From the NCBI RefSeq assembly GCF_000009765.2, contig NC_003155.5, positions 5,146,001 to 5,210,000 of the forward strand: a DNA stretch of 64,000 bases, written 5' to 3'. Source of the DNA: Streptomyces avermitilis MA-4680 = NBRC 14893 (GTDB taxonomy: Bacteria; Actinomycetota; Actinomycetes; Streptomycetales; Streptomycetaceae). Position 1 is the stretch's first letter. Each line of letters opens with the position of its first letter. The position numbers were made by a program, and so were the translations under genes. Below, piece by piece: positions 1 through 64,000 of this stretch. The notes under the pieces are model-generated. The model saw only the letters and a list, made by a program, of their open reading frames with translations. It was not told the origin of the DNA and searched no databases.

Positions 1-1050
1 CTGACCGCCGATCTCGGAGTTGAACATCCGGTTCCAGCCGGTCTCACCCCACTGGCCGGTGCCGCCGCCACCGCCACCGCCACCGCCGCCGACGCTGCCG
101 GTCTCCTCGCCGTTGATGCGGCCGAGACCGTTGTAACCGAAGGTCAGCTCCAGGAAGGAGTTGTTCTGCGAGCCGCCGATGTACGGGCGCGAGGAGGCCG
201 GCCACAGCTCGACGATGGCGACCCACCAGCCGCCCGCGACGACCATCGCCACACCCGCGAGGGCGAGCTGTCCCAGGCGCTTCTTCAGCTTCACCGGCGC
301 GCAGACCGCGTACAGCGCGGCGAGGGCCGGAAGGATCAGGAAGGCCTGGAGGGTCTTCGTCAGGAAGGCGAAGCCGACCGCGGCACCGGCCCAGAGCAGC
401 CACTTGGTGCGGCCGTCCTCCAGGGCGCGGATCACGAAGTAGACCGAGACGGTCATCAGGAGCGCGAGTATCGCGTCCGGGTTGTTGAACCGGAACATCA
501 GCGCCGCGACGGGGGTCAGCGCGAGCACCGCGCCCGCGATCAGACCGGCCGCGGGGCTGAACCGGCGGCGGATCGCCGCGTACAGCACGGCGACCGTGGC
601 GATGGCCATCAGCACCTCGGGGACGAGGATCGCCCACGAGTTGAGGCCGAAGATCCGCACCGACAGCTCCATCGGCCACAGCGAGGCCGGGGGCTTGTCG
701 ACGGTGATGGCGTTGGCCGAGTCGAGGGAGCCGAAGAAGAACGCCTTCCAGCTCTTGCTGCCGGCCTGGACGGCCGCCGAGTAGAAGGAGTTGGCGTATC
801 CGGAGGAGCTCAGGTTGTACAGGTACAGCAGCCCGGTGGCGGCCAGCAGGCCGAGGAACGCGGGACGCGTCCAGCGCGGGTCCTCGGGCCGGCCGCGCCA
901 GAGTCTGCGGAGGAACGGCTGCTCGGGATCGCCGGATCCGGGTGCCGGGGCGCCGGGAAGCGCGGGTTCCCGCACCGCCGTACTGTTCGGCGGCGGTCCC
1001 CAGGAGGGGCTCGCGTCCCCCTGATACGTCGTATCGGGCTGAGTGGTCAT
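1..1050 (-). CDS. GT39-family membrane glycosyltransferase (ArnT/PMT-like), C-terminus beyond window
   Basis: Polyprenyl-phosphate-sugar-dependent membrane glycosyltransferase of the ArnT/protein-mannosyltransferase superfamily. The visible 350 residues begin with a Pro-rich cytoplasmic tail (about 1-60), then a first membrane segment, then a loop with NSFYSAAVQ and the family motif DKPP near residue 118, then several hydrophobic segments. The reading frame is open to the window edge, so the C-terminus is missing. Near residue 320 an outer loop holds a run of about ten glycines coded by repeated GGC/GGT codons. The ATG overlaps the stop of the upstream GT2-GtrA gene (ATGA), so it is the last visible gene of the response regulator-kinase-GT2-GT39 operon. 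Its acceptor (wall polymer or secreted protein) cannot be told from sequence. Confidence 0.88.
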   Translation of the reverse strand, partial: MTTQPDTTYQGDASPSWGPPPNSTAVREPALPGAPAPGSGDPEQPFLRRLWRGRPEDPRWTRPAFLGLLAATGLLYLYNLSSSGYANSFYSAAVQAGSKSWKAFFFGSLDSANAITVDKPPASLWPMELSVRIFGLNSWAILVPEVLMAIATVAVLYAAIRRRFSPAAGLIAGAVLALTPVAALMFRFNNPDAILALLMTVSVYFVIRALEDGRTKWLLWAGAAVGFAFLTKTLQAFLILPALAALYAVCAPVKLKKRLGQLALAGVAMVVAGGWWVAIVELWPASSRPYIGGSQNNSFLELTFGYNGLGRINGEETGSVGGGGGGGGGGTGQWGETGWNRMFNSEIGGQ

Positions 1051-2588
1051 CGTGCGTTCCTCGGATCGTGATCGTGCGGGCGCACGGCCTGCATCTGCAT
1101 GGTCGAGTCCCCCCAGGTACGGTCCGCGGCTTCGCCGGCGCGGAACTGGGCTGTGTCGTACGGAGCCGCGGGCGCCGGGGGGCGCTGGGGCTGCGGCGAG
1201 TGCTGGCCCTGGTACTGGCCCTCGTACTGGCCCTGGTACTGGCCCGGATGGTGGCCCTGGTGGTGGCCCTGGTGGTGCGGAAGCGCCGTCGAGTAGGTGG
1301 GCGAGGACGGGGCGTGGGACGCGACGACGGTCGACTCCGCGTCGGCGTCGCGCCGGTCCGGGAACACCCAGGCGCGGAAGAGCAGGAACCGCAGGACCGT
1401 CGCCGCGAGGTTGGCGGCGATGAGGACCGCCAGCTCGGTGGCGTGCGCGGGGCTGGAGGTCGCCGCGTTCAGCGCGGCCAGCGAGCCGCTGGTGAGGGCG
1501 AGTCCGATACCGAAGACGACCAGGCCCTGTGCCTGGTGGCGGACGGCGCCGCCCCGGCCGCGTACCCCGAAGGTCAGGCGCCGGTTGGCCGCCGTGTTGG
1601 CGACCGCCGAGACCAGCAGGGCGAGCGCGTTGGCGATCTGCGAGCCGGTGAACGAACGGAAGCCGCTGTAGAGCAGCAGATAGAAGAGCGTGGACAGACC
1701 GCCGACCACGCAGAATCCGACCAGCTGGCGGGCCAGGCCCTTGGGCACGTCGGCCAGTTCACGATCGCGGGGGTCGTCCCCGAAGGGCCGGGCGAGCCGG
1801 TCCAGCGACAGCGATCCCGTGGCGAGAGCCCTTCCTACCCGCCACACCCCCTTGAGGTCGTCGGTCGCGGTCTTCACGATGTGCACCGTCGAGTCCGGGT
1901 CGTCGACCCAGTCGACCGGCACCTCGTGGATCCGGAGTCCGGCACGCTCGGCGAGCACCAGCATCTCGGTGTCGAAGAACCAGCCGCTGTCCTCGACCAG
2001 GGGCAGCAGCACCTGAGCCACATCACGGCGGATCGCCTTGAAGCCGCACTGCGCGTCGGAGAAGCGGGCTTGCAGCGAACCCCGCAGGATCAGGTTGTAC
2101 GTACGGCTGATGAACTCCCGCTTGGCGCCGCGCACCACACGCGACGAGCGGGACAGCCGGGAACCGATCGCCAGGTCGGAGTGACCCGAGATCAGCGGCG
2201 CCACCAGCGGCAGCAGCGCGTTGAGGTCGGTGGACAGGTCGACGTCCATGTACGCGAGGATCGGGGCGTCCGACGCGGACCAGACGGTGCGCAGCGCCCG
2301 GCCGCGCCCCTTCTGCTCCAACCGGAAGGACTTGACCTCGGGAATCTCCGCCTCCAGCCGCGCGGCCACCTGGGGGGTGGTGTCCGTGGAAGCGTTGTCC
2401 GCGATCGTGATGCGGAACGCGTACGGGAAGGTGCGCGCGAGGTGCTCGTGCAGTCTGAGCACACATGGCTGGAGGTCCTTCTCCTCGTTGTAGACGGGGA
2501 TCACTACGTCCAGGACAGGCGTACCGGCGTTTCCGGCCGGGAGGTGCTCCCGCGCCGGCAGGTTGCCGGGAGAAGAGTCGGTTCGCAT
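1047..2588 (-). CDS. GT2 glycosyltransferase fused to GtrA-like membrane domain
   Basis: A 513-residue protein expected to make or flip a polyprenyl-phosphate sugar donor. Residues about 25-260 are a DPM1-like GT2 domain: DVVIPVYNEEKDL, DNASTDTT and the metal/nucleotide DxD in YMDVDLSTD. Residues about 290-410 are a GtrA-like four-helix membrane domain. The tail is low complexity (QGHH and QGQY units, DNA at 1194-1276 with a 12-bp period), then a hydrophilic end. I start at ATG 2588; an upstream in-frame ATG at 2624 would overlap the kinase gene and has no ribosome site. The gene follows the kinase by 14 bp and overlaps the GT39 gene, so the pair is likely a donor-synthesis plus transfer module controlled by the two-component system. 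Confidence 0.88.
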   Translation of the reverse strand: MRTDSSPGNLPAREHLPAGNAGTPVLDVVIPVYNEEKDLQPCVLRLHEHLARTFPYAFRITIADNASTDTTPQVAARLEAEIPEVKSFRLEQKGRGRALRTVWSASDAPILAYMDVDLSTDLNALLPLVAPLISGHSDLAIGSRLSRSSRVVRGAKREFISRTYNLILRGSLQARFSDAQCGFKAIRRDVAQVLLPLVEDSGWFFDTEMLVLAERAGLRIHEVPVDWVDDPDSTVHIVKTATDDLKGVWRVGRALATGSLSLDRLARPFGDDPRDRELADVPKGLARQLVGFCVVGGLSTLFYLLLYSGFRSFTGSQIANALALLVSAVANTAANRRLTFGVRGRGGAVRHQAQGLVVFGIGLALTSGSLAALNAATSSPAHATELAVLIAANLAATVLRFLLFRAWVFPDRRDADAESTVVASHAPSSPTYSTALPHHQGHHQGHHPGQYQGQYEGQYQGQHSPQPQRPPAPAAPYDTAQFRAGEAADRTWGDSTMQMQAVRPHDHDPRNAR

Positions 2589-2602
2589 GCGAACGACTCT
2601 CG

Positions 2603-4222
2603 TCAAACGGCCTGTTGCACCCATGTGGTGGCGCTGTGCTGTGCCTGTGAGTGCGATTGCCAGTTTGTTTCGGGGGCAAGCGCCGGCAGATGCACGGTGA
2701 ACACGGTGCGGCCCGGGACGCTGTCGACGGTCACCGCGCCGCCGTGCGCGGCCGCCACGGCCTGCACGATGGCAAGCCCGAGTCCGGTCGACCCGGAGGA
2801 ACGGGAGCGCGACGAATCGCCTCGCGCGAACCGTTCGAAGACATGGGGAAGCAGATCCGGCGGGATGCCCTGTCCGTCGTCCTGGACGTCCACGCACAGC
2901 CACGGCCCGTGCCGGTGGACGCGCGCGGTGACGGTCGTACCGGGTGGGGTGTGGGTGCGGGCGTTCGCGAACAGGTTGACGAGGACCTGTTGCAGACGGG
3001 CGGCGTCCGCCGACACCAGCGCCGGTTCGTCGGGCAGTTCGAGCCGCCAGTTGTGGTCGCGCCCGGCCGCCCGGGCGTCGCTGACGGCATCGATGACAAG
3101 GGGTACGAGGTCGGTCTGCTCGTACTGGAGGGGCCGGCCGGCGTCGAGCCGCGCGAGCAGGAGGAGGTCCTCGACGAGGAGGGTCATGCGGCCGGCCTCG
3201 GACTCGATCCGCCCGAGGGCGTGCCGGGTGTCGGGACCGGTCTGTTCCCGGCCGCGGCGGGTCAGCTCGGCGTATCCACGGATCGACGCGAGGGGGGTAC
3301 GCAGCTCATGACTGGCGTCCGCGACGAACTGCCGTACGCGCATCTCGCTCTGCTGGCGCGACTGGAGGGCGCCGTGGACGTGGTCGAGCATGCGGTTGAG
3401 GGCGGCGCCGACCTGGCCGACCTCGGTGTGCGGGTCGGTCTCGGACTCGGAGACCCGCTCGTTGAGGGTCACCTCGCCGGTGTGCAGCGGGAGTTCGGAG
3501 ACACGGGTGGCGGTGGCGGCGACCTTGCGCAGCGGGCGCAGGGCGACACCGACGAGGACGGATCCTGCGATGGCGGCGGCGACGAGACCGGCGGCGGTGA
3601 CACTGACCTCGACGAGGATCAGGGTGTTGATGGTGTTGGTGACGTCCTGGGTGGGGAGGGCGACGTAGTACCCACCCTTTCCGTCGGGACTGGCAACGTA
3701 CTCGACCCGGTACTCCCCGAACGACGGGATGTTCACGTCGTGCGTGCCGCTCTTCGGCACCGAGGTGAGAGCCGCCGTCTGCGCGTCGTCGAGTGTGCCG
3801 GCGTCCATTTTCTGACCGGCGGTGTCGGACGACTTGAACTCGGCGACGACCGCCTTGACGACCGTCCCGCCACTGTCCTGGTAGGCGGCCATGGTCTTGA
3901 CCTGCGGACCTCCCCGCTGGACGAAGCTGGTGAGCCGGGCGCTCGGTGACTGCTGCTCCACCGCGTCCCCCGCGGGGCCGTGGTCCGGGACTTTGCCGCC
4001 CGGCGGTTTGGCGCCGCCGGACGCGCGCATGGCGGTCTCGTGCAGCTTGCCGTTGAGCTGCTCGTCCAGATGCTGGTCCAGCGCGATGGTCGTCACCGTG
4101 CCGATGACGGCACACACCACGGCGATGAGCGCCACCGCCGAGACGACGAGCCGCGTCCGCAGCGTGCGCGGCTGTCGTCCTCGCCCTCGCCGCTGCGTAC
4201 GCGGTCGTCGTCGTCCGCTCAT
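2603..4222 (-). CDS. Sensor histidine kinase with HAMP domain
   Basis: Class I histidine kinase, 539 residues. A basic N-terminus precedes TM1 (about 25-45); an extracytoplasmic sensor region spans about 46-190; TM2 is near 198-222, followed by HAMP. The H-box DASHELRTPLASIRGYAEL carries the phospho-acceptor His. The ATPase domain has the N box (NLFANARTHT), DDGQGIP (G1) and the G2 region GSTGLGLAIV. It pairs with the upstream OmpR-type regulator, with ATGA overlap. Sensor ligand unknown. The genetic link to two glycosyltransferases points to envelope sensing (inference). Confidence 0.93.
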   Translation of the reverse strand: MSGRRRPRTQRRGRGRQPRTLRTRLVVSAVALIAVVCAVIGTVTTIALDQHLDEQLNGKLHETAMRASGGAKPPGGKVPDHGPAGDAVEQQSPSARLTSFVQRGGPQVKTMAAYQDSGGTVVKAVVAEFKSSDTAGQKMDAGTLDDAQTAALTSVPKSGTHDVNIPSFGEYRVEYVASPDGKGGYYVALPTQDVTNTINTLILVEVSVTAAGLVAAAIAGSVLVGVALRPLRKVAATATRVSELPLHTGEVTLNERVSESETDPHTEVGQVGAALNRMLDHVHGALQSRQQSEMRVRQFVADASHELRTPLASIRGYAELTRRGREQTGPDTRHALGRIESEAGRMTLLVEDLLLLARLDAGRPLQYEQTDLVPLVIDAVSDARAAGRDHNWRLELPDEPALVSADAARLQQVLVNLFANARTHTPPGTTVTARVHRHGPWLCVDVQDDGQGIPPDLLPHVFERFARGDSSRSRSSGSTGLGLAIVQAVAAAHGGAVTVDSVPGRTVFTVHLPALAPETNWQSHSQAQHSATTWVQQAV

Positions 4223-4971
4223 GACACCGCGGGCTTGATCAGGTAGCCGGCTCCGCGTCGGGTGTGGATCATCGGCTCACGCCCGGCGTCGATCTTGCGC
4301 CGCAGGTACGAGATGTAGAGCTCGACGACGTTGGCCTGGCCGCCGAAGTCGTACGACCACACCCGGTCGAGGATCTGCGCCTTGCTGAGTACACGCCGGG
4401 GATTACGCATCAGGAACCGCAGGAGTTCAAACTCCGTGGCGGTGAGGTGGATGTTCTCCCCGGACCGCGACACCTCGTGACTGTCCTCGTCCAGGGTGAG
4501 GTCTCCGACGACGAGCATGGAGTCGGAGCGCCGGTCGGCGGCACCGGAGCGGCGGATCAGCCCGCGCAGCCGGGCCACGACCTCTTCCAGGCTGAACGGC
4601 TTGGTGACGTAGTCGTCGCCGCCGGCGGTCAGGCCCGCGATCCGGTCCTCGACCGCGTCCTTGGCCGTGAGGAACAGGACGGGCACGTCGGGCAGTTCGC
4701 GCCGCAGGCGCCCCAGGACGGTGAGGCCGTCCATGTCCGGCAGCATCATGTCGAGAACGACAGCGTCGGGACGGAACTCGCGCGCGGTCTGCACCGCACC
4801 CTGCCCGTCGCCCGCGCTGCGGATCTGCCAGCCCTCATAGCGAAGGGCCATGGACAGCAGTTCGGTGATCGACAGTTCGTCGTCCACCACAAGCACTCGG
4901 ACGGGGCTCCCGTCCGGCCTCAGCAGTTCGGTGCGCCCCTGGGGCGAGGTCGTGGTCATGGTGGACACCAT
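4219..4971 (-). CDS. OmpR/PhoB-family response regulator
   Basis: DNA-binding response regulator of about 250 residues. The receiver domain (about 30-145) has the acidic pair in VVDDE, the phospho-Asp in VVLDMMLPDMDGL and the conserved Lys in TKPFSLEE; the winged-helix domain (about 160-248) ends with YLRRKIDAG...IHTRRGAGYLI. I start at ATG 4971, preceded by an AGGGGG ribosome site; ATG 4959 is an alternative and longer versions have no ribosome site. It is the first gene of the four-gene operon, and repeated CT.AG.AAAC motifs lie just upstream. Confidence 0.92.
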   Translation of the reverse strand: MVSTMTTTSPQGRTELLRPDGSPVRVLVVDDELSITELLSMALRYEGWQIRSAGDGQGAVQTAREFRPDAVVLDMMLPDMDGLTVLGRLRRELPDVPVLFLTAKDAVEDRIAGLTAGGDDYVTKPFSLEEVVARLRGLIRRSGAADRRSDSMLVVGDLTLDEDSHEVSRSGENIHLTATEFELLRFLMRNPRRVLSKAQILDRVWSYDFGGQANVVELYISYLRRKIDAGREPMIHTRRGAGYLIKPAVS

Positions 4972-4982
4972 GTCGGGGCCCC

Positions 4983-5056
4983 CTGAGAGAACGCTTTCTG
5001 GAACCTGTGATTTTCCTAAGAAACGCACAGGCGCCTCTCAGGAAACACCTGAAAAC
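4983..5056. promoter_or_regulatory. Candidate response-regulator direct repeats upstream of the two-component operon
   Basis: Four related plus-strand motifs lie in the 75 bp before the response regulator gene: CTGAGAGAAC (4983), CTAAGAAAC (5016), CTCAGGAAAC (5037) and CTGAAAAC (5049). The second and third are about 22 bp apart, two helical turns, as is usual for OmpR-family dimers. The stretch is AT-richer than its surroundings. Autoregulation is inferred, not shown. Confidence 0.4.
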
Positions 5057-5182
5057 TTGTCCGATCCGCCGGAATTCCGGGGCCCATGGTCCCTCCACGC
5101 GGAGCGGGAGTGACCGAGGGCACCCGCTCTCCTCATGAACAGTCTGTGCGTGGGCTGGGAAGGCGTGTGCGGCTATGAGGGT

Positions 5183-6118
5183 TCATGAGAGTTCCTGCGG
5201 CTGCGCGAGCCCGAAGAGTCGCGCTCCGTTCCCGTGGCAGACCGAGCGGAGCCAGTCGTCACCGAGCCCGAGCCGCTCCAGGGCGTACAGCTGGTCGACG
5301 TACCGATAGGGGATGTTGGGGAAGTCCGTACCCAGCAGAATGCGGTCGCCGAGGCCGGCGAGCCGGGGGCGGGCCCCCCGGGGGAAGGGCGCGAGCCGCT
5401 CGCTGAAGTCGGTGAACGCCATGGTCGTGTCCAGCCGGACCTCCCCGTACCGCTCGGCCAGGTCGAGGAAGTCCTCGTACTCGGGCATGCCCAGGTGCGC
5501 GACGACCAGCCGCAGCCGGGGATGCCGGGCGAGCACCTGGGCGACCGGTCCCGGCCCGGTGTGCTTGCCGGGCGCGGGCCCCGATCCGCAGTGCATCACG
5601 ACCGGGACCCCGGCCTCGGCGAGCAGTCCCCAGACCGGATCGAGCAGCTCGTCGGCGGGGTCGTACGCCCCCACCTGCACATGGGCCTTGAAGACACGGG
5701 CGCCTTGCTCGACGGCCTCCAGCACGTACGCCTCGACACCCGGCTCCGGGAACAGGGTCGCCGTGTGCAGGCAGTCGGGGGTACGCCGGGCGAAGTCGAC
5801 GGCCCAGGAGTTGAGCCATCGCGCCATGCCGGCCTTGTGCGGGTAGAGCATGGCGGTGAAGGCCCGGACGCCGAATTCCCTGATGGTCGCGAGCCGTTGG
5901 TCCTCGTCGGAGCGGTAGGTGATGGGCCACTCCAGCCCGCCGGTCAGGGGGCCGAGCCCGTCGAAGTAGTCCCAGACCTTGCGCAGGACGCGCTCGGGCA
6001 TGAAGTGGGTGTGGACGTCGACGAGGCCGGGAAGCCCGAGGCGCTCCCAGAACCGGCGTACGGCAAGGATCTCCTCGCCGGTTCCGTCAGTCCCGCTACC
6101 GCTCCCGCGCACGCTCAA
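5183..6118 (-). CDS. Amidohydrolase family protein (Amidohydro_2/COG2159-like)
   Basis: TIM-barrel metal-dependent hydrolase of about 311 residues. The metal motif HTH lies in PGLVDVHTHFMP; later conserved segments include VVMHCGSG, VVAHLGMPEYEDFL and LLGTDFPNIPY (His and Asp ligands). Members act as hydrolases or decarboxylases on cyclic substrates; the substrate is unknown here. The start is uncertain: TTG 6118 has a GGAG 8 bp upstream, while GTG 6112 is the more common codon but lies farther from it. Either start overlaps the end of the upstream ABM gene, so the two are likely co-translated. The Pro-rich open stretch further upstream belongs to the other gene's opposite frame. Confidence 0.82.
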   Translation of the reverse strand: MSVRGSGSGTDGTGEEILAVRRFWERLGLPGLVDVHTHFMPERVLRKVWDYFDGLGPLTGGLEWPITYRSDEDQRLATIREFGVRAFTAMLYPHKAGMARWLNSWAVDFARRTPDCLHTATLFPEPGVEAYVLEAVEQGARVFKAHVQVGAYDPADELLDPVWGLLAEAGVPVVMHCGSGPAPGKHTGPGPVAQVLARHPRLRLVVAHLGMPEYEDFLDLAERYGEVRLDTTMAFTDFSERLAPFPRGARPRLAGLGDRILLGTDFPNIPYRYVDQLYALERLGLGDDWLRSVCHGNGARLFGLAQPQELS

Positions 6119-6542
6119 AACTGTGACTCCGCTCGACCTTGGCGACATGGAGGGTGTAGCTCTCGTACCAGTGGGCTCGACCGTACTGCTGCGCCGCGCG
6201 GTGCTCCAGGTGGCTCCGCCACTCCTCGACGGCGTCCAGGTCCCGGAAGTACGCGACGGTGATCCCGAGCCCACCGGGCGTACGCGCCATGTCCGCCCCG
6301 AGGAACCCCGGAATCTCCTTGACCAGCTCCTCCATACGCTCGGCGGTCTCCCCGTATCCGTTGTCCCCCTCGGTCCGTACGGAGGTGAAGATGACGGAGT
6401 AGTAAGGGGGTTCGTGGGCGGGGGTGGGGGTGGGGGCGGAGGCTGGGGAAGGGGCGGAGGCTGGGGAAGGGACGGGGGCGGGGGCGGCGGGTGTACCGCC
6501 GGGAGACGCTCCTCCGACAGGTGCAACGCGGTGATCGCTCAT
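6096..6542 (-). CDS. Antibiotic biosynthesis monooxygenase (ABM) domain protein
   Basis: Small 148-residue protein. Residues 1-48 are a Pro/Ala/Ser-rich tail with PSPASAPSPASAP repeats; about 50-140 form an ABM ferredoxin-like fold (YYSVIFTSVRTEGDNGY, MEELVKEIPGFLG, VAYFRDLDAVEEWRSH, WYESYTLHVAKVER). ABM proteins are cofactor-free oxygenases or isomerases, or heme or small-molecule binders. It overlaps the downstream amidohydrolase gene, so a shared aromatic-compound role is possible but inferred. Function is not defined by sequence alone. Confidence 0.8.
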   Translation of the reverse strand: MSDHRVAPVGGASPGGTPAAPAPVPSPASAPSPASAPTPTPAHEPPYYSVIFTSVRTEGDNGYGETAERMEELVKEIPGFLGADMARTPGGLGITVAYFRDLDAVEEWRSHLEHRAAQQYGRAHWYESYTLHVAKVERSHSFERARER

Positions 6543-6682
6543 GTCACCACGATCGGCCCCGATTTCACCCGCGGTCCAGCGCCTTTCCAAAAGGGATCCA
6601 AGAGGGATCCAACTCTTGACCATCACTCCGGAGCGAGGGAAGGACGAGAGAAGGACCGAGGAAGGGCCCAAGGAAACTCCCC

Positions 6683-7546
6683 TCAGAACAGCCCGTCCTG
6701 CACGGTCGCCTCCCTGAACTCCCGCACGGGCACGGTGAATCCGGTGTCCCCGGCGGTCAGCTCCCACCCCGTCATCAGCCGCGTGTCGAGGACGATGACG
6801 CCCCGCTCGGTCGCCAGATGCAGATCGGGTCCGGCGACGGCGAGCACCTCACCGCCCACCGCACCGCCCGCGACGAGCTCACTCACCACGCCGTCGGCGG
6901 GCGGGAGGCCCTCCAGCCCGAACGCCTCTTCATGGTCGACGACCTGGAACGGCTCCCGCTCCAAGGACTCCGGCCATCCGTCGAGGACCACCGCCCGCGC
7001 ATGCAGTCCGGCGATCTCGGCGCCCCGCTCCCCGGCCCCGGGCAACGCCGCCCGCACCGCCCGCTTGTCGGCGTACGGAATCCGGTCGGGCACCTTGAGC
7101 GCGGCCCGCAGCAACTCCTCGGCCCGCCGCGCGGCCATCAACGGCCCGCGCCCCAGCCAGCTGAAGCAGACGGCCCCCTGTTCCAACAACCGCGCCGACC
7201 CGCGCTCGACCGCCGTGATCCCCACCTTGACCATGCCGGTCCCGAACCACGCGAGATACACGTGGTACGGCCGCGGATCATCGGCGAGGGTGTCGGCGGC
7301 CACGGAGTGCGCCCGGTCCAGCCGCGCACACTCCTCGCACCGCGCCCCCGCGCTCCGCCCCGACACGGCCGCCCGCACGGGACACGCGTGCCCCCGTGCT
7401 CCCACACACGTCCGCGCACCCCCCGTCACCACCCCAAAGGCCACCCGCTTCCCCCGCGGCAGAGCACTCCGCACCCCGCCCTCCCACACCAGAACAGCCC
7501 CGTCGCCGCTCCACCGCAGCCCCGTACATCTCCACGCCTGTGCCAT
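6683..7546 (-). CDS. DUF2797 domain-containing protein
   Basis: A 287-residue cytoplasmic protein matching the DUF2797 family. An N-terminal cysteine cluster (about residues 48-77: RTCVGARGHACPVR...GARCEECAR) looks like a metal-binding element; it is followed by the family core HVYLAWFGTGMVKVGIT...RLLEQGAVCFSWLG, and an Ala-rich helical region. The fold around VKVGIT resembles a GIY-YIG-like arrangement, so a nucleic-acid role is possible, but no function is established. It stands alone, 140 bp upstream of the ABM gene. Confidence 0.8.
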   Translation of the reverse strand: MAQAWRCTGLRWSGDGAVLVWEGGVRSALPRGKRVAFGVVTGGARTCVGARGHACPVRAAVSGRSAGARCEECARLDRAHSVAADTLADDPRPYHVYLAWFGTGMVKVGITAVERGSARLLEQGAVCFSWLGRGPLMAARRAEELLRAALKVPDRIPYADKRAVRAALPGAGERGAEIAGLHARAVVLDGWPESLEREPFQVVDHEEAFGLEGLPPADGVVSELVAGGAVGGEVLAVAGPDLHLATERGVIVLDTRLMTGWELTAGDTGFTVPVREFREATVQDGLF

Positions 7547-7626
7547 CCCTCACGAGATTAGGCGGCACCACTGACAACGCCGGCCGCCATCCCGCCCGCA
7601 CCGAGCCGCCCGCGCCGAGCCCGCTC

Positions 7627-8115
7627 TCACTTCAAGTGATCGCGCACCACATCGAGGAACGCCTTTCGGCTGGGACGGATGTATGCCCAGACCTTCTCGT
7701 CCTGCGGCTCTCCCGGATCCTCGGGACCCTTTCTGATCACGTCCTGAACGTCGTACGCCAGACGACGGGCCGCCGCGTTGACCTCGGACGCGCACAGCAT
7801 GTGAATCGTCTTCTGCGCCACCCACATCCTGTCGACAGCCTGCATCTGCCGTGCTTGCCACTGCTCGTCGGCCAGATGGTGGTGATAGCGGTCTACGGCG
7901 ACCCGTTCGGCTTCCTGCACGACGGCCAGGAAGTCGATGAGATGGGTGACGCGTTCGTTACGGCGCGCCTCGGCGCGCTCACGAGCACTCCGTCGCACTT
8001 CGGCCCGCTCCGACGCACGTCCGAGTGAGTACTGGGCCAACGACGACACAACCACACCGAGCACGACGCCGAGGAGCGGCGTGAACCTTGTCCATGTCAC
8101 ACCCCACCGTGGCAC
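7627..8115 (-). CDS. Hypothetical membrane-anchored protein with coiled-coil region
   Basis: A 162-residue protein I do not recognise. One N-terminal hydrophobic segment (FTPLLGVVLGVVVSSLAQ, about 11-28) is followed by a charged, Arg/Glu-rich helix (SERAEVRRSARERAEARRNE) and an alpha-helical remainder with no known motif. GTG 8115 is the first in-frame start after a stop; no good ribosome site is visible, and a second GTG lies five codons in. This layout (one TM, then a helical body) is common in phage- or plasmid-associated and stress proteins of Streptomyces, but no specific role is supported. Confidence 0.6.
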   Translation of the reverse strand: MPRWGVTWTRFTPLLGVVLGVVVSSLAQYSLGRASERAEVRRSARERAEARRNERVTHLIDFLAVVQEAERVAVDRYHHHLADEQWQARQMQAVDRMWVAQKTIHMLCASEVNAAARRLAYDVQDVIRKGPEDPGEPQDEKVWAYIRPSRKAFLDVVRDHLK

Positions 8116-8415
8116 CGGCGAGATGTGACATCACCGTTCTTTTGGATATTTCAGACGACACCGCTTCTCATGGTGTATCCACCCCCATCGGCTGCCACCT
8201 CCGCCACCTCCGCCGGTCTGCCCGCGCGTGGGAGTACTGACGGCGCGAAAGGTGTGCGCCCACCTGTCGGCCTGCACGGCGGGAGTGGGAGCTCTCGGAA
8301 CCTGCCCCGGCTTCCCGCTGCGGGCGCCGCCGGTGTACCCCGCGCGCCCGGCACCGCGCTCTGCCCCGACCTGCTTCATGCGGTTGGACTGAAGGTCTCA
8401 CCCAGGGAGGCCACG
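8116..8415. other. Intergenic region without recognised gene
   Basis: Divergent spacer between the membrane-anchored hypothetical gene and the secreted peptidoglycan-binding gene. It has a Pro/Ser codon-like low-complexity patch (repeats of cacctccgc near 8200) and the leader of the rightward gene, ending in an AGGGAGG ribosome site at 8404-8410. I see no RNA gene or convincing promoter. Confidence 0.4.
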
Positions 8416-8820
8416 ATGCCGAACCAGATCACACGGGCTGCTGCCGCGCTTGTGCTCCTCACCAGTGCCCTCGGCGGCGTCAGCGTTGTCGGTGCCACCG
8501 CCGCGAACGCCGCCGGCACATGCGACCGCGCCAAGAACTACCAGCACGCCTTCGTTCCCGCCTCCGAGTCGGGAGTGGACTGCCAGCTCGCCCTCGGCAA
8601 CCGCGGCGACGGCGTCCTGGCTCTGCAACGCACGCTTCGAAGGTGCTACGGGTCAACCATCGTCGCCGACGGCATCTTCGGCCCCTCCACCAGGGACGCA
8701 CTGAAGTACGCGCAGCACCAGGCCGGGACCCAGGATGACGGCGTCTACGGCCCGAACACCCGACGGGCCATAAAGCACCGCCCGAGCTCCTGGCCCTACG
8801 GCTGCCAGCGGGTGAGGTAG
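8416..8820 (+). CDS. Secreted peptidoglycan-binding domain protein
   Basis: Exported 134-residue protein. A signal peptide (residues 1-32, hydrophobic ALVLLTSALGGVSVVGA, probable cleavage after ANA) is followed by one PG_binding_1 repeat at about 55-115 (GDGVLALQRTLRRCYGS, VADGIFGPSTRDALKYAQ, GVYGPNTRRAI). The family binds cell-wall glycan or stem peptide. No catalytic domain is attached; four mature-region cysteines could form disulphides. ATG 8416 is chosen for the AGGGAGG just upstream; the open frame further 5' has no signal sequence. Confidence 0.85.
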   Translation: MPNQITRAAAALVLLTSALGGVSVVGATAANAAGTCDRAKNYQHAFVPASESGVDCQLALGNRGDGVLALQRTLRRCYGSTIVADGIFGPSTRDALKYAQHQAGTQDDGVYGPNTRRAIKHRPSSWPYGCQRVR

Positions 8821-8895
8821 CACCCCCAGAAGAACTACACCCCTCGGCGCTTCCAGCCGCGCTGATATCAGCGACTGACATCAACCGCTGACGTC

Positions 8896-8928
8896 AAAGG
8901 CCCCCTGAGATCATCTCAGGGGGCCTTT
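8896..8928. terminator. Terminator hairpin between the peptidoglycan-binding gene and tRNA-Arg
   Basis: Perfect 15-bp inverted repeat (AAAGGCCCCCTGAGA and its complement) with a 3-nt loop. It sits between the end of the rightward secreted-protein gene and the 3' end of the leftward tRNA-Arg, so it can serve both. There is a short T-run on the plus side. Confidence 0.8.
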
Positions 8929-8936
8929 GATCTGTG

Positions 8937-9009
8937 TGCACTCGGCAGGATTCGAACCTGCAACCTTCTGATCCGTAGTCAGATGCTCTATCCGTTAAGC
9001 TACGAGTGC
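8937..9009 (-). tRNA. tRNA-Arg (anticodon ACG)
   Basis: Cloverleaf of 73 nt on the minus strand: acceptor arms GCACTCG and CGAGTGC, anticodon loop CTACGGA giving ACG, TPsiC arm with GGTTCGAATCC, discriminator A. CCA is not encoded. ACG is expected to be edited to ICG to read CGU/CGC/CGA. Confidence 0.97.
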
Positions 9010-9171
9010 TTGTTTTGTTGTCCTGCTGTCGTTTCGCTCCCGGTTCTTTCGACCCGCTCGCGGCGACAGGAAGAACATTACATGACTGCCGCCGCCATGT
9101 GAAATCCGTTTGCCGCACCCCTTGCGACCTGCGCAAACGTGTTCTGGGGCGTGATGATGACCGTAGACGCG

Positions 9172-9205
9172 CCGAAGCCCCGGTCCAGCTGGACCGGGGC
9201 TTCGG
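9172..9205 (-). terminator. Hairpin terminator downstream of tRNA-Ser(GCT)
   Basis: Perfect palindrome of 34 nt (CCGAAGCCCCGGTCCAG and its complement), 9 bp beyond the tRNA-Ser 3' end on the minus strand. It is placed and shaped as the tRNA terminator. Confidence 0.75.
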
Positions 9206-9214
9206 ATCTTGCTG

Positions 9215-9305
9215 CGGAGGCGGAGGGATTTGAACCCTCGATGGGATTGAAGTCCCAAACCGCATTAGCAGTGCGGCGCCATAGACCGGACTAGGCGACG
9301 CCTCC
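9215..9305 (-). tRNA. tRNA-Ser (anticodon GCT)
   Basis: Class II tRNA of 91 nt on the minus strand with acceptor arms GGAGGCG/CGCCTCC, anticodon stem CCGCA/TGCGG around loop CTGCTAA (GCT), a long variable arm (TTTGGGACTTCAATCCCATC) and GGGTTCAAATCCC in the T arm. Discriminator G, no encoded CCA. Its body differs clearly from the second tRNA-Ser(GCT) at 60942-61028. Confidence 0.96.
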
Positions 9306-9521
9306 CGCACAACCGCCCGCGCGAGACGCGAGTGGTGCGTGCAGATGATGACACAGCCGAGTGGGGTGTCACCAATCGCCCCCTACGGTACTAGGCAGGC
9401 GGCCCACAGAGCAAAGTCCGCATCGTTCCGGGAGGCTCCCGGCCCGGCGGCCGGGCAACCGGAGTGCCCGCGACGTTCCCCGGTCGCGCAACCGCCCGGC
9501 CTCCGCGCCGTTAGTCAGGCC

Positions 9522-9989
9522 ATGTTCCAGCTCTCGACGCACACCCCACGCGGCGTTCTTCTCACCGTCGCCGCCCTCGCCGCGTACGCGGCGCCCACCA
9601 CCGCGTACGCCCAGGGTCTCCCCCTTCCCCCGGCGCCGGTCCGCGGCGACGAGGTAGGCGATCACCTCACCGTCACCGTCAGCCACGCGGGCCGTGCCGA
9701 CGGGACGTACCGGCTGCGCTGTCATCCCGGCGGCGGCAGCCACCCGGACCCCGGCGGTGCCTGCGGCACGCTCGACCGGCGGACCATCTGGGGCCGTGAC
9801 CCCTTCTCCCCGGTCGCGCCGGACGGCCTCTGCACGATGCAGTACGGCGGCCCCGCCACCGCGTATGTCACCGGCACCTGGGCCGGGCGCCCCGTCAACG
9901 CGACGTACGACCGCAGCGACGGTTGCCAGATCGCCCGCTGGAACGACCTCGTCCCCCTCCTGCCCGACCTCCGTTCGCCACGCTCGTAG
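9522..9989 (+). CDS. SSI-family subtilase inhibitor (secreted)
   Basis: Secreted Streptomyces subtilisin inhibitor-like protein, 155 residues. The signal peptide is near residues 1-31 (GVLLTVAALAAYAAPTTAYA). The mature part has the SSI pattern: LTVTVSHAG, YRLRCHPGGGSHPDP, ACGTLDRRT, LCTMQYGGPATAYVTGTWAG, DGCQIARWNDLVPLLP. The paired cysteines of SSI (RC.PGGG...AC and LC...GC) are kept. The reactive-loop region lies around DGLCTMQYGGP. Such proteins act outside the cell against subtilisin-like proteases during development. ATG 9522 was chosen because the signal peptide begins there. Confidence 0.93.
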   Translation: MFQLSTHTPRGVLLTVAALAAYAAPTTAYAQGLPLPPAPVRGDEVGDHLTVTVSHAGRADGTYRLRCHPGGGSHPDPGGACGTLDRRTIWGRDPFSPVAPDGLCTMQYGGPATAYVTGTWAGRPVNATYDRSDGCQIARWNDLVPLLPDLRSPRS

Positions 9990-10279
9990 CGGCAGTCCGG
10001 GCTCCGTCCGTAGCGGCACTCCGACCTGCGTTCGACCGGGCACGCGGGTCTCGTGGCGGGGCACGGTGCGGTCACGGTCCGGTCCCGGATGAAGTCGGGG
10101 TTCGGCGGGGCGACCTGCGTGGTCACAGGTTCTGCGGGTCTTCTGCGTGCGACCTCCCTCTCATCCGGCGCCGCGAGCGCAACCACTGCCCGTAGACTCC
10201 CTCGCGTGACACGCTGCGGGCCGATTGGCAAGATGGCCTCTGCGGTCAGCACGGTGCAGTAACAGGGAGGAAGCGACTC

Positions 10280-13200
10280 GTGAGCAGCAGGCCATCCCGA
10301 GGCGCTGCTCGCCTCGCAGCCATACTGGATGCGCTCCCCGACGCGTTGGTACTGGTCAACGCCAACGGGACCGTTGTCAACGCCAACACCATCGCGCTGG
10401 AGGCGTTCGAGACCCCGGGTACGGCCCTGGTGGGTCGCGGGCTGCTGGATCTGCTGCCCGAGTTCGACTCCCGGCTCATCCCGGGCTCCATGCGCCGGCC
10501 CGACTCCATGGACCCGCGCGGACGGACCAAGCCGACCCGGATGGTGGCCCGGCGGACCGACGGCAGCGAGTTCCCGGTCGAGGTCACCAGCGCGAACCTC
10601 GAGAACGGGCAGCAGGCCTACGACGGTTACGGCTACACCGGCGACGAACTGCTGATGCTCGTCGTACGCGACCTGTCCGGCACCGTCGACACCGAGGCCG
10701 AACTCGCCCGCTCGCAGCGCCAGACCGAGATGATCCTGCGTGCCGCCGCCGAGGGCGTGGTGGGTACGGACACCGACGGGCGGATCGTCCTCGTCAATCC
10801 CGCCGCCGCGCAGATACTCGGTTTCCGGGCCAGCGATCTGGGCGGCCAGGAACTGCACCCGCTCATGCTGCACTCCCGCGAGGACGGCGAGCCCTTCCCG
10901 TACGAGGAGTCCCCGCTCGCCGACACCCTGCGCTCCGGGCGCAAGCACCGGGTGCGCGGGCAGGTGCTGTGGTCCAAGAGCGGGGACAAGGTGCCGGTCG
11001 ACCTGACGACCGCGCCCGTACGCGACGGCGACCAGCTCGTCGGCGCCGTGATGACCTTCACCGACCGGCGGCCGTACGACACCCTCGCCGAGGAGAAGGA
11101 CAAGGCCGAGGAGCAGCACGAGCAGGAACTCGCGCGGATCGCCGAGGAGCACGACGAGGAGCTCAAGCGGCTGCGCGAGGAGCACACCGCCGAGCTCACC
11201 GAGCTGCGCGAGCTGCACGAGGAGGAACTCGCGGCGGGCGACGAGCGCTATGCCGCCCTGGGCGAGCGGGAGAAGGACCGCCACGAGGTACTCACCGCGC
11301 GGCACGAGCAGCTGCTCGCCGTGCTCGGCCAGTCCCTGCGCGGTCCGCTGGACCAGCTCCGCGGTGAACTGTCGAAACTCGCCGCCGACGACGCCGGGCA
11401 GCTGTGGCCCGAAGCCAACCAGGTGCTGCACCACCTCGCGGCGGGCTATTCGCGTATCACCACGCTCGTCGACAACGTCCTCGGCTACCAGCGCCTCGAC
11501 TCCGGCGAGGACGATCTCGTCCGTACGACGACGATGCTCGACGCGGTCGTGGCGGCCGGTGTCGACGGTGCCGTCGAACTGATCGGGCCCGGGCGCGTCC
11601 AGTTCGCCGTGCACGCGCCGCCCATCGAGGCCGAGGTCGACCCGCAGCGGCTGGCGACCGCGCTCGCGCATCTCATCGCCGACGTCGCCGGTGTCGACTC
11701 GACGGGCAACTCGCCCGTCTCGGCCGGCGGCTATATGGACAACACCGTGGTCGTGGCGGCGGCGCAGCGCGGCGAGGTCGTACGCATCGAGGTGCGCGGG
11801 CCGTACGCCGGGGGAGACCTGGTGCACCAGCCGATCGTCCGCGGCATCGTGCGTTCCCACGGCGGTGTGCTGCAGACGCACGAGGTGCCGGGGATGAGCG
11901 GCAACGCGTACGTCCTCGAAGTACCGATCGGCGGCGGCGCGGGGACGGTCGCGCCGGGCGCGGTACCCGCTCTTGCGCCCCCTGTGGCGGCCGACGCGTC
12001 GGCCGGTGTGGTGACCGGCGCCGAGGTGGCTCTGCCCGAGCAGGCCTCGCAGCAGGGCGGCGGGCGGCGGCGGGCCCGGCGGTCGTCCGTGGATGCCTTC
12101 CTGGAGAGTGAGGTGGGGGGCGACTCCCCTTCGGGCGCTGTTCCCGCCACCTCCTCGGACACGGGCGCGGCCGCGCCCACCGGGCGGCGCAGGCGGCGCG
12201 CGGCGGACGGGCCGGCGGCCGACGAGGTGTCGGTCCCGGTTCAGGGGTCCGAGGCCGAGAACGACAAAGACGCCGGGCCTTCCGGCGGTACCGGGCGACG
12301 CCGTGGGCGGCCGAGCCCGGTCGAGGGCGCCGCTTCGGACGCCGCGGACGGGCTCGGTCAGAGCGTGGCTCAAGGTGTCGCCGAGGGCGCGGTCGTCACG
12401 GCGGCCGAGCACGCGGCGGGGACCGCCGCCACCGGGCTGGGCCAGACCGTGCCACCGCAGGGCGTGCCCACGCCCTCGGGCCGACGTGCCCGCCGGGGCG
12501 ACGAACGACAGGCATTGCCTGCTGCGCTTCCCGCGGCTCCCTCCGGAGCCGGGACCGGAGCCGGCGCCGGCTCCGGAGCCGGCGTGCCCGAGGACGCGAA
12601 TGGCGCGGCGCAGCCGACCGGACGCCGTCGGCGTGCGCTGGCCGCCGCCAACGAGCGCGCCGCTTCCCCGGACTTGGGCCCCCGACAGGTGTTCGCGCTG
12701 CCGCCGGCCGAGGCGGACCGGGGGCCGGAGTACGACGCCGGCCTACCGCACGCGGAGACCGGCGTCGGGGTCGGAGTCGGAGTCGGAGTCGGAGTCCAGG
12801 CTGTCGGCGCCGAGGCCGCCCCTGCCGACGGCCATGATCAGGCCGACGAAGGCCGTCACGACGCGATGGCGCACGATCCGGCCGACGACCACACTCCGCC
12901 GCAGCCGCATCCGGTAGCCACACCGAGCGGCCGCCGCCGGGCCCGTCCGGCAGCGACGCCGGCCCAGGGGCAGCCGACGCCGGCCCAGGCAGCACCCGGC
13001 CAGCCGGTTCCCGGTCAGGGTCAGGGCCAGGTGCCGGGTGGCGCGGACGCACCGGCGGGTATGCCCGTGCCGGGCCAGACCGGTCCGCGCCAGCCCGGTC
13101 CTGGCCAGGCGATTCCCCATCAGGTCGCTCCGGGGCAGGTCGCGGCCGCCCAGGGTCTTCCGGCGCAGGCCGCTCCTGGCCAACCCGTTCCCTCGCAGTC

Positions 13201-14719
13201 CGGGCAGGCGGCCCAGGCGCAGCTCGCCCCCGCCCCGCAGGCACAGCCCGCACCCGGTCAGCCTGTCCCTGGTCAGCCCGTGCCCGCGCAGGTCCCGCCC
13301 GCCGCCGACGGATCCGTGAGCGGCGTTCCCTCGGGCGCCGACCCCGCCCTAGGACCCACCCCAGCTCCCCAGGCTCCCCAGCCCGCCGCAGCCCCGCAGC
13401 CGCAACCGTGGCCCGCGGGTGCCCACGCCACGTCCGGCGCCGGTACGCCCCTCGTGGCCGGGCAGCAGCCTCCCGCCGCACCGCAGCCCACAGCCACGCC
13501 CGCCCCCGGCACCCCGCTGCCGCCGGAGCGCGCCGCTCAGCCCCGGGCCGCGCAGCCGCTGCCCGCCGAGGCCGCCGCGCCCATCGACCCCAACTCGACC
13601 CAGGGGCGCGCGATCAGCGTGCGTACCCTCGGGCAGGGCGTACCGTTCGCGCGTCAGGCGGCCGCGCAGAACAAGCCCGGCGCCCAGGCCCAGCCGCGCC
13701 CCCAGTCCCAGACGCCGACGCCTCCGCCGCACCAGACCAACGGCTCGGGTCGGCGCCGCAAGCTCGGCACCCCTCCCGAGCCCGCCGCCGAGCGCCCGGA
13801 GAACGCGGCCCGGCCGCAACCGCAGGCCGGCCAGTCCCCGCAGGCCCGGCCGGCCGGGGCCACCGACGGCGCCGGACGGTCGTACGCCATAGGAGCCCCG
13901 GACAAGAACGCCGACGAAGGCCCCGAGCCGCTCGACGGCCCCGGCGGTGCCGTCGAGATCGCCGACCAGCCCCATCCCCGGCCCGTGGACGACGAACTGC
14001 CCCCGGAGCCGCTGGACAACCCGCGTCGGCTGCTCGTCTGGCCCGCACCGGATGTGACGACCCAGCAGGCGCTCAGCGACCGCGGCTACCGGCCCGTGAT
14101 CGTGCATTCGCGCGAGGAGGTCGACGCGCAGATCGCCGCCTTCCCGGCCGCGCTCTTCGTCGACCCGCTCACCGGGCCGATCACGCGTACCGCGCTCCAG
14201 TCGCTGCGTCAGGCAGCGGTGGCCGCCGAGGTTCCGGTCCTGGTCACGGCGGGACTCGGGCAGGCGACACGCGAGGCGGCGTACGGCGCCGACCCCGCCG
14301 TACTCCTGAAGGCGCTGGCCCCGCGGGACTCCGAGCAGCATCCGCCGCGGGTGCTGCTCATCGAGGAGCACGCGGAGATCTCGCTGGCACTCACATCGAC
14401 GCTGGAGCGGCGCGGTATGCAGGTCGCGCGGGCCGCGTCGGACGAGGACGCGGTCACCCTGGCCGGGCAGATGCGGCCGAACCTGGTGGTGATGGACCTG
14501 ATGCAGGTACGCCGCCGCCGGGCCGGAATCGTCGACTGGCTGCGGGCGAACGGCCAGCTGAACCGCACGCCCCTCGTCGTCTACACGGCCGCCGTCGATC
14601 AGGCCGAGCTGCCGCGCCTGGCCTCGGGCGAGACAGTCCTGTTCCTGGCGGAGCGCTCGACGAGCACCGAGGTGCAGGAGCGGATCGTGGACCTGCTCGC
14701 ACGGATCGGCACCAACTGA
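10280..14719 (+). CDS. Large PAS/degenerate histidine kinase/receiver-like protein
   Basis: A 1479-residue cytoplasmic signalling protein. In order: PAS (about 8-125), PAS (about 140-260, GVVGTDTDGRIVLVNPAAAQILGF), a Glu/Arg-rich coiled coil (about 270-340), a DHp-like segment near 345-370 reading GQSLRGPLDQL where active kinases have SHELRTPL, an ATPase-like region (about 440-550; HLIADVAG, GIVRSHGGVLQTHEVPG), a roughly 680-residue Ala/Pro/Gln/Gly-rich linker with QPVPGQ-type repeats and Arg-rich GRRRRA blocks, and two receiver-like domains at the C-terminus (about 1249-1479; LFVDPLTGP and LVVMDLMQVRRRR). The His acceptor is absent and the N and G boxes are weak, so it is probably a pseudokinase scaffold. 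GTG 10280 follows AGGGAGGAAG. Repeats at 12760-12797 encode a VGVGVG run. Confidence 0.85.
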   Translation: MSSRPSRGAARLAAILDALPDALVLVNANGTVVNANTIALEAFETPGTALVGRGLLDLLPEFDSRLIPGSMRRPDSMDPRGRTKPTRMVARRTDGSEFPVEVTSANLENGQQAYDGYGYTGDELLMLVVRDLSGTVDTEAELARSQRQTEMILRAAAEGVVGTDTDGRIVLVNPAAAQILGFRASDLGGQELHPLMLHSREDGEPFPYEESPLADTLRSGRKHRVRGQVLWSKSGDKVPVDLTTAPVRDGDQLVGAVMTFTDRRPYDTLAEEKDKAEEQHEQELARIAEEHDEELKRLREEHTAELTELRELHEEELAAGDERYAALGEREKDRHEVLTARHEQLLAVLGQSLRGPLDQLRGELSKLAADDAGQLWPEANQVLHHLAAGYSRITTLVDNVLGYQRLDSGEDDLVRTTTMLDAVVAAGVDGAVELIGPGRVQFAVHAPPIEAEVDPQRLATALAHLIADVAGVDSTGNSPVSAGGYMDNTVVVAAAQRGEVVRIEVRGPYAGGDLVHQPIVRGIVRSHGGVLQTHEVPGMSGNAYVLEVPIGGGAGTVAPGAVPALAPPVAADASAGVVTGAEVALPEQASQQGGGRRRARRSSVDAFLESEVGGDSPSGAVPATSSDTGAAAPTGRRRRRAADGPAADEVSVPVQGSEAENDKDAGPSGGTGRRRGRPSPVEGAASDAADGLGQSVAQGVAEGAVVTAAEHAAGTAATGLGQTVPPQGVPTPSGRRARRGDERQALPAALPAAPSGAGTGAGAGSGAGVPEDANGAAQPTGRRRRALAAANERAASPDLGPRQVFALPPAEADRGPEYDAGLPHAETGVGVGVGVGVGVQAVGAEAAPADGHDQADEGRHDAMAHDPADDHTPPQPHPVATPSGRRRARPAATPAQGQPTPAQAAPGQPVPGQGQGQVPGGADAPAGMPVPGQTGPRQPGPGQAIPHQVAPGQVAAAQGLPAQAAPGQPVPSQSGQAAQAQLAPAPQAQPAPGQPVPGQPVPAQVPPAADGSVSGVPSGADPALGPTPAPQAPQPAAAPQPQPWPAGAHATSGAGTPLVAGQQPPAAPQPTATPAPGTPLPPERAAQPRAAQPLPAEAAAPIDPNSTQGRAISVRTLGQGVPFARQAAAQNKPGAQAQPRPQSQTPTPPPHQTNGSGRRRKLGTPPEPAAERPENAARPQPQAGQSPQARPAGATDGAGRSYAIGAPDKNADEGPEPLDGPGGAVEIADQPHPRPVDDELPPEPLDNPRRLLVWPAPDVTTQQALSDRGYRPVIVHSREEVDAQIAAFPAALFVDPLTGPITRTALQSLRQAAVAAEVPVLVTAGLGQATREAAYGADPAVLLKALAPRDSEQHPPRVLLIEEHAEISLALTSTLERRGMQVARAASDEDAVTLAGQMRPNLVVMDLMQVRRRRAGIVDWLRANGQLNRTPLVVYTAAVDQAELPRLASGETVLFLAERSTSTEVQERIVDLLARIGTN

Positions 14720-14750
14720 CGGCCGCCGGGCGATGAAATGACCTCACACC

Positions 14751-14800
14751 TACGTCGACGGGGGCGCTGTTTCACGTGAAACAGCGCCCCCGTCGACGTA
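14751..14800. terminator. Perfect 50-bp palindrome between convergent genes
   Basis: Two exact 25-nt arms (left arm begins TACGTCGACGGGGGCGCTGT) meet with no loop between the ends of two convergent genes, 31 bp after the PAS-kinase stop and 9 bp before the acyl-CoA ligase stop. As RNA it would be a bidirectional terminator; its centre is a parS sequence, listed separately. Confidence 0.75.
14768..14783. promoter_or_regulatory. parS: parS (ParB binding site)
   Basis: TGTTTCACGTGAAACA, the exact 16-bp ParB/Spo0J parS consensus. In Streptomyces many parS copies lie around oriC and organise the ParAB segregation complex during sporulation. An intergenic site supports an origin-proximal location for this window. 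Confidence 0.92.
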
Positions 14801-14809
14801 CTCGCACCG

Positions 14810-16465
<1,656 letters not shown>

Positions 16466-16524
16466 GGTGTCCTCCCGGGGCGACATTGCCTACGCGGTAG
16501 TAAGGGTTGCCGCTGATTCTGCGC

Positions 16525-16542
16525 ACATACCGAGCGGTATGT
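16525..16542. promoter_or_regulatory. Palindromic operator upstream of the acyl-CoA ligase
   Basis: ACATACCGAGCGGTATGT: perfect 7-bp arms around GAGC, 60 bp upstream of the GTG. The size and symmetry are those of TetR/FadR-type operators that control acyl-CoA genes. No regulator is encoded next to it. Confidence 0.55.
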
Positions 16543-16653
16543 CACTACTCCCCGGGATGATCGATCAGGGCATGTGACGCGACGAACAGCCGCAGCGATG
16601 AACAACCGATGCGCTGGACAAACCGCAGGACGAACAGCCACGGAAGGAACGGC

Positions 16654-17199
16654 CTAGCGAACCGGCTCCAGCTCCGGGTCCTCACGGAGCTTGCCCAGCG
16701 CGCGCGAGACCGCCGACTTGACCGTGCCGACCGACACCCCGAGCACCTCGGCCGTCTGCGCCTCGCTCAAGTCCTCGTAGTACCGCAGGACCACCATCGC
16801 CCGCTGGCGCGCGGGCAGCTTCGTGATCGCGCGCCACATCGCGTCGTGCAACGCCTGCTGCTCGGCCGGATCACCGGCGGTGACGCCCTCCGGCTCCGGC
16901 AGTTCTTCGCACGCGAACTCGTCGACCTTCCGCTTCCGCCACTGCGACGTCCGCGTGTTCAGCAGCGCCCTGCGTACATAGCCGTCGAGCGCCCGGTGGT
17001 CCTCGATCCGCTCCCAGGCCACATAGGTCTTCGCCAGCGCGGTCTGCAGCAGGTCCTCGGCATCGCTCGGGTTCGCGGTCAGCGACCGGGCGGTACGCAG
17101 CAGCACCGGCTGCCGGGCCTTCACGTACGACGTGAACGACGGGTACGGGAGGATCCGCGTCGCCGCGTTCGAAGCGCTGGTGCAGACGGGTGTGGTCAT
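16654..17199 (-). CDS. SigE-family ECF RNA polymerase sigma factor
   Basis: Sigma-70 factor of 181 residues with only regions 2 and 4. Region 2 (about 22-95): YVKARQPVLLRTARSLTANPSDAEDLLQ, then YVRRALLNTRTSQWRKRK. Region 4 (about 125-175): LPARQRAMVVLRYYEDLSEAQTAEVLGVSVGTVKSAVSRAL, a clear helix-turn-helix. No anti-sigma factor is adjacent. It resembles the Streptomyces 'SigE family' group, whose targets vary. It lies alone between the ligase and the Ltp2-like operon, both on the same strand, with 182 bp upstream. Confidence 0.92.
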   Translation of the reverse strand: MTTPVCTSASNAATRILPYPSFTSYVKARQPVLLRTARSLTANPSDAEDLLQTALAKTYVAWERIEDHRALDGYVRRALLNTRTSQWRKRKVDEFACEELPEPEGVTAGDPAEQQALHDAMWRAITKLPARQRAMVVLRYYEDLSEAQTAEVLGVSVGTVKSAVSRALGKLREDPELEPVR

Positions 17200-17381
17200 G
17201 GCTCCACGCTAGGTTCGCCCCCTGTTCCGGCGGATCGGCCGCAGGTCCCGAAGCGGTGTCCGCCTCAGGTTGTAGGAAGGGGGCCGGCTCCACCTCCTGA
17301 AGGTGGACGAGCGGTCCCCAGCCCCTGAGGGTTCACCCCTGAGACCTCGCCCCGCCCGCAGTCGTCAGCCCCGCACCCCGT

Positions 17382-18548
17382 TCATCCGTCCACCCCCAGA
17401 ATCAGCCCCGACGTGGGGACACCGGTGCCCGCCGTCACCAGGGCCCGGGCGGCTCCGGGTAGCTGGTTCACGGCCGTGCCGCGCAGCTGTCGTACCCCTT
17501 CCGCGATGCCGTTCATTCCGTGCAGATACGCCTCCCCCAACTGCCCCCCGTGCGTGTTCAGCGGAAGTCGCTCGGCTGCCACGAAGTCGGCCGCTTCGCC
17601 CGGCCCGCAGAAGCCGAACTCCTCCAGCTGCATCAGCACGAACGGGGTGAAGTGGTCGTACAGGATCCCCACGTCGATGTCCGCCGGGGCCAGCCCGGAC
17701 GTCCGCCACAGCTGCCGGGCCACCACTCCCATCTCCGGGAGCCCCGTCAGGTCGTCCCGGTAGAAACTGGTCATCTGCTCCTGCGCGCGACCCGCCCCCT
17801 GGGCGGCGGCCGTGATCACCACGGGCGGACGCGGCAGGTCACGCGCCCGCTCCACGGAGGTCACCACCAGCGCCTGGCCGCCGTCCGTCTCCTGACAGCA
17901 GTCCAGCAGGCGCAGGGGTTCGACGATCCAGCGGGAGGCCGCGTGCTCGGCGAGGGTGATGGGTCTGCCGTGGAAGTACGCCGCCGGGTTCGTCGCCGCA
18001 TGCTTGCGGTCCACGACGGCGACCTGCCCGAACGCCTCCGGGGTCAGCCCGTACGTGTGCAGATAGCGCTGGGCCGCCATCGCCACCCATGACGCGGGGG
18101 TGAGCAGCCCGAACGGCAGCGACCAGCCCAGCGCCGCCCCCTCCGCCGACGGCTCCCGGTGCCGCACTCCGGAGCCGAAGCGGCGGCCCGACCGCTCGTT
18201 GAACGCGCGGTAGCAGACCACGACCTCGGCCACCCCGGTCGCCACCGCGAGCACGGCCTGCTGAACCGTCGCGCATGCCGCGCCGCCCCCGTAGTGGATC
18301 CGCGAGAAGAAGGACAGCTCCCCCATCCCGGCCGCCTGCGCCACGGTGATCTCCGGGCTGGTGTCCATCGTGAACGTGACCATGCCGTCCACGTCCGCCG
18401 GTCTCAGCCCCGCGTCGTCGAGCGCGGTCCGCACCGCCTCCACCGCCAGCCGCAGCTCGCTGCGCCCCGAGTCCTTGGAGAACTCGGTGGCCCCGATCCC
18501 GACGATCGCCGCACGCCCACCGAGGCTGTCTCTCGTCCGTACGCTCAT
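17382..18548 (-). CDS. Ltp2-like thiolase-superfamily protein (steroid side-chain aldolase type)
   Basis: Protein of 388 residues in the SCP-x/lipid-transfer thiolase superfamily. Visible features: AAIVGIGATEFSKDSGR at the N-terminus, the nucleophile region GGGAACATVQQAV, and the C-terminal NTHGGQLGEAYLHGMNG with HGG. Its size matches mycobacterial Ltp2 (386 residues), which acts as a retro-aldolase with the DUF35 domain of ChsH2. Here it is the last gene of a five-gene operon whose order and sizes match the igr steroid-degradation cassette. ATG 18548 overlaps the upstream MaoC stop. Confidence 0.86.
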   Translation of the reverse strand: MSVRTRDSLGGRAAIVGIGATEFSKDSGRSELRLAVEAVRTALDDAGLRPADVDGMVTFTMDTSPEITVAQAAGMGELSFFSRIHYGGGAACATVQQAVLAVATGVAEVVVCYRAFNERSGRRFGSGVRHREPSAEGAALGWSLPFGLLTPASWVAMAAQRYLHTYGLTPEAFGQVAVVDRKHAATNPAAYFHGRPITLAEHAASRWIVEPLRLLDCCQETDGGQALVVTSVERARDLPRPPVVITAAAQGAGRAQEQMTSFYRDDLTGLPEMGVVARQLWRTSGLAPADIDVGILYDHFTPFVLMQLEEFGFCGPGEAADFVAAERLPLNTHGGQLGEAYLHGMNGIAEGVRQLRGTAVNQLPGAARALVTAGTGVPTSGLILGVDG

Positions 18549-18940
18549 GACGCGCTCCCGGGTGGGACGGTGACCGTCACGGTTCCCCTGACGTGGGTGC
18601 CGATGCCGTTCGCCCCGATGACCTTCACGGTCGCGGTGTCGCCCTCGACCTCCACGACCGTGCCGGTCAGCACCATCGTGTCGCCCGGGTAGTTGGGGGC
18701 ACCGAGGCGTATGGCCACCTTGCGGAGGACCGCGCCCGGGCCGAAGTGGTCCGTGATGTACCGCCCGACCAGGCCGTTGGTCGTCAGGATGTTCATGAAG
18801 ATGTCGGGGGAGCCCCTCCGCCGTGCGGACTCCGCGTCGTGGTGCACGTCCTGGTAGTCGCGGGACGCGATCGCCCCGGCGACGATCAGCGTGCGCGTGA
18901 CCTCGATCTCCAGCGGCGGCAGCTCCTCACCGCGCTTCAT
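18545..18940 (-). CDS. ChsH1-like MaoC enoyl-CoA hydratase subunit
   Basis: Single hot-dog MaoC protein of 131 residues. The hydratase motif segment is ASRDYQDVHHDAESARRRG with the Asp/His pair; C-terminal strands VLTGTVVEVEGDTATVKV complete the fold. Mycobacterial ChsH1 (Rv3541c) is 129 residues and partners ChsH2. ATG 18940 is preceded by GGAGGTGGAG, and the start overlaps the upstream acyl-CoA dehydrogenase stop (ATGA), so translation is coupled. Confidence 0.86.
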   Translation of the reverse strand: MKRGEELPPLEIEVTRTLIVAGAIASRDYQDVHHDAESARRRGSPDIFMNILTTNGLVGRYITDHFGPGAVLRKVAIRLGAPNYPGDTMVLTGTVVEVEGDTATVKVIGANGIGTHVRGTVTVTVPPGSAS

Positions 18941-20073
18941 CTCTCCACCTCCCCGTACGCGATCAACTCCCCGAGCTCCTGGAGCACTTCGCTCCCGCAC
19001 CCCAGGTACGCGTCCAGCTGGCGCCCCCAGAGGAAGTGCCGGTGGACCGGGTGCTCGAGGTCGGCTCCCGCTCCGCCGTGCAGATGCTGGCCCGTGTGCA
19101 CGACCCGCTGCCCCGCTTCCGAGGCCCACCAGGCCGCGGTCAGGGCCTGAGCGGCGTACGGCAGGCCCTCGTCGCGCCGCCAGGCCGCCTCGTACGCCGT
19201 CAGCCGTATCGCCTCGGTGTCCATGTACGCGTCGGCGGCCCGGAGTTGCACCGCCTGCTTGGCGGCGAGCGGGCGCCCGAACTGCTCGCGGGTGTTCGTG
19301 TGCGCCACCGCCCGCGCCAGCGACCCCGCGCACACCCCGGCCTGCAACCCCGCGAAGGCGGTACGTGCGGTGGCGACCACGTCCGCGTAGACCTGATCGA
19401 TGTGGTCGTTATCGATCAGATCGTGATCGATGCGGTCGTGATCGACACGTTCGTGATCGACACGTTCGTGATCGACACGTTCGTGACCGGCGCCGTCATG
19501 GTCCCCGCCGAGCCGCTCGGCCGGTGTCCCGTCCAGTGTCAGTCGCCCGGCCGACCAGGGCGCCGTCAGCTCCACCGGCTCGCAACGCGCGTCGGCGGTC
19601 CGCACCAGCCACAGCCGCCGCCGGTCGTCCGCGACAAGGACATGCGTGGCGTCCTGGAGCCAGGGCACCACCGGCGCGGTGCCGCTCAGCCCGCCGCGCG
19701 CGCCGGCCCCTACACCTCCCTGGGCGGGCAACGCCCCGCTCACCACCACCGAACCGTCCCCGATCCCCGGCAGCAACCGCTCGCGCTGCTCGGGCGACCC
19801 ATGTGCCGCCACCGCCAGCAGCCCGTACACACAGCTCGCCGCGAACGGCACCTGTGCCGTCGTGCGCCCCTGCTCCTCCAGCAGGAGCACCAAGCCCAGG
19901 AGGCCGACGTCCGTCACCGCGGCGACGAGCCCCGCCGAGCACAGCGTCTTCCACAGCGTGGCATCGGAGCCGGTCCCCGCGGCCGACAGGCGGTCGTGGG
20001 TGGAGAGGTCGCCGAAGATCCGTGCGGCGAGGTCGCGGGCCGCCGCCTGATCCTCCGTCGGCGTGAAATCCAT
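18937..20073 (-). CDS. Acyl-CoA dehydrogenase, ChsE1/FadE28-like, with repeat insertion
   Basis: FAD-dependent acyl-CoA dehydrogenase fold of 378 residues. It begins MDFTPTEDQAAARDLAARIF, keeps the C-terminal helical domain with HTNTREQFGRPLAAKQAVQ, and ends QELGELIAYGEVER. In the mycobacterial cassette FadE28-type subunits pair with FadE29 as heterotetramers. The C-terminal linker carries an insertion of about 30 residues rich in DHERVDH-type pentads (DNA 19392-19487). ATG 20073 follows the upstream stop as TGACATG. Confidence 0.88.
   Translation of the reverse strand: MDFTPTEDQAAARDLAARIFGDLSTHDRLSAAGTGSDATLWKTLCSAGLVAAVTDVGLLGLVLLLEEQGRTTAQVPFAASCVYGLLAVAAHGSPEQRERLLPGIGDGSVVVSGALPAQGGVGAGARGGLSGTAPVVPWLQDATHVLVADDRRRLWLVRTADARCEPVELTAPWSAGRLTLDGTPAERLGGDHDGAGHERVDHERVDHERVDHDRIDHDLIDNDHIDQVYADVVATARTAFAGLQAGVCAGSLARAVAHTNTREQFGRPLAAKQAVQLRAADAYMDTEAIRLTAYEAAWRRDEGLPYAAQALTAAWWASEAGQRVVHTGQHLHGGAGADLEHPVHRHFLWGRQLDAYLGCGSEVLQELGELIAYGEVER
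19392..19487. repeat. 15-bp tandem repeat inside the FadE28-like gene
   Basis: Degenerate tandem array with period 15 bp, core GTGATCGACACGTTC (exact in about three units, drifting toward 19392). It is in frame and encodes alternating H/D/E/R/V/I pentads in the linker between the beta and C-terminal helical domains of the dehydrogenase. Confidence 0.85.
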
Positions 20074-20074
20074 G

Positions 20075-21025
20075 TCAGCCCCCACCGCCCCCGGCGCCCT
20101 CACCGGCCCGGAACACCGGCAGCTCCAGATCGTCGTCGTAGCGCACGAATTCCAGACGTACGGGCAGGCCGATCCGCACCTTGTCGTACGGCACCCCGAT
20201 CACGTTGCTGACGATCCGCACGCCCTCGGCCAGCTCGATCAGACCGACCGCATAGGGAGGGTCGAAGGCGGGGAAGGACGGGTGGTGCATGACGACGTAC
20301 GAGTAGACGGTCCCTTCGCCGCTCGCCTCGACCGTGTCCCACTCCGCACAGCCGCACGCGTTGCACCCCGGCAGCCAGGGGAAGCGCAGCGTTCCGCAAC
20401 CGGCGCACCGCTGGATCAGCAACTGGTGGTGCTCGACACCCGCCCAGAACCCGGCGTTGTCCCGGTTCACCACCGGCCGGGGCCTGCGGGTGCCCTCGTC
20501 GGCCGGAGCCTTTCGGGTGTCCGGGGTCCGGTCGGGTGAGCGCTGGGCGTTCGGCGCGTACTTCAGGATGCGGAAACGGTGGGTGCCGGCGAGCTCTCCG
20601 TCCGCTCGTACGTCCATGCGGGTCGTCACGAAGTACCCGGTGCCGAGCTTCGTCCGCTTCCGCTCGGACACGGACTCGATGACCGCGTCGAAGGTGATCT
20701 CGTCCCCGGGCCGCAGCGGGCGCAGATACTCCTGCTCGCAGTCCGTGGCGACCACCGAGGCACAGCCGGCGTCGTCGAGCAGTCCCAGCAGATCGTCGTA
20801 CGCGTCCGTCCGCCCTTCGTGCCCGGAGAGGCCGCCCATCGTCCACACCTGGAGCATGGTGGGCGGCGCCACGGCCGCCGGGCCCGCGTACGCCGAACCC
20901 GTGTCGCCCATCGCCTCGCACCAGTGGCGGATCATCGGCTCGTTGACCCGGTCCTTGCCCACGCCCCCGACCGCGGCGGGCCGCCCTTCGTACGCCTTCA
21001 GGCGTGCGTACAGCTCCTCCGTCAC
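20075..21025 (-). CDS. ChsH2-like protein: MaoC-type hydratase plus DUF35 OB-fold
   Basis: Fusion of 316 residues. Residues 1-165 form a MaoC/FAS1-like hot-dog domain (NEPMIRHWCEAMGD, LQVWTMGGLSG, RPLRPGDEITFDAVIESVSERK). Residues 180-316 form a DUF35 domain: zinc ribbon CAGCGTLRFPWLPGCNACGC and OB-fold GTVYSYVVMHHPSFPAFDPP. This architecture and length match Rv3542c (ChsH2, 311 residues), which hydrates the enoyl-CoA with ChsH1 and, through DUF35, activates Ltp2. GTG 21025 overlaps the upstream stop. The C-terminus ends in a short Gly run. Confidence 0.9.
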   Translation of the reverse strand: MTEELYARLKAYEGRPAAVGGVGKDRVNEPMIRHWCEAMGDTGSAYAGPAAVAPPTMLQVWTMGGLSGHEGRTDAYDDLLGLLDDAGCASVVATDCEQEYLRPLRPGDEITFDAVIESVSERKRTKLGTGYFVTTRMDVRADGELAGTHRFRILKYAPNAQRSPDRTPDTRKAPADEGTRRPRPVVNRDNAGFWAGVEHHQLLIQRCAGCGTLRFPWLPGCNACGCAEWDTVEASGEGTVYSYVVMHHPSFPAFDPPYAVGLIELAEGVRIVSNVIGVPYDKVRIGLPVRLEFVRYDDDLELPVFRAGEGAGGGGG

Positions 21026-22311
21026 CGCCGCCCCCTCGTCATCCCGAGCCGCATCGTGGCCACGATCTCCCGCTGCACCTCGCTCACCCCGCCCCCGAAC
21101 GTGTTGATCTGCGCCGCTCTGTTCATCCGCTCCAACTCACCGTCCCCGAGCACTCCCGGCGAACCGGAGCGGATCAGTCCTGCCTCTCCGACAATTTCCT
21201 GACACATGCGATACGTCGCGACAGTCGATTCAGTTCCCGCGAACTTCACCCCGCTCGCGTCGCCGGGGGCCGGCCCGCCCGCCCCCGCATCCCCCACCAA
21301 ACGCCAGTTGAGCAGGCGCGTTGCCGCCAGCCGGGCATGCGCTTCGGCCAGCCGGGACCGCACCCAAGGCTCGTCAACCCGGCGCCGCCCGGTCACCGGA
21401 TCGGGGGTACGTGCCGCCTTCAGCGCGGCCGTGCAGAAGTCCTCGGCCTGCATGCCGATCGCGGCGAGCGCGACCCGCTCGTGGTTGAGCTGGCTGGTGA
21501 TGAGCCCCCAGCCTCCGTTCACCTCACCGACCAGGTTCGAGAAGGGGACCCGGACGCCGTCGTAGTACGTGGCCGTCGTGGTCAGGCCGCCCACCGTCTC
21601 GATCGGCGTCCACGAGAACCCGGGGGCGTCCGTGGGGACGAGCAGGATCGAGATGCCGTGGTGCTTGGGCGCGTCGGGGTCGGTGCGACAGGCGAGCCAG
21701 ATCCAGTCGGCGTGCTGGGCGTTGGAGGTGAAGATCTTCTGCCCGTCGATCAGCCAGTCCCCGTCCAGGCCACCGCCTGCGTCCCCACCGCCGTCCCCGA
21801 TTCCGTCCCCGATTCCGTCCCCGCCTCCGTCCCCGCCTCCGTCCCCGGTTCCATCCCCGCCTCCGTCCCCGGTTCCATCCCCGGCTCCGTCGTCCCGCAC
21901 GGCGCGCGTCCGCAGGGAGGCGAGGTCCGTGCCCGCCGAGGGCTCCGAGTACCCGATCGCGAAGACGAGGTCGCCACTCAGGATGCGGGGCAGGAAGAAC
22001 GCCTTCTGCGCCTCGCTCCCGTACCTCATCAGCGTGGGGCCGACGGTGTTCAGCGTGACCATCGACAGCGGTGCGCCCGCCCGGTACGCCTCGTCGAAGA
22101 ACACGAACTGCTCATCCGCGCCACGCCCTTGCCCCCCGTACGCGACCGGCCAGCCGAGGCCGAGCAGTCCGTCGGCGCCGATGCGACGCAGCAGTGCGCG
22201 CTGCCGGCCGGGGTCGTCGGCGGGCGGCGGGCCGTCCGGCATCAGGTCCCGGAAGTACGTACGCAGCTCGGCGCGCAGCCGCTGCTGGCGTTCGGTGGGG
22301 GCGAGGTGCAC
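21022..22311 (-). CDS. Acyl-CoA dehydrogenase, ChsE2/FadE29-like, with Gly/Asp repeat insertion
   Basis: Acyl-CoA dehydrogenase of 429 residues, about 40 longer than FadE29. Conserved parts: TPTLMRYGSEAQKAFFLPRIL, FAIGYSEPSAGTDLASL (FAD/substrate loop), GQKIFTSNAQHADWIWLACRTDP, and the C-terminal GEAGLIRSGSPG. A Gly/Asp-rich insert (GDGTGDGGGD-type units, DNA 21781-21895) sits in the middle beta-domain turn just before the WLIDGQKIF strand. GTG 22311 has GGGAGGG upstream. It is the first gene of the operon, which has a palindrome at 22349-22365. Confidence 0.89.
   Translation of the reverse strand: MHLAPTERQQRLRAELRTYFRDLMPDGPPPADDPGRQRALLRRIGADGLLGLGWPVAYGGQGRGADEQFVFFDEAYRAGAPLSMVTLNTVGPTLMRYGSEAQKAFFLPRILSGDLVFAIGYSEPSAGTDLASLRTRAVRDDGAGDGTGDGGGDGTGDGGGDGGGDGIGDGIGDGGGDAGGGLDGDWLIDGQKIFTSNAQHADWIWLACRTDPDAPKHHGISILLVPTDAPGFSWTPIETVGGLTTTATYYDGVRVPFSNLVGEVNGGWGLITSQLNHERVALAAIGMQAEDFCTAALKAARTPDPVTGRRRVDEPWVRSRLAEAHARLAATRLLNWRLVGDAGAGGPAPGDASGVKFAGTESTVATYRMCQEIVGEAGLIRSGSPGVLGDGELERMNRAAQINTFGGGVSEVQREIVATMRLGMTRGRR
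21781..21895. repeat. 12-bp tandem repeat inside the FadE29-like gene
   Basis: About nine degenerate units with 12-bp period on the plus strand (CGATTCCGTCCC, CGCCTCCGTCCC, CGGTTCCATCCC). The array is in frame and encodes GDGI/GDGG/GDGT tetrads of the dehydrogenase. Confidence 0.88.
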
Positions 22312-22348
22312 GGCGGCGGCCCTCCCGGACCTCGTACGGGCAACGATT

Positions 22349-22365
22349 TCTGACTGTCCGTCAGA
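22349..22365. promoter_or_regulatory. Candidate TetR-type operator for the igr-like operon
   Basis: TCTGACTGTCCGTCAGA: perfect 6-bp arms around a 5-bp spacer, 38 bp upstream of the first gene of the five-gene operon. Position and form suit a TetR-family repressor responding to an acyl-CoA (inference). No such regulator gene lies in the window. Confidence 0.5.
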
Positions 22366-22470
22366 CGCCGTGCACTGTCAAGGTCACGGGAGCTCAGCCC
22401 CGGGTCGCGGGGCTCGGGGCTCGGGCCGGAGGCACCCAGGGACCGTCCACGCGCGCGTGGTGCACGAAAA

Positions 22471-22508
22471 CGTCTGCGCGGCGATGCCGAAGCACCGCCG
22501 CGCAGACG
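22471..22508 (-). terminator. Terminator of the small secreted-protein gene
   Basis: Inverted repeat CGTCTGCGCGGCG / CGCCGCGCAGACG with a 12-nt loop, followed on the minus strand by CGTTTTCG. It lies 64 bp beyond the stop of the 78-residue secreted protein gene. Confidence 0.75.
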
Positions 22509-22571
22509 CTTTACCACTCCACAAAGCACCCCAGCGGTTTCAGGGCCGATGGGAGCGCATCGGCCCTGCGC

Positions 22572-22808
22572 TCACCAGAGGTTGCCGAAGTTGACGGCGA
22601 CGTTCTCGTTCTTCTGGTTGATGGTCGTGAACGGGGACCCGTTCACCTGGGCCGTGTTGCTCTGGTTCGAGGCGCCGAAGCCCACCGCCTGCTGATACGT
22701 GATGGCCGAGTTGCCGTTGTCCGCCGCGGCAACGCCCGTGAACAGTGCGGCCGCAAGGGGCAGCGCGGCGACGGCGGCGAGGACGCGAGCGGTACGGATG
22801 CTTGCCAT
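22572..22808 (-). CDS. Small secreted Asn/Gln-rich protein
   Basis: A 78-residue exported protein. The signal peptide covers residues 1-29 (RTARVLAAVAALPLAAALFTGVAA). The mature part of about 49 residues has N/Q/G/F-rich, beta-prone sequence (NGNSAITYQQAVGFG, NQSNTAQVNGSPFTTINQ, NENVAVNFGNLW) without cysteine. It is not a chaplin or rodlin by sequence, although a surface-assembly role is imaginable. ATG 22808 follows GGAGGAAAGAC. It has its own terminator, so it is monocistronic. Confidence 0.82.
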   Translation of the reverse strand: MASIRTARVLAAVAALPLAAALFTGVAAADNGNSAITYQQAVGFGASNQSNTAQVNGSPFTTINQKNENVAVNFGNLW

Positions 22809-23188
22809 GTCTTTCCTCCAGAACCAGTGCGTACGGGCCCGGCTTCCGACCGGGACGTACATGAAGTACGGCTTGATCCAGGGCAGTTGGCCGACCGCCT
22901 CGGGCTGTGCACGACGTCGCGAATCAAGAGTTGCCCACCGAATCTCCCGCGAACCACCCCGGAAGCCGTGATTCGCCCTCAAGCGTGAGGACATGTCGAT
23001 AAACCCCTTTCGTGACTCTTGCCACCTACAAACCCCCAGTCCGGGCCGGCGGAGGCGGCTCGGGTCAGGCGCCGCAAGAGGTGAAGCGTTTCGGCGCATC
23101 TGCATCCAAAACTCCCTCACCTCCGAGGCGCCCGGCACTCCCTCCCGGCCCTCTTCCCTTTTTCGAACACTCGTACGAACATGGAGGC
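22809..23188. other. Divergent intergenic region
   Basis: Spacer of 380 bp between the leftward small secreted-protein gene and the rightward Prim-Pol gene. It must hold both promoters. I see no strong consensus promoter, no RNA gene and no repeat; open frames across it lack starts and codon bias. Confidence 0.4.
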
Positions 23189-24106
23189 ATGGCCACCACT
23201 GACCGGCAGGCCACGACCCTGGCTCTGGCCCACGCCCTGTCCGCCGCCGAACGCGGACTCGCGGTGATCCCGCTGTCCCGCACCAAGCTCCCGGCCCTGC
23301 GCTCCCCCCACCGCGCCACCTCCGACCGCACCCCCTCCGACCGAGGCACGCCCCGCCACGACGTACCGGGCCCGACGGCCCCCGTCTGCCACGGCGAATG
23401 CGGCCGCTTCGGACACGGGGTGTACGACGCCTCGACCGATCCCCGGCGCATCCGCCGGCTCTTCGCGGCCGCCCCCTGGGCCACCGGCTACGGCATCGCC
23501 TGCGGCCTGCACCCGCATTTCCTGATCGGCATCGACCTCGACACCAAATCCGGTACGGACTCCTCGGCTGCCCTGCGCGAACTGGCCCTGCGCCACCTGT
23601 TCACCATCCCGGACACGGTGGTCGTGCTCACCCCGAGCGGGGGCCGCCATGTGTGGCTCAGCGGCCCGCCGGACGTCGTCGTCCCCAACTCCGCGGGCCG
23701 GCTCGCTCCCGGCATCGACATCCGCGGCGCAGGCGGCTATCTGGTCGGCCCCGGCTCACGCACCCGACACGGGGTGTACAGCACGGCTCCGGGCACCGCC
23801 CGCCTGGCGCCCGCGCCCTGCCCGACCGCCCTCCTGCGCCTGCTCACGCCCCCGCCCCGCACGCACCACCCCACGCCCCCGGCGACGGGCGAACACGGCC
23901 AGGGACTGGTCCAGTTCGTCCTCGCCGCACACGAGGGCCAGCGCAACACCCGCCTGTTCTGGGCGGCTTGCCGCGCCTACGAGAACGGCATCGGCCCCGA
24001 TCTGTCCCCCGCTCTGATCGACGCCGCCGTCCACACGGGCCTCTCGGAACGCGAGGCCCGCTCGACGCTCGCGTCGGCGGCCCGGATGACGGGGCGGCGG
24101 CCCTGA
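23189..24106 (+). CDS. Bifunctional DNA primase/polymerase (Prim-Pol) domain protein
   Basis: A 305-residue protein with an intact N-terminal Prim-Pol domain of the archaeo-eukaryotic primase type. Motif I is GIDLDTKSG (catalytic DxD) and motif II PSGGRHVWL (SGGxH). A Cys/His cluster (VCHGECGRFGH) lies before them. The C-terminal part (FWAACRAYENG...ALIDAAVHTGLSEREARSTLASA) resembles PriCT-type helical domains. Such proteins occur as chromosomal Streptomyces genes and as replication proteins of integrative elements. No helicase domain is present. ATG 23189 gives the family start MATTDRQATTLALAHALSAA. Confidence 0.86.
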   Translation: MATTDRQATTLALAHALSAAERGLAVIPLSRTKLPALRSPHRATSDRTPSDRGTPRHDVPGPTAPVCHGECGRFGHGVYDASTDPRRIRRLFAAAPWATGYGIACGLHPHFLIGIDLDTKSGTDSSAALRELALRHLFTIPDTVVVLTPSGGRHVWLSGPPDVVVPNSAGRLAPGIDIRGAGGYLVGPGSRTRHGVYSTAPGTARLAPAPCPTALLRLLTPPPRTHHPTPPATGEHGQGLVQFVLAAHEGQRNTRLFWAACRAYENGIGPDLSPALIDAAVHTGLSEREARSTLASAARMTGRRP

Positions 24107-24355
24107 GCCCAGACCGGCCGGTTTCGCGCGGCCAGATGGGCCCACCTCGAAGCGTTCGGCACCACGACCGAGGGTCAACTGCATGGGGGCTGGCAACCGC
24201 GCCTCGTGAGGTTCCGGAAGGCCAGCCCGGGTCGTTCCCCCCTTCCGATAGTCTCCCCGCGCCAAGATCACCAGCCCAAAGTCAGGTTCGGGCCAACTGC
24301 GCGACGGGGCTACGTGACTTCGCGGCTCACGTCGTCTCACGGACTGGAGAACACC

Positions 24356-24676
24356 ATGCCCCGATGGGCCGTCGTGGAAGCTCACGGTCAAGCGGAAGCC
24401 TCCATCTACGGCGTCCACAGTGAACTCGAAGGGACGGAGGCCGAAGCCGTGGCCGCGCTGCTTCGCGTCGTCGACAGCTATGAAGAGGCCGTCACCGCAG
24501 CCGGGCGCCGACGGCAGAGAAGAAAGGTCTTCCGTGTCTCCGATCGCAGCTACCTCGTACGCGTCGAAAACCTGCTGTCGAGCCATGAAGCCCACTTCAC
24601 CCTCGCCGAACTCATAGCCGACACCCACGACGACGGCCTTCCCAACACCGTGGGCGGGGCACCGAAGAGGTCGTGA
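24356..24676 (+). CDS. Hypothetical protein
   Basis: A 106-residue protein I do not recognise. ATG 24356 is preceded by GGAG at 6-7 bp. The sequence is mixed alpha/beta (MPRWAVVEAHGQAEASIYGV, EAEAVAALLRVVDSYEEAV, KVFRVSDRSYLVRVENLL), with no signal peptide or membrane segment. It sits 77 bp to the left of the left attachment repeat. Base composition is slightly lower in GC than the core neighbours, in line with mobile-element flank DNA. Confidence 0.6.
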   Translation: MPRWAVVEAHGQAEASIYGVHSELEGTEAEAVAALLRVVDSYEEAVTAAGRRRQRRKVFRVSDRSYLVRVENLLSSHEAHFTLAELIADTHDDGLPNTVGGAPKRS

Positions 24677-24752
24677 ATCCTGGCCGCAGGTTGGCCGCAC
24701 GCGCTGGTCAGAGGTGGGATACCGGCGAAGCAGGGTGAGACAAGGTCACGCG

Positions 24753-24871
24753 GAAGGGGTGCCCCTCCCGAGAGTGGCACCCCTTCTGACCTGCAACACC
24801 TTTGACCTGCGCGGTGGGTGTGGGATTTGAACCCACGGTGACATCGCTGCCACGACGGTTTTCAAGACCGT
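24753..24871. repeat. Left attachment repeat (3' tRNA-Ser fragment plus terminator)
   Basis: Identical over 119 bp to 31632-31750. Positions 24812-24871 are the 3' 60 nt of tRNA-Ser(TGA), lacking the 5' half, so it is not a functional tRNA. Positions 24753-24786 hold the tRNA terminator hairpin (AAGGGGTGCC / GGCACCCCTT). Confidence 0.93.
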
Positions 24872-25213
24872 CAAACGTGCAGTACGAACGCCCTGGTCAG
24901 GAGCTGTTTCAGCCTCCGCGGAGAGGTTGCTGGCCCACACATGGCCCACGAACCGTCCTCCCACACGGAGCGATGCGACGCACGGTGCGCGACCCGGTGG
25001 TCCCGTGGTACGTCGCCGGCCACCGGCCGCGTCATCTAGATCGGCGAATGCCTACGAGCACCCTAACGAGGCTCACTGAGCGGCCTGGTGGGCCGTCTGA
25101 GGGGTGCCGTTCGCGGCGAGCAGGCTTGGGATATCTGCCGCTGGGTGAGGTGCTACTTCCTGGGAGTAGACCAGGAAGCGCCACTATTGCGGGAGTCTGC
25201 CCAGTCTCTCCGT
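24872..25213. other. Left end of the element, no recognised gene
   Basis: 342 bp between the left attachment repeat and the lipoprotein gene. A patch at about 24890-24955 (CTGGTCAGG..., GGCCCACACATGGCCCACG) resembles the integrase-side flank sequence seen at both attachment repeats, a possible relic of another integrase end. Open frames here lack start sites and codon bias. Confidence 0.45.
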
Positions 25214-25702
25214 CTATTGTCCGACGGTGAGTGCCCAGTGAACGCGGGAGGGAGCAGTCACCGTCACTACGCCGGATTTGCGGGAGCTCTTCAGGTCCAG
25301 CTGGTTGAAGGTGCTGCTGACCTCTCCTTCCACGCATTCGAGCGGAAAGCTGAGCCCGACCGGTGCCACGGAGACAGTCAGTGTTCCCTTGCCTTGGCAG
25401 TTTACGAGGATCGCCAGGGACCCAGCCTTGATTCCGCCCCGGATTTCAATTTCTTGGTTACCGTGGGCGTTCGCGGCCTGTGCTACGGCCTCCCCGTCCG
25501 GGAGGACTGGAGCCTTGGTCACGGTTTCCCCGGGAACGTGCTCGGCACGGTCAGAAGTCGGTGATTCTTTTGGCGAGGTCGTCGAATGAGGCCGGGGCGT
25601 GCCGGAAGAGGGCGCAGCGTCATCCTGATCACTGGTGCAGCCAGCCAGCGCCACTACTGCTGCCAAACCTCCGGTGGCCGTCAGCACCCTCAGCCTTCCC
25701 AT
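25214..25702 (-). CDS. Putative lipoprotein (element cargo)
   Basis: Protein of 162 residues with a lipobox: VVALAGC, Cys near residue 21, followed by a Ser/Thr/Pro-rich spacer (DDAAPSSGTPRPHSTTSPKES). The C-terminal part (about 85-162) is a beta-rich domain with two cysteines (LVNCQGKGTLTVSVAPVG, FPLECVEGEV) and a final VTVTAPSRVHWALTVG. No function recognised. The start overlaps the end of the upstream secreted-protein gene by 13 bp. Its GC content is lower than that of core genes, which fits horizontal acquisition. Confidence 0.75.
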   Translation of the reverse strand: MGRLRVLTATGGLAAVVALAGCTSDQDDAAPSSGTPRPHSTTSPKESPTSDRAEHVPGETVTKAPVLPDGEAVAQAANAHGNQEIEIRGGIKAGSLAILVNCQGKGTLTVSVAPVGLSFPLECVEGEVSSTFNQLDLKSSRKSGVVTVTAPSRVHWALTVGQ

Positions 25703-26361
25703 ATGTACCAGCCCACCTTGTAGGGGGAGTAGCTGACGACGGTGTGTTTCGGCGATGTCGTGCAGTTTTGGTGGAGCATGTAACTCTGGCCCTTGTGCTT
25801 GAGACGGTAGACGCCGTATTTTCCGTTCGTGGTCGAGTGGGGCGGCGTATCTATGGTGAATGTGTTTCCGAGCTTGGCCGTCAATTCCGCTGTCACGGTG
25901 ACGCTGTACTTGGTTTTGATCGTGGCAAGCATCACGCTGACGGAGGTCTCCAGCTCGCCGTTGAGGCTGATGCCGACCTTGCCCGTCACCTCCGAAATGA
26001 AGGTTGTCTTGCCCGTTCTGGAAGTGCCGTTGTAGTTTGAGTTCGTGGGCCCTACACCCTTGTGGTACTTCTTCTTGGATTGCGAGATGGGCTTGTAGAC
26101 GGGGTGAGCAGGACTGCAATCCACAGCGCCGGGCAAATCCTCTTGGGAAGGCTTGGGTTCTGCCGGCGACTCATCGACCGAGTTCTCGGGAACGTCGGTG
26201 ACGTCTTCCTCGGGCTCTTCTGGTGGCGCAGTGTTAATAACCGGGTCATCGGCCGAAGCAGATGCCGACGGCAAGGAATCCGGAGTTCCATCAGCGGCCA
26301 GCGCGGGGCCGGTCAGGGCCGTGCACAGTATGAGCGCAGTCGAGAGAAACGCTGTGGGCAT
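25690..26361 (-). CDS. Putative secreted protein (element cargo)
   Basis: About 223 residues. A signal peptide (MPTAFLSTALILCTALTGPALA) is followed by an acidic Pro/Glu/Ser-rich spacer (PPEEPEEDVTDVPENSVDE) and a beta-rich, Lys/Thr-rich domain (about 95-223: KYHKGVGPTNSNYNGTSRTGK, TVTAELTAKLGNTFTI, HQNCTTSPKHTVV). Two cysteines of the domain could bond. An in-frame GTG at 26382 is an alternative start. It forms a two-gene unit with the lipoprotein. The domain vaguely suggests a secreted beta-sandwich; no enzyme motif is visible. GC is visibly below the core average. Confidence 0.72.
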   Translation of the reverse strand: MPTAFLSTALILCTALTGPALAADGTPDSLPSASASADDPVINTAPPEEPEEDVTDVPENSVDESPAEPKPSQEDLPGAVDCSPAHPVYKPISQSKKKYHKGVGPTNSNYNGTSRTGKTTFISEVTGKVGISLNGELETSVSVMLATIKTKYSVTVTAELTAKLGNTFTIDTPPHSTTNGKYGVYRLKHKGQSYMLHQNCTTSPKHTVVSYSPYKVGWYIWEG

Positions 26362-26523
26362 GCAGGTAATTCCACAAGACACCTATCCGGTGGGGACTGC
26401 CCAGTTTGACAGTCGGACACCTTGACCATATGTCGTGGTCATGCCGGAAGCGAAGACTCCGGTGATCTTCTGAGTCGGATCTGAGGTTGGCGTTTTCCAG
26501 GTCGAAGGCCGACCGGGCGTTTA

Positions 26524-27388
26524 GACCGTGTCCTATGTGGTGAGGCGGACCAGTCGTTTGTAGCAGCACAGTGCAGCGGCGAGGCCGAGAAAGGCCAGGT
26601 AGTTCCGGAGATTGCGTTCGTAGCGGGGGCTGATTCGGCGGTAGCCGGACAGCCAGGAGATGGTCCGCTCGATGACCCAACGGCGGCGGCCCAACCGTTC
26701 GCTGGACTCGATGCCTTTGCGGGCGATGCGCACGCCGATGCGCTTGCCGCGTAACCATTTCCGCAGGTGAGGAATGTCGTACGCCTTGTCCGCATGGAGG
26801 CGCTGGGGCTTGAAGCAGCGGCCGCGGTGGGGGTCGTGTCTCGTTTGGTGACCGGCCACCATCGGCTTCAGGCCCTCGCTGTCGTGGACGTTGGCGGCGG
26901 AGACGCCGACGACCAGGGGCAGTCCGTTCGCGTCCGACAGGACGTGCATCTTGGAACCCGGCTTACCTCGGTCCACGGGGCTCGGACCTGTGTGTTCGCC
27001 CCCTTTTTAGCCCTCACGTGCGCGGAGTCGAGGACGACGCGGGAGACATCGATGAGACGGGCGTCGTCGAGTCGGTGCAGGACCGCTTCGTGCAGCCGGC
27101 CCCAGACCCCGGCCCTGGACCAGATCAGGAACAGGCGGTGGGCCGTCGACTTCGATATGCCGAAGCACGGTGGCAGAGCCCGCCAGGCGCACCCACTCAC
27201 CAGCACGTAGATGATCGCCGCAAACAGCGTCTCATCAGGCGTGTCCTGCGTGCCGCCGCCCTGCGGCCGCACCTTCGACGGTGGGATCAACGGCTTGGCG
27301 ATCTCCCACAGCCCGTCCGGAACAATCCAACTCCACGTACCCCGCCCCATACACGGAACAACGAGCGATCACCACATAGGACACCGTC
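26524..27388 (-). mobile_element. IS5-family insertion sequence (complete)
   Basis: 865-bp element with 20-bp imperfect terminal inverted repeats (left GACCGTGTCCTATGTGGTGA, right complement identical but for one base) and a 3-bp TTA target duplication (26521-26523 and 27389-27391). It contains one transposase gene in two overlapping frames and lies downstream of the secreted-cargo operon promoter region. Confidence 0.9.
26533..27350 (-). CDS. IS5-family transposase, two frames joined by probable -1 frameshift
   Basis: The N-terminal frame (27350 down to 26868) gives the DUF4096-like domain (LWEIAKPLIPP, GCAWRALPPCFGISKSTAHRLFLIW) and the first DDE Asp in VLDSAHVRAKKG. At about 27000 the sequence AAAAAGGGGGC allows a -1 slip that yields KKGGEHTGPSPVDRGKPGS and joins the C-terminal frame (26976 down to 26533) carrying the second Asp (HADKAYD) and the Glu region (RRWVIERTISWLSGYRRI). 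Such shifting is normal in this IS group. All DDE segments are present, so the transposase may be active. Confidence 0.87.
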
Positions 27389-27400
27389 TTAGACGTCGTT

Positions 27401-27560
27401 TCATTTGGTGAGGCGGCGCTGGCAGATGAGGGCTGCGGCGATGCCAGCGAAGGCGAGGCAGTGTTCTGCCTTGCGTTCGTAGCGGCGGTGGAGTCGGCGG
27501 CAGCCGGCGAGCCAGGACACGGTCCTCTCGACGACCCAGCGGTGGCGGCCGAGCCGCTTT
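27401..27560 (-). pseudogene. C-terminal fragment of a second IS5-family transposase
   Basis: Encodes about 53 residues, the end of a different IS5-type transposase (RLGRHRWVVERTVSWLAGCRRLHRRYERKAEHCLAFAG), stopping at 27401. Its left terminal sequence abuts the complete IS (TTA at 27389-27391). Upstream it breaks off at about 27558, where element DNA starts. It is related to, but not derived from, the intact IS next to it. Confidence 0.85.
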
Positions 27561-28278
27561 GGCCCCGGCCCGTAAGGCAGCACGTCAGGCGCTGCGCAGG
27601 TCCGCGGCCCACTTCCAGGGGCGCCGCCTGCTCGCCGCGCTGCTCGCGCTGCCGGTCGGTGTGCTGGGCTGCCTGACCACCTGGATCGGCCGCAAGTTCG
27701 ACATCCCGTCCCTGATACATCCCGGACGGCGGCTGTACCGGCGGATGGTGCAGACCGCGGGCGATCAGCGCGCGGCGCGTGACGAGGCCGCCCGCCAAAC
27801 CCTGCGCGAGCAGGAGGCCGCCGCGGATGCGGAGGCAGCGCAGGACGGCACGGACGGCATCGCGGACGGTGTCGAGCGTCCGGCCGCGAAGGTTCCCGCC
27901 AGCACGAATCCCGAGGTCAGCGAAGGAGAGCACGTGTCCGGATTCCAGTTCGAAGAGGTCGCCTCCGAGATGGAGCAGGCCGCCAACCAGTACGACCCCG
28001 AGAACGCCATGGAGATCCTCGCCATGGTCGAGGGTCTGCCGGCCGCGCTGACCAGCGTGGCGAACGTGATGAAGATCCTCGCGGAGCGCTCCGACTCGGA
28101 GTTCCCGCTGGAGAAGGAGGTCGCGGACGGCTTCAACGACATCTTCGGCGCCCTGATGAGCGCCGTCGCGGTCGCCGAGGACATGGGGCCGCTGTTCCGG
28201 CAGGCCCACGAGCAGGACATCGCCCGGCATGAGGACCCCCGCAACGGCACCGAGGCTGAGAAGGGCTGGAACGTCTGA
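27559..28278 (+). CDS. AICE conserved protein upstream of traB, 5' end replaced by IS remnant
   Basis: About 239 residues from a TTG that belongs to the IS junction, so the original N-terminus was probably lost. The sequence keeps a basic stretch, a membrane segment (RRLLAALLALPVGVLGCLTTWIG), a Glu/Ala-rich helical linker (DEAARQTLREQEAAADAEAAQ), and a C-terminal domain (FEEVASEMEQAANQYDPENAMEILAMVEGLPAALTSV). Similar proteins precede traB in Streptomyces AICEs; their role is unknown. It ends one base before the traB ATG, suggesting one operon. Confidence 0.7.
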   Translation: MAPARKAARQALRRSAAHFQGRRLLAALLALPVGVLGCLTTWIGRKFDIPSLIHPGRRLYRRMVQTAGDQRAARDEAARQTLREQEAAADAEAAQDGTDGIADGVERPAAKVPASTNPEVSEGEHVSGFQFEEVASEMEQAANQYDPENAMEILAMVEGLPAALTSVANVMKILAERSDSEFPLEKEVADGFNDIFGALMSAVAVAEDMGPLFRQAHEQDIARHEDPRNGTEAEKGWNV

Positions 28279-28279
28279 G

Positions 28280-30368
28280 ATGAGCAGCACCGCCACCGCC
28301 AAACAGAACAGCGCGAGTGGCCCGGTGCTGGACTGGGCTGCCGGTCACGGACCCGTGACCGGCGCCCTGTCCGCGACCACCGGAGCCTTCGCCGTCGCCA
28401 CCACCGGCGCCGCAACCGCCATGCCCCCCGGCTGGGCCCTGGCCGTCGGTGCCGCCGGCGCGCTCGGACACACCGTCGTCGGCCTGCGAGTACGCAACGC
28501 CGGCCGCACCCTCGCCACCCGCGCCGCCTCCTGGCTGGTCGGCGCCGGCTGGACCACGTGGGCCATGACGAACGGCCCGCTGACCTGGGCCGCTCTCGGC
28601 TCGCTCGCCACGATCGGCGTGGGCATCGGCGCCGCCGCCCGCTCTGCCGCGCTGTACGAGGAGGCACGCGAGGAGGAGGCCATCGCTGCGGAACAGCGGC
28701 AGATCGCCGCGGAGTTGTCCACGGAACGCCGCGCGATCGCCGCGGAATGGGTCGACCGCATCCAGCGCGTCTGCTCCATCACCGTGCGCGTGCTGGGGGT
28801 GGAGATGTGGGAGACCGGTGCCGGGTTCTCCATCGACGCAGAACTCCCGCCCGGCGGCGCCACCTGGAACAAGATCGCAGCCGAGTCCCCGCGGCTGTCC
28901 GCGGACGCCCGGCTGCACCGCCACCACGTCCCCCGGCATCGACCAGGGCCGGGTCATCATCGACGTGACCACGGTCAACGTCCTGGAGCAGGAACGCACC
29001 TACCCCACCGACTACAGCACGCTGTCCCTGCACACGGGCATCCCGTGGGGGTATCGCACCAACGCACAGCAGATCCTCGCCTACCTGCGCGAGCAGTGCG
29101 CCCTGATCGTCGGCCCGACCGGATCGGGCAAGACGAACATGGTGCACGCGATCCTCGCCGGGTTCGCCCGTGCCGAGGACGTCCTCACGTGGGTGATCGA
29201 CCTGAACGCCGGATCGGCCGGTCTGCCGTGGGTGCTGCCCGCGCTGAACGGCCAGATCGTGCGGGAGGACGGCAAGCCCGTGCGGCCCGGTATCGACTGG
29301 CTCGCCGGCACGTTCGATGAGGCCATGACGATGCTGGATGCGGCCGTGCGCGTGGCCAAGCAGCGCAAGATGGGCTACCAGGCGCTTCTGTCGAAGGCCA
29401 ACACGGACCTGTTGCCGATCAGCGCCAAGATTCCTCAGATCATGCTCGTGATCGATGAGGGCGCGGAGATCCTGGTCAGCCCCGACCGGCAGGTGCGCAA
29501 GCTCGGGGAAAAGATCCTGGAAGTCATCCGGATCGCCCGCGCCATGGGCGTGCGCACCGTGCTCACCGCGCTCGGAGCGACTGGCAGCGTGCTGAGCAAC
29601 CTGATGATCCGCCGCGAGGCAAAGGTCCGTGTCGCTCTCACGGGTAGCGAGACGGAGGGCATGGACCTGAGCAAGATGTTCCCCGGCAGCCGGGGCCTGC
29701 GCGTGGACCAGGCCCCTTACAAGGGCGCCGGGTTCATGGGAACCCCGGAGTCGCCGGCCGCGCTGTTCAAGGCCTGGCGGATCCTCCCGAACCAGATCCG
29801 GGAGATCACCGCCGCCACATCCGACCGGCACCCACGGCTGGACGACGTGTCCGCAAAGGCAGCCGGACCCGCATACGCGCGGCGCTGGGATGCCGACCGC
29901 ACCGCATGGATGCGCGACCAGGCCGTGTCGGACGACGCCGGCGATGACTCGCCCGTGACGCCCGGAGCGCTCCGCCTGTCCGCACTGAACGAGCAGCAGG
30001 AGTCTCCCGAGGACGCCCTCGCACGCCGATTCCGGGAGGAGATCGACGCGCAGTTCGGCACCGCACCCGAACCCCACACCACCGAGCAAGACGACGTGGC
30101 GGAGCGGCCGGTCGGACTGAACCTGTCGGCGCTGCGGGACGAGCAGGACAGCCCAGCGCAACAGGCCGCGCTCGCCGCACTGATCGCCGCCGGGCCCGCC
30201 GGGACGGGAGCATCCGCGATCGCCCGCACTCTCGCCGACGGGTTCGGGACGACGCGTCAGACGGTCGTGGGCTGGCTGAAAACTTGGCTGACCGACGGCA
30301 CCGCCGTTCGCGTCGGGGAGGGCACCAAGGCCCGCTACGTACACCGCTCCCACACCCCCAACGGCTGA
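28280..30368 (+). pseudogene. traB: traB (FtsK/SpoIIIE-type conjugal DNA translocase), frameshifted
   Basis: Single-protein translocase of Streptomyces conjugation, moving double-stranded DNA through a hexamer. Frame 1 (28280 to about 28910) gives the N-terminal membrane part and the region up to AADARL-like SADARLHR. Frame 2 (about 28905 to 30368) gives SPGIDQGRVIIDVTTVNVL, Walker A GPTGSGKTN, Walker B LVIDEGAEIL, and a C-terminal winged-helix-like region (ASAIARTLADGFGTTRQTVVGWLK). The frames meet at a GGCTG near 28908-28915; loss of about 8 nt between short repeats would explain this. As read the gene is broken. Confidence 0.85.
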
Positions 30369-30371
30369 TCG

Positions 30372-30518
30372 CTTGTCGCTTGTCGTCCCTCACGCGCCGC
30401 ATGTCGTCTAACGGGTCAGTGGGGCCCGAATACGGTTTGTGACCTGGGAGGCGACAAGCGACAAGACAAGCAACGCGACAAGCCGCACGACAAGAGGGAC
30501 GACAAGCCACGCGACAAG
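30372..30518. repeat. GACAAG repeat cluster, candidate clt/TRS transfer locus
   Basis: Just after traB, seven copies of (G)CGACAAG or GACAAG lie in direct orientation between 30451 and 30518 (at 30451, 30458, 30465, 30475, 30488, 30500, 30511), and two inverted copies (CTTGTCG) at 30372 and 30379. Streptomyces TraB recognises clusters of 8-bp TRS repeats in clt loci beside traB. The copy number, unit size and position match that pattern; the unit sequence is different from the pSVH1 TRS (GACCCGGA). Confidence 0.72.
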
Positions 30519-30536
30519 CAACCCACCCCGCCGCAT

Positions 30537-30565
30537 GGGCCCGCGCCACCTGTTGGCGCGGGCCC
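30537..30565 (+). terminator. Hairpin downstream of traB and the repeat cluster
   Basis: GGGCCCGCGCCA / TGGCGCGGGCCC inverted repeat with a 5-nt loop. It separates the clt-like array from the small membrane protein gene. No T-run follows. Confidence 0.6.
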
Positions 30566-30590
30566 GCGGCACACCTTGAGGGAGTCAGAA

Positions 30591-30899
30591 ATGCGCCAGC
30601 CCACCCCGCCCGGACAGATAGCCCCACACATCCCCGCCGACGTCTTCCAGCGCTCTCAAGCGACCGGACAGCCGGTCGTGTTCGTCGTCAACGACACCCC
30701 GCCCGCCGTCCCCTGGGCCCGGCTCCTGATCCCGTTCGCGATCGCCGGGGCCGCCGCTCTTGGCACCTGGGGCGTGGTCGCCGCCTTGTGCTGGCTGATG
30801 GACGTGGCCGCGCACACCGCAACCGTCATCGGGGGCGCCGCGGGACCCATCGGAGCCGGCGGCATCACGCTCAAGCTCGCCCGCGGCAAGAACACCTAG
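30591..30899 (+). CDS. Small membrane protein of the element (Spd-like position)
   Basis: A 102-residue protein with two hydrophobic segments (about 45-69, WARLLIPFAIAGAAALGTWGVVAAL, and about 80-93, ATVIGGAAGPIGAGG) and a basic C-terminus (KLARGKNT). ATG 30591 has GAGGGAG upstream. In AICEs and plasmids, small membrane Spd proteins that help intramycelial spread often follow traB. The assignment rests on position and topology only; sequence similarity is not evident to me. Confidence 0.6.
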   Translation: MRQPTPPGQIAPHIPADVFQRSQATGQPVVFVVNDTPPAVPWARLLIPFAIAGAAALGTWGVVAALCWLMDVAAHTATVIGGAAGPIGAGGITLKLARGKNT

Positions 30900-30905
30900 C
30901 TACGC

Positions 30906-30950
30906 CAAGGGCGGCCCCACCGTCTCGCCAAAGCCGCGGGGCCGCCCTTG
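30906..30950 (+). terminator. Terminator after the small membrane protein gene
   Basis: 13-bp inverted repeat CAAGGGCGGCCCC / GGGGCCGCCCTTG with a 19-nt loop, 7 bp beyond the stop codon. Confidence 0.7.
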
Positions 30951-30988
30951 CCAACCAGCATCCGTCTACGGAACTGGAGACCTCCAGA

Positions 30989-31345
30989 ATGACCCAACCT
31001 GCCAACGTAAGGCGAGACCCCGCCTTACCGATCAGCACAGATCTCACCCGACTCGGACTGCTCGCCTGGGCAACGCAAACCGCACAGCGCGGCCGGCACG
31101 TCATCCCGCTACGGCCGAACGACAAGCGCCCGGCAGGCCACGCGGAGCAGTACTGCCCCGCCACCGGGCGGTGCGCGGATGGACACAAGACACCCGAGCA
31201 GCGCGCCACCACCGACGTTGAACTGCTCATCGCCGCATGGGCACAAGCGCCGTACAACGTCCGTATCGCCACCGGCCCTTCCGGGCTACGGGTCATCGAC
31301 CTGGACGGCTCCATCCGCACCGCCCGCCCGCGGGAGGCCGCATGA
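30989..31345 (+). pseudogene. Truncated element Prim-Pol replication gene
   Basis: N-terminal 118 residues of a Prim-Pol protein: LLAWATQTAQRGRHVIPLRPNDKRPAG, then a Cys/His zinc-like cluster (YCPATGRCADGHK) and GPSGLRVIDLDGS with the catalytic DxD. The frame stops soon after, so the SGGxH motif and C-terminal domain are missing. ATG 30989 follows GGAG. In AICEs this gene would be the replication initiator. Its stop overlaps the start of the integrase remnant, marking the deletion junction. Confidence 0.8.
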
Positions 31346-31554
31346 CCGCCCGCAACTCCCCCCACCTGGAAGGCCTACCGCGCCCCGCCCGACCGGCCGG
31401 ATCTCAGGCGACTGTGGGCGAACCGAAGGTCGCCGCGCGCGCCGGCCACAGCATCGCTGTGCTGTACCGCTTCTACGCGAAGATCTTGAAGGGGGGCCAG
31501 CAGCAGTCCAACAGCCTGATCGCCCGCGCGCTCGACGAGGGGGAATGGCCCTGA
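31342..31554 (+). pseudogene. C-terminal remnant of tyrosine integrase
   Basis: The last about 45 of 70 residues match the integrase end: VAARAGHSIAVLYRFYAKIL then GGQQQSNSLIARALDEGEWP. The RxxGHS motif and the Tyr nucleophile segment (YRFYAK) are present but the catalytic RHR core is gone. It lies 77 bp from the right attachment repeat, the normal place for an AICE integrase. An internal deletion fused it to the Prim-Pol stump. Confidence 0.85.
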
Positions 31555-31630
31555 TCCCGGCCCACAGATGGCCCATACGCACTGGTCAAACCTGGGATAT
31601 GGGCGAGTCGGGGTGAGACAGGGTGAACGC

Positions 31631-31666
31631 AGAAGGGGTGCCCCTCCCGAGAGTGGCACCCCTTCT
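31631..31666 (-). terminator. Terminator of tRNA-Ser(TGA)
   Basis: Hairpin AGAAGGGGTGCC / GGCACCCCTTCT with a 12-nt loop beyond the tRNA 3' end on the minus strand. It is part of the duplicated attachment repeat, so a copy also lies at 24753-24786. Confidence 0.75.
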
Positions 31667-31750
31667 GACCTGCAACACCTTTGACCTGCGCGGTGGGTGT
31701 GGGATTTGAACCCACGGTGACATCGCTGCCACGACGGTTTTCAAGACCGT
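31632..31750. repeat. Right attachment repeat of the element
   Basis: 119 bp identical to 24753-24871, from the anticodon arm of tRNA-Ser(TGA) through its terminator. On this side the repeat joins the true 5' half of the tRNA (31751-31777). Confidence 0.93.
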
Positions 31751-31777
31751 TCCCTTAGGCCGCTCGGGCAACCCACC
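31691..31777 (-). tRNA. tRNA-Ser (anticodon TGA), element target
   Basis: Class II tRNA of 87 nt on the minus strand: acceptor arms GGTGGGT/ACCCACC, anticodon stem ACGGT/ACCGT around loop CTTGAAA (TGA), variable arm CGTGGCAGCGATGTCAC, T arm GTGGGTTCAAATCCCAC, discriminator G. The 3' part is duplicated at the far end of the integrated element. Confidence 0.97.
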
Positions 31778-31840
31778 CCGCGTCGCCGGTGATCGGCGGC
31801 GCGGGGACAAGAGTAACGGGTCAGGTGCCCCGCGTGCGGC

Positions 31841-33259
31841 TCAGCTGTCGCCCACGCGCTCTCCCAGCGTGACGTCCGTCGTGCGGGCCTTGCCGTCCCG
31901 GGTGTACGTGAGCTTCACCGTGGCGCCGGGGCGGTGGGTCCAGATCTCGCCGATCAGGGTCGGGCCACTGTCGATCACCATGTCGTCGAGCTTGGTGATG
32001 ACGTCGCCCGGCTTGAGGCCGGCCTTGGCCGCGGGGCCGTTCGGGGTGATCGCGTCCGAGCCGCTGGCACCCTGCTCAGTGATCTTCGCGCCGCCCGTGC
32101 CCTCTTCGAGGGAGACCGAGGCGCCGATCACCGGGTAGACCGGCTTGCCCGTCTTGATCAGCTCCTGGGCGACGTACTTCGCCTGGTTGATCGGGATCGC
32201 GAAGCCCAGGCCGATCGAACCGGACTGGCCCGAGCTGCCCAGACCGCCACTGCTGGAGGACTGGATCGCGGAGTTGATGCCGATGACCGAGCCCTGCGCG
32301 TCCAGCAGCGGACCGCCCGAGTTGCCCGGGTTGATCGACGCGTCCGTCTGCAGCGCGCTCATGTACGACGCCTTGCTGCTGGAGCTGCCGTCGCTGGAGG
32401 CCACCGGCCGGTTCTTGGCGCTGATGATGCCCGTCGTCACCGTGTTCGAAAGGCCGAAGGGCGCGCCGATCGCGATCGTCGAGTCGCCGACAGCCACCTT
32501 GTCGGAGTCGCCCAGGGTCAGCGGCTGCAGGTCCGACGGCGCGTTCTTGAGCTTGACGACCGCGACGTCGTAGCCCTGCGCGTGACCGACCACCTCGGCG
32601 TTGTACTTCTTGCCGTCGGGGAAGGTCGCGGTGAGCTTGCCGCCGTCGACCGCCTCCGCCACCACGTGGTTGTTGGTGACGATGTGGCCCTGCTTGTCGA
32701 AGACGAAGCCGGTGCCGGTGCCGCCCTCTCCGCTGCTGCTCTGGGCCTCGATGGTGACCGTGCTCGGCAGCGCCTTGGCTGCCACGCCCGCGACCGTGCC
32801 CGCGTCCCGCTTGACGGAGCCGCCGCTGTCGGAGGCGGAGACCGTCGTCGAGCCGCTCGATCCGTCGTTGTCCTTGGCCAGCGTGTAGCCGATGCCGCCG
32901 CCGACTCCGCCCGCGACCAGCGCGGCCACGAGGATCGCGGCGAGCAGTCCGCCGCGGCCGGCCTTCGGCTTCGGCGCGGGCTGCTGGTACGAGGAGCCCC
33001 ATTCGGCGCCCGCGCCGCCACCGTCGGCGTACGCGGGCGTCGCGGGCGGGGGAGGCGGCCAGCCCGCCTCGGCGGCGCCCGGAGCGTGCTGGGCGAAGCC
33101 CTGATGTGCGGGCGGCTCACCGAAACCCTGTCCGGGGGCGCTCGCCGACGGAGCGGCACCGACAGGCGCGGCGCTCTGCACGGGAGCGGGAGTTTCCACC
33201 GGCACGGGAGGTGCTGACGGGGCCGGGGGTACCGCGGTGCCCTCGTTCTCGGTGCTCAC
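31841..33259 (-). CDS. HtrA/DegP-type S1C serine protease with PDZ domain
   Basis: Membrane-anchored envelope protease, 472 residues. A Pro/Ala-rich cytoplasmic tail (1-105) is followed by one TM (GGLLAAILVAALVAGGVGGG, about 106-126). The trypsin-like domain (about 165-375) has His in NNHVVAEAV, Asp in GYDVAVVKL and Ser in NPGNSGGPLL. One PDZ domain (about 380-465) includes GPAAKAGLKPGDVITKLDD. GTG 33259 follows GAGGAGAAG. It faces the GDPD gene divergently. The family handles misfolded secreted proteins under stress. Confidence 0.93.
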   Translation of the reverse strand: MSTENEGTAVPPAPSAPPVPVETPAPVQSAAPVGAAPSASAPGQGFGEPPAHQGFAQHAPGAAEAGWPPPPPATPAYADGGGAGAEWGSSYQQPAPKPKAGRGGLLAAILVAALVAGGVGGGIGYTLAKDNDGSSGSTTVSASDSGGSVKRDAGTVAGVAAKALPSTVTIEAQSSSGEGGTGTGFVFDKQGHIVTNNHVVAEAVDGGKLTATFPDGKKYNAEVVGHAQGYDVAVVKLKNAPSDLQPLTLGDSDKVAVGDSTIAIGAPFGLSNTVTTGIISAKNRPVASSDGSSSSKASYMSALQTDASINPGNSGGPLLDAQGSVIGINSAIQSSSSGGLGSSGQSGSIGLGFAIPINQAKYVAQELIKTGKPVYPVIGASVSLEEGTGGAKITEQGASGSDAITPNGPAAKAGLKPGDVITKLDDMVIDSGPTLIGEIWTHRPGATVKLTYTRDGKARTTDVTLGERVGDS

Positions 33260-33543
33260 AGCTCTTCTCCTCGATCCACGGCTGTTGTTCTCGGTCGCAC
33301 TCGGTCACGCTCACTCACGCTTGTCGTCGGTCCGGCGCGATTCAGCTGTGCATGTGCATTTTTTTGTACGCCGTCAGCTTTTCCCACTGGCCGTCAGAGC
33401 ACCATAAGCGGTGGCTGTGGGTCCGCGGCCATCCTTTATATCGGACCTGTCGCGCTAAACAGTTATATTCCCGATATCTGTGCGATGCCAGAACGACGCC
33501 TCCCCGCTCCGCGCCTACCCCGCCACGGTGGCACCATGACGCG

Positions 33544-34353
33544 GTGACCCACGCACGACAGCACCCGATCCAGGTCGTCGCCCACCGAGGGGCCTCCGAA
33601 GAGGCGCCGGAGCACACCCTGGCCGCGTACAAGAAGGCGATCGAGGACGGTGCCGACGCCCTCGAGTGCGACGTCCGGCTGACTGCGGACGGCCATCTTG
33701 TCTGCGTCCACGACCGCCGCGTCAACCGTACGTCCAACGGCCGTGGCGCGGTCTCCGCGCTGGAGCTCGCCGAGCTCGCCGCACTGGACTTCGGCTCCTG
33801 GAAGAACGGCGACGAGGCCCCCGACTGGGAGCACCGCCCCGAGGACCGGGAGAACACCTCCGTACTCACCCTGGAACGGCTGCTCGAACTCGTCGCCGAC
33901 GCCGGGCGTCCGGTCGAGCTGGCCATCGAGACGAAGCACCCCACCCGCTGGGCGGGCCAGGTCGAGGAACGGCTGCTGCACCTGCTGAAGCGATTCGGCC
34001 TCGACGCCCCCGAGTCCGCCGCGACGTCGCCGGCGCGCGTCATGAGCTTCTCGGCGCGCTCACTGCACCGCGTCCGGACCGCTTCCCCGATGCTGCCGAC
34101 CGTCTATCTGATGCAGTTCGTCTCGCCCCGGCTGCGCGACGGGCGGCTGCCCGCGGGTGTCCGGATCGCAGGCCCCTCCATGCGGATCGTGCGCGGGCAC
34201 CCCGGATACATCGAGCGCCTCAAGCGGGCCGGACACCAGGTGCACGTATGGACCGTGAACGAGCCGGAGGACGTCGATCTCTGCGTTGAGCTGGGCGTCG
34301 ACGCCATCATCACCAACCGCCCGCGCGCGGTGCTGCATCAGCTCGGCCGCTGA
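33544..34353 (+). CDS. Glycerophosphodiester phosphodiesterase
   Basis: GDPD-family TIM-barrel hydrolase, 269 residues, cleaving glycerophosphodiesters to sn-glycerol-3-phosphate and an alcohol. Motifs: VVAHRGASEEAPEHTLAAY (catalytic His, Glu), ALECDVRLTADGHLVCVHD (Glu/Asp metal, second His), ELAIETKHP, and the C-terminal VHVWTVNEPEDVD. No signal peptide. GTG 33544 is the only start near the domain edge; the ribosome site is weak. The 280-bp region upstream has an AT-rich core (33340-33480). Confidence 0.92.
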   Translation: MTHARQHPIQVVAHRGASEEAPEHTLAAYKKAIEDGADALECDVRLTADGHLVCVHDRRVNRTSNGRGAVSALELAELAALDFGSWKNGDEAPDWEHRPEDRENTSVLTLERLLELVADAGRPVELAIETKHPTRWAGQVEERLLHLLKRFGLDAPESAATSPARVMSFSARSLHRVRTASPMLPTVYLMQFVSPRLRDGRLPAGVRIAGPSMRIVRGHPGYIERLKRAGHQVHVWTVNEPEDVDLCVELGVDAIITNRPRAVLHQLGR

Positions 34354-34558
34354 CGGCGGAGTGAAAACCCTGGGTCCCTCCCCGGGCGCCATCCCGAAAA
34401 CACCGTCGGAATCCGGCCACCTGATTACAGGGTGTGCACCGGCGCGTTCGTTCCGTGTTCGATCGTTACGAGTGCGTCAGCGGACGTGGACCGGCCGGTT
34501 TCCAGTTCAGTCCAAAGGGGCATTCACACCGTGGCGTGGGGCGAAGGAGGTCTCGGGG

Positions 34559-35125
34559 GTGGCGTTGGTGGTGGCACAGGAGGTGCCCACGTCGTCGAGC
34601 ATGGCCGTACCCCATGGCCCTGCGGGCGTGGGGAAAGCAAGACACCGGATGCGTGATCAGTTGCGTACCGGTGGAGTGGCGGATTCGGTCATCGACGATG
34701 CCGTACTGATTCTTTCCGAACTGCTCAGCAACGCCTGCCGCCACGGCAGGCCGCTGGGCGACGCCCTCGCGGGAGACGGCGATGTACGCGCCGCGTGGCG
34801 CGTCGACGACTGCGGGAGACTCACGGTCGAGGTGACGGACGGCGGCGGTCCGACCCGCCCGGTTCCGGCGACGCCCTCGGTCACCGCGCGCGGCGGCCGC
34901 GGGCTGAACATCATCACGGCGTTGGCCGAGGACTGGGGCGTGCGGGATGACGCCCGGGGTGAAGTGACGGTGTGGGTCGTGATGCACGGCGACGTGGACG
35001 CCGGGCACCGTCGCGACGACTTCGCTACGCGCGTCACGGCACCGTCGCCGCTTCGGCAGCCGCTGCTGTCGGACTCGGGGATATCCGACCTGGACTTCGC
35101 GGACGCCTTCGACGACGTCGACTGA
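34559..35125 (+). CDS. RsbW-like ATP-binding regulatory protein
   Basis: GHKL ATPase, 188 residues, of the anti-sigma/SpoIIAB-like class frequent in Streptomyces. The domain (about 35-140) shows LSELLSNACRHGRPL (N box), VEVTDGGGP (G1) and GRGLNIITALAEDWG (G2). A tail of about 50 residues follows (DDFATRVTAPSPLRQPLL). GTG 34559 is fixed by AAGGAGGT seven bases upstream. Partner sigma or anti-anti-sigma factor is not adjacent. It may control a SigB-like or developmental sigma factor, or act as a kinase of an antagonist. Confidence 0.86.
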   Translation: MALVVAQEVPTSSSMAVPHGPAGVGKARHRMRDQLRTGGVADSVIDDAVLILSELLSNACRHGRPLGDALAGDGDVRAAWRVDDCGRLTVEVTDGGGPTRPVPATPSVTARGGRGLNIITALAEDWGVRDDARGEVTVWVVMHGDVDAGHRRDDFATRVTAPSPLRQPLLSDSGISDLDFADAFDDVD

Positions 35126-35247
35126 GCCGGCTGGGGCCGGCCGGTGGGCTCCGGGGCGGCCGGGCGGGGACCGATCGCCACCGAGCCGAGTCCTACCGAA
35201 GGCGTCCGACCTGGACCGAAGCACCGGTTCCGGGACGAGTGGGTGCG

Positions 35248-35256
35248 TTGTCCACA
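35248..35256 (+). promoter_or_regulatory. DnaA box (single)
   Basis: TTGTCCACA, the consensus favoured at Streptomyces oriC, in the intergenic spacer 75 bp before the DUF5926 gene. Isolated; may be chance, but the spacer is short and the site exact. Confidence 0.45.
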
Positions 35257-35330
35257 GGTCCGCGTCGGCCGTCGCACGAACGGCTAGGCTCGCGCCGTAC
35301 GAGACGAGCCGTAACCGGGAGACACCCACG

Positions 35331-36296
35331 ATGGCCAAGAAGCGACCCCAGACGAAGTCCAAGCAGCCCCAGCTGAAGGACGGAGAGATCCCGGTCGTCG
35401 GCGCTCGCGAACCCTGCCCCTGCGGCAGCGGCCGGCGCTACAAGGCCTGTCACGGCCGCAGTGCCGCGCACGCGGTGACGGAGCTGGTGCAGCGCCCCTT
35501 CGAGGGACTGCCGGGCGAGGGCGACTGGATCGCGCTGCGCGAGCTGGTCCCCGCGGCGACCGTCGAGCTGAAGCTCAGGGAGGACCTCCCCGAGGGCGTC
35601 CCGTCGGTCACGCTCGCCACCGTCCTGCCGATGGCATGGCCCGCGCTGCGCCGCGACGACGGCTCGGTCCTGATCGGCCTGCAGAACGACACGGCGTCGG
35701 GTGACATCAGCCGCGACCTGGCCGACACCCTCCAGCGCGCGCTGACGGCGGAGCCCGGCACTCCGGTCCAGGGCCGGCGCGCTCCGGCCGACGGGCCTCG
35801 GCTCCAGGATCTCCTCGACCCCGAAGGCGCGTTCGAGCCAGTTGTGCACAGCGGCTTCGAATTCTGGGTCCCGGACGCCGAGAACGCGACGCCTGAGGTC
35901 GCCGCGTCCCTGGAGCGGGCCAACGCTGCCGCCATCGCGACGGTCAAACTCTCCGGCGTGGACGCGGCCTACTGGTGCGAGACCCCCGACAAGAACCACC
36001 TGCGCTGGGTCATGCCGTACCCCGAGGAGCAGCTTCTGGACGCTCTCGCGCGGCTGCACGCGGCCGGGCAGTCGGGCCTCGGCGAGGGCACGCGGCTGGT
36101 CGGTTCCTTCCGTGCCCACGGCCTGACGGTGCCGGTCTGGGACCTGCCGAGCGGGGTCGGGGCGGAGGACGTGGAGAAGCCGGCGGCCGAGTTCGCCGAG
36201 CGTCTGGCGGCCGCTCTCGCCACGGATGCGCCGCTGACCGCGGACGAGCGCCGGGCGCGCGGCGGACTGACCAACCGACAGGTGACACTCAGCTGA
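35331..36296 (+). CDS. DUF5926 family protein with SEC-C motif
   Basis: Actinobacterial conserved protein, 321 residues. Near the N-terminus (about residues 22-42) is a SEC-C zinc motif PCPCGSGRRYKACHGR, as in SecA C-termini and other protein-interaction proteins. The body is the DUF5926 domain (LVPAATVELKLREDLPEG, VMPYPEEQLLDALARLHA). The extreme N-terminus is basic (MAKKRPQTKSKQPQ). Its function is not known; a SEC-C motif suggests contact with ribosome or secretion machinery, which is inference. ATG 35331 has GGGAG 9 bp upstream. Confidence 0.88.
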   Translation: MAKKRPQTKSKQPQLKDGEIPVVGAREPCPCGSGRRYKACHGRSAAHAVTELVQRPFEGLPGEGDWIALRELVPAATVELKLREDLPEGVPSVTLATVLPMAWPALRRDDGSVLIGLQNDTASGDISRDLADTLQRALTAEPGTPVQGRRAPADGPRLQDLLDPEGAFEPVVHSGFEFWVPDAENATPEVAASLERANAAAIATVKLSGVDAAYWCETPDKNHLRWVMPYPEEQLLDALARLHAAGQSGLGEGTRLVGSFRAHGLTVPVWDLPSGVGAEDVEKPAAEFAERLAAALATDAPLTADERRARGGLTNRQVTLS

Positions 36297-36631
36297 CTCA
36301 CAGGGCCCGAACTGACCGACCGGTCAGCTGGTCAGGACCTGCAGAACGGGTGACTCCTGTCACAACTCCCCGTGGCGACAGGTAAATCCGTGTCCGAATA
36401 GCCGAGATCGAATTTGCGAACCGCCGATCTCTTGTTACCGTTCGAGTAGCCCGGTTGCTGGTGCATCCCCCGTCGCCAGCAACCGGGTCTTTCTATGCCC
36501 GTCGCGTGACACGAAACCGAGGGCGCCGCCAACTGCCTTACGGGCACACGGAGTTGCCTCAGAGGCACAAGGCGGAGAGCCGGGTCCCCCGGCCGGCCGG
36601 GGCTCACCGAACGGCCCGAGCCCCCGGCGTC
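36297..36631. other. Intergenic region with a terminator-bounded short transcript candidate
   Basis: 335 bp between the DUF5926 gene and the convergent secreted-protein gene. No coding signal. An AT-richer stretch at 36380-36445 (TTGTTACCGTTCGAGTAG) lies directly ahead of a strong terminator, so a short RNA could start there. Otherwise nothing recognised. Confidence 0.45.
36450..36487 (+). terminator. Strong intrinsic terminator
   Basis: 12-bp perfect stem CCCGGTTGCTGG / CCAGCAACCGGG, 14-nt loop, then TCTTTCT. Its distance from the DUF5926 stop (154 bp) is larger than usual. Confidence 0.85.
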
Positions 36632-37207
36632 CTACGACCCGCCCGAGTCGCTCCCGGAGCGCAGCAGCAGCGGTCCGCTCCCGGCGCCCTTCGCGAACTC
36701 CGCGATCGCCGTGTACGCCCCCACATCCCCCACGGTGCGCTCCCTGGGCGTCTCACACGCCCCCGGGTCGTCCTCCGCGCCCACCACGCAGCGCATCTGC
36801 ACGGTACGGCCGCCGGGCTCCATGAGGCTCAGGACGGAGTGCAGGTCCTCGCCGGTCGCGTTGCGGTAGTAGGTGCGCGCCCAGGTGTCCCGCCCCTGGG
36901 TCATGACACAGGTCTGCGCCTCGATGCCGTCGGCGGAGAAGAGTTCGGGGCCGCAGCGGGCCGCGGTGGCCAGGCCGAGGCCCAGCACCAGGGGGGAACG
37001 GGAGGGTACCGGCACCTTGTCGTCGGCTTCGGACGCTCGTAGGGCCGCGCGGCCCTCGTCACCGACAGGGCCCGCGGACGCCACGGCCAGCGGGAGCGCG
37101 ACCGTGGCCGCCGCTACGGCCGCGAGGGCGAACAGCCGCACCCTTCGGGGGTCCAGCCCGCGACGGCGCGGCGATGACGTTCGCTGTTCCCCGGAATGAC
37201 GCTGCAT
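36632..37207 (-). CDS. Hypothetical secreted or membrane-anchored protein
   Basis: 191 residues. Basic start (MQRHSGEQRTSSPRRRGLDPRR) then a hydrophobic segment (LFALAAVAAATVALPLAVASA), acting as signal peptide or anchor. The outer part holds four cysteines (AARCGPELF, AQTCVMTQGRDTW, MRCVVGAEDDPGACETP) probably disulphide paired. No domain recognised. It is followed at 55 bp by the leftward Prim-Pol-like gene. Confidence 0.7.
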   Translation of the reverse strand: MQRHSGEQRTSSPRRRGLDPRRVRLFALAAVAAATVALPLAVASAGPVGDEGRAALRASEADDKVPVPSRSPLVLGLGLATAARCGPELFSADGIEAQTCVMTQGRDTWARTYYRNATGEDLHSVLSLMEPGGRTVQMRCVVGAEDDPGACETPRERTVGDVGAYTAIAEFAKGAGSGPLLLRSGSDSGGS

Positions 37208-37262
37208 GGACGGAACATAACGACCACGGGCCGGTGTCGGGCCCGCCGCGCGCCCGACACCC

Positions 37263-37928
37263 CTACAACTCGGGCGCGCTCACACCCGTACGAGTGAGGG
37301 CCTCGACGACCGCGTCCACGACGGCCTCCACATCGGGCACCCAGGGCGCTGCCGAGCCGGGCAGCGGTGCCCGCTCCCAGCCGATCCGGCCGTGGCCGGT
37401 CTCGGACGGGGGCAGCGTGATGTAGCCGCCCTCCCCGTGGAAGCGCAGGGAGCCGGGGACGTAGTCCTTCGCGTAGAGCAGCTCGCCCAGCTGCTCCATG
37501 GAGTAGGGCGCCACAAGGATCGCCCAGCGGTGGGGCGTCGCGACGACCGGGCCGAGGCGCATCCCCATCTGGTCGAGCGCGGTGAGGGCCCGGGAGGCCG
37601 CCAGGGCCGGCAGGCTCACCGCGCAGGGCGCCTTGCCTCCGGTGGCCAGCACGATGGGGGCCGTGGGCCTGTTCGTCCACCACCAGCGCACCATGCGCTC
37701 GTCGGTGGTGGCCGCGAGCAGCCCTGGGTCGAAGGGGTGAGCGCCGGGCACCGTGCACTCCGGGTCGGGACAGCCGCAGCGGGCACGCCCCTGCGGGTCC
37801 GGCGCCACACCCGGGAGAACGGGCCACTTCCATTCGGCCGCGAAGGTCAGGGCCGCGCTGATCAACTCAGGCCTCCCGTCGTTCCGCTTGGACAGGAGCC
37901 TGCGTCGCCTTCCGAGGATCTCGCGCAT
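37263..37928 (-). CDS. Prim-Pol-fold protein lacking the catalytic motifs
   Basis: A 221-residue protein of the bifunctional primase/polymerase N-terminal family by order of features: N-terminal ALTFAAEWKWPVLPGVAPD, Cys/His cluster ARCGCPDPECTVPGAHP, WWTNRPTAPIVLATGG. Where active members have DxD and SGGxH, this one reads CAVSLPALAASR and ATPHRWAILVAPYS, so it should not polymerise. ATG 37928 has AAGGA upstream. Role unknown, perhaps DNA binding. Confidence 0.78.
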   Translation of the reverse strand: MREILGRRRRLLSKRNDGRPELISAALTFAAEWKWPVLPGVAPDPQGRARCGCPDPECTVPGAHPFDPGLLAATTDERMVRWWWTNRPTAPIVLATGGKAPCAVSLPALAASRALTALDQMGMRLGPVVATPHRWAILVAPYSMEQLGELLYAKDYVPGSLRFHGEGGYITLPPSETGHGRIGWERAPLPGSAAPWVPDVEAVVDAVVEALTRTGVSAPEL

Positions 37929-38398
37929 GAGCGCTCGTTCCTTTCCGTTGCACGCCTGGCAACACTGTGGACCATCACGTCATGTGTCGATCACTTCACT
38001 GTGCGTACCTGCTGGCGCATCACACCCCTGTCTCAGACAAGGGGAACCCCTATGGGCCGAGCGTTGGCTACGTCCGCGTCCATACTGCGTCTGGCAAAAG
38101 CATGGGCATGGCGTGGGGTGGCGGCGCCTGGCGTTTTGCCGTCCCGCGTATTTCTCGCCGCCTCCGCCACGGGAGGATGGGGCTCGGTCGTCGGTGGTTA
38201 AGACGCCCGGGTCCGTCGCCAGGTTCCGGGTGATTCCCAACCACCCCTGGCCTTCACCGAGTACGTACCCATCACGACCGCTGTGACGCTCTGTCGAACA
38301 AGGCCAGTCGACCGCAATATGCCGTTACCCGAGGCAGTTTTAAGCCAACTTTGCCTTACCGCAATAGTCTCATGGACACCAGGAATCCCAGCAGGACA
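37929..38398. other. Divergent intergenic region without recognised gene
   Basis: 470 bp between the leftward Prim-Pol-like gene and the rightward phosphatase gene. ACCGCAATA occurs twice, 47 bp apart (38311-38319 and 38358-38366), near the likely promoter of the phosphatase gene; it could be a regulator site. Hairpin CAAGGGGAACCCCT near 38037. No open frame has codon bias or a ribosome site. Confidence 0.4.
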
Positions 38399-39910
38399 AT
38401 GCTGGACATCCCCTCACGAGTGCGTGTACATGTGGAGACACTGCTAGCGGCGCAGAATGACATGGGGGTTTGCGATGCTATCGAGCAATACGCACCGGTC
38501 GGAAAGCCGGACGCCATGAACGCCCCTCACCTCCCGAAAGTGGCTGGAATCGATTCAACGGTTCCCTCGCCCGCACACACTGTCGCGCCGACGTCCGCCG
38601 CCACAGGCACCCCTTCGGCCACGTCCGCCACCGGCCCCGGAGCAGTTCTGCAGGACCGTCTCGCCAGCTGGGTCTCCGACCTCACGACCCTTCACGAACT
38701 CACCGAACGCCTGGCACGCACGGACTCGCTCGCCGACGCACTCCAGGAGCTGCTGCGCGCCGGAGCCGCCCTGGTGGGCGCCCGGCGCGGTCTCGTCGTA
38801 CTGGAACCACGCGACGGGCTCGGCCCGGACACGACCATCGGCCTCGGCCTGGCCCGCGCCGATCTCGGCCACATCGAGACCGTGCCGCGCAGCTCCATGT
38901 CGTACGGGAAGATCCTCGACGGACTTCCCGGCGGCGAGCGCGAGATCACCCAGCCCGACCTGTTCTCCGAGGACGGCCTGGACCCCCGCCACCGCGAGGT
39001 CGCCGCCCGGCTCGGCTACGCCGCGAGCTACGCCCTTCCCCTGTCCACCCAGGCCGCGGGCCGTCTCGGCGCGGCCGTGTGGCTCTACGACGAGCCCGCC
39101 GAGCCGGTCGAGCGCCAGCGCCACCTCATCGGCCTCTACGCCCGCTACGCGACCGAACACCTGGCGCGGCTCGTCGAAATGGAACGCACACGCGCGTGCA
39201 TGACGACGATCTCCGAGGAGCTGCTTCCGTCCCGGCTGCCCCGGGTCACCGGCGTCCAGCTCGCCGCCCGGCGCCGTACCGGACCGCGCGGCGGCGGCGA
39301 CTGGTACGACGCGCTGCCGTTGCCCGACGCGGCGCTCGGCCTCGCGGTCGGCTCGGTCACCGGCTCCGGCCCCAGCGCGATCGCCGCGATGGGCCGGCTG
39401 AGGGCCTCCCTGCGCGCGTACGCCGTGATGGAGGGCGAGGACCCCGTCGCCGTCCTGTCCGACCTGGAGCTGCTCCTCAGACTCACCGAACCCGCCCGGT
39501 CCGCCACCGCCCTCTTCGCCTACTGCGAACCCGCCCTCCGCAAGATCACGCTCGCCGGGGCCGGGCACAGCCCGCCGCTGGTGATCGGCGAGCGGCGCAC
39601 GGAGTTCGTGGAGACCTCACTGTCGGCGCCCCTGGGGATGCTGGCCTGCTGGGAGGCCCCGAGCGTCGAGGTGACCGCGGCGCCCGGCGAGACCGTGCTC
39701 CTGTACACGGACGGCCTGCTGCATCGCACCGGCGACCCCATGGACCGCGCCTTCGCCCGGCTGCACGCCGCCGCGGCGAGCGTTCCGCGGGCGGTGCGCA
39801 CCGATCCGGGCGCCGTCGCCGACCACGTACTGCGCAGCGTGCTGCCGGACGGCCTGGACGCGGCGGACAGCGAGGAGGACGTCGTCCTGCTGGCGGCACG
39901 CTTCGAGTGA
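38399..39910 (+). CDS. GAF-SpoIIE-like protein phosphatase with altered metal site
   Basis: About 503 residues: a variable N-terminus, a GAF domain (about 105-260; LVVLEPRDG, GYAASYALPLSTQAAGRLGAAVW) and a SpoIIE/RsbU-type PP2C domain (about 285-503). GGGDWYDALP and LLYTDGL near residue 437 and SEEDVVLLA at the end are retained. The Asp of GD.xGHG, a metal ligand in active enzymes, is replaced: the segment reads VGSVTGSG near residue 317. Activity may be lost or altered. Start: ATG 38399 has GCAGGAC just upstream and begins MLDIPSRVRVHVETLL; ATG 38372 has no site. Confidence 0.85.
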   Translation: MLDIPSRVRVHVETLLAAQNDMGVCDAIEQYAPVGKPDAMNAPHLPKVAGIDSTVPSPAHTVAPTSAATGTPSATSATGPGAVLQDRLASWVSDLTTLHELTERLARTDSLADALQELLRAGAALVGARRGLVVLEPRDGLGPDTTIGLGLARADLGHIETVPRSSMSYGKILDGLPGGEREITQPDLFSEDGLDPRHREVAARLGYAASYALPLSTQAAGRLGAAVWLYDEPAEPVERQRHLIGLYARYATEHLARLVEMERTRACMTTISEELLPSRLPRVTGVQLAARRRTGPRGGGDWYDALPLPDAALGLAVGSVTGSGPSAIAAMGRLRASLRAYAVMEGEDPVAVLSDLELLLRLTEPARSATALFAYCEPALRKITLAGAGHSPPLVIGERRTEFVETSLSAPLGMLACWEAPSVEVTAAPGETVLLYTDGLLHRTGDPMDRAFARLHAAAASVPRAVRTDPGAVADHVLRSVLPDGLDAADSEEDVVLLAARFE

Positions 39911-40000
39911 GCCACGACAGCGGACCTTTCCGGCCCTGGGGCGGCCTCCGGTACGACCGTACGATGGAAGAGGCCCAGTGCCGTACCAAGGAGGATGACC

Positions 40001-41458
40001 GTGGCGGAGGAGCTCCCGGAGACCCCGGAGACCGCTGAAGAAGAGCCTTTGAAGCAGCGAAAGAACAGTCTGTACCCGGGCGTGTCCGACGAGCTGGCCG
40101 AGAACATGAAGTCCGGTTGGGCCGACACCGAGCTGCGCGACCTGCAGCCCATCGCCCAGGCCACCGAGACGGCCGCCCGCCGCACCGCGCTCTCCGCGCG
40201 CTTCCCGGGCGAGCGCCTGGTCGTTCCCGCGGGCAACCTGAAGACCCGCTCGAACGACACCGAGTACCCCTTCCGAGCCTCGGTCGAGTACGCGTACCTC
40301 ACCGGCAACCAGACCGAGGACGGCGTCCTGGTCCTGGAACCCACCGCCGAGGGACACAAGGCGACGATCTACCTGCTGCCGCGCTCCGACCGTGAGAACG
40401 GCGAGTTCTGGCTCTCCGGCCAGGGCGAGCTGTGGGTCGGCCGCCGCCACTCGCTCACCGAGGCGGAGCAGCTGTACGGCATCCCGGCCTCCGATGTGCG
40501 CGAGCTGGCCGACAAGCTGCGCGAGGCCACCGGACCCGTCCGCGTGGTACGCGGCTACGACGCCGGTGTCGAAGCGGCGCTGACCGACAAGGTGACCGCC
40601 GAGCGCGACGAGGAGCTGCGGGTCTTCCTGTCCGAGGCCAGGCTGGTCAAGGACGAGTTCGAGATCGGTGAGCTCCAGAAGGCCGTCGACTCGACCGTGC
40701 GCGGCTTCGAGGACGTCGTGAAGGTCCTCGACAAGGCGGAGGCCACCTCCGAGCGCTACATCGAGGGCACGTTCTTCCTCCGCGCGCGCGTGGAGGGCAA
40801 CGACGTCGGCTACGGCTCGATCTGCGCGGCGGGACCGCACGCGTGCACGCTGCACTGGGTGCGCAACGACGGCCCGGTCCGCTCCGGCGACCTGCTCCTG
40901 CTGGACGCGGGCGTGGAGACGCACACGTACTACACCGCCGACGTCACGCGCACGCTGCCGATCAACGGCACGTACACGGAGATCCAGAAGAAGGTCTACG
41001 ACGCCGTGTACGAGGCCCAGGAGGCCGGTATCGCGGCCGTGCAGCCGGGCGCCAAGCACCGCGACTTCCACGACGCGGCGCAGCGTGTGCTGACCGAGAA
41101 GCTCGTCGAATGGGGCCTCGTCGAGGGCCCCGTCGAGCGCGTCCTGGAGCTCGGCCTCCAGCGTCGCTGGACGCTGCACGGCACCGGCCACATGCTCGGC
41201 ATGGACGTCCACGACTGCGCCGCCGCGCGCACCGAGACGTACGTGGAGGGCGTCCTGGAGGCGGGCATGTGCCTCACCGTCGAGCCGGGCCTGTACTTCC
41301 AGGCGGACGACCAGACGGTCCCGGAGGAGTACCGCGGCATCGGCGTCCGCATCGAGGACGACATCCTGGTCACCGCGGACGGCAACCGGAACCTGTCGGC
41401 GGGGCTGCCGCGCCGCTCCGACGAGGTCGAGGCGTGGATGGCGTCCCTGAAGGGCTGA
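40001..41458 (+). CDS. pepP: Aminopeptidase P family metalloprotease (Xaa-Pro)
   Basis: 485 residues. An N-terminal AMP_N domain (LSARFPGERLVVPAGN, EYPFRASVEYAYLTGNQ) is followed by the pita-bread peptidase domain with metal ligands in LLLLDAGVE, TYYTADVTRTLP, LHGTGHMLGMDVHD, LTVEPGLYF and GVRIEDDILV. It removes N-terminal residues ahead of proline. GTG 40001 is preferred over ATG 39995, because AAGGAGG abuts the ATG but is 6 bp from the GTG. A terminator follows at 41469. Confidence 0.93.
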   Translation: MAEELPETPETAEEEPLKQRKNSLYPGVSDELAENMKSGWADTELRDLQPIAQATETAARRTALSARFPGERLVVPAGNLKTRSNDTEYPFRASVEYAYLTGNQTEDGVLVLEPTAEGHKATIYLLPRSDRENGEFWLSGQGELWVGRRHSLTEAEQLYGIPASDVRELADKLREATGPVRVVRGYDAGVEAALTDKVTAERDEELRVFLSEARLVKDEFEIGELQKAVDSTVRGFEDVVKVLDKAEATSERYIEGTFFLRARVEGNDVGYGSICAAGPHACTLHWVRNDGPVRSGDLLLLDAGVETHTYYTADVTRTLPINGTYTEIQKKVYDAVYEAQEAGIAAVQPGAKHRDFHDAAQRVLTEKLVEWGLVEGPVERVLELGLQRRWTLHGTGHMLGMDVHDCAAARTETYVEGVLEAGMCLTVEPGLYFQADDQTVPEEYRGIGVRIEDDILVTADGNRNLSAGLPRRSDEVEAWMASLKG

Positions 41459-41468
41459 TACGGCAGTG

Positions 41469-41499
41469 ATGGCCGGGTACCTACGGGGTACCCGGCCAT
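41469..41499 (+). terminator. Terminator downstream of pepP
   Basis: ATGGCCGGGTACC / GGTACCCGGCCAT inverted repeat with a 5-nt loop, 10 bp after the stop. Confidence 0.75.
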
Positions 41500-41568
41500 T
41501 CGCGTGTGCGGCCCGCGGACAAGGGTGGCGCACACGAGGGAGTACGCACACAAGGGGGGCGATTTTCT

Positions 41569-43005
41569 GTGTCCGGGGGACCTGGCTTCGTGGACGACTT
41601 CTGGTCCGGTGTCGGAGTGGATCTGCATCTGGAACCGGACGCGGCGGCGGGCCGCAGGGCGGGCCTCGAACGGGCGCTGCGGGACGCCGTGCGCGACGGA
41701 CGGCTCGCCCCCGGCACCCGGCTGCCGGCCACCCGGCGGCTCGCGGCCGAGCTGGGCATATCCCGGGGCACGGCGAAGGCGGCGTACGACCAGCTGGTCG
41801 CGGAGGGGTACCTCACGGCCCGCCAGGGTGCCGGCACCGAGGTGGCGGCACTGCCGAGCGCGTCCTTGGAGACGCGGGACGGCGACGCACGCACGCGTGC
41901 ACCTCGTTTCGATCTGCGGCCGGGCAGCCCCGACGTCGGCGCGTTCCCGGCGGCGGCCTGGCTGCGGGCGCTGCGCCGCGCCATCGCGACGGCGCCCTCG
42001 CTGGCATACGACTACGGCGACCCGCGCGGCCGCATCGAACTGCGGACCGCGCTGTCGGGTTATCTGGGGCGGGCGCGGGGCGTGATCGCACCGCCCGAAC
42101 GGATCGTGATCACCTCGGGGTACGTACAGGGGCTGGCCCTCCTCACGCGCGTGCTGGACGGCGGGACGGTCGCCATGGAGGATCCGGGACTGCCGTTCCA
42201 CCGGAACGTGGTGCGGCGGGGCGGCGCGAGCGTCGTACCGCTTCCCGTCGACGAACGCGGTGCGTGCACAGAGGGGTTGGGGACGGAGTCGGCCGTCGTC
42301 GTCACGCCCGCCCACCAGTATCCGACCGGGGTCACGCTGCACCCCGAGCGGCGGCGGGCCCTGACGGACTGGGCACGCGCGCGGGGCGGACTGATCGTGG
42401 AGGACGACTACGACGGGGAGTTCCGCTACGACCGGCAGCCCGTCGGCGCGCTCCAGGGCATGGCACCCGGTCACGTCGCCTACCTGGGCACGGCCTCCAA
42501 GACGCTCGGGCCCGCGCTGCGGCTGGGCTGGATGGTGCTGCCGCCGCACCTGGTCGACGCGGTGGCCGACGCCAAGCTGCACAGCGACCATCACACGGAG
42601 TCCATCGGCCAGCTGGCACTCGCCGAAATGATCAACAGTCACGCGTACGACCGGCACGTACGCACCTGCCGCCTGCGGTACCGGCGGCGCCGTGACCAGC
42701 TGCTGGACCGGCTGGGGCCGCGGTGGTACGTACGCGGGATAGCGGCCGGTCTGCACGCTCTCGTCGAAGTGCCGGACGAGTCGGCGGTGTTGGCGCGGGC
42801 GGAGGCGGAGGGGCTCGCGGTGGGACGCCTCGGGAACCACTGGCATGCGTCGGCGGGGGATGGCCGTGCGGAGAGGGATGGCCACGCGACGGGGGACGAG
42901 CGTGCGGCGGGGCGGCCGCAGGGGATCGTGGTCGGGTACGGGACGCCTCGGGAGCGGGTGTATCCGGAGGCGTTGGAGGTGCTGGGGCGGGTGCTGGACA
43001 CGTGA
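41569..43005 (+). CDS. MocR-type GntR regulator/aminotransferase-like protein
   Basis: 478 residues. An N-terminal GntR winged helix (LRDAVRDGRLAPGTRLPATRRLAAELGISRGTAKAAYDQL, about 25-70) is joined to a class I aminotransferase-like domain with ITSGYVQGL, PAHQYPTGV, EDDYDGEF and the PLP Lys in GTASKTLGPALRLG. MocR proteins bind PLP as effector and usually control a divergent or adjacent gene. The next gene, an MFS transporter 90 bp downstream, is a plausible target. GTG 41569 follows AAGGGGGGC. A His/Gly/Asp-rich patch near residue 440 (GDGRAERDGHATGDERA) is unusual. Confidence 0.9.
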   Translation: MSGGPGFVDDFWSGVGVDLHLEPDAAAGRRAGLERALRDAVRDGRLAPGTRLPATRRLAAELGISRGTAKAAYDQLVAEGYLTARQGAGTEVAALPSASLETRDGDARTRAPRFDLRPGSPDVGAFPAAAWLRALRRAIATAPSLAYDYGDPRGRIELRTALSGYLGRARGVIAPPERIVITSGYVQGLALLTRVLDGGTVAMEDPGLPFHRNVVRRGGASVVPLPVDERGACTEGLGTESAVVVTPAHQYPTGVTLHPERRRALTDWARARGGLIVEDDYDGEFRYDRQPVGALQGMAPGHVAYLGTASKTLGPALRLGWMVLPPHLVDAVADAKLHSDHHTESIGQLALAEMINSHAYDRHVRTCRLRYRRRRDQLLDRLGPRWYVRGIAAGLHALVEVPDESAVLARAEAEGLAVGRLGNHWHASAGDGRAERDGHATGDERAAGRPQGIVVGYGTPRERVYPEALEVLGRVLDT

Positions 43006-43095
43006 CAGATGTCATCGGCGGCCATGAATCGGGTCATGAAAAGGCGTGAGGATTGGGCCTGTTGAGCGGTCCAATGGGCCCGTAGCGTCGCAGAC

Positions 43096-44565
43096 ATGAC
43101 GAACGACGCCGCAGCAGTCGAGCCCGGAACCCCGGGCACCGGGACCTCGGGCACCGGGACACCGGACGCGGCCCTCGTGGGGGCGAGCCGTGCCGTGGGC
43201 GACGGCTCTCCTGGACGGGCGGGCCGTACCGCCTCTCCCGGGCGGGTGGGCCATCTCGTCCCGCCCGCCGGCCCGCGGCGCGTGCTGGCCCTGGCCCAGC
43301 TGAGCAACTCCGTGGGGGACGGCGCCTATTACGTGACCTCCGCGCTGTACTTCACGCACGTCGTCGGTCTGCCCGCAGGACGCGTGGGGCTGGGGCTGAC
43401 CGTCGCATGGGCGATCGGCTCCCTGGTCGGCGTACCGCTGGGCCGGCTCGCCGACCGCCGCGGTCCGCGCGGCACCGCGGTACTGCTCGCGCTCGCGACC
43501 GGATTGGCGGTGGCATCCTTCCTGGTCGTACGCGGCTTCCTCCCCTTCGTCCTCGCGGCCTGCGCATACGCGTCCGCGCAGTCGGGGCTGGCGGCGGCCC
43601 GACAGGCGCTGCTCGCCGGGCTGATACCAGCCGGCGAGCGCACAGGCCTGCTGGCCCACCTTCAGTCGACGCTCAACGCGGGCCTGGCGGTGGGCGCGGG
43701 GCTCGGCGGCCTGGCGCTGCACGCCGGATCGCGGGCTGCGTACCTCGGCGTGTTCGCCGTGGACGCGGTGAGCTTCCTGCTGTGCGCGGCGTTGCTGCTG
43801 CGGCTGCCGTCGGTGGCACCGACCGCGACGGGGGTGCGGCGGGGCCACGGCCTCGGGGTTCTCCGCGACCGTCCCTATGCGCTGGTCACGCTCCTCAACA
43901 CGGTTCTGCTGCTGCGGATGCCGCTGCTCAGCCTCGGCATCCCGCTGTGGATCACGGAACGCACGGATGCGCCTGCTTGGCTGGTCTCCGCGCTGTTCGT
44001 GCTCAACACGGGGGCGGTGATGCTGTTCCAGGTGCGCATGGCACGGGGGGTCACCGGGCTGACGACGGCCACGCGGGCGATACGGGTCTCGGGCGTCGTG
44101 ATGCTGGCGTCCTGCGCGGTGTTCGCCCTGTCGTCCGGCCTCTCGCCGTGGGGCGCGGCGGGGATCCTGGTCCTCGGCGCCGTTCTCCAGGTCGTCGCCG
44201 AGATGAAGCAGTCGGCAGGGTCCTGGCAACTGGCCTTCGACCTGGCACCGGCCGACCGGACAGGGGAGTACCAGGGCTTCTTCGGCACGGGTGTCACGGT
44301 GGCCCGCACGCTGGGGCCGCTGGTCCTGACGGCACTGCTGGTGGACTGGGGGACGCCCGGATGGTTGCTGCTGGGCGGACTGATGCTGGCTGCGTCGTAC
44401 GGAATGGGGCCGGCGACGAAGTGGGCTGCCACCCGCGGCGCGGTGACAGCCCAGGACGATCAGGACCAGCAGGACCCACACAACCCACAGGGCCAGCAGG
44501 GCGACCCGAACAGGTCGGGCAGGCAGGGCGCGGCCGAGGTCAGGCAGCCTGCGCCGGTGAGCTGA
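43096..44565 (+). CDS. MFS transporter
   Basis: 489 residues, 12 predicted membrane helices with a central basic loop. Signature after TM2: GRLADRRGPRGTAVLLALATG. An N-terminal tail of about 55 residues has repeats GTGTSGTGTPD; the C-terminal tail is Gln/Asp/His-rich (DDQDQQDPHNPQGQQGDPN). Likely an exporter of a small molecule; substrate unknown. The last 26 bp overlap the end of the convergent CitG-like gene. A MocR-type regulator gene precedes it on the same strand. Confidence 0.9.
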   Translation: MTNDAAAVEPGTPGTGTSGTGTPDAALVGASRAVGDGSPGRAGRTASPGRVGHLVPPAGPRRVLALAQLSNSVGDGAYYVTSALYFTHVVGLPAGRVGLGLTVAWAIGSLVGVPLGRLADRRGPRGTAVLLALATGLAVASFLVVRGFLPFVLAACAYASAQSGLAAARQALLAGLIPAGERTGLLAHLQSTLNAGLAVGAGLGGLALHAGSRAAYLGVFAVDAVSFLLCAALLLRLPSVAPTATGVRRGHGLGVLRDRPYALVTLLNTVLLLRMPLLSLGIPLWITERTDAPAWLVSALFVLNTGAVMLFQVRMARGVTGLTTATRAIRVSGVVMLASCAVFALSSGLSPWGAAGILVLGAVLQVVAEMKQSAGSWQLAFDLAPADRTGEYQGFFGTGVTVARTLGPLVLTALLVDWGTPGWLLLGGLMLAASYGMGPATKWAATRGAVTAQDDQDQQDPHNPQGQQGDPNRSGRQGAAEVRQPAPVS

Positions 44566-45379
44566 CGACCACCGGCAGCGCGTCCACGAACAGCGCCCCC
44601 GCCAGCAGCGAGCCGCTCCCCCGCGGGCTCCACCCACGCGCCTGCAGATCGGCGTCGAACGCGGACAGGGCCTCACGACCCGCCTCCGTCGCCGTGCCGC
44701 CCGCCTCGAGCACTCCCCGCGCACCGGCCTGCACATGGCGCAGACCGTGCGGACCTGCCGTGTACAGCAACTCCGTGTCCTGGAGGGTGGACATGACCGT
44801 CAGCAGAGCATCGAGCCACGCCTCGGATTCGGCGGCGCCGGCCGAGCGCGCCGTGGCCAGGGTGGTCAACGCCCGCCGTACGTGCGGAAATCCGGCTCGC
44901 GCCTCCCCTCGCGCGCCCGCCGCCCCGTACTTCGCCGAGACCGACGACCCCCGGGAAGGCCGCCGCGGCGCCCGTCGGTCGGTGTGCGCCGCGATCTTCT
45001 TGGCGGTCGCGGCCACGTCGGGCCCGGTGGCCCGAGGCTCCAGGGCGGCCGCCGCGACCAGGAGCCCCAGCACCCACAGGGCGCCCCGGTGTCCCCCGCC
45101 GGCGAGCCGCACGGAGTGCTCGGTGGAGCGTCCGATCGCGCCGAGTTCGGTGCGGAGTTCCGGCGTCGCCGTACCGGTGCGGCGCGCGGCCGCCGCCATC
45201 GCCGCGAGGCCGGGCGTCAGCGCCTTGGCCGACCAGCGCAGCAGACAGTGATCCTGCCGGGTGGCGCGGGCCCCGAGGTCGCGCGGATCGGGCAGGCCGG
45301 GCTTGGGAGCCAGTTCCAATTGCCGGGTCAGTGCGCTCACGGCGGCCTGCGCCAGCGCCTCGTTCTCACGGCTGCTCAT
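44540..45379 (-). CDS. Triphosphoribosyl-dephospho-CoA synthase (CitG/MdcB-like) protein
   Basis: 279 residues. Family features: an opening ALTRQLELAPKPGLPDPRDLGA, DHCLLRWSAKALTPGL, and the nucleotide segment HSVRLAGGGHRGALWVLGLL. CitG/MdcB make the prosthetic-group precursor of citrate lyase or malonate decarboxylase from dephospho-CoA and ATP. No lyase or decarboxylase genes lie near, and one family Asp/His pair is weak, so the substrate is uncertain. Convergent, overlapping end with the MFS gene. Confidence 0.72.
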   Translation of the reverse strand: MSSRENEALAQAAVSALTRQLELAPKPGLPDPRDLGARATRQDHCLLRWSAKALTPGLAAMAAAARRTGTATPELRTELGAIGRSTEHSVRLAGGGHRGALWVLGLLVAAAALEPRATGPDVAATAKKIAAHTDRRAPRRPSRGSSVSAKYGAAGARGEARAGFPHVRRALTTLATARSAGAAESEAWLDALLTVMSTLQDTELLYTAGPHGLRHVQAGARGVLEAGGTATEAGREALSAFDADLQARGWSPRGSGSLLAGALFVDALPVVVSSPAQAA

Positions 45380-45388
45380 GGGCGTACC

Positions 45389-46351
45389 TTACGAAGACGC
45401 CGACGCGGACGGGGAGGTGCTGTCGCTCGGAGCGCCGCTCGGCGGCGTGCCGGTGGGGGCATCGCTCGGGGCACCGCTCGGGGGCGTTCCGCCACCGCCG
45501 CTGCCCGCGCCGGTGTTCTCCGCGTCGGGGTCGATGCCGAGGATGATGTAGCCCTTGTAGCCCTTGGACGGGTCCGCCGTGTGGACCGGTTCGAGAGTGA
45601 GCAGACCGCTGGCGGCACCGCCGCCGTCGTAGACCATGTCGTCGTCGAGCTTGGTGTAGCTGCCGGTGTGCTTGGAGTACGGCTCCAGGGCGAAGATCTC
45701 CTCGGCGGCGTCGTCGGCGAAGAAGAGCTGGCCGGTGTGGTTGACCTTGCCGCCCTCGTACGTGCCGTCCTCCTTCTCGCCGCCCGTGTGGACCTTGACG
45801 TGGATGTGGCAGGTGCGCGGGGTGTACCAGCCGGGGAAGATCGTCTTGAACTTGACGACCCCGTTGGCATTGGCGATCTGGTAACCCCGCAGGTATGTCT
45901 GGTCGTCGGCGGTCGAGCCGTCCTCGCTCTCGGCGGGTGCGGAGCCGCCGGGGTTGGCGGTGGTGTAGCCGGAGTAGTAGCCCCAGGCGTCGCAGTGCCA
46001 GATCTCCACCGCCGCACCGGCGACCGGAGCGCAGGATTCGGTGGTGTCCTGGACGGTGATGCGCAGCGTCAGCGGGACACCGTTCTTGCCCTCGGTGATG
46101 TCCTTGCGCACGAGCGCGCCGTCGAGGTAGTACGGCCCCTCGGTGACGCTCGACATCAGCACGCAGGTGCCGCTGCCGGAGCTCGCCGAGGCGGACGCGT
46201 CGGCCGCGGTGGCTTCGGTGTCGGCGGTGGTCTCGTCGGCGAAGGCCGACTGGTATCCGGCGACGGCGAGCCCACCGGCCGCGACCGTTCCACCGGTCAC
46301 CGCGATCGCGCGGCGCCGGGTGATGTTTTTGTCCGTGTGGTTCCCAGTCAT
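45389..46351 (-). CDS. Intradiol ring-cleavage dioxygenase-like protein, Tat-exported
   Basis: 320 residues. A Tat signal (NITRRRAIAVTGGTVAAGG) is followed by a Ser/Ala spacer, then a protocatechuate/catechol 1,2-dioxygenase fold: TEGPYYLDG, a Tyr ligand in GWYTPRTCHIHVKVH along with two His ligands, and DAWGYYSGYT. The C-terminal tail is Pro/Gly/Ser-rich with repeated GTPPSGAPSD. Secreted intradiol dioxygenases of actinomycetes degrade lignin-derived catechols. Nothing adjacent belongs to an aromatic pathway. Confidence 0.86.
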   Translation of the reverse strand: MTGNHTDKNITRRRAIAVTGGTVAAGGLAVAGYQSAFADETTADTEATAADASASASSGSGTCVLMSSVTEGPYYLDGALVRKDITEGKNGVPLTLRITVQDTTESCAPVAGAAVEIWHCDAWGYYSGYTTANPGGSAPAESEDGSTADDQTYLRGYQIANANGVVKFKTIFPGWYTPRTCHIHVKVHTGGEKEDGTYEGGKVNHTGQLFFADDAAEEIFALEPYSKHTGSYTKLDDDMVYDGGGAASGLLTLEPVHTADPSKGYKGYIILGIDPDAENTGAGSGGGGTPPSGAPSDAPTGTPPSGAPSDSTSPSASASS

Positions 46352-46477
46352 GCTCGGGACGCTAGGGACGCCGCCCCTCAGGGACATGGGGTCACGCTGT
46401 GAGCAGCCTGAGAATGCCGGCAAAGCTGAAACTCCGGTCGGCCGACGGCCCGCGAAGCCCCGTCGAGCCGGTGTCCC

Positions 46478-49400
46478 TCACCCGTGCGTGGAGAACAGCC
46501 GGTGCAGGGGCACCACCGTCAGCGCGCTGGGCGGGACTTGGGCGACGAGCCAAGTGGCCCCTCCCGCATGCCGGCATTCCAGCGCGGAGGGGTCGGGCAC
46601 GCACAGGAGGGTGCACGGGCCGTGCCGCCGCCCGGCGCTGAGGGCCGCGGCGCGGTCCGTGGTCAGGTGGACCCACTGCCGGGTCATCGGCCTCAGCCCC
46701 TCGCCGCGCTCAAAGATGTTGTGGAGCGCGGTGGTGGGGGTGCAGTGGTAGAGCCGGCCTTCGGGTGCTCTGATCTCGTACTCGATCGCCGTGGGCCGCG
46801 AGTGGCCGTAGCGGGCTCGGACGAGATCGCCCCGGACCTCGAAGCGCTCCTCGCTCACCGCGCGCGCGACACTGATCAACTCGTCTGCGGAGACCCTGAG
46901 TTTGGGGTCCAGGGCCCGCACGAGGGAGTCGATCGGCACCCAGCCCTGCGGGTTCTGCGTCAGCTCCCGCCCGTGCCGCAGATGGTAGGAGAGCGACCGG
47001 CTGATCCGGCGTCTGCGGCCGTCCTTCAGCTCCCGCAGCGGGGCGTCGCCCGGTGTGCCGCGCCGTTTCGCCCAGGCGTCACGGAGCCTGATCGCGAGAT
47101 CGCGCGTGAGGTCGCCCTTCGGCTGCGAGCTCAGCTCGTCCAGCAGGGCCTCGCCGTGCTCGCGGATCCCCGGTTCGTTGGTCCGGTCGCTCAGGCACCG
47201 CACCGCCCGGGCCAGCAGCGAAGCCCGGTAGGCGGCCCAGACCTTCTCGACGTCAATGGGCCGGGAGGGGCCGGCGCACCGCGTGAGCGCCTCCACGTAG
47301 CAGGTCACCACATCGCGGCGCAGATCCCAGCGGTCCACCGGAAGGGCCGGCACGTCGTCCGTCAGCTGGGCGAGTTCGTAGCCCATGGGGCGCCAGCGCG
47401 CCGCCTCCAGGTCGACCGCGATGATCCGGTCGTTGTCGGTCACGAGCCAGTTGAAGGCGTGGGCGTCCCTGCGGGGCTGCGGCGGCAGGCCGATCCCCTC
47501 CAGCAGGGCCCACCACTCCTCGAAGAGCTCGTTGGCCCCGTCGGACGGCTCGTCGGGCAGCACCGCCCGCAGCCACATCCGCACCTCGTTGCGCACCTCC
47601 TTGCGCACCCCGCCGATCCGCCCCGATGCCGGGTCGTCGGAACCGTGCACGTAGGCGAGGAACTTCGCGGCACGCTTCAGCAGTTCACAGGACGTGTCCG
47701 GGGATGCGGGCGACAGGCACTCGGCGAGCACCGTGCCGTGCTCGAACCGACGTACGGTGATGATCTCCGTACCGATCTGGAACTGCTCCTCGCTGTGCGA
47801 CAGATCGGTGGCCGAGATGGTGGTGATCAGGTCGATGGTGGCGAATTCGTCCTCGGCGTCCATACGGCGCAGCGTGCGCGCCACCGCGGCCGATTTCTCG
47901 GTGTCGCGGTCGAAGCAGAGCCGCGTGGTCGGTTTGAAGACGAGGGTGGAGCTGGTGAAGCCGAGATAGTCGTCGACGGTGACCACGTTGCTGCGGCCGC
48001 CGAGGTTGCGGCGCACCAGGTCGGGGCTGCTGATGGCCCGGTCGGCGGCCTCCTCGTAGAAGAGGCCGGAGTCGCCCTCCGCGACCGCCCGGATCCACCG
48101 GTCGGCCTGCGGGACGTCCCCCAGCCGGCGGCGCATGTCCGCCTGTTCGGACCGGTTGAGGGTCCCGCCCTTCTCCAGTTCACGGCCGAGCCGTACCAGC
48201 GGCACACAGGACGTGCTGTTCGCCGCCGTCTCCCGGATCAGAAGTGAGATGCCGACCATCCAGAACTTGCGGTTGCCCTGCAACTCGGCCGTGGCGAGGA
48301 GGTCGTCGGCATAGCGCATCCTGCTGAGTTCGTCCGTCAGCGGAGCGGCTCTCACGAGCGACCTCTCCTGGAGGTCGAGTGCCTTGCGCAGCAGCCGGGC
48401 GCGTTCCATCTCACTGACGTCGTCCAGTTGGATGTACGCCCGCAGGCAGTCGGACAGGAGACGGCGGTGCAGGGGTTCGGTGGAGGACTCGAAGCGGCGT
48501 TGCAGATGGTGGACGAGCGTGGCCGGGAGCGTCACGGCCGGGTACCCGTCCTCCGCGAACCGGCGCAGATGCTCGCCGAGCCCGAAGGGGTTGTTGAGCC
48601 GTCGCAGCCCGAGCCTTATGTGGGGCACCAGTTCGGGGGTCCTGCGGGCGGCGGCCGCGACGCAGTCCAGGAGGGCATGACGTACGGCGTCCTCACCGCC
48701 TGGCTCGCCCGCGGCCAGTAACGCCTTCTCGGCTCGTTCGAGATAGGTGCCGAAGGCGTCGCCCTTGGGCAGCCCGTCGGCCAGCCGCAACCAGATCTCG
48801 GCCATGTGCAGCATCCATGACGTGCCGCGCCGCTCGCCGGGGAAATCCTTGTCGGTCTTTACGGCGCGGCCGAGATACTCCCGGTTCCCCGTGTGGTCGT
48901 GCAGCCGCAGATAGCACTCCAGGAGATAGGGGACGGCGTCCTCGGCGGGGTTCCCCTCCGTGATCGAGGCCCGGATGTGCGCGGCCGACGACTCCAGATC
49001 GGCGGCGCCCACCTGTTCGAACCGCGCCAGCAGCACGGTGGCCTGGCCCAGCCGGCCGGAGAACTGGAATCTGCTGCTGCCCTCGGTCAGGGCGTTGTCC
49101 CGGACCACATGGACCAGATAGGTACGCGCCAGGCGCAACGCGCGGCAGAAGACAAAGGGGCGCCACCAGTTGATGGAAAGAGCGTGGTCCCACAGGGAGA
49201 GAGCCACGCGCTGCCTGACCACGTGCAGGGTCTTGTCGTACCGGAGCCTGCTGGGCATCTTCGCGGACGCCTCGGCCGCGAATCTGCACAGGTTGCTCTC
49301 GAAGACAAGCGATTCCAGGACCAGGATGGCCTGGTCACGGGCGTCCAGAACGGCTTTCCACGCCGTGATGACACCGCCTGGGTCCCGCTCCGCGTCGAGG

Positions 49401-49684
49401 ACTTCGTACACCCATCCCGCGCCGCGGTGCTGGACCCAGACGCTCATCCAGTCGTCGAGGGACTCACAACCCACCCACCGCAGCAGCTGGACGACCTCGG
49501 GGAAGCGCTGCTCCAGGAGGGCGGTCAGCGTCGGCTCGGACGGCGCGGGCGACGGGGACGCCGTGCGCCTGGGGTGGCTGTCGCTCCTGCTGTGGACCTG
49601 AGGAGGAATCGAGGGGCGGATCTGTCGCTGCTCGGTCCTGCCCAGTCTCTGAGCCATGTCCAGTGGCGTGAACCTTGCCGTCAC
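46478..49684 (-). CDS. Kinase-like (APH fold) plus C-terminal KptA/Tpt1 RNA 2'-phosphotransferase fusion
   Basis: 1068 residues in one frame. Residues 1-50 are Pro/Ser-rich; about 50-540 is helical, TPR-like, without a recognised family. Residues about 550-800 look like a kinase of the aminoglycoside-phosphotransferase type: probable ATP Lys in TLVFKPTTR (near 584), catalytic segment RRDAHAFNWLV (Asp about 740, Asn about 745), metal Asp in IIAVDLEAARW (about 758). Residues about 890-1064 are a KptA domain: LSYHLRHG (Arg-His), GWVPIDSLVRAL, LVRARYGHS, LYHCTP, RPMTRQWVHLTTD, RRHGPCTLL. Tpt1/KptA removes RNA 2'-phosphate through ADP-ribosylation by NAD. GTG 49684 is the longest start; ATG 49657 is possible. 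Confidence 0.82.
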   Translation of the reverse strand: MTARFTPLDMAQRLGRTEQRQIRPSIPPQVHSRSDSHPRRTASPSPAPSEPTLTALLEQRFPEVVQLLRWVGCESLDDWMSVWVQHRGAGWVYEVLDAERDPGGVITAWKAVLDARDQAILVLESLVFESNLCRFAAEASAKMPSRLRYDKTLHVVRQRVALSLWDHALSINWWRPFVFCRALRLARTYLVHVVRDNALTEGSSRFQFSGRLGQATVLLARFEQVGAADLESSAAHIRASITEGNPAEDAVPYLLECYLRLHDHTGNREYLGRAVKTDKDFPGERRGTSWMLHMAEIWLRLADGLPKGDAFGTYLERAEKALLAAGEPGGEDAVRHALLDCVAAAARRTPELVPHIRLGLRRLNNPFGLGEHLRRFAEDGYPAVTLPATLVHHLQRRFESSTEPLHRRLLSDCLRAYIQLDDVSEMERARLLRKALDLQERSLVRAAPLTDELSRMRYADDLLATAELQGNRKFWMVGISLLIRETAANSTSCVPLVRLGRELEKGGTLNRSEQADMRRRLGDVPQADRWIRAVAEGDSGLFYEEAADRAISSPDLVRRNLGGRSNVVTVDDYLGFTSSTLVFKPTTRLCFDRDTEKSAAVARTLRRMDAEDEFATIDLITTISATDLSHSEEQFQIGTEIITVRRFEHGTVLAECLSPASPDTSCELLKRAAKFLAYVHGSDDPASGRIGGVRKEVRNEVRMWLRAVLPDEPSDGANELFEEWWALLEGIGLPPQPRRDAHAFNWLVTDNDRIIAVDLEAARWRPMGYELAQLTDDVPALPVDRWDLRRDVVTCYVEALTRCAGPSRPIDVEKVWAAYRASLLARAVRCLSDRTNEPGIREHGEALLDELSSQPKGDLTRDLAIRLRDAWAKRRGTPGDAPLRELKDGRRRRISRSLSYHLRHGRELTQNPQGWVPIDSLVRALDPKLRVSADELISVARAVSEERFEVRGDLVRARYGHSRPTAIEYEIRAPEGRLYHCTPTTALHNIFERGEGLRPMTRQWVHLTTDRAAALSAGRRHGPCTLLCVPDPSALECRHAGGATWLVAQVPPSALTVVPLHRLFSTHG

Positions 49685-49790
49685 GGCACCCCCCGTTGTC
49701 CGCTCACGTGCCTGGCCCTCTGCTGTGCTCGACCAGGGACCTGGAGTGTAGCGGCGGTCACGTTGAGTGAGGAGGGGGTCGGCGTCAGGA

Positions 49791-50249
49791 TCAGGACGCG
49801 GTGACCAGTGGCGCGCCCTTGCGCCATTTGAGGATCTTGTCGAAGCTGACCACCGCCCCGCCCCGGCCCGGTTTGTTGCCGATGTGGACGTGGTCGGCGA
49901 GTTCCTGGATGAGTCCGAGGCCGCGGCCGTGCTCGGCGTCCATGTGCGCGGCGCGGATCACGGGGCGGGACCGGCCGGACGGGAAACCCGGGCCGGAGTC
50001 GGCGACTTCGATGCGGCACTTCTCGCCGTCGAGGTAGGCGGTGACCCGGTACGCCTCGGACGTGCCGCCGAGCGCGGCGTCGCCGCCGTGTTCCACCGCG
50101 TTGGCGCAGGCTTCGCTGAGGGCGACCGACAGGTCGTAGGAAATGTCGGGATCGACGCCCGCGGTCTCCATCGTGCCCAGCAGGAGCCGACGGGCGAGCG
50201 GCACGCTCGCAGCATCGCGCCGCAAATGGAGTGACCACCAGATGCTCAT
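49791..50249 (-). CDS. RsbW-like ATP-binding anti-sigma-type protein
   Basis: 152-residue GHKL ATPase. N box: LSVALSEACANAVEHGGD; G1: IEVADSGPGFPSG; G2: HGRGLGLIQELADHV. The fold is that of the Streptomyces anti-sigma/serine kinase group, with many paralogs. It ends 107 bp before the kinase-KptA gene on the same strand. Cotranscription with that gene is possible because no terminator is seen between them. Confidence 0.85.
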   Translation of the reverse strand: MSIWWSLHLRRDAASVPLARRLLLGTMETAGVDPDISYDLSVALSEACANAVEHGGDAALGGTSEAYRVTAYLDGEKCRIEVADSGPGFPSGRSRPVIRAAHMDAEHGRGLGLIQELADHVHIGNKPGRGGAVVSFDKILKWRKGAPLVTAS

Positions 50250-50491
50250 GCTCCAGCCTCCTGGCTGCGGCTCGACATACCGTTACGTATTGCCGCAAGT
50301 ACCGGGGTGCAATCGCCCTGTCGCCGTGATACCGCCCATATGGCGGATGCGCGACCGTCGGGATCGGTGTATGTGAGGGCGACTCACCACAGAACATGAC
50401 GTTCCGGGTCACTCTCCCGGTTCCCGCACGTAGGCCACCTTGCGGACCTGCCGTATGGGCGGGGTAAGGCCAGTGCGATGATGAGCCCGCC

Positions 50492-51385
50492 ATGACTGCC
50501 CCCCGCCAGCGCGCGGCGCGCTCCGGATGCGATCTCCGGGTTCTGAGGGCCGCGGTGTTCGCCGCGGTCTGTGTCGTGCTGGCCGCGGCCGGTCATGGTC
50601 TCGCCTCCTGCACCGCTGTTCCGCTGTGGACGCTGGGCGCCGGGTTCCTCGCCGTCTTCACCGTCGCCGCGGCGCTCGCCGGGCGCGAGCGTGCGCTGCC
50701 GGGCATCGCCGCGGCCCTCGCGGTCGGCCAGTCGGTGCTGCACACGCTGTTCGGGCTCGGGCAGGTCTCCGGTACGTCGATGACGTCGGGCGGCATGTCC
50801 ATGGGCTCCATGGGCTCCATGAGTTCCATGGCTTCCATGGCCTCCATGGGCGACGGGTCCCTCGTGGAACGGGCCGCACGGCTCGCGTGCGGGAGCTCCG
50901 TCGCGGCGATCAGTCCCGCACAGGCCCAGCGGATCCTCGCCGAGGCGCGACTCGACACGGGTACAAGCACGGGCACGGGCACGGGCACGGGCATGGTCTC
51001 GGCCTCCATGCACCATGCCGCGGACGCCGTACCGACCGCGGCCGGTTCCTCAATGGCGATGCTGCCGTCCCTGCCCATGCTGCTCGGTCACGTTCTCGCA
51101 GCCGTCGCCGCCGGCTGGGTGCTGCGTCGTGGAGACATGGCGCTGCTGCGTCTCATCCGGCTGTCGGCGCACGGCGTCGCGGAGGGCGCACTCGTACGCT
51201 CCCTGCGCGGGGCGCTCACGCTCGTACGCGCCCTGTTGGCCGGACTTCCCGGTACGCCCGACACGGCCCCGCGCGCCCCGCGCACGGCACTGCTCGTACC
51301 GCCGAAGCCGCCGACCACCGCGCTCCAGCACACGGTGATCCGGCGCGGCCCGCCACCCGCCGCCGCGCTCGTCCTCGCCGCCTGA
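50492..51385 (+). CDS. Met-rich multi-pass membrane protein of the copper locus
   Basis: 297 residues. TMs at about 20-38, 44-62 and 65-80, then an outer loop with a tandem Met array (GGMSMGSMGSMSSMASMASM, DNA 50796-50849, period 9 bp), a TGTGTG stretch and MVSASMHHA, a TM near 190-210, and a basic C-terminus. Met/His-rich loops bind Cu(I) in copper transporters; placement ahead of ycnI and sco supports a copper role. The family is conserved in actinomycete copper operons, but I cannot name it. ATG 50492. Confidence 0.75.
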   Translation: MTAPRQRAARSGCDLRVLRAAVFAAVCVVLAAAGHGLASCTAVPLWTLGAGFLAVFTVAAALAGRERALPGIAAALAVGQSVLHTLFGLGQVSGTSMTSGGMSMGSMGSMSSMASMASMGDGSLVERAARLACGSSVAAISPAQAQRILAEARLDTGTSTGTGTGTGMVSASMHHAADAVPTAAGSSMAMLPSLPMLLGHVLAAVAAGWVLRRGDMALLRLIRLSAHGVAEGALVRSLRGALTLVRALLAGLPGTPDTAPRAPRTALLVPPKPPTTALQHTVIRRGPPPAAALVLAA

Positions 51386-51591
51386 AGCGACGCACCACTC
51401 CCCTCGTCCCACGGATTCCAGCGGAGGGGCTGCCGTCGCGCGGCACGCGCGCGTGCCCGTGCAGGTCCGCAGTCGTCACTCCTTGGGAGTCGTACTCCCA
51501 TGAACAGTCGTCACTTCTGTGAGCCCATGCCGCCGCGCACGCGCGTCCTCCTTCCGCACGGACTGTTACTCGAAGTGGAGTGTTCTCTGCC

Positions 51592-52326
51592 ATGAAGGCA
51601 ACCCGTATCGCCGCCGCCGGTGTCGCCGCCGCCTCGGCCGTCCTCGTCCTGTCCGCCCCCGCCTTCGCGCACGTCAGCGTGCAGCCCGAGGGCGAGGCCG
51701 CCAAGGGCGGCTACGCGACCGTGAACTTCAAGGTCCCCAACGAGCGCGACGACGCCTCGACCACCAAGCTCGAGGTGAGCTTCCCGGCCGACCACCCGCT
51801 CGCCTCCGTCATGCCGCAGCCGATCGACGGCTGGAGCGTCAAGGTCACCAAGTCCAAGCTGGCCAAGCCGCTCACCCTGCACGGCGAGAAGATCGACGAG
51901 GCCGTCTCCAAGGTCACCTGGACCGCCACCGGCAAGGGCGTCGAGCCGGGCTTCTTCCAGAAGTTCCCGCTCTCCATCGGCGCGCTCCCCGAGGACACCG
52001 ACGAACTCGTCTTCAAGGCCCTCCAGACGTACGACAACAAGGAGGTCGTGCGCTGGATCGAGCCGCAGAAGGAGGGCCAGGAGGAGCCCGAGAACCCGGC
52101 TCCGGTGCTCGCCCTGTCCGCCGCGTCCACGGACGGCCACCACGGCTCCTCGACCGCCGAGGACGCCTCCGACACCTCCAAGTCGGCCGCCGACAGCAGC
52201 ACCGAGGCCTCCTCCGCCGACAGCAGCGACACCACCGCCCGGGTCCTCGGCGTCGTGGGCATCGTCGTCGGCGTCGCGGGCGTGGCGTACGGCGTTCTGG
52301 CCGGCCGCCGGCGTACGAGCGCCTGA
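51592..52326 (+). CDS. ycnI: YcnI family (DUF1775) copper-binding membrane protein
   Basis: 244 residues. A signal peptide ends at FAHVSV, placing His at the mature N-terminus, the known monohistidine copper brace ligand; the conserved Trp is in PIDGWSVKV. A DUF1775 cupredoxin-like domain (31-155) is followed by a Ser/Asp/Thr-rich stalk (EDASDTSKSAADSSTEAS) and a C-terminal TM (VLGVVGIVVGVAGVAYGVL). It probably binds Cu(II) outside the membrane. ATG 51592; GTG 51580 is an alternative. Confidence 0.92.
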   Translation: MKATRIAAAGVAAASAVLVLSAPAFAHVSVQPEGEAAKGGYATVNFKVPNERDDASTTKLEVSFPADHPLASVMPQPIDGWSVKVTKSKLAKPLTLHGEKIDEAVSKVTWTATGKGVEPGFFQKFPLSIGALPEDTDELVFKALQTYDNKEVVRWIEPQKEGQEEPENPAPVLALSAASTDGHHGSSTAEDASDTSKSAADSSTEASSADSSDTTARVLGVVGIVVGVAGVAYGVLAGRRRTSA

Positions 52327-52430
52327 GGCTCAAGCACCTCTCCGGTGCGCACCGCGGAGTCGTACGGCCTGGTCATCGCGTCGTACGACCCCGGTGCGCA
52401 CCGGGGTCCTCACATCTGGGACATTTTTCT

Positions 52431-53084
52431 ATGCGCAAGAAGACGTATGCCGCGGCCGCGCTGTTCGCCGCCGCCGCTCTGAGCCTCTCCGCCTGCGGCA
52501 CCGGCGACGACAGCAACAAGCCCATCGCGGATGTGTCCGCCGAGACCGGTTCGGACAAGGCGGCGGTGGTCCTCGACAGTCCGTTCGAGAAGCCCGACCT
52601 CGTCCTCACCGACACGCACGGCAAGAAGTACGACCTGCGCGCGGAGACCAAGGGCAGGCCGACGCTGATCTATTTCGGCTACACCAACTGCCCCGACGTC
52701 TGCCCGCTGACGATGAACAACCTCGCCGTCGCCAAGAAGCAGCTGCCCAAGGCGACGCAGGACAAGCTCCGCATCGTGTTCGTCACCACCGACCCGAAGC
52801 GGGACACTCCCGCTGAACTCGGCAAGTGGCTCAAGGGCATCGACCCCGACGTCGTCGGCCTGACCGGCGACTTCGACACGATCCAGGCCGGCGCCCGCAC
52901 GCTCGGCATCTCCATCGAGGCGCCGCACAAGGACAAGAACGGCAAGATCGTCTCCACGCACGGCACCCAGGTCATCGCGTTCTCGCCGAAGACCGACGGC
53001 GGCTATGTGCTGTACGACGACCAGACCACCGTCGACGACTACACCAAGGACCTCCCCAAGCTCGCCAAGGGGGAGAACCCGTGA
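52431..53084 (+). CDS. sco: Sco-family copper chaperone lipoprotein
   Basis: 217 residues. Lipobox LSLSAC near residue 20; thioredoxin fold with copper motif FGYTNCPDVCPLTMNN (CxxxC) and the distal His in STHGTQVIAF. In S. lividans the neighbouring Sco, ECuC and DtpA genes are involved in copper-dependent hyphal morphogenesis (established). ATG 52431. Its stop overlaps the GTG of the next gene. Confidence 0.93.
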   Translation: MRKKTYAAAALFAAAALSLSACGTGDDSNKPIADVSAETGSDKAAVVLDSPFEKPDLVLTDTHGKKYDLRAETKGRPTLIYFGYTNCPDVCPLTMNNLAVAKKQLPKATQDKLRIVFVTTDPKRDTPAELGKWLKGIDPDVVGLTGDFDTIQAGARTLGISIEAPHKDKNGKIVSTHGTQVIAFSPKTDGGYVLYDDQTTVDDYTKDLPKLAKGENP

Positions 53085-53548
53085 GGCGTCCCGCAGGAGC
53101 CGCCGTGGGCCTGGCCGTGGCCCTGGCGCTCGCGGGCTGCGGCTCGGACGACGAGGCGGCGTCCGCGTCCTCCGCCAAGCCCGAACTGAAGGTCACCGGC
53201 GCCTATATGCCCGCCCCCTCCATGGGCACCATGGCGGCCGGCTTCTTCACTGTCGCCAACTCCGGGGGCGCCGACACCCTGACCTCGGTGTCCAGCGATC
53301 TCTCCGCCGACGTCACCCTGCACTCCACCAAGGGCGGCGCCATGGAGGAGGAGACGTCCTTCCCCGTACCCGCGAAGGGACAGCTCGACTTCGCGAGCGG
53401 CGGCAACCACCTCATGTTCGAAAAGCTCACCCACAAGCCGGAGCAGGGCGAGAAGGTGTCGGTGAAGCTGCACTTCGCCAAGTCCGGCACGGTCGCGGTG
53501 GAGATGCCGGTGAAGGCCGCCACCTACAACCCGAAGACCGGACACTGA
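53081..53548 (+). CDS. ecuC: PCuAC-type extracytoplasmic copper chaperone (ECuC)
   Basis: 155-residue lipoprotein, lipobox ALALAGC. The mature domain is PCuAC: AYMPAPSMGTMAAGFFTVAN, DVTLHSTKGGAMEEE, GGNHLMFEKL; Cu(I) ligands are His and Met in LHST...M and HLM. In S. lividans ECuC passes copper to Sco. GTG 53081 after AAGGGGGAG overlaps the sco stop (GTGA). Confidence 0.92.
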   Translation: MRRPAGAAVGLAVALALAGCGSDDEAASASSAKPELKVTGAYMPAPSMGTMAAGFFTVANSGGADTLTSVSSDLSADVTLHSTKGGAMEEETSFPVPAKGQLDFASGGNHLMFEKLTHKPEQGEKVSVKLHFAKSGTVAVEMPVKAATYNPKTGH

Positions 53549-53561
53549 GGGAGGGATCACC

Positions 53562-55820
53562 TTGACGCAGACCACCGCTCCCCGTGCCGCTTCGCGAGGC
53601 AATTCCGGCAGCACTTCACGAGGTACGTCCCGCACGCCCTGCGGCGCGTCCCGCGCCACGTCCCAGGGCACTGCCCGCGGTACTGCCCGTGGCACTTCCC
53701 GCGGTACTGCCCGTACTGCCCGTGGCACTTCCCGTGTGGGAACGCTGCTGTTGCTGTTCCTCGCTGTCGCCGGCGCGCTCCTGGCCGGCGCCGCGCCCGT
53801 CTCCGCGCACGCCGCGCTGACCGGGAGCGACCCCGCACAGGGAGCGGTGGTCGACAAGGCACCCACCCAGGTCTCGCTCACCTTCTCCGAGAAGGTCGCG
53901 CTGTCCGACGGCTCGGTGCGCGTACTGGACCCCAGCGGCAAGCGGGTCGACACCGGCAAGGCATCCAACCCGAGCGGTACGACGTACGGCGTCAAGCTGC
54001 ACTCGGGCCTGCCCGACGGCACGTTCACCGTCTCCTACCAGGTGGTGTCCGCCGACAGCCACCCCGTCTCCGGCGCCTTCACCTTCTCCATCGGCGCGCC
54101 GTCCACGACCTCCGTCTCGCTGTCCGACCAGACGGCGGGCGGCGGAGTCGTCGGCGGGCTCTACGGGTTCGGCCGGTACGTCTCGTACGCGGGCTTCATC
54201 CTCATGGTCGGCGGCGGTGCCTTCGTACTGGCCTGCTGGCAGCGCGGGGCGGCGGTGCGGGCGGTGCAGCGGCTCGTGGTCTCCGGCTGGGTCGCGCTCA
54301 CCTCCGCGACGCTCGCGCTGCTGCTCCTGCGCGGCTCGTACACCGGCTCCGGCAAGGTGGGCGACATCTTCGATCTGACGCTCCTCGGCCAGGTCCTGCA
54401 GACCAAGGCGGGCGCGGCACTGGTCTCGCGACTGCTGCTCCTCGCGGCAGCGGCGCTGTTCATCGCCGTGCTCTTCGGGGCGTATGTGAAGCGGGACGCC
54501 GAGAACGCAGACGCAGAGGGCGAGGACGAGGACGGCGAGACCGAGAAGAGCGGTTCCGACGCCGACCGGGCCGCCGAGAAGAAGGACCTCACCTTCGGGC
54601 TGGCGATCGGCGGGACCGTCGTCGCAGCGGGGCTCGCGGCGTCCTGGGCGATGGCCGAGCACGCCTCGACCGGCATCCAGGCCGGGCTCGCGATGCCCGT
54701 GGACGTACTGCACCTGCTGGCCGTCGCCCTCTGGCTGGGCGGGCTTACGACGCTGCTCGTGGCCCTGTACCGGGCACCGTCGATCGAGGTGGCGGCCGTA
54801 CGCCGTTTCTCTCGCGTCGCCTTCGCAAGCGTGGTGGCGCTGACCGTGACCGGGCTCTACCAGTCGTGGCGGCAGGTCGGTTCGTGGTCGGCGCTCACCG
54901 ATACGACGTACGGACAGTTGCTGCTGGTGAAGGTCGGCCTGGTAGCCGTTCTCGTCGGCATCGCATGGATCTCCCGACGCTGGACGGCGCGGCTGCCGGA
55001 GACGCCGGAGGCCACGGCTACGGCCGAGACCGCTGTGACGGCCGACGCAACAGATGCCACGGACGCGACGGACGCGACGGATACGACCGAGACGGCGGAT
55101 GCGGAAGAGAAGCAGCGGGCGGAGGTGGCCGCCGGTGCCTCCCCGGCAGTCGGCGCCTCATCCATGGCCGCTGCCTCCCCCGGCTCCCACTCCTCAGAGG
55201 CCTCCGACGCCTCCGACGCCTCCGACAAGGGTCCGGAAGACGCCGGAGACTCCCGGCGTGCCGCTCAGCTCGCCCGGCAGCGCGTCGCCGTGGCCACCGC
55301 CCGCCAGAAGCGGATCCGCGACGCCGACCCGCTCCGCTCCGGGCTGCGCCGCTCGGTGCTCGCCGAGGCGGGCGTCGCGGTCGTGCTGCTCGCCGTCACC
55401 ACCGCGCTGACATCCACCGAGCCGGGGCGCACGGAGGAGGCGGCCAAGGCGGTCACCGCCTCCGCCTCCCAGCGGTCCGGGCCGCTGTCACTGACGATCC
55501 CGTTCGACACGGGCGGCCAGGACGGCAAGGGCACCGCGCGGCTGACCCTCGACCCGGCCCGCGTCGGCGGCAACGAGATGCACGTCTTCGTGACGCGGCC
55601 GAACGGCAAGGCGTTCGACGTCCCCGAGGTGAAGGTGGCCTTCACGCTCGACGCGAAGGACATCGGACCGCTGCCCGTGGTGCCCGACCGCATCGCCACC
55701 GGCCACTGGACGGCGAGCGGCGTGCAGATCCCCATGGCGGGCGACTGGAAGATCACGGTGACCGTGCGGACCTCCGACATTGACCAGGCGACCGTGAACA
55801 AGAACGCGAAGATCGGCTGA
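53562..55820 (+). CDS. CopC-CopD fusion copper protein
   Basis: 752 residues. The N-terminus holds a low-complexity basic tract (TSRGTSRT, ARGTARGTSRG; DNA about 53620-53740, 12-bp units) before a signal-anchor (LLLLFLAVAGALLAGAAPVSA). CopC domain: HAALTGSDPAQGAVV (N-terminal His) and later SADSHPVSGAFTF. Then eight or more TM helices of CopD type with ASTGIQAGLAMPVDVLHLLA, a Thr/Ala/Asp-rich linker and an extracytoplasmic C-terminal domain. TTG 53562 is selected because GAGGGAGGG precedes it. It ends 8 bp before dtpA, so the operon is continuous. Confidence 0.88.
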   Translation: MTQTTAPRAASRGNSGSTSRGTSRTPCGASRATSQGTARGTARGTSRGTARTARGTSRVGTLLLLFLAVAGALLAGAAPVSAHAALTGSDPAQGAVVDKAPTQVSLTFSEKVALSDGSVRVLDPSGKRVDTGKASNPSGTTYGVKLHSGLPDGTFTVSYQVVSADSHPVSGAFTFSIGAPSTTSVSLSDQTAGGGVVGGLYGFGRYVSYAGFILMVGGGAFVLACWQRGAAVRAVQRLVVSGWVALTSATLALLLLRGSYTGSGKVGDIFDLTLLGQVLQTKAGAALVSRLLLLAAAALFIAVLFGAYVKRDAENADAEGEDEDGETEKSGSDADRAAEKKDLTFGLAIGGTVVAAGLAASWAMAEHASTGIQAGLAMPVDVLHLLAVALWLGGLTTLLVALYRAPSIEVAAVRRFSRVAFASVVALTVTGLYQSWRQVGSWSALTDTTYGQLLLVKVGLVAVLVGIAWISRRWTARLPETPEATATAETAVTADATDATDATDATDTTETADAEEKQRAEVAAGASPAVGASSMAAASPGSHSSEASDASDASDKGPEDAGDSRRAAQLARQRVAVATARQKRIRDADPLRSGLRRSVLAEAGVAVVLLAVTTALTSTEPGRTEEAAKAVTASASQRSGPLSLTIPFDTGGQDGKGTARLTLDPARVGGNEMHVFVTRPNGKAFDVPEVKVAFTLDAKDIGPLPVVPDRIATGHWTASGVQIPMAGDWKITVTVRTSDIDQATVNKNAKIG

Positions 55821-55828
55821 ACTCCACC

Positions 55829-57190
55829 ATGGCTGACCACTCCACGCCGGAGGCGTCTTCCGCAGGCGTCCCTTCTCCTCAGGGTGCCGTTTCCGCAAAG
55901 GGCTCCCCCAAGAACGCTGTTTCCGAAAACAGCACTCCTGGGGATGCCGTTTCCGAAAACACGCTCTCCAGGGGCGTCTTTTCGCGGCGGCGGCTGCTCG
56001 GCACCGCCGGGGCCACCGGGCTCGCCCTCGGCGCGGTCGGCGGGGCCGCCGGATACGCGGCGGCGCCCTCCGCCGAGAAGACCGCGCTCCTGGCGTCGCT
56101 CGGCGCGGACCGGGTGATGTTTCACGGGAAACATCAGCCGGGCATCACCACCGCCCTCCAGGCCCGCGGCCACGTCGTCGCCTTCGACCTCGCCGCGGGC
56201 GCGGGCCGCAAGGAGGCCGCCGCGCTGCTGCGCCGCTGGTCGGCCACCGCCCAGCGGCTGATGGCGGGCGAGGCGGCCGCACTCGACGACACCGACGTCG
56301 CCCGCGACGCCGGCCCGTCCTCCCTGACGGTCACCTTCGGCTTCGGCCACAGCTTCTTCGCCCGGACGGGACTGGAGAAGCAGCGCCCGGTCGCCCTCGA
56401 CCCGCTGCCGGACTTCTCCTCCGACCACCTCGACAAGACCCGCAGCAACGGCGATCTGTGGGTGCAGATCGGTGCGAACGACGCGCTCGTCGCCTTCCAC
56501 GCCCTGCGCGCGATCCAGAAGGACACGGGCAGTGCGGCCCGTGTGCGTTGGCAGATGAACGGCTTCAACCGGTCCCCGGGCGCCACCGCGCAGCCGATGA
56601 CGGCCCGCAACCTGATGGGCCAGATCGACGGGACGCGCAATCCGAAGCCGGCCGAAGCAGACTTCGACCAGCGGATCTTCGTGCCCGCGTCCGGCCACCC
56701 GGAGTGGATGGCGAACGGCTCGTACGCCGTCGTACGCCGTATCCGCATGCTCCTCGACGACTGGGAGAAGCTCTCGGTCACGGCCCAGGAGCAGGTCATC
56801 GGGCGCCGCAAGTCCGACGGGGCGCCGCTGAGCGGCGGTACCGAGACCACGGCGATGAAGCTGCAGAAGACCGACGCCGACGGCAACCTGGTCGTCCCCC
56901 TCAACGCGCACGCCCGCATCACCCGGCCCGACCAGAACGGGGGCGCGGCCATGCTCCGCCGCCCCTTCTCCTTCCACGACGGCTTCGATCCGGACGGGGT
57001 ACCCGACGCGGGCCTGCTCTTCATCTGCTGGCAGGCGGACCCGCTGCGCGGCTTCGTACCGGTGCAGCGCAAGCTCGACCGGGGGGACGCGCTGTCGCAC
57101 TTCATCCGGCACGAGGCGAGCGGGCTGTTCGCGGTGCCGGGCGGGGCGGCGGACGGCGAGTACGTGGGGCAGCGGCTGTTGGAGGGATGA
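55829..57190 (+). CDS. dtpA: DyP-type heme peroxidase, Tat-exported (DtpA)
   Basis: 453 residues. A Tat motif (SRRRLLGTAGATG, about 53-65) after a repetitive tail (NAVSENSTPGDAVSEN). DyP fold: GQIDGTRNP (GxxDG, distal Asp), the axial His in NAHARITRP, and the Arg/Phe region GAAMLRRPFSF. S. lividans DtpA works with ECuC and Sco for GlxA activation and copper-dependent development (established). It follows copC-copD by 8 bp. A one-mismatch parS sits in the coding sequence at 56118-56133. Confidence 0.92.
   Translation: MADHSTPEASSAGVPSPQGAVSAKGSPKNAVSENSTPGDAVSENTLSRGVFSRRRLLGTAGATGLALGAVGGAAGYAAAPSAEKTALLASLGADRVMFHGKHQPGITTALQARGHVVAFDLAAGAGRKEAAALLRRWSATAQRLMAGEAAALDDTDVARDAGPSSLTVTFGFGHSFFARTGLEKQRPVALDPLPDFSSDHLDKTRSNGDLWVQIGANDALVAFHALRAIQKDTGSAARVRWQMNGFNRSPGATAQPMTARNLMGQIDGTRNPKPAEADFDQRIFVPASGHPEWMANGSYAVVRRIRMLLDDWEKLSVTAQEQVIGRRKSDGAPLSGGTETTAMKLQKTDADGNLVVPLNAHARITRPDQNGGAAMLRRPFSFHDGFDPDGVPDAGLLFICWQADPLRGFVPVQRKLDRGDALSHFIRHEASGLFAVPGGAADGEYVGQRLLEG
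56118..56133. promoter_or_regulatory. parS-like site inside dtpA
   Basis: TGTTTCACGGGAAACA differs from the 16-bp parS consensus only at one central position (T to G). Degenerate sites of this kind are found among Streptomyces parS sites near oriC. It codes MFHGKH in DtpA, so conservation may also be protein-level. Confidence 0.6.
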
Positions 57191-57260
57191 GGATCCCCCT
57201 TTGGGGCCACGGTTTCCACAGGCATGAGCCGAGTTCCGCAAGGCCCATTAGGGTGACCTC

Positions 57261-58193
57261 ATGCCAGCCAGCTATGCGTATCTCGGTCCCGAGGGCACTT
57301 TCACCGAAGTCGCCCTGCGCACGCTGCCGGAGGCCGCGACCCGGGAGCTCGTCCCGATGGTGTCGGTGCCCGCCGCGCTCGACGCCGTGCGCAACGGCGA
57401 GGCCGAGGCCGCGTTCGTCCCGATCGAGAACTCCGTGGAGGGCGGCATCACGACCACCCTCGACGAGCTGGTCGCGGGCGAGCCGCTGATGATCTACCGC
57501 GAGGTGCTGCTCTCGATCACCTTCGCCCTGCTGGTCAGGCCGGACACGAAGCTGTCGGAGATCAAGACGGTCACCGCACACCCCGCCGCGCAGCCGCAGG
57601 TCCGCAACTGGATGAAGGCGAACCTCCCGGACGTCGTCTGGGAATCGGCGGCCTCGAACGCGGACGGGGCGCGCCTCGTCCAGGAGGGCCGGTACGACGC
57701 CGCCTTCGCGGGCGAGTTCGCGGCGGCCAAGTACGGTCTGGTGCCGCTGGAGACCGGCATCCACGACGCGGAGAACGCGCAGACGCGGTTCGTCCTGGTG
57801 GGCAGGCCCGCCCGGCCCGCGGCGCCGACCGGCGCGGACAAGACGTCCATCGTCCTGTGGCAGCGCGACGACCACCCCGGCGGGCTGCGCGACCTGCTGG
57901 GCGAGTTCGCCGTACGAGGCGTCAACCTGATGCTGCTGCAGTCCCGCCCGACCGGAGCGGGTATCGGGAACTACTGCTTCTGCATCGACGCCGAGGGACA
58001 CATCTCCGACCGACGGGTGGCCGAAACCCTGATGGGCCTGAAGCGGATCTGCCTACAGGTGCGATTCCTCGGCTCGTACCCGCGCGCGGGCGTCAGGGCG
58101 GAGGACGTCCCGACCGCGCTGCCGGGGACGTCGGACGACGAGTTCGTGAAGGCCTCGGACTGGGTGGCGCGCTGCCAGGACGGCCGGTTCTAG
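57261..58193 (+). CDS. pheA: Prephenate dehydratase
   Basis: 310 residues, monofunctional. The PDT domain (2-185) converts prephenate to phenylpyruvate in phenylalanine synthesis: YLGPEGTFTEVALR, VPIENSVEGGITTTLD, and the catalytic TRF in NAQTRFVLVG. The ACT domain (about 195-275: LLGEFAVRGVNLMLLQSRP, GIGNYCFCIDAEGH) is the allosteric Phe site. ATG 57261 follows AGGGTGA. Gene order dtpA-pheA-serS is conserved in Streptomyces. Three 21-bp repeats begin right after the stop. Confidence 0.95.
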   Translation: MPASYAYLGPEGTFTEVALRTLPEAATRELVPMVSVPAALDAVRNGEAEAAFVPIENSVEGGITTTLDELVAGEPLMIYREVLLSITFALLVRPDTKLSEIKTVTAHPAAQPQVRNWMKANLPDVVWESAASNADGARLVQEGRYDAAFAGEFAAAKYGLVPLETGIHDAENAQTRFVLVGRPARPAAPTGADKTSIVLWQRDDHPGGLRDLLGEFAVRGVNLMLLQSRPTGAGIGNYCFCIDAEGHISDRRVAETLMGLKRICLQVRFLGSYPRAGVRAEDVPTALPGTSDDEFVKASDWVARCQDGRF

Positions 58194-58194
58194 G

Positions 58195-58257
58195 CCTTCA
58201 CCGATTCCGGCCCAGCCTTCACCGATTTCGGCCCAGCCTTCACCGATTTCGGCCCGC
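58195..58257. repeat. Three 21-bp tandem repeats after pheA
   Basis: Units of CCTTCACCGATTTCGGCCCAG, differing by one or two bases, at 58195, 58216 and 58237. They start 2 bp after the pheA stop, in the untranslated tail. No hairpin is formed by one unit. Confidence 0.9.
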
Positions 58258-58279
58258 CGGTCCTACCTGCACATTTTCG

Positions 58280-58603
58280 CTGTCCACCGCACTGTCCACA
58301 GAAGTTATCCACAGGGCTCCTTCTCGACCTGGGGACAAGTCGACAACGAAGCGCTACACAGTCGACAAATCGGTCTACAGACCCCAACTCCGTCCACAGC
58401 CTCGCACCTCGCCCTTCGTCCACCCTTTTCCTTTGATCGACTCTTTAGAGGGAACCATTTCCACTCGAAAGTGGGGGTGGGGATGGTTTGAACCGAGAAT
58501 TCTTTGCCCGGCATGCGGCTTTAGGAACGATCACTTCCGGAGTCCACAGATCTTCCGCACAGCCTGTGGATAACTCCACGGGGGTGTGGATTCCTGTGGA
58601 CAA
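58280..58603. promoter_or_regulatory. Cluster of DnaA-box-like sites between pheA and serS
   Basis: Exact TTATCCACA at 58305-58313 (plus) and 58565-58573 (minus), exact TTGTCCACA at 58595-58603 (minus), plus CTGTCCACC (58280), CTGTCCACA (58292), CCGTCCACA (58390) and GAGTCCACA (58540). The 600-bp pheA-serS spacer is gene-free and unusually rich in such motifs. DnaA-box clusters outside oriC are known in S. coelicolor and limit replication initiation by binding DnaA. The same motif sense is used for both strands. The serS promoter must also lie here. Confidence 0.65.
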
Positions 58604-58796
58604 GCGACTCCCCAAGTTCCGCCCGCCGCAAGCGAATCCGGTCAACCCGAGATGTCCACCCAGCACCTTTCAGGGGGACGTGTCGCTTTTCATTGACTTG
58701 ATCAATCTACTCGGGCATTCAGCCCACACCATCACAAAAGTTGCGTACTGCAATTCCGGGTCGTGTGCCCGAACCTCGCACCGGTAGCCTTGAGGG

Positions 58797-60074
58797 GTGA
58801 TTGACCTTCGCCTGCTCCGTGAGGACCCCGACCGTGTTCGCGCCTCCCAGCGCGCCCGTGGAGAGGACGTCGCGCTCGTCGACTCCCTCCTCTCCGCCGA
58901 CGAGCGGCGCAGGTCGTCCGGCGTCCGCTTCGACGAGCTCCGTTCCGAGCAGAAGGCGCTCGGCAAGCTGATCCCCAAGGCCTCCCCCGAAGAGCGCGCC
59001 GAGCTGCTGAAGAAGGCCGAGCAGCTCAAGGCCGACGTCAAGGCGGCCGACGTCGAGCAGCACGAGGCCGACGAGGAGGCCAAGCGCCTTCTCCTCCAGC
59101 TCGGCAACCTCGTGCACCCCGACGTCCCGGTCGGCGGCGAGGAGGACTTCGTCGTCCTGGAGACGCACGGCACCATCCGTGACTTCGGCGCCGAGGGCTT
59201 CGAGCCCAAGGACCACCTGGAGCTCGGCGAGGCGCTCGGCGCCATCGACGTCGAGCGGGGCGCCAAGGTGTCCGGCTCGCGCTTCTACTACCTGACGGGC
59301 GTCGGCGCGCTCCTGGAGCTCGCCCTCGTCAACGCGGCGATCGCGCAGGCCACCGAGGCCGGCTTCATCCCGATGCTGACCCCCGCGCTGGTCCGCCCGC
59401 GCGCCATGGAGGGCACCGGCTTCCTCGGCCAGGCGTCGGAGAACGTGTACCACCTGGAGAAGGACGACTACTACCTGGTCGGCACCTCCGAGGTCCCGCT
59501 CGCGGCGTACCACATGGACGAGATCCTCGACGCCGACAAGCTGCCGATGCGGTACGCGGGCTTCTCGCCGTGCTTCCGCCGCGAGGCCGGCACCTACGGC
59601 AAGGACACCCGCGGCATCTTCCGTGTGCACCAGTTCGACAAGGTCGAGATGTTCTCGTACGTCGCTCCCGAGGACGCGGAGAACGAGCACAAGCGGCTCC
59701 TGGAGTGGGAGAAGCAGTGGCTGACCGGCCTCGAGCTGCCCTTCCAGGTCATCGACGTGGCCTCGGGCGACCTCGGCGCCTCCGCGACCCGCAAGTTCGA
59801 CTGCGAGGCGTGGATCCCGACGCAGGGCAAGTACCGCGAGCTGACCAGCGCCTCCAACTGCGACAGCTTCCAGGCGCGTCGGCTGTCCGTCCGTATGCGC
59901 GACGGCAAGAAGGTGCAGCCGCTGGCGACGCTGAACGGCACCCTGTGCGCCGTACCGCGCACGATCGTGGCGATCCTGGAGAACCACCAGCTGCCCGACG
60001 GCTCCGTGCGGGTGCCCGAGATGCTGCGTCCGTACCTGGGCGGCCGGGAGCTCCTGGAGCCGGTAGCCAAGTGA
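58797..60074 (+). CDS. serS: Seryl-tRNA synthetase
   Basis: 425 residues. An N-terminal coiled-coil tRNA-binding arm (about 30-100, Arg/Glu/Lys-rich) precedes the class II core. Motif 2: [27 protein letters not shown] region; motif 3: [17 protein letters not shown], with serine-binding residues near [12 protein letters not shown]. It charges all serine tRNAs, three of whose genes are in this window. GTG 58797 sits behind GAGGG. Its stop overlaps the next GTG. Confidence 0.97.
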
Positions 60075-60901
60075 GCAGCCCCGCTCCGGGTTCCTCCGCG
60101 GAGGGGTTTCCCTACAAGCTGGTCGCGACCGATCTCGACGGGACGCTGCTGCGTTCCGACGGGACGGTCTCGGCGCGTACGCGTGCGGCGCTTGCCGCGG
60201 TGACCGCGGCGGGCGCCGCGCACATCGTGGTCACCGGGCGGGCGGTGCCGTGGACGCGGCACATCCTCGACGACCTCGGCTACCAGGGCCTCGCGGTGTG
60301 CGGCCAGGGGGCACAGGTGTACGACGCGGGGGAGCACCGGCTGCTCACCTCCGTGACCCTGGACCGGCAGCTGGCCGGTCTGGCCCTGGCGAAGATCGAA
60401 GCGGAGGTCGGCCCGCTGCTGCTGGCCGCGAGCCGCGACGGCCTGGACGGTGAGGTCCTGGTCGGCCCCGGCTATCGCGTGCAGGGCGGCCCGCTGCCGG
60501 TTCAGCCGATCCGGGACGCGGCGGACCTCTGGTCGGCGCCGCTGAACAAGGTGTACGTCCAGCACCCGACGCTGACCGACGACGAACTCGCGGCGGTGGC
60601 GACACAGGTCGCGGGCGGGCTCGTGGGCGTGACGATGGCGGGCGAGGGCATAGTGGAACTCCTCCCCCTGGGGCTGTCCAAGGCGACCGGGCTGTCCCTG
60701 GCCGCCCGCCGTCTGCGCCTGAAGGCCGCGGACACGATCGCCTTCGGCGACATGCCGAACGACATTCCGATGTTCGCGTGGGCGGCACACGGCGTCGCCA
60801 TGTCCAACGCGCACGAGGAGCTTCTGGCGGTGGCGGACGAGGTGACACTCTCCCATGAGGAGGACGGCATCGCGGTGGTGCTGGAGCGGTTGCTGGGATA
60901 A
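60071..60901 (+). CDS. HAD-superfamily (Cof-like) hydrolase
   Basis: 276 residues. Motif [12 protein letters not shown], motif II VVTGR, the Lys region [11 protein letters not shown] and motif [13 protein letters not shown] (acidic metal ligands) identify a type IIB HAD phosphatase such as Cof/sugar-phosphate phosphatases. Substrate unknown. GTG 60071 overlaps the serS stop (GTGA), so it is cotranscribed. N-terminal 14 residues are probably flexible. Confidence 0.92.
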
Positions 60902-60941
60902 GCGGTACGGGCAGGTGGGTGCCCGGAACGCTCATGTCTTG

Positions 60942-61028
<87 letters not shown>

Positions 61029-61284
61029 GGGTGGGCGGCCCGCGCGGTGATCGCGCGCTCGAAGCGGCCGCCCCGGACAGCTCCCCGTGCGGTGCGGACT
61101 CGACGGAGGGGTAACTACTCCGGAGTCCGCCGCGGGCTGTCCCGTCGGGAGCTCGACGTACTGTCGCTGAACATCGTCGGCTCCTCTCCCAGAACGTGGC
61201 GCCGGCTCGATCCGGCGTCGGGGACATGACTACTGTGCCCGTACGCCGAGTTGGACGCCACTGAATAAAAGCGGGGCCGCAGGG

Positions 61285-61524
61285 CTACCGTCGCCGCCAC
61301 CTGCGGCGACGCGCCTTGCTGAAGAACCACCCCGCAGGCGGCTCGTCGGACCGCCAGGGCTGCGGATCGGGCGCCTCGTCGCGCCAGCGCGCGGCCAGCA
61401 TCCGGGCCCGCGCGGAGGGCTCCGCCGCCTCGGCGGACCGTATGAAGTCCTCGTCCAGGACCAGGTCGTCCCAGACGTCCTGGAACTTCCCCTGCCCGTC
61501 GTCCCGTGGTGCCTCGGCCGTCAT
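61285..61524 (-). CDS. Hypothetical protein
   Basis: 79 residues, acidic middle and basic end: GKFQDVWDDLVLDEDFIRSAEAAEPSARARM..., ending SKARRRRWRRR. No signal peptide or known domain. ATG 61524 follows GGGAGGAACGGGG, a good site. The segment VWDDLVLDEDFI with Arg-rich tail recurs in small Streptomyces proteins of unknown function. Monocistronic. Confidence 0.75.
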   Translation of the reverse strand: MTAEAPRDDGQGKFQDVWDDLVLDEDFIRSAEAAEPSARARMLAARWRDEAPDPQPWRSDEPPAGWFFSKARRRRWRRR

Positions 61525-61670
61525 CCCCGTTCCTCCCAGGTGTGCAACTACCCGGCCAGTGTGCCCGGGCAGGTGTGAAGTCGATGTCAAAGCCGGAGGG
61601 CGGCCGCCCGCGCGCGTGCTCCGTTTCGGAATCCACGCGCGAGAGGCCGCCCCGGGACGACAGGAAACCC

Positions 61671-62390
61671 TCACTCCTCCCCGGCCAGCTTCAGCGTCCG
61701 CAGCTTCTGCCCCGCGTACCAGGTGGCTGCCACGGTGACCGCGGCCAGCAGCACGGTCGCGGTCGTCAGGCTCACGTCCGAGGTGACGAGGGAGTTGCCG
61801 GAGACCTTGTGGCCCACGGCGAGCGCCCACTGCTGCACGCTGAGCGTGCGCGCGCCGGACACCAGCGATCCGAAGAGCGCCTCCCAGACGAGCGCGTAGA
61901 CGAGCCCGAAGACCACCGCGTGCCGCGTGACCGTGCCCAGGAGGAGGAAGATCGCGGCGTACGCGATGGAGGCGACCAGCGCGGCCACCGTGTACGCCAC
62001 GGCGATCTGCTGGCCGTTGCCGTTGAGGATCATGCCCGCGATGAAGGTCGGCAGCGCGGAGAACGCCATGGTGACGGCGATGGCGACGATCAGCTTGGTG
62101 AAGATGATCGTCGGCCGCTTCAGCGGCTTGGCGAGCAGATACACCACCGAGCCGTCGTCGATCTCGGGTCCGATCGCGCCGGTGCCGGCGATGACGCCGA
62201 TGATCGGCACCATCGTGGCGAGCGCGAATCCGCCGAGCACGTCGGCTGCCACCTGGTCGTCCGCGCCGGTCAGCGCGCGCACGACGGCGGAGAGCACGAT
62301 CAGCAGGACGGGCAGCGCGCCGAGGATGAGGGCCCGGCGGCGGCCGAGCAGGCCCCGATAGGTGAGCCGGGCGACTGTGGGGTCGTACAT
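61671..62390 (-). CDS. ABC transporter permease
   Basis: 239 residues with six membrane segments, ABC-2 type: VARLTYRGLLGRRRALILGALPVLLIVL, AIGPEIDDGSVVYLLAKPLKRPTIIFTKLI (the conserved cytosolic loop), then FSALPTFIAGMIL. It is the second permease of a three-gene leftward ABC operon with the ATPase (62401) and permease at the window edge. Likely an exporter or a Na-like multidrug ABC of unknown cargo. Confidence 0.9.
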   Translation of the reverse strand: MYDPTVARLTYRGLLGRRRALILGALPVLLIVLSAVVRALTGADDQVAADVLGGFALATMVPIIGVIAGTGAIGPEIDDGSVVYLLAKPLKRPTIIFTKLIVAIAVTMAFSALPTFIAGMILNGNGQQIAVAYTVAALVASIAYAAIFLLLGTVTRHAVVFGLVYALVWEALFGSLVSGARTLSVQQWALAVGHKVSGNSLVTSDVSLTTATVLLAAVTVAATWYAGQKLRTLKLAGEE

Positions 62391-62400
62391 CTTGGGCCTC

Positions 62401-63312
62401 CTACGCCGCGACGAGATACGAGAAGACGGACTCGAGGGACTCGTCGGACGGCGAGACCGTGAGAAGCCGGATGCCGTGCTCGCGCGCGACCCGCGGCAGC
62501 AGCGTCGTGAAGCGGCCGAAGTCGACGGCCTGGATGCGCAGCGCGCCCTCCGCCAGGTCCACTTCGATCCCCGACGTCGACGGGTCCGCGATCAGGGCGG
62601 CCGCGAGCACACGGTCGTCGCTGGAGCGCACCAGATAGCGGTGCGGGCGGTCGGTCATCAGCCGGCGGATGCGCCGGAAGTCACCGCTCGCCGCGTGCCG
62701 ACCGGCGACGATCACCTCGATGTGGGAGGCGAGTTGCTCGACCTCTTCGAGGATGTGCGACGAGAACAGCACCGTGCGGCCCTCGTCGCCCATGCGGCGC
62801 AGCAGGTCCATGAGCTGCATGCGCTGGCGCGGGTCCATGCCGTTGAAAGGCTCGTCGAGCAGCAGCAGCGACGGGTCGTGGACGAGCGCGGAGGCCATCT
62901 TCACGCGCTGCCGCATGCCCTTGGAGTACGTCGAGATCTTGCGGTCCTGCGCGTACTCCATCTCGACCGTGGCGAGCGCTCGCTGTGCGGCCTTCTTGCC
63001 GAGGCCGTGCAACTCGGCGTTGGCGACGACGAATTCGCGGCCGGTGAGGAAGTCGTACATCGCCTCGCGCTCGGGGACGATGCCGATGTGCTGGTAGATC
63101 TGCTCGTTGCGCCAGACCGGCTGCCCGTCGAGGGTCACCGAGCCCGTGGAGGGGGCGAGGAATCCGCCCATCATGTTGATGAGGGTGGACTTTCCCGCGC
63201 CGTTCGGGCCGAGGAGGCCGGTGACGCCGGGGCCGATCGTCATCGTGATGTCGTTGACCGCCACCACGTTGCCGAACCAGCGTGAGACGTGGTCGATGTT
63301 CAGCGTGGTCAC
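62401..63312 (-). CDS. ABC transporter ATP-binding protein
   Basis: 303 residues. Walker A GLLGPNGAGKSTLI, signature YSKGMRQRVKMASAL, Walker B LLLLDEPFNGMDPRQR, H-loop SHILEEVEQLA. The C-terminal 90 residues (VIVAGRHAASGDFRRIRRLM...) are typical for CcmA-like drug exporters. It powers the two permeases flanking it. GTG 63312 overlaps the permease stop at 63309. Confidence 0.94.
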   Translation of the reverse strand: MTTLNIDHVSRWFGNVVAVNDITMTIGPGVTGLLGPNGAGKSTLINMMGGFLAPSTGSVTLDGQPVWRNEQIYQHIGIVPEREAMYDFLTGREFVVANAELHGLGKKAAQRALATVEMEYAQDRKISTYSKGMRQRVKMASALVHDPSLLLLDEPFNGMDPRQRMQLMDLLRRMGDEGRTVLFSSHILEEVEQLASHIEVIVAGRHAASGDFRRIRRLMTDRPHRYLVRSSDDRVLAAALIADPSTSGIEVDLAEGALRIQAVDFGRFTTLLPRVAREHGIRLLTVSPSDESLESVFSYLVAA

Positions 63313-64000
63313 AGTCCGACCTTTCGGTAGCGGCGCATCAGAAGGCCGTAGCAGCCCGCGATGAGGCCCAGGACGACGATCAGGAAGACGACGCCCTGCG
63401 CGGACGAGGGTCCCGCTTCTCCGGGGAAGGAGGAGCTCGCGCCGAGGAAGGCGGTCTGCATTCCGTCGATGAGCGTGACGGGGGAGAAGAGGCCGAGCCA
63501 GGGGACGGCCGAGGTGCTGTTCTGCGCGTCGGCGATGGCCTGAACGGTGGAGACGGCCCCGTAGGAGATGGTCAGAACGGCGATGACGGCTGCGATACCG
63601 AAGCCGCGCCGGGGGGTCACCGCCGAGATGACGAGGCCGATGCCGGCGAAGAGCAGGGAGAGCAGTGCCACGGAGACCAGCCCTTGGGCGAATCCCTTCG
63701 TCTGGTCGGTGAAGTCGAGCTTGGCCAGCAGCGCGCCCACGTAGAGGACGAGCAGCGGCGCTGCCGTCAGGATGAACATCGCCGACGCCAGGGCCGCGTA
63801 CTTGGCGCGAACGTAGTCGGCGGTCTCGATGGGACGTGAGAAGTACAGCGGTACGGTCTTGAAGCGCAGGTCTCGCGAGACGGACTGCGGCGCCTGGGAG
63901 GCCACGTACAGGCCGATGACGGCCTGCATGATGATCGCGTAGCGCGTGTAGTCGACGGGCAGGTCCTTCGCCTTGGTGGCGACGGCGACCGCGACCATGA
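63309..64000 (-). CDS. ABC transporter permease, 5' end beyond window
   Basis: At least 229 residues in frame, ABC-2-like: IMQAVIGLYVASQAPQSVSRDLRFKTVPLYFSRPI (the conserved loop before TM), then several hydrophobic segments, ending LMRRYRKVGL. The upstream start and first membrane helices are missing. ATPase start overlaps its stop, so translation is coupled. Confidence 0.88.
   Translation of the reverse strand, partial: MVAVAVATKAKDLPVDYTRYAIIMQAVIGLYVASQAPQSVSRDLRFKTVPLYFSRPIETADYVRAKYAALASAMFILTAAPLLVLYVGALLAKLDFTDQTKGFAQGLVSVALLSLLFAGIGLVISAVTPRRGFGIAAVIAVLTISYGAVSTVQAIADAQNSTSAVPWLGLFSPVTLIDGMQTAFLGASSSFPGEAGPSSAQGVVFLIVVLGLIAGCYGLLMRRYRKVGL

Follow-up and report, generated by a model that had tools for sequence, protein, structure and literature searches.

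The gamma winged helix of the double-stranded DNA (dsDNA) motor FtsK reads short oriented repeats, the KOPS, which are spread over the chromosome and serve orientation. The locus described here likewise combines the winged helix of a dsDNA motor with short oriented repeats. Whereas KOPS are distributed along the chromosome, however, the element in the window (i.e., the whole stretch of 64,000 nucleotides of Streptomyces avermitilis MA-4680 DNA that was analyzed) carries one dense array that would mark cargo.

The closest described systems are the clt loci of plasmids. The TraB protein of pSVH1 is reported to recognize 8-bp repeats through helix alpha-3 (as cited in the available excerpts of PMC3583192). 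These repeats, the TRS of the pSVH1 clt, are read via alpha-3 of the TraB C-terminal winged helix, as predicted for the window; the pSVH1 TRS is GACCCGGA, in contrast to GACAAG at 5-, 7-, or 12-bp spacing here. The same excerpts place the clt of pWTY27 at the end of tra, where short direct repeats (TGACACC) are footprinted by the Tra protein; the position and repeat organization are alike, but the letters differ from GACAAG (PMC3583192). The clt loci of pJV1 and pIJ101 also consist of multiple short direct repeats plus inverted repeats, although theirs are CCGCACA[C/G][C/G] and GC/AAAC repeats (PMC3583192, available excerpts). For pSAM2, the available part of PMC9513070 states that no clt has been described and raises the question of hijacking; it also mentions defective AICEs in which traB persists, as well as a remnant that lacks it. 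A clt class of the present kind was not found for AICEs in the openly licensed literature searched.

The repeat array and the element around it

Seven direct copies of GACAAG lie on the forward strand at 30453 to 30518 (starts at 30453, 30460, 30465, 30477, 30489, 30501, and 30513; spacing of 7, 5, 12, 12, 12, and 12 bp). This candidate TRS array forms the core of the putative clt and begins 85 bp after the traB stop codon (30366 to 30368). The preliminary description had reported seven copies of (GC)GACAAG in 68 bp and two inverted copies directly after traB. The number of copies was correct (the span is 66 bp), but the GC prefix holds for only four of the seven; C precedes GACAAG in six. The inverted copies are likewise present as a doublet on the reverse strand at 30372 to 30385 (30372 to 30378 and 30379 to 30385, 7-bp spacing). 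A conserved GACCTG box (30441 to 30446, forward strand) is located 12 bp before the first direct copy, and a perfect 12-nt inverted repeat, terminator-like and retrieved as a pair in the inverted-repeat listing, follows the array (30537 to 30565). The window array thereby combines clustered short direct and inverted repeats with a position beside traB, as expected of a clt.

The heptamer CGACAAG is in excess throughout the window (33 seen versus 8.5 expected; this number was reached in 0 of 100 shuffles), a surplus that is probably in part coding (Asp-Lys). The clustering, more than this surplus, is the telling feature. Random 560-bp windows of relatives carrying the same class of TraB tail (class A; n = 1,346, leaving out 700 bp around the traB stop) held a mean of 0.18 copies of GACAAG on both strands, with a maximum of 2. 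Within the 9.12-Mb genome to which the window belongs, three copies at exact 12-bp spacing occurred only in the window array (four overlapping matches), and the reversed-pattern control gave none. A looser cluster pattern gave 11 matches in this genome, three of them inside the array.

The array is part of a decayed 6.9-kb element between two 124-bp direct repeats that are 99% identical. The left att repeat (24748 to 24871) is a partial copy of the tRNA-Ser region, and the right one (31627 to 31750) overlaps the tRNA-Ser(TGA) gene (31690 to 31777, reverse strand); both share an exact 28-mer, at 24813 and 31692. The left part of the element contains an IS4/IS5-type transposase gene in two overlapping frames (26536 to 27350, reverse strand; Pfam DDE_Tnp_1, 2.4e-19; DUF4096, 9.9e-23). 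A stretch of this gene (26612 to 26697) recurs at 27471 to 27556 (86 bp, 83% identity), immediately ahead of the open frame that precedes traB, and is perhaps the remnant of a second, related insertion sequence. The frame itself (27559 to 28278, forward strand) had no Pfam match and is spread-type by position only.

The traB gene (28280 to 30368, forward strand) encodes a putative FtsK-like dsDNA translocase whose frame is broken near 28.92 kb, leaving two frames (28229 to 29320 and 28818 to 30368). Its match to Pfam FtsK_SpoIIIE (PF01580) has an E value of 1.1e-4 and a score of 22.1 bits against a cutoff of 24; the relatives retrieved by the homologue search are from Streptomyces and reach 89% identity across almost the entire query. 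Beyond the putative clt, the forward strand carries a small open frame (30591 to 30899; ORF list and Pfam scan) that is again spread-type by position only, a truncated Prim-Pol replication gene (30989 to 31345; Pfam Prim-Pol, 4.1e-13), and a frame without a Pfam match (31237 to 31554) that is probably a C-terminal remnant of an integrase gene. In the relative L013, the frame at traB is unbroken and 738 aa long, and a complete Prim-Pol domain (8.2e-48) follows downstream. The window element thus has the 124-bp att repeats of an AICE at a tRNA gene but no intact set of int, rep, and traB: the traB frame is broken, the Prim-Pol gene is truncated, and int is at best a possible remnant. It is the relic of an AICE, in decay.

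No other close relative of the window traB was found in its own genome by the homologue search of 392 genomes. Because the window traB is broken and no other close relative of it came up in this genome, the site could work only in trans, and it may act as a mobilization start for an incoming class A element. Two further FtsK-family genes are present in the genome (G000:C1:4619370-4619951, L164; 4911423-4912007, L166), with frames of 511 to 515 aa.

The C-terminal tail of TraB (30111 to 30365, forward strand) was assigned as a class A winged helix from alignment, an AlphaFold2 model, and matches to winged-helix structures. Helix 68-81 of the model (RQTVVGWLKTW...), encoded at 30255 to 30296 on the forward strand, is predicted to be the recognition helix alpha-3. 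The model has pLDDT values of 82 to 92 in blocks over residues 31 to 100, and a second-look aligner matched it to solved winged-helix domains with Z scores of up to 9.9. Foldseek retrieved no match to the model at an E value of ≤0.001, and a profile search of solved structures gave nothing significant. FtsK gamma was absent from the 50 rows listed in either structure comparison, an absence that carries no weight. Pfam helix-turn-helix families were matched at about 1e-4 at best, and by single members only. The tails of class A and class B (see below) are both winged helices according to the models.

Taken together, we read the repeats as the clt of the decayed AICE, in which each GACAAG is a TRS read by the class A TraB winged helix, mainly through alpha-3 (probability of roughly 0.88). 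By analogy with pSVH1 and pWTY27, the winged helix would bind GACAAG chiefly via alpha-3, the hexameric TraB motor would load on DNA bearing the array, and the loaded DNA would be pumped, double stranded, into the recipient.

Helix classes and repeat classes among homologous loci

Homologues were retrieved with the open part of the window TraB as the query. They comprised at least 79 loci from genome contigs, 30 loci (the window's own included) found by searching 392 genomes from the genus, 68 of which had a match, and 40 stretches chosen by coordinate. The traB stop was located in 144 loci, of which 127 were distinct after removal of 17 duplicates. Two loci could not be assigned to a helix class (L081 and L133); those whose fetched DNA contained no stop (L061, L072, L073, and L129) or that had no motor match (L132) were left out. 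Class A was the most numerous, in part because the query TraB itself belongs to this class.

The preliminary description had named absence of the motif beside close homologues of this traB as an outcome that would refute its proposal; the opposite holds, as all 86 distinct class A loci carry the motif beside traB. The main cluster holds 6 to 11 copies of GACAAG within 500 bp after the traB stop, and 580 of 599 intervals between copies are 5, 7, or 12 bp. The inverted doublet, in degenerate form, was found in 70 of the 86 loci and the GACCTG box in 77; in 76 of these, the box precedes the first direct copy by exactly 12 bp. In an alignment of 12 class A rows, the invariant letters concentrate in the doublet, the box, and the array, while the spacer is variable. 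A GACCTG within 500 bp after the stop was also observed in classes D (6/6) and C (2/3), but in only 1 of 24 class B loci; the box is thus shared between classes whose repeat letters differ. The element had been proposed to use a distinct TRS with the core CGACAAG; the repeats do form a distinct class, yet it is one of several and not private to this element. Indeed, GACAAG is the commonest repeat class among the homologues fetched with the window TraB. A distant BLAST search of the array region against plasmids gave no match, and the TraB proteins of 17 plasmid records were all <60% identical to the window TraB.

Helix and repeats were scored as agreeing if at least four copies of the class repeat lay no more than 350 bp from the stop (L019 and L026 were read to 500 bp); the class B, C, and D patterns had been picked from an initial inspection of these very loci. 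Under this score, the helix class matched the repeat class in 82 of 84 class A, 24 of 24 class B (CCASTA type), 3 of 3 class C (TGACAG), and 5 of 6 class D (GTGGGA) loci. In L021 and L117, the class A loci that did not score, the arrays lie further down. None of the four scored arrays was reached in classes E (n = 1), F (n = 2), and G (n = 2) or in the class D locus L137. The most frequent word in the single class E locus was ACAAGC. L137 has a class D TraB without GTGGGA repeats and shows ACCCACACAG-like repeats after the stop; it perhaps represents a further subclass.

When the most frequent 6-mer beyond the stop was determined blind, it was CTTGTC/GACAAG in 75 of 84 class A rows, CTGTCA in 3/3 class C rows, and GTGGGA in 5/6 class D rows; CCAGTA, CAGTAG, AGTGGG, and CCACTA were among the top words in the 24 class B rows. 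Within class B, the letters of the recognition helix were compared with the majority flank of the repeat (8 to 14 hits per locus). Helices with KDRKTV go with CCCASTA (7/7), those with RSRQ have GCC before the core (14/14; the core in L064 is GGTA, reading GCCGGTA), and those with RE(S/A)V go with GGCAGTA (2/2); RSRH showed a weak TCC (n = 1). Two loci of a single genome (L062 and L063) share 294 of 300 motor residues, while their recognition helices differ and the repeats differ accordingly. The sequences directly show the array with its 5-, 7-, and 12-bp phasing, the doublet, the box, and how helix class pairs with repeat class. Which repeat a locus carries depends, as it should for a clt, on the class of its TraB winged helix in the sense of an association, with physical linkage of the two as a confounder.

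Joint exchange of helix and repeats

The association was examined on a tree of the motor domain only (122 rows), computed by a quick search without a mixture model and accompanied by long-branch warnings, mainly for distant rows. On this tree, the label A requires 16 changes, 11 of which are forced by well-supported branches. Among 11 independent pairs differing in helix class, the repeats follow the helix in 10.6 on average and run opposite in 0.0 (median P = 0.001). For class A versus class B alone, the respective values are 8.7 and 0.0 of nine independent pairs.

Five of ten aligned pairs show a diverged stretch of helix plus clt between similar flanks: L112/L145 and L118/L119 (each pair from one genome, L145 having an inner stop), L059/L077, L117/L078, and L117/L152. 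In these clear swaps, the motor part is mostly 77 to 96% identical per 100 columns. Identity drops to about 30 to 56% across helix and clt in the A/B pairs (lower at the L117 insert) and, in the A/C pair L118/L119, to 66 to 76% over the helix and 52 to 56% over the clt. It then returns to 80 to 99% for a few hundred bases beyond the clt. Downstream identity was not clearly restored in the other five pairs (L054/L147, L138/L067, L088/L084, L016/L084, and L123/L125), with 74 to 77% in places for L088/L084. Based on the five clear swaps, the end of traB that encodes the helix has been replaced together with the repeats as one cassette.

Because helix and repeats adjoin, their pairing could come from linkage alone, and this is the main caveat. 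In its neutral form, this explanation holds that the two were exchanged together as mere neighbors, the repeats being unrelated to TraB; in its favor, the two are adjacent and both were replaced in the five swaps. No recombinant between helix and repeats was seen, although the roughly 200 bp involved may leave room for few. Against mere neighborhood, the repeats and their phasing are conserved while the spacer varies, the same array is kept at places where no traB was found (see below), and a Tra-clt function is established in related plasmids. We therefore hold neutral linkage to be highly improbable. A winged helix that reads GACAAG fits both the natural swaps and the predicted winged-helix fold.

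The swaps also bear on whether the repeats might instead be an operator, either for an element-encoded GntR/Kor repressor or for autoregulation by TraB, and not a transfer locus. AICEs do encode GntR-type Kor repressors, and SCO3932 protects repeated sites of the form AC[TC]T[AG]TT[GC][TG][GT]ACG (PMC8584621, available excerpts); moreover, a GntR/UTRA gene is present in the traB-less element of L238, described below. The repeat class, however, follows the TraB winged helix while the flanking DNA stays similar, up to 11 phased copies after traB do not resemble an operator at a promoter, and the Kor motif in the literature is a different one. An operator thus appears very unlikely, if marginally less so than neutral linkage.

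Array carriers without traB

Returning to the clt reading, we looked for arrays across the genus. A strict GACAAG triple matched in 196 of 392 genomes, with many matches resembling Asp-Lys-rich coding repeats; since the triple alone proved a poor clt detector within the genus, the 19-bp array head was used in its place. This head retrieved 61 places in 49 of the 392 genomes, while the reversed pattern retrieved none. In 45 of the 61 cases, the head lies 87 to 409 bp downstream of a traB match and on its strand (traB places were taken from the 392-genome search, excluding rows that were far off or on contigs without heads). The other 16 heads, at 13 places, do not follow a traB match. No homologue of the motor or of the class A winged helix was found in the fetched stretches surrounding these 13 places, and the nearest FtsK-family gene was about 41 kb away among the matches listed (E values to about 0.009).

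An int-xis-rep organization is common to seven of the 13 places, with integrases 54 to 72%, excisionases 72 to 75%, and Reps 69 to 96% identical (best segments) to those of L238. In L238, the array lies between the excisionase and integrase genes, with the GntR-UTRA gene nearby. Within the fetched stretches, these seven elements have their own integrase and excisionase without a translocase, as expected of mobilizable elements. Their Reps are 31 to 33% identical over 453 to 516 residues to sequences in 30 AICE loci. The remaining traB-less places with a class A head (L230, L232, L233, L235, L237, and L239) fall outside the int-xis-rep family. Two inverted heads, 74 to 82 bp apart, were observed in L232 and in the family members L234 and L242.

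When 295 genomes were searched with a piece of Rep, 28 of them yielded a total of 30 matches, and identity was ≥77% in 11 matches; one further family member (G310) is outside the 295 genomes. Seven of the 11 close Rep relatives carry a GACAAG array, including G178, whose contig ends before any integrase. A CCASTA array accompanies the Rep-family element of G202. The element of G019 (L268) has a TGACAC array resembling the pWTY27 clt (PMC3583192, available excerpts) and a second array, GCGTCA, 2 kb away (L268, 3600 to 4000 and 5850 to 6150), which might be the true site in this element. G194 and G256 have neither GACAAG nor CCASTA/TGACAC; GGACGCT-type repeats, classed by position only, occur there together with a box, GACCTG or GGTCAG, close to one end. 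Nine more distant Rep relatives (L273 to L281; 58 to 61% identical to the L238 Rep) contained none of the known arrays; their integrases are distant or absent, and two have a weak TraB-like match.

Phased direct repeats do look iteron-like, and a Prim-Pol gene lies downstream of the window array, which would suit replication iterons bound by Rep. The repeat class nevertheless switches with the TraB winged helix, and Reps that are 69 to 96% identical to that of L238 (best segments) are found with GACAAG, CCASTA, or TGACAC arrays; the array therefore does not follow Rep. Iterons are, in our estimate, the least probable of the explanations considered.

The box spacing of the putative clt is largely retained in these carriers. 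The box is at 12 bp in 11 of 14 array loci where no traB was found, and among the family's GACAAG carriers this distance is 12 bp except in L236 (17 bp) and L240 (21 bp). Five of 11 stretches tested (G202, G015, G268, G194, and G256) have direct repeats of 18 to 85 bp, the two longest with one mismatch, bracketing 8.2 to 9.3 kb that hold int, rep, and the array. No accepted bracketing repeat was found in the other six; a 21-mer (G269) and a 19-mer (G023), both like a motif recurring in several stretches, and a short 16-mer (G310) were not counted as att. No FtsK-family match was among those listed for the stretches of G019, G194, G256, and G202.

As to possible helpers, three of the seven family host genomes have a class A traB elsewhere (G015, G023 with an inner stop, and G268), in what is a small sample, and the host G082 has only class B traB genes among its matches. 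Viral contigs scanned with the Rep of these elements contained no relative, and a strict array scan of viral contigs retrieved a single contig, with an ordinary class A traB.

The traB-less array carriers probably ride on the TraB of other elements, and a TraB of the matching class would move them in trans. We lean, by a modest degree, toward a broader proposal: that TraB-type dsDNA conjugation in Streptomyces has parasites, i.e., 8- to 9-kb int-xis-rep-clt elements without traB that bear the tag of one class (mostly GACAAG, with a single CCASTA and a single probable TGACACC) and switch helpers through tag exchange, with winged helix and tag forming an exchangeable specificity cassette. Like integrative and mobilizable elements, these carriers would integrate by themselves and lack transfer machinery; known mobilizable elements, however, rely on a relaxase together with type IV secretion (PMC5704250, available excerpts), whereas the traB-less carriers have a TraB-type clt. 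No description of traB-less clt carriers was found in the openly licensed literature searched, as far as its available text extends; in the available text of two reviews of mobilizable elements, "clt" is absent from one, and "AICE" and "FtsK" are absent from the other.

The recognition-helix variants paired with repeat variants amount to a natural mutant series for a DNA-recognition code. A tag with several classes also makes hijacking testable by sequence: a TraB should be shared between elements of the same tag, but not between elements whose tags differ. With the traB-less carriers, the range of hitchhiking elements would come to include dsDNA conjugation and, if the proposal is true, the helix-tag cassette would decide which elements co-transfer or are hijacked.
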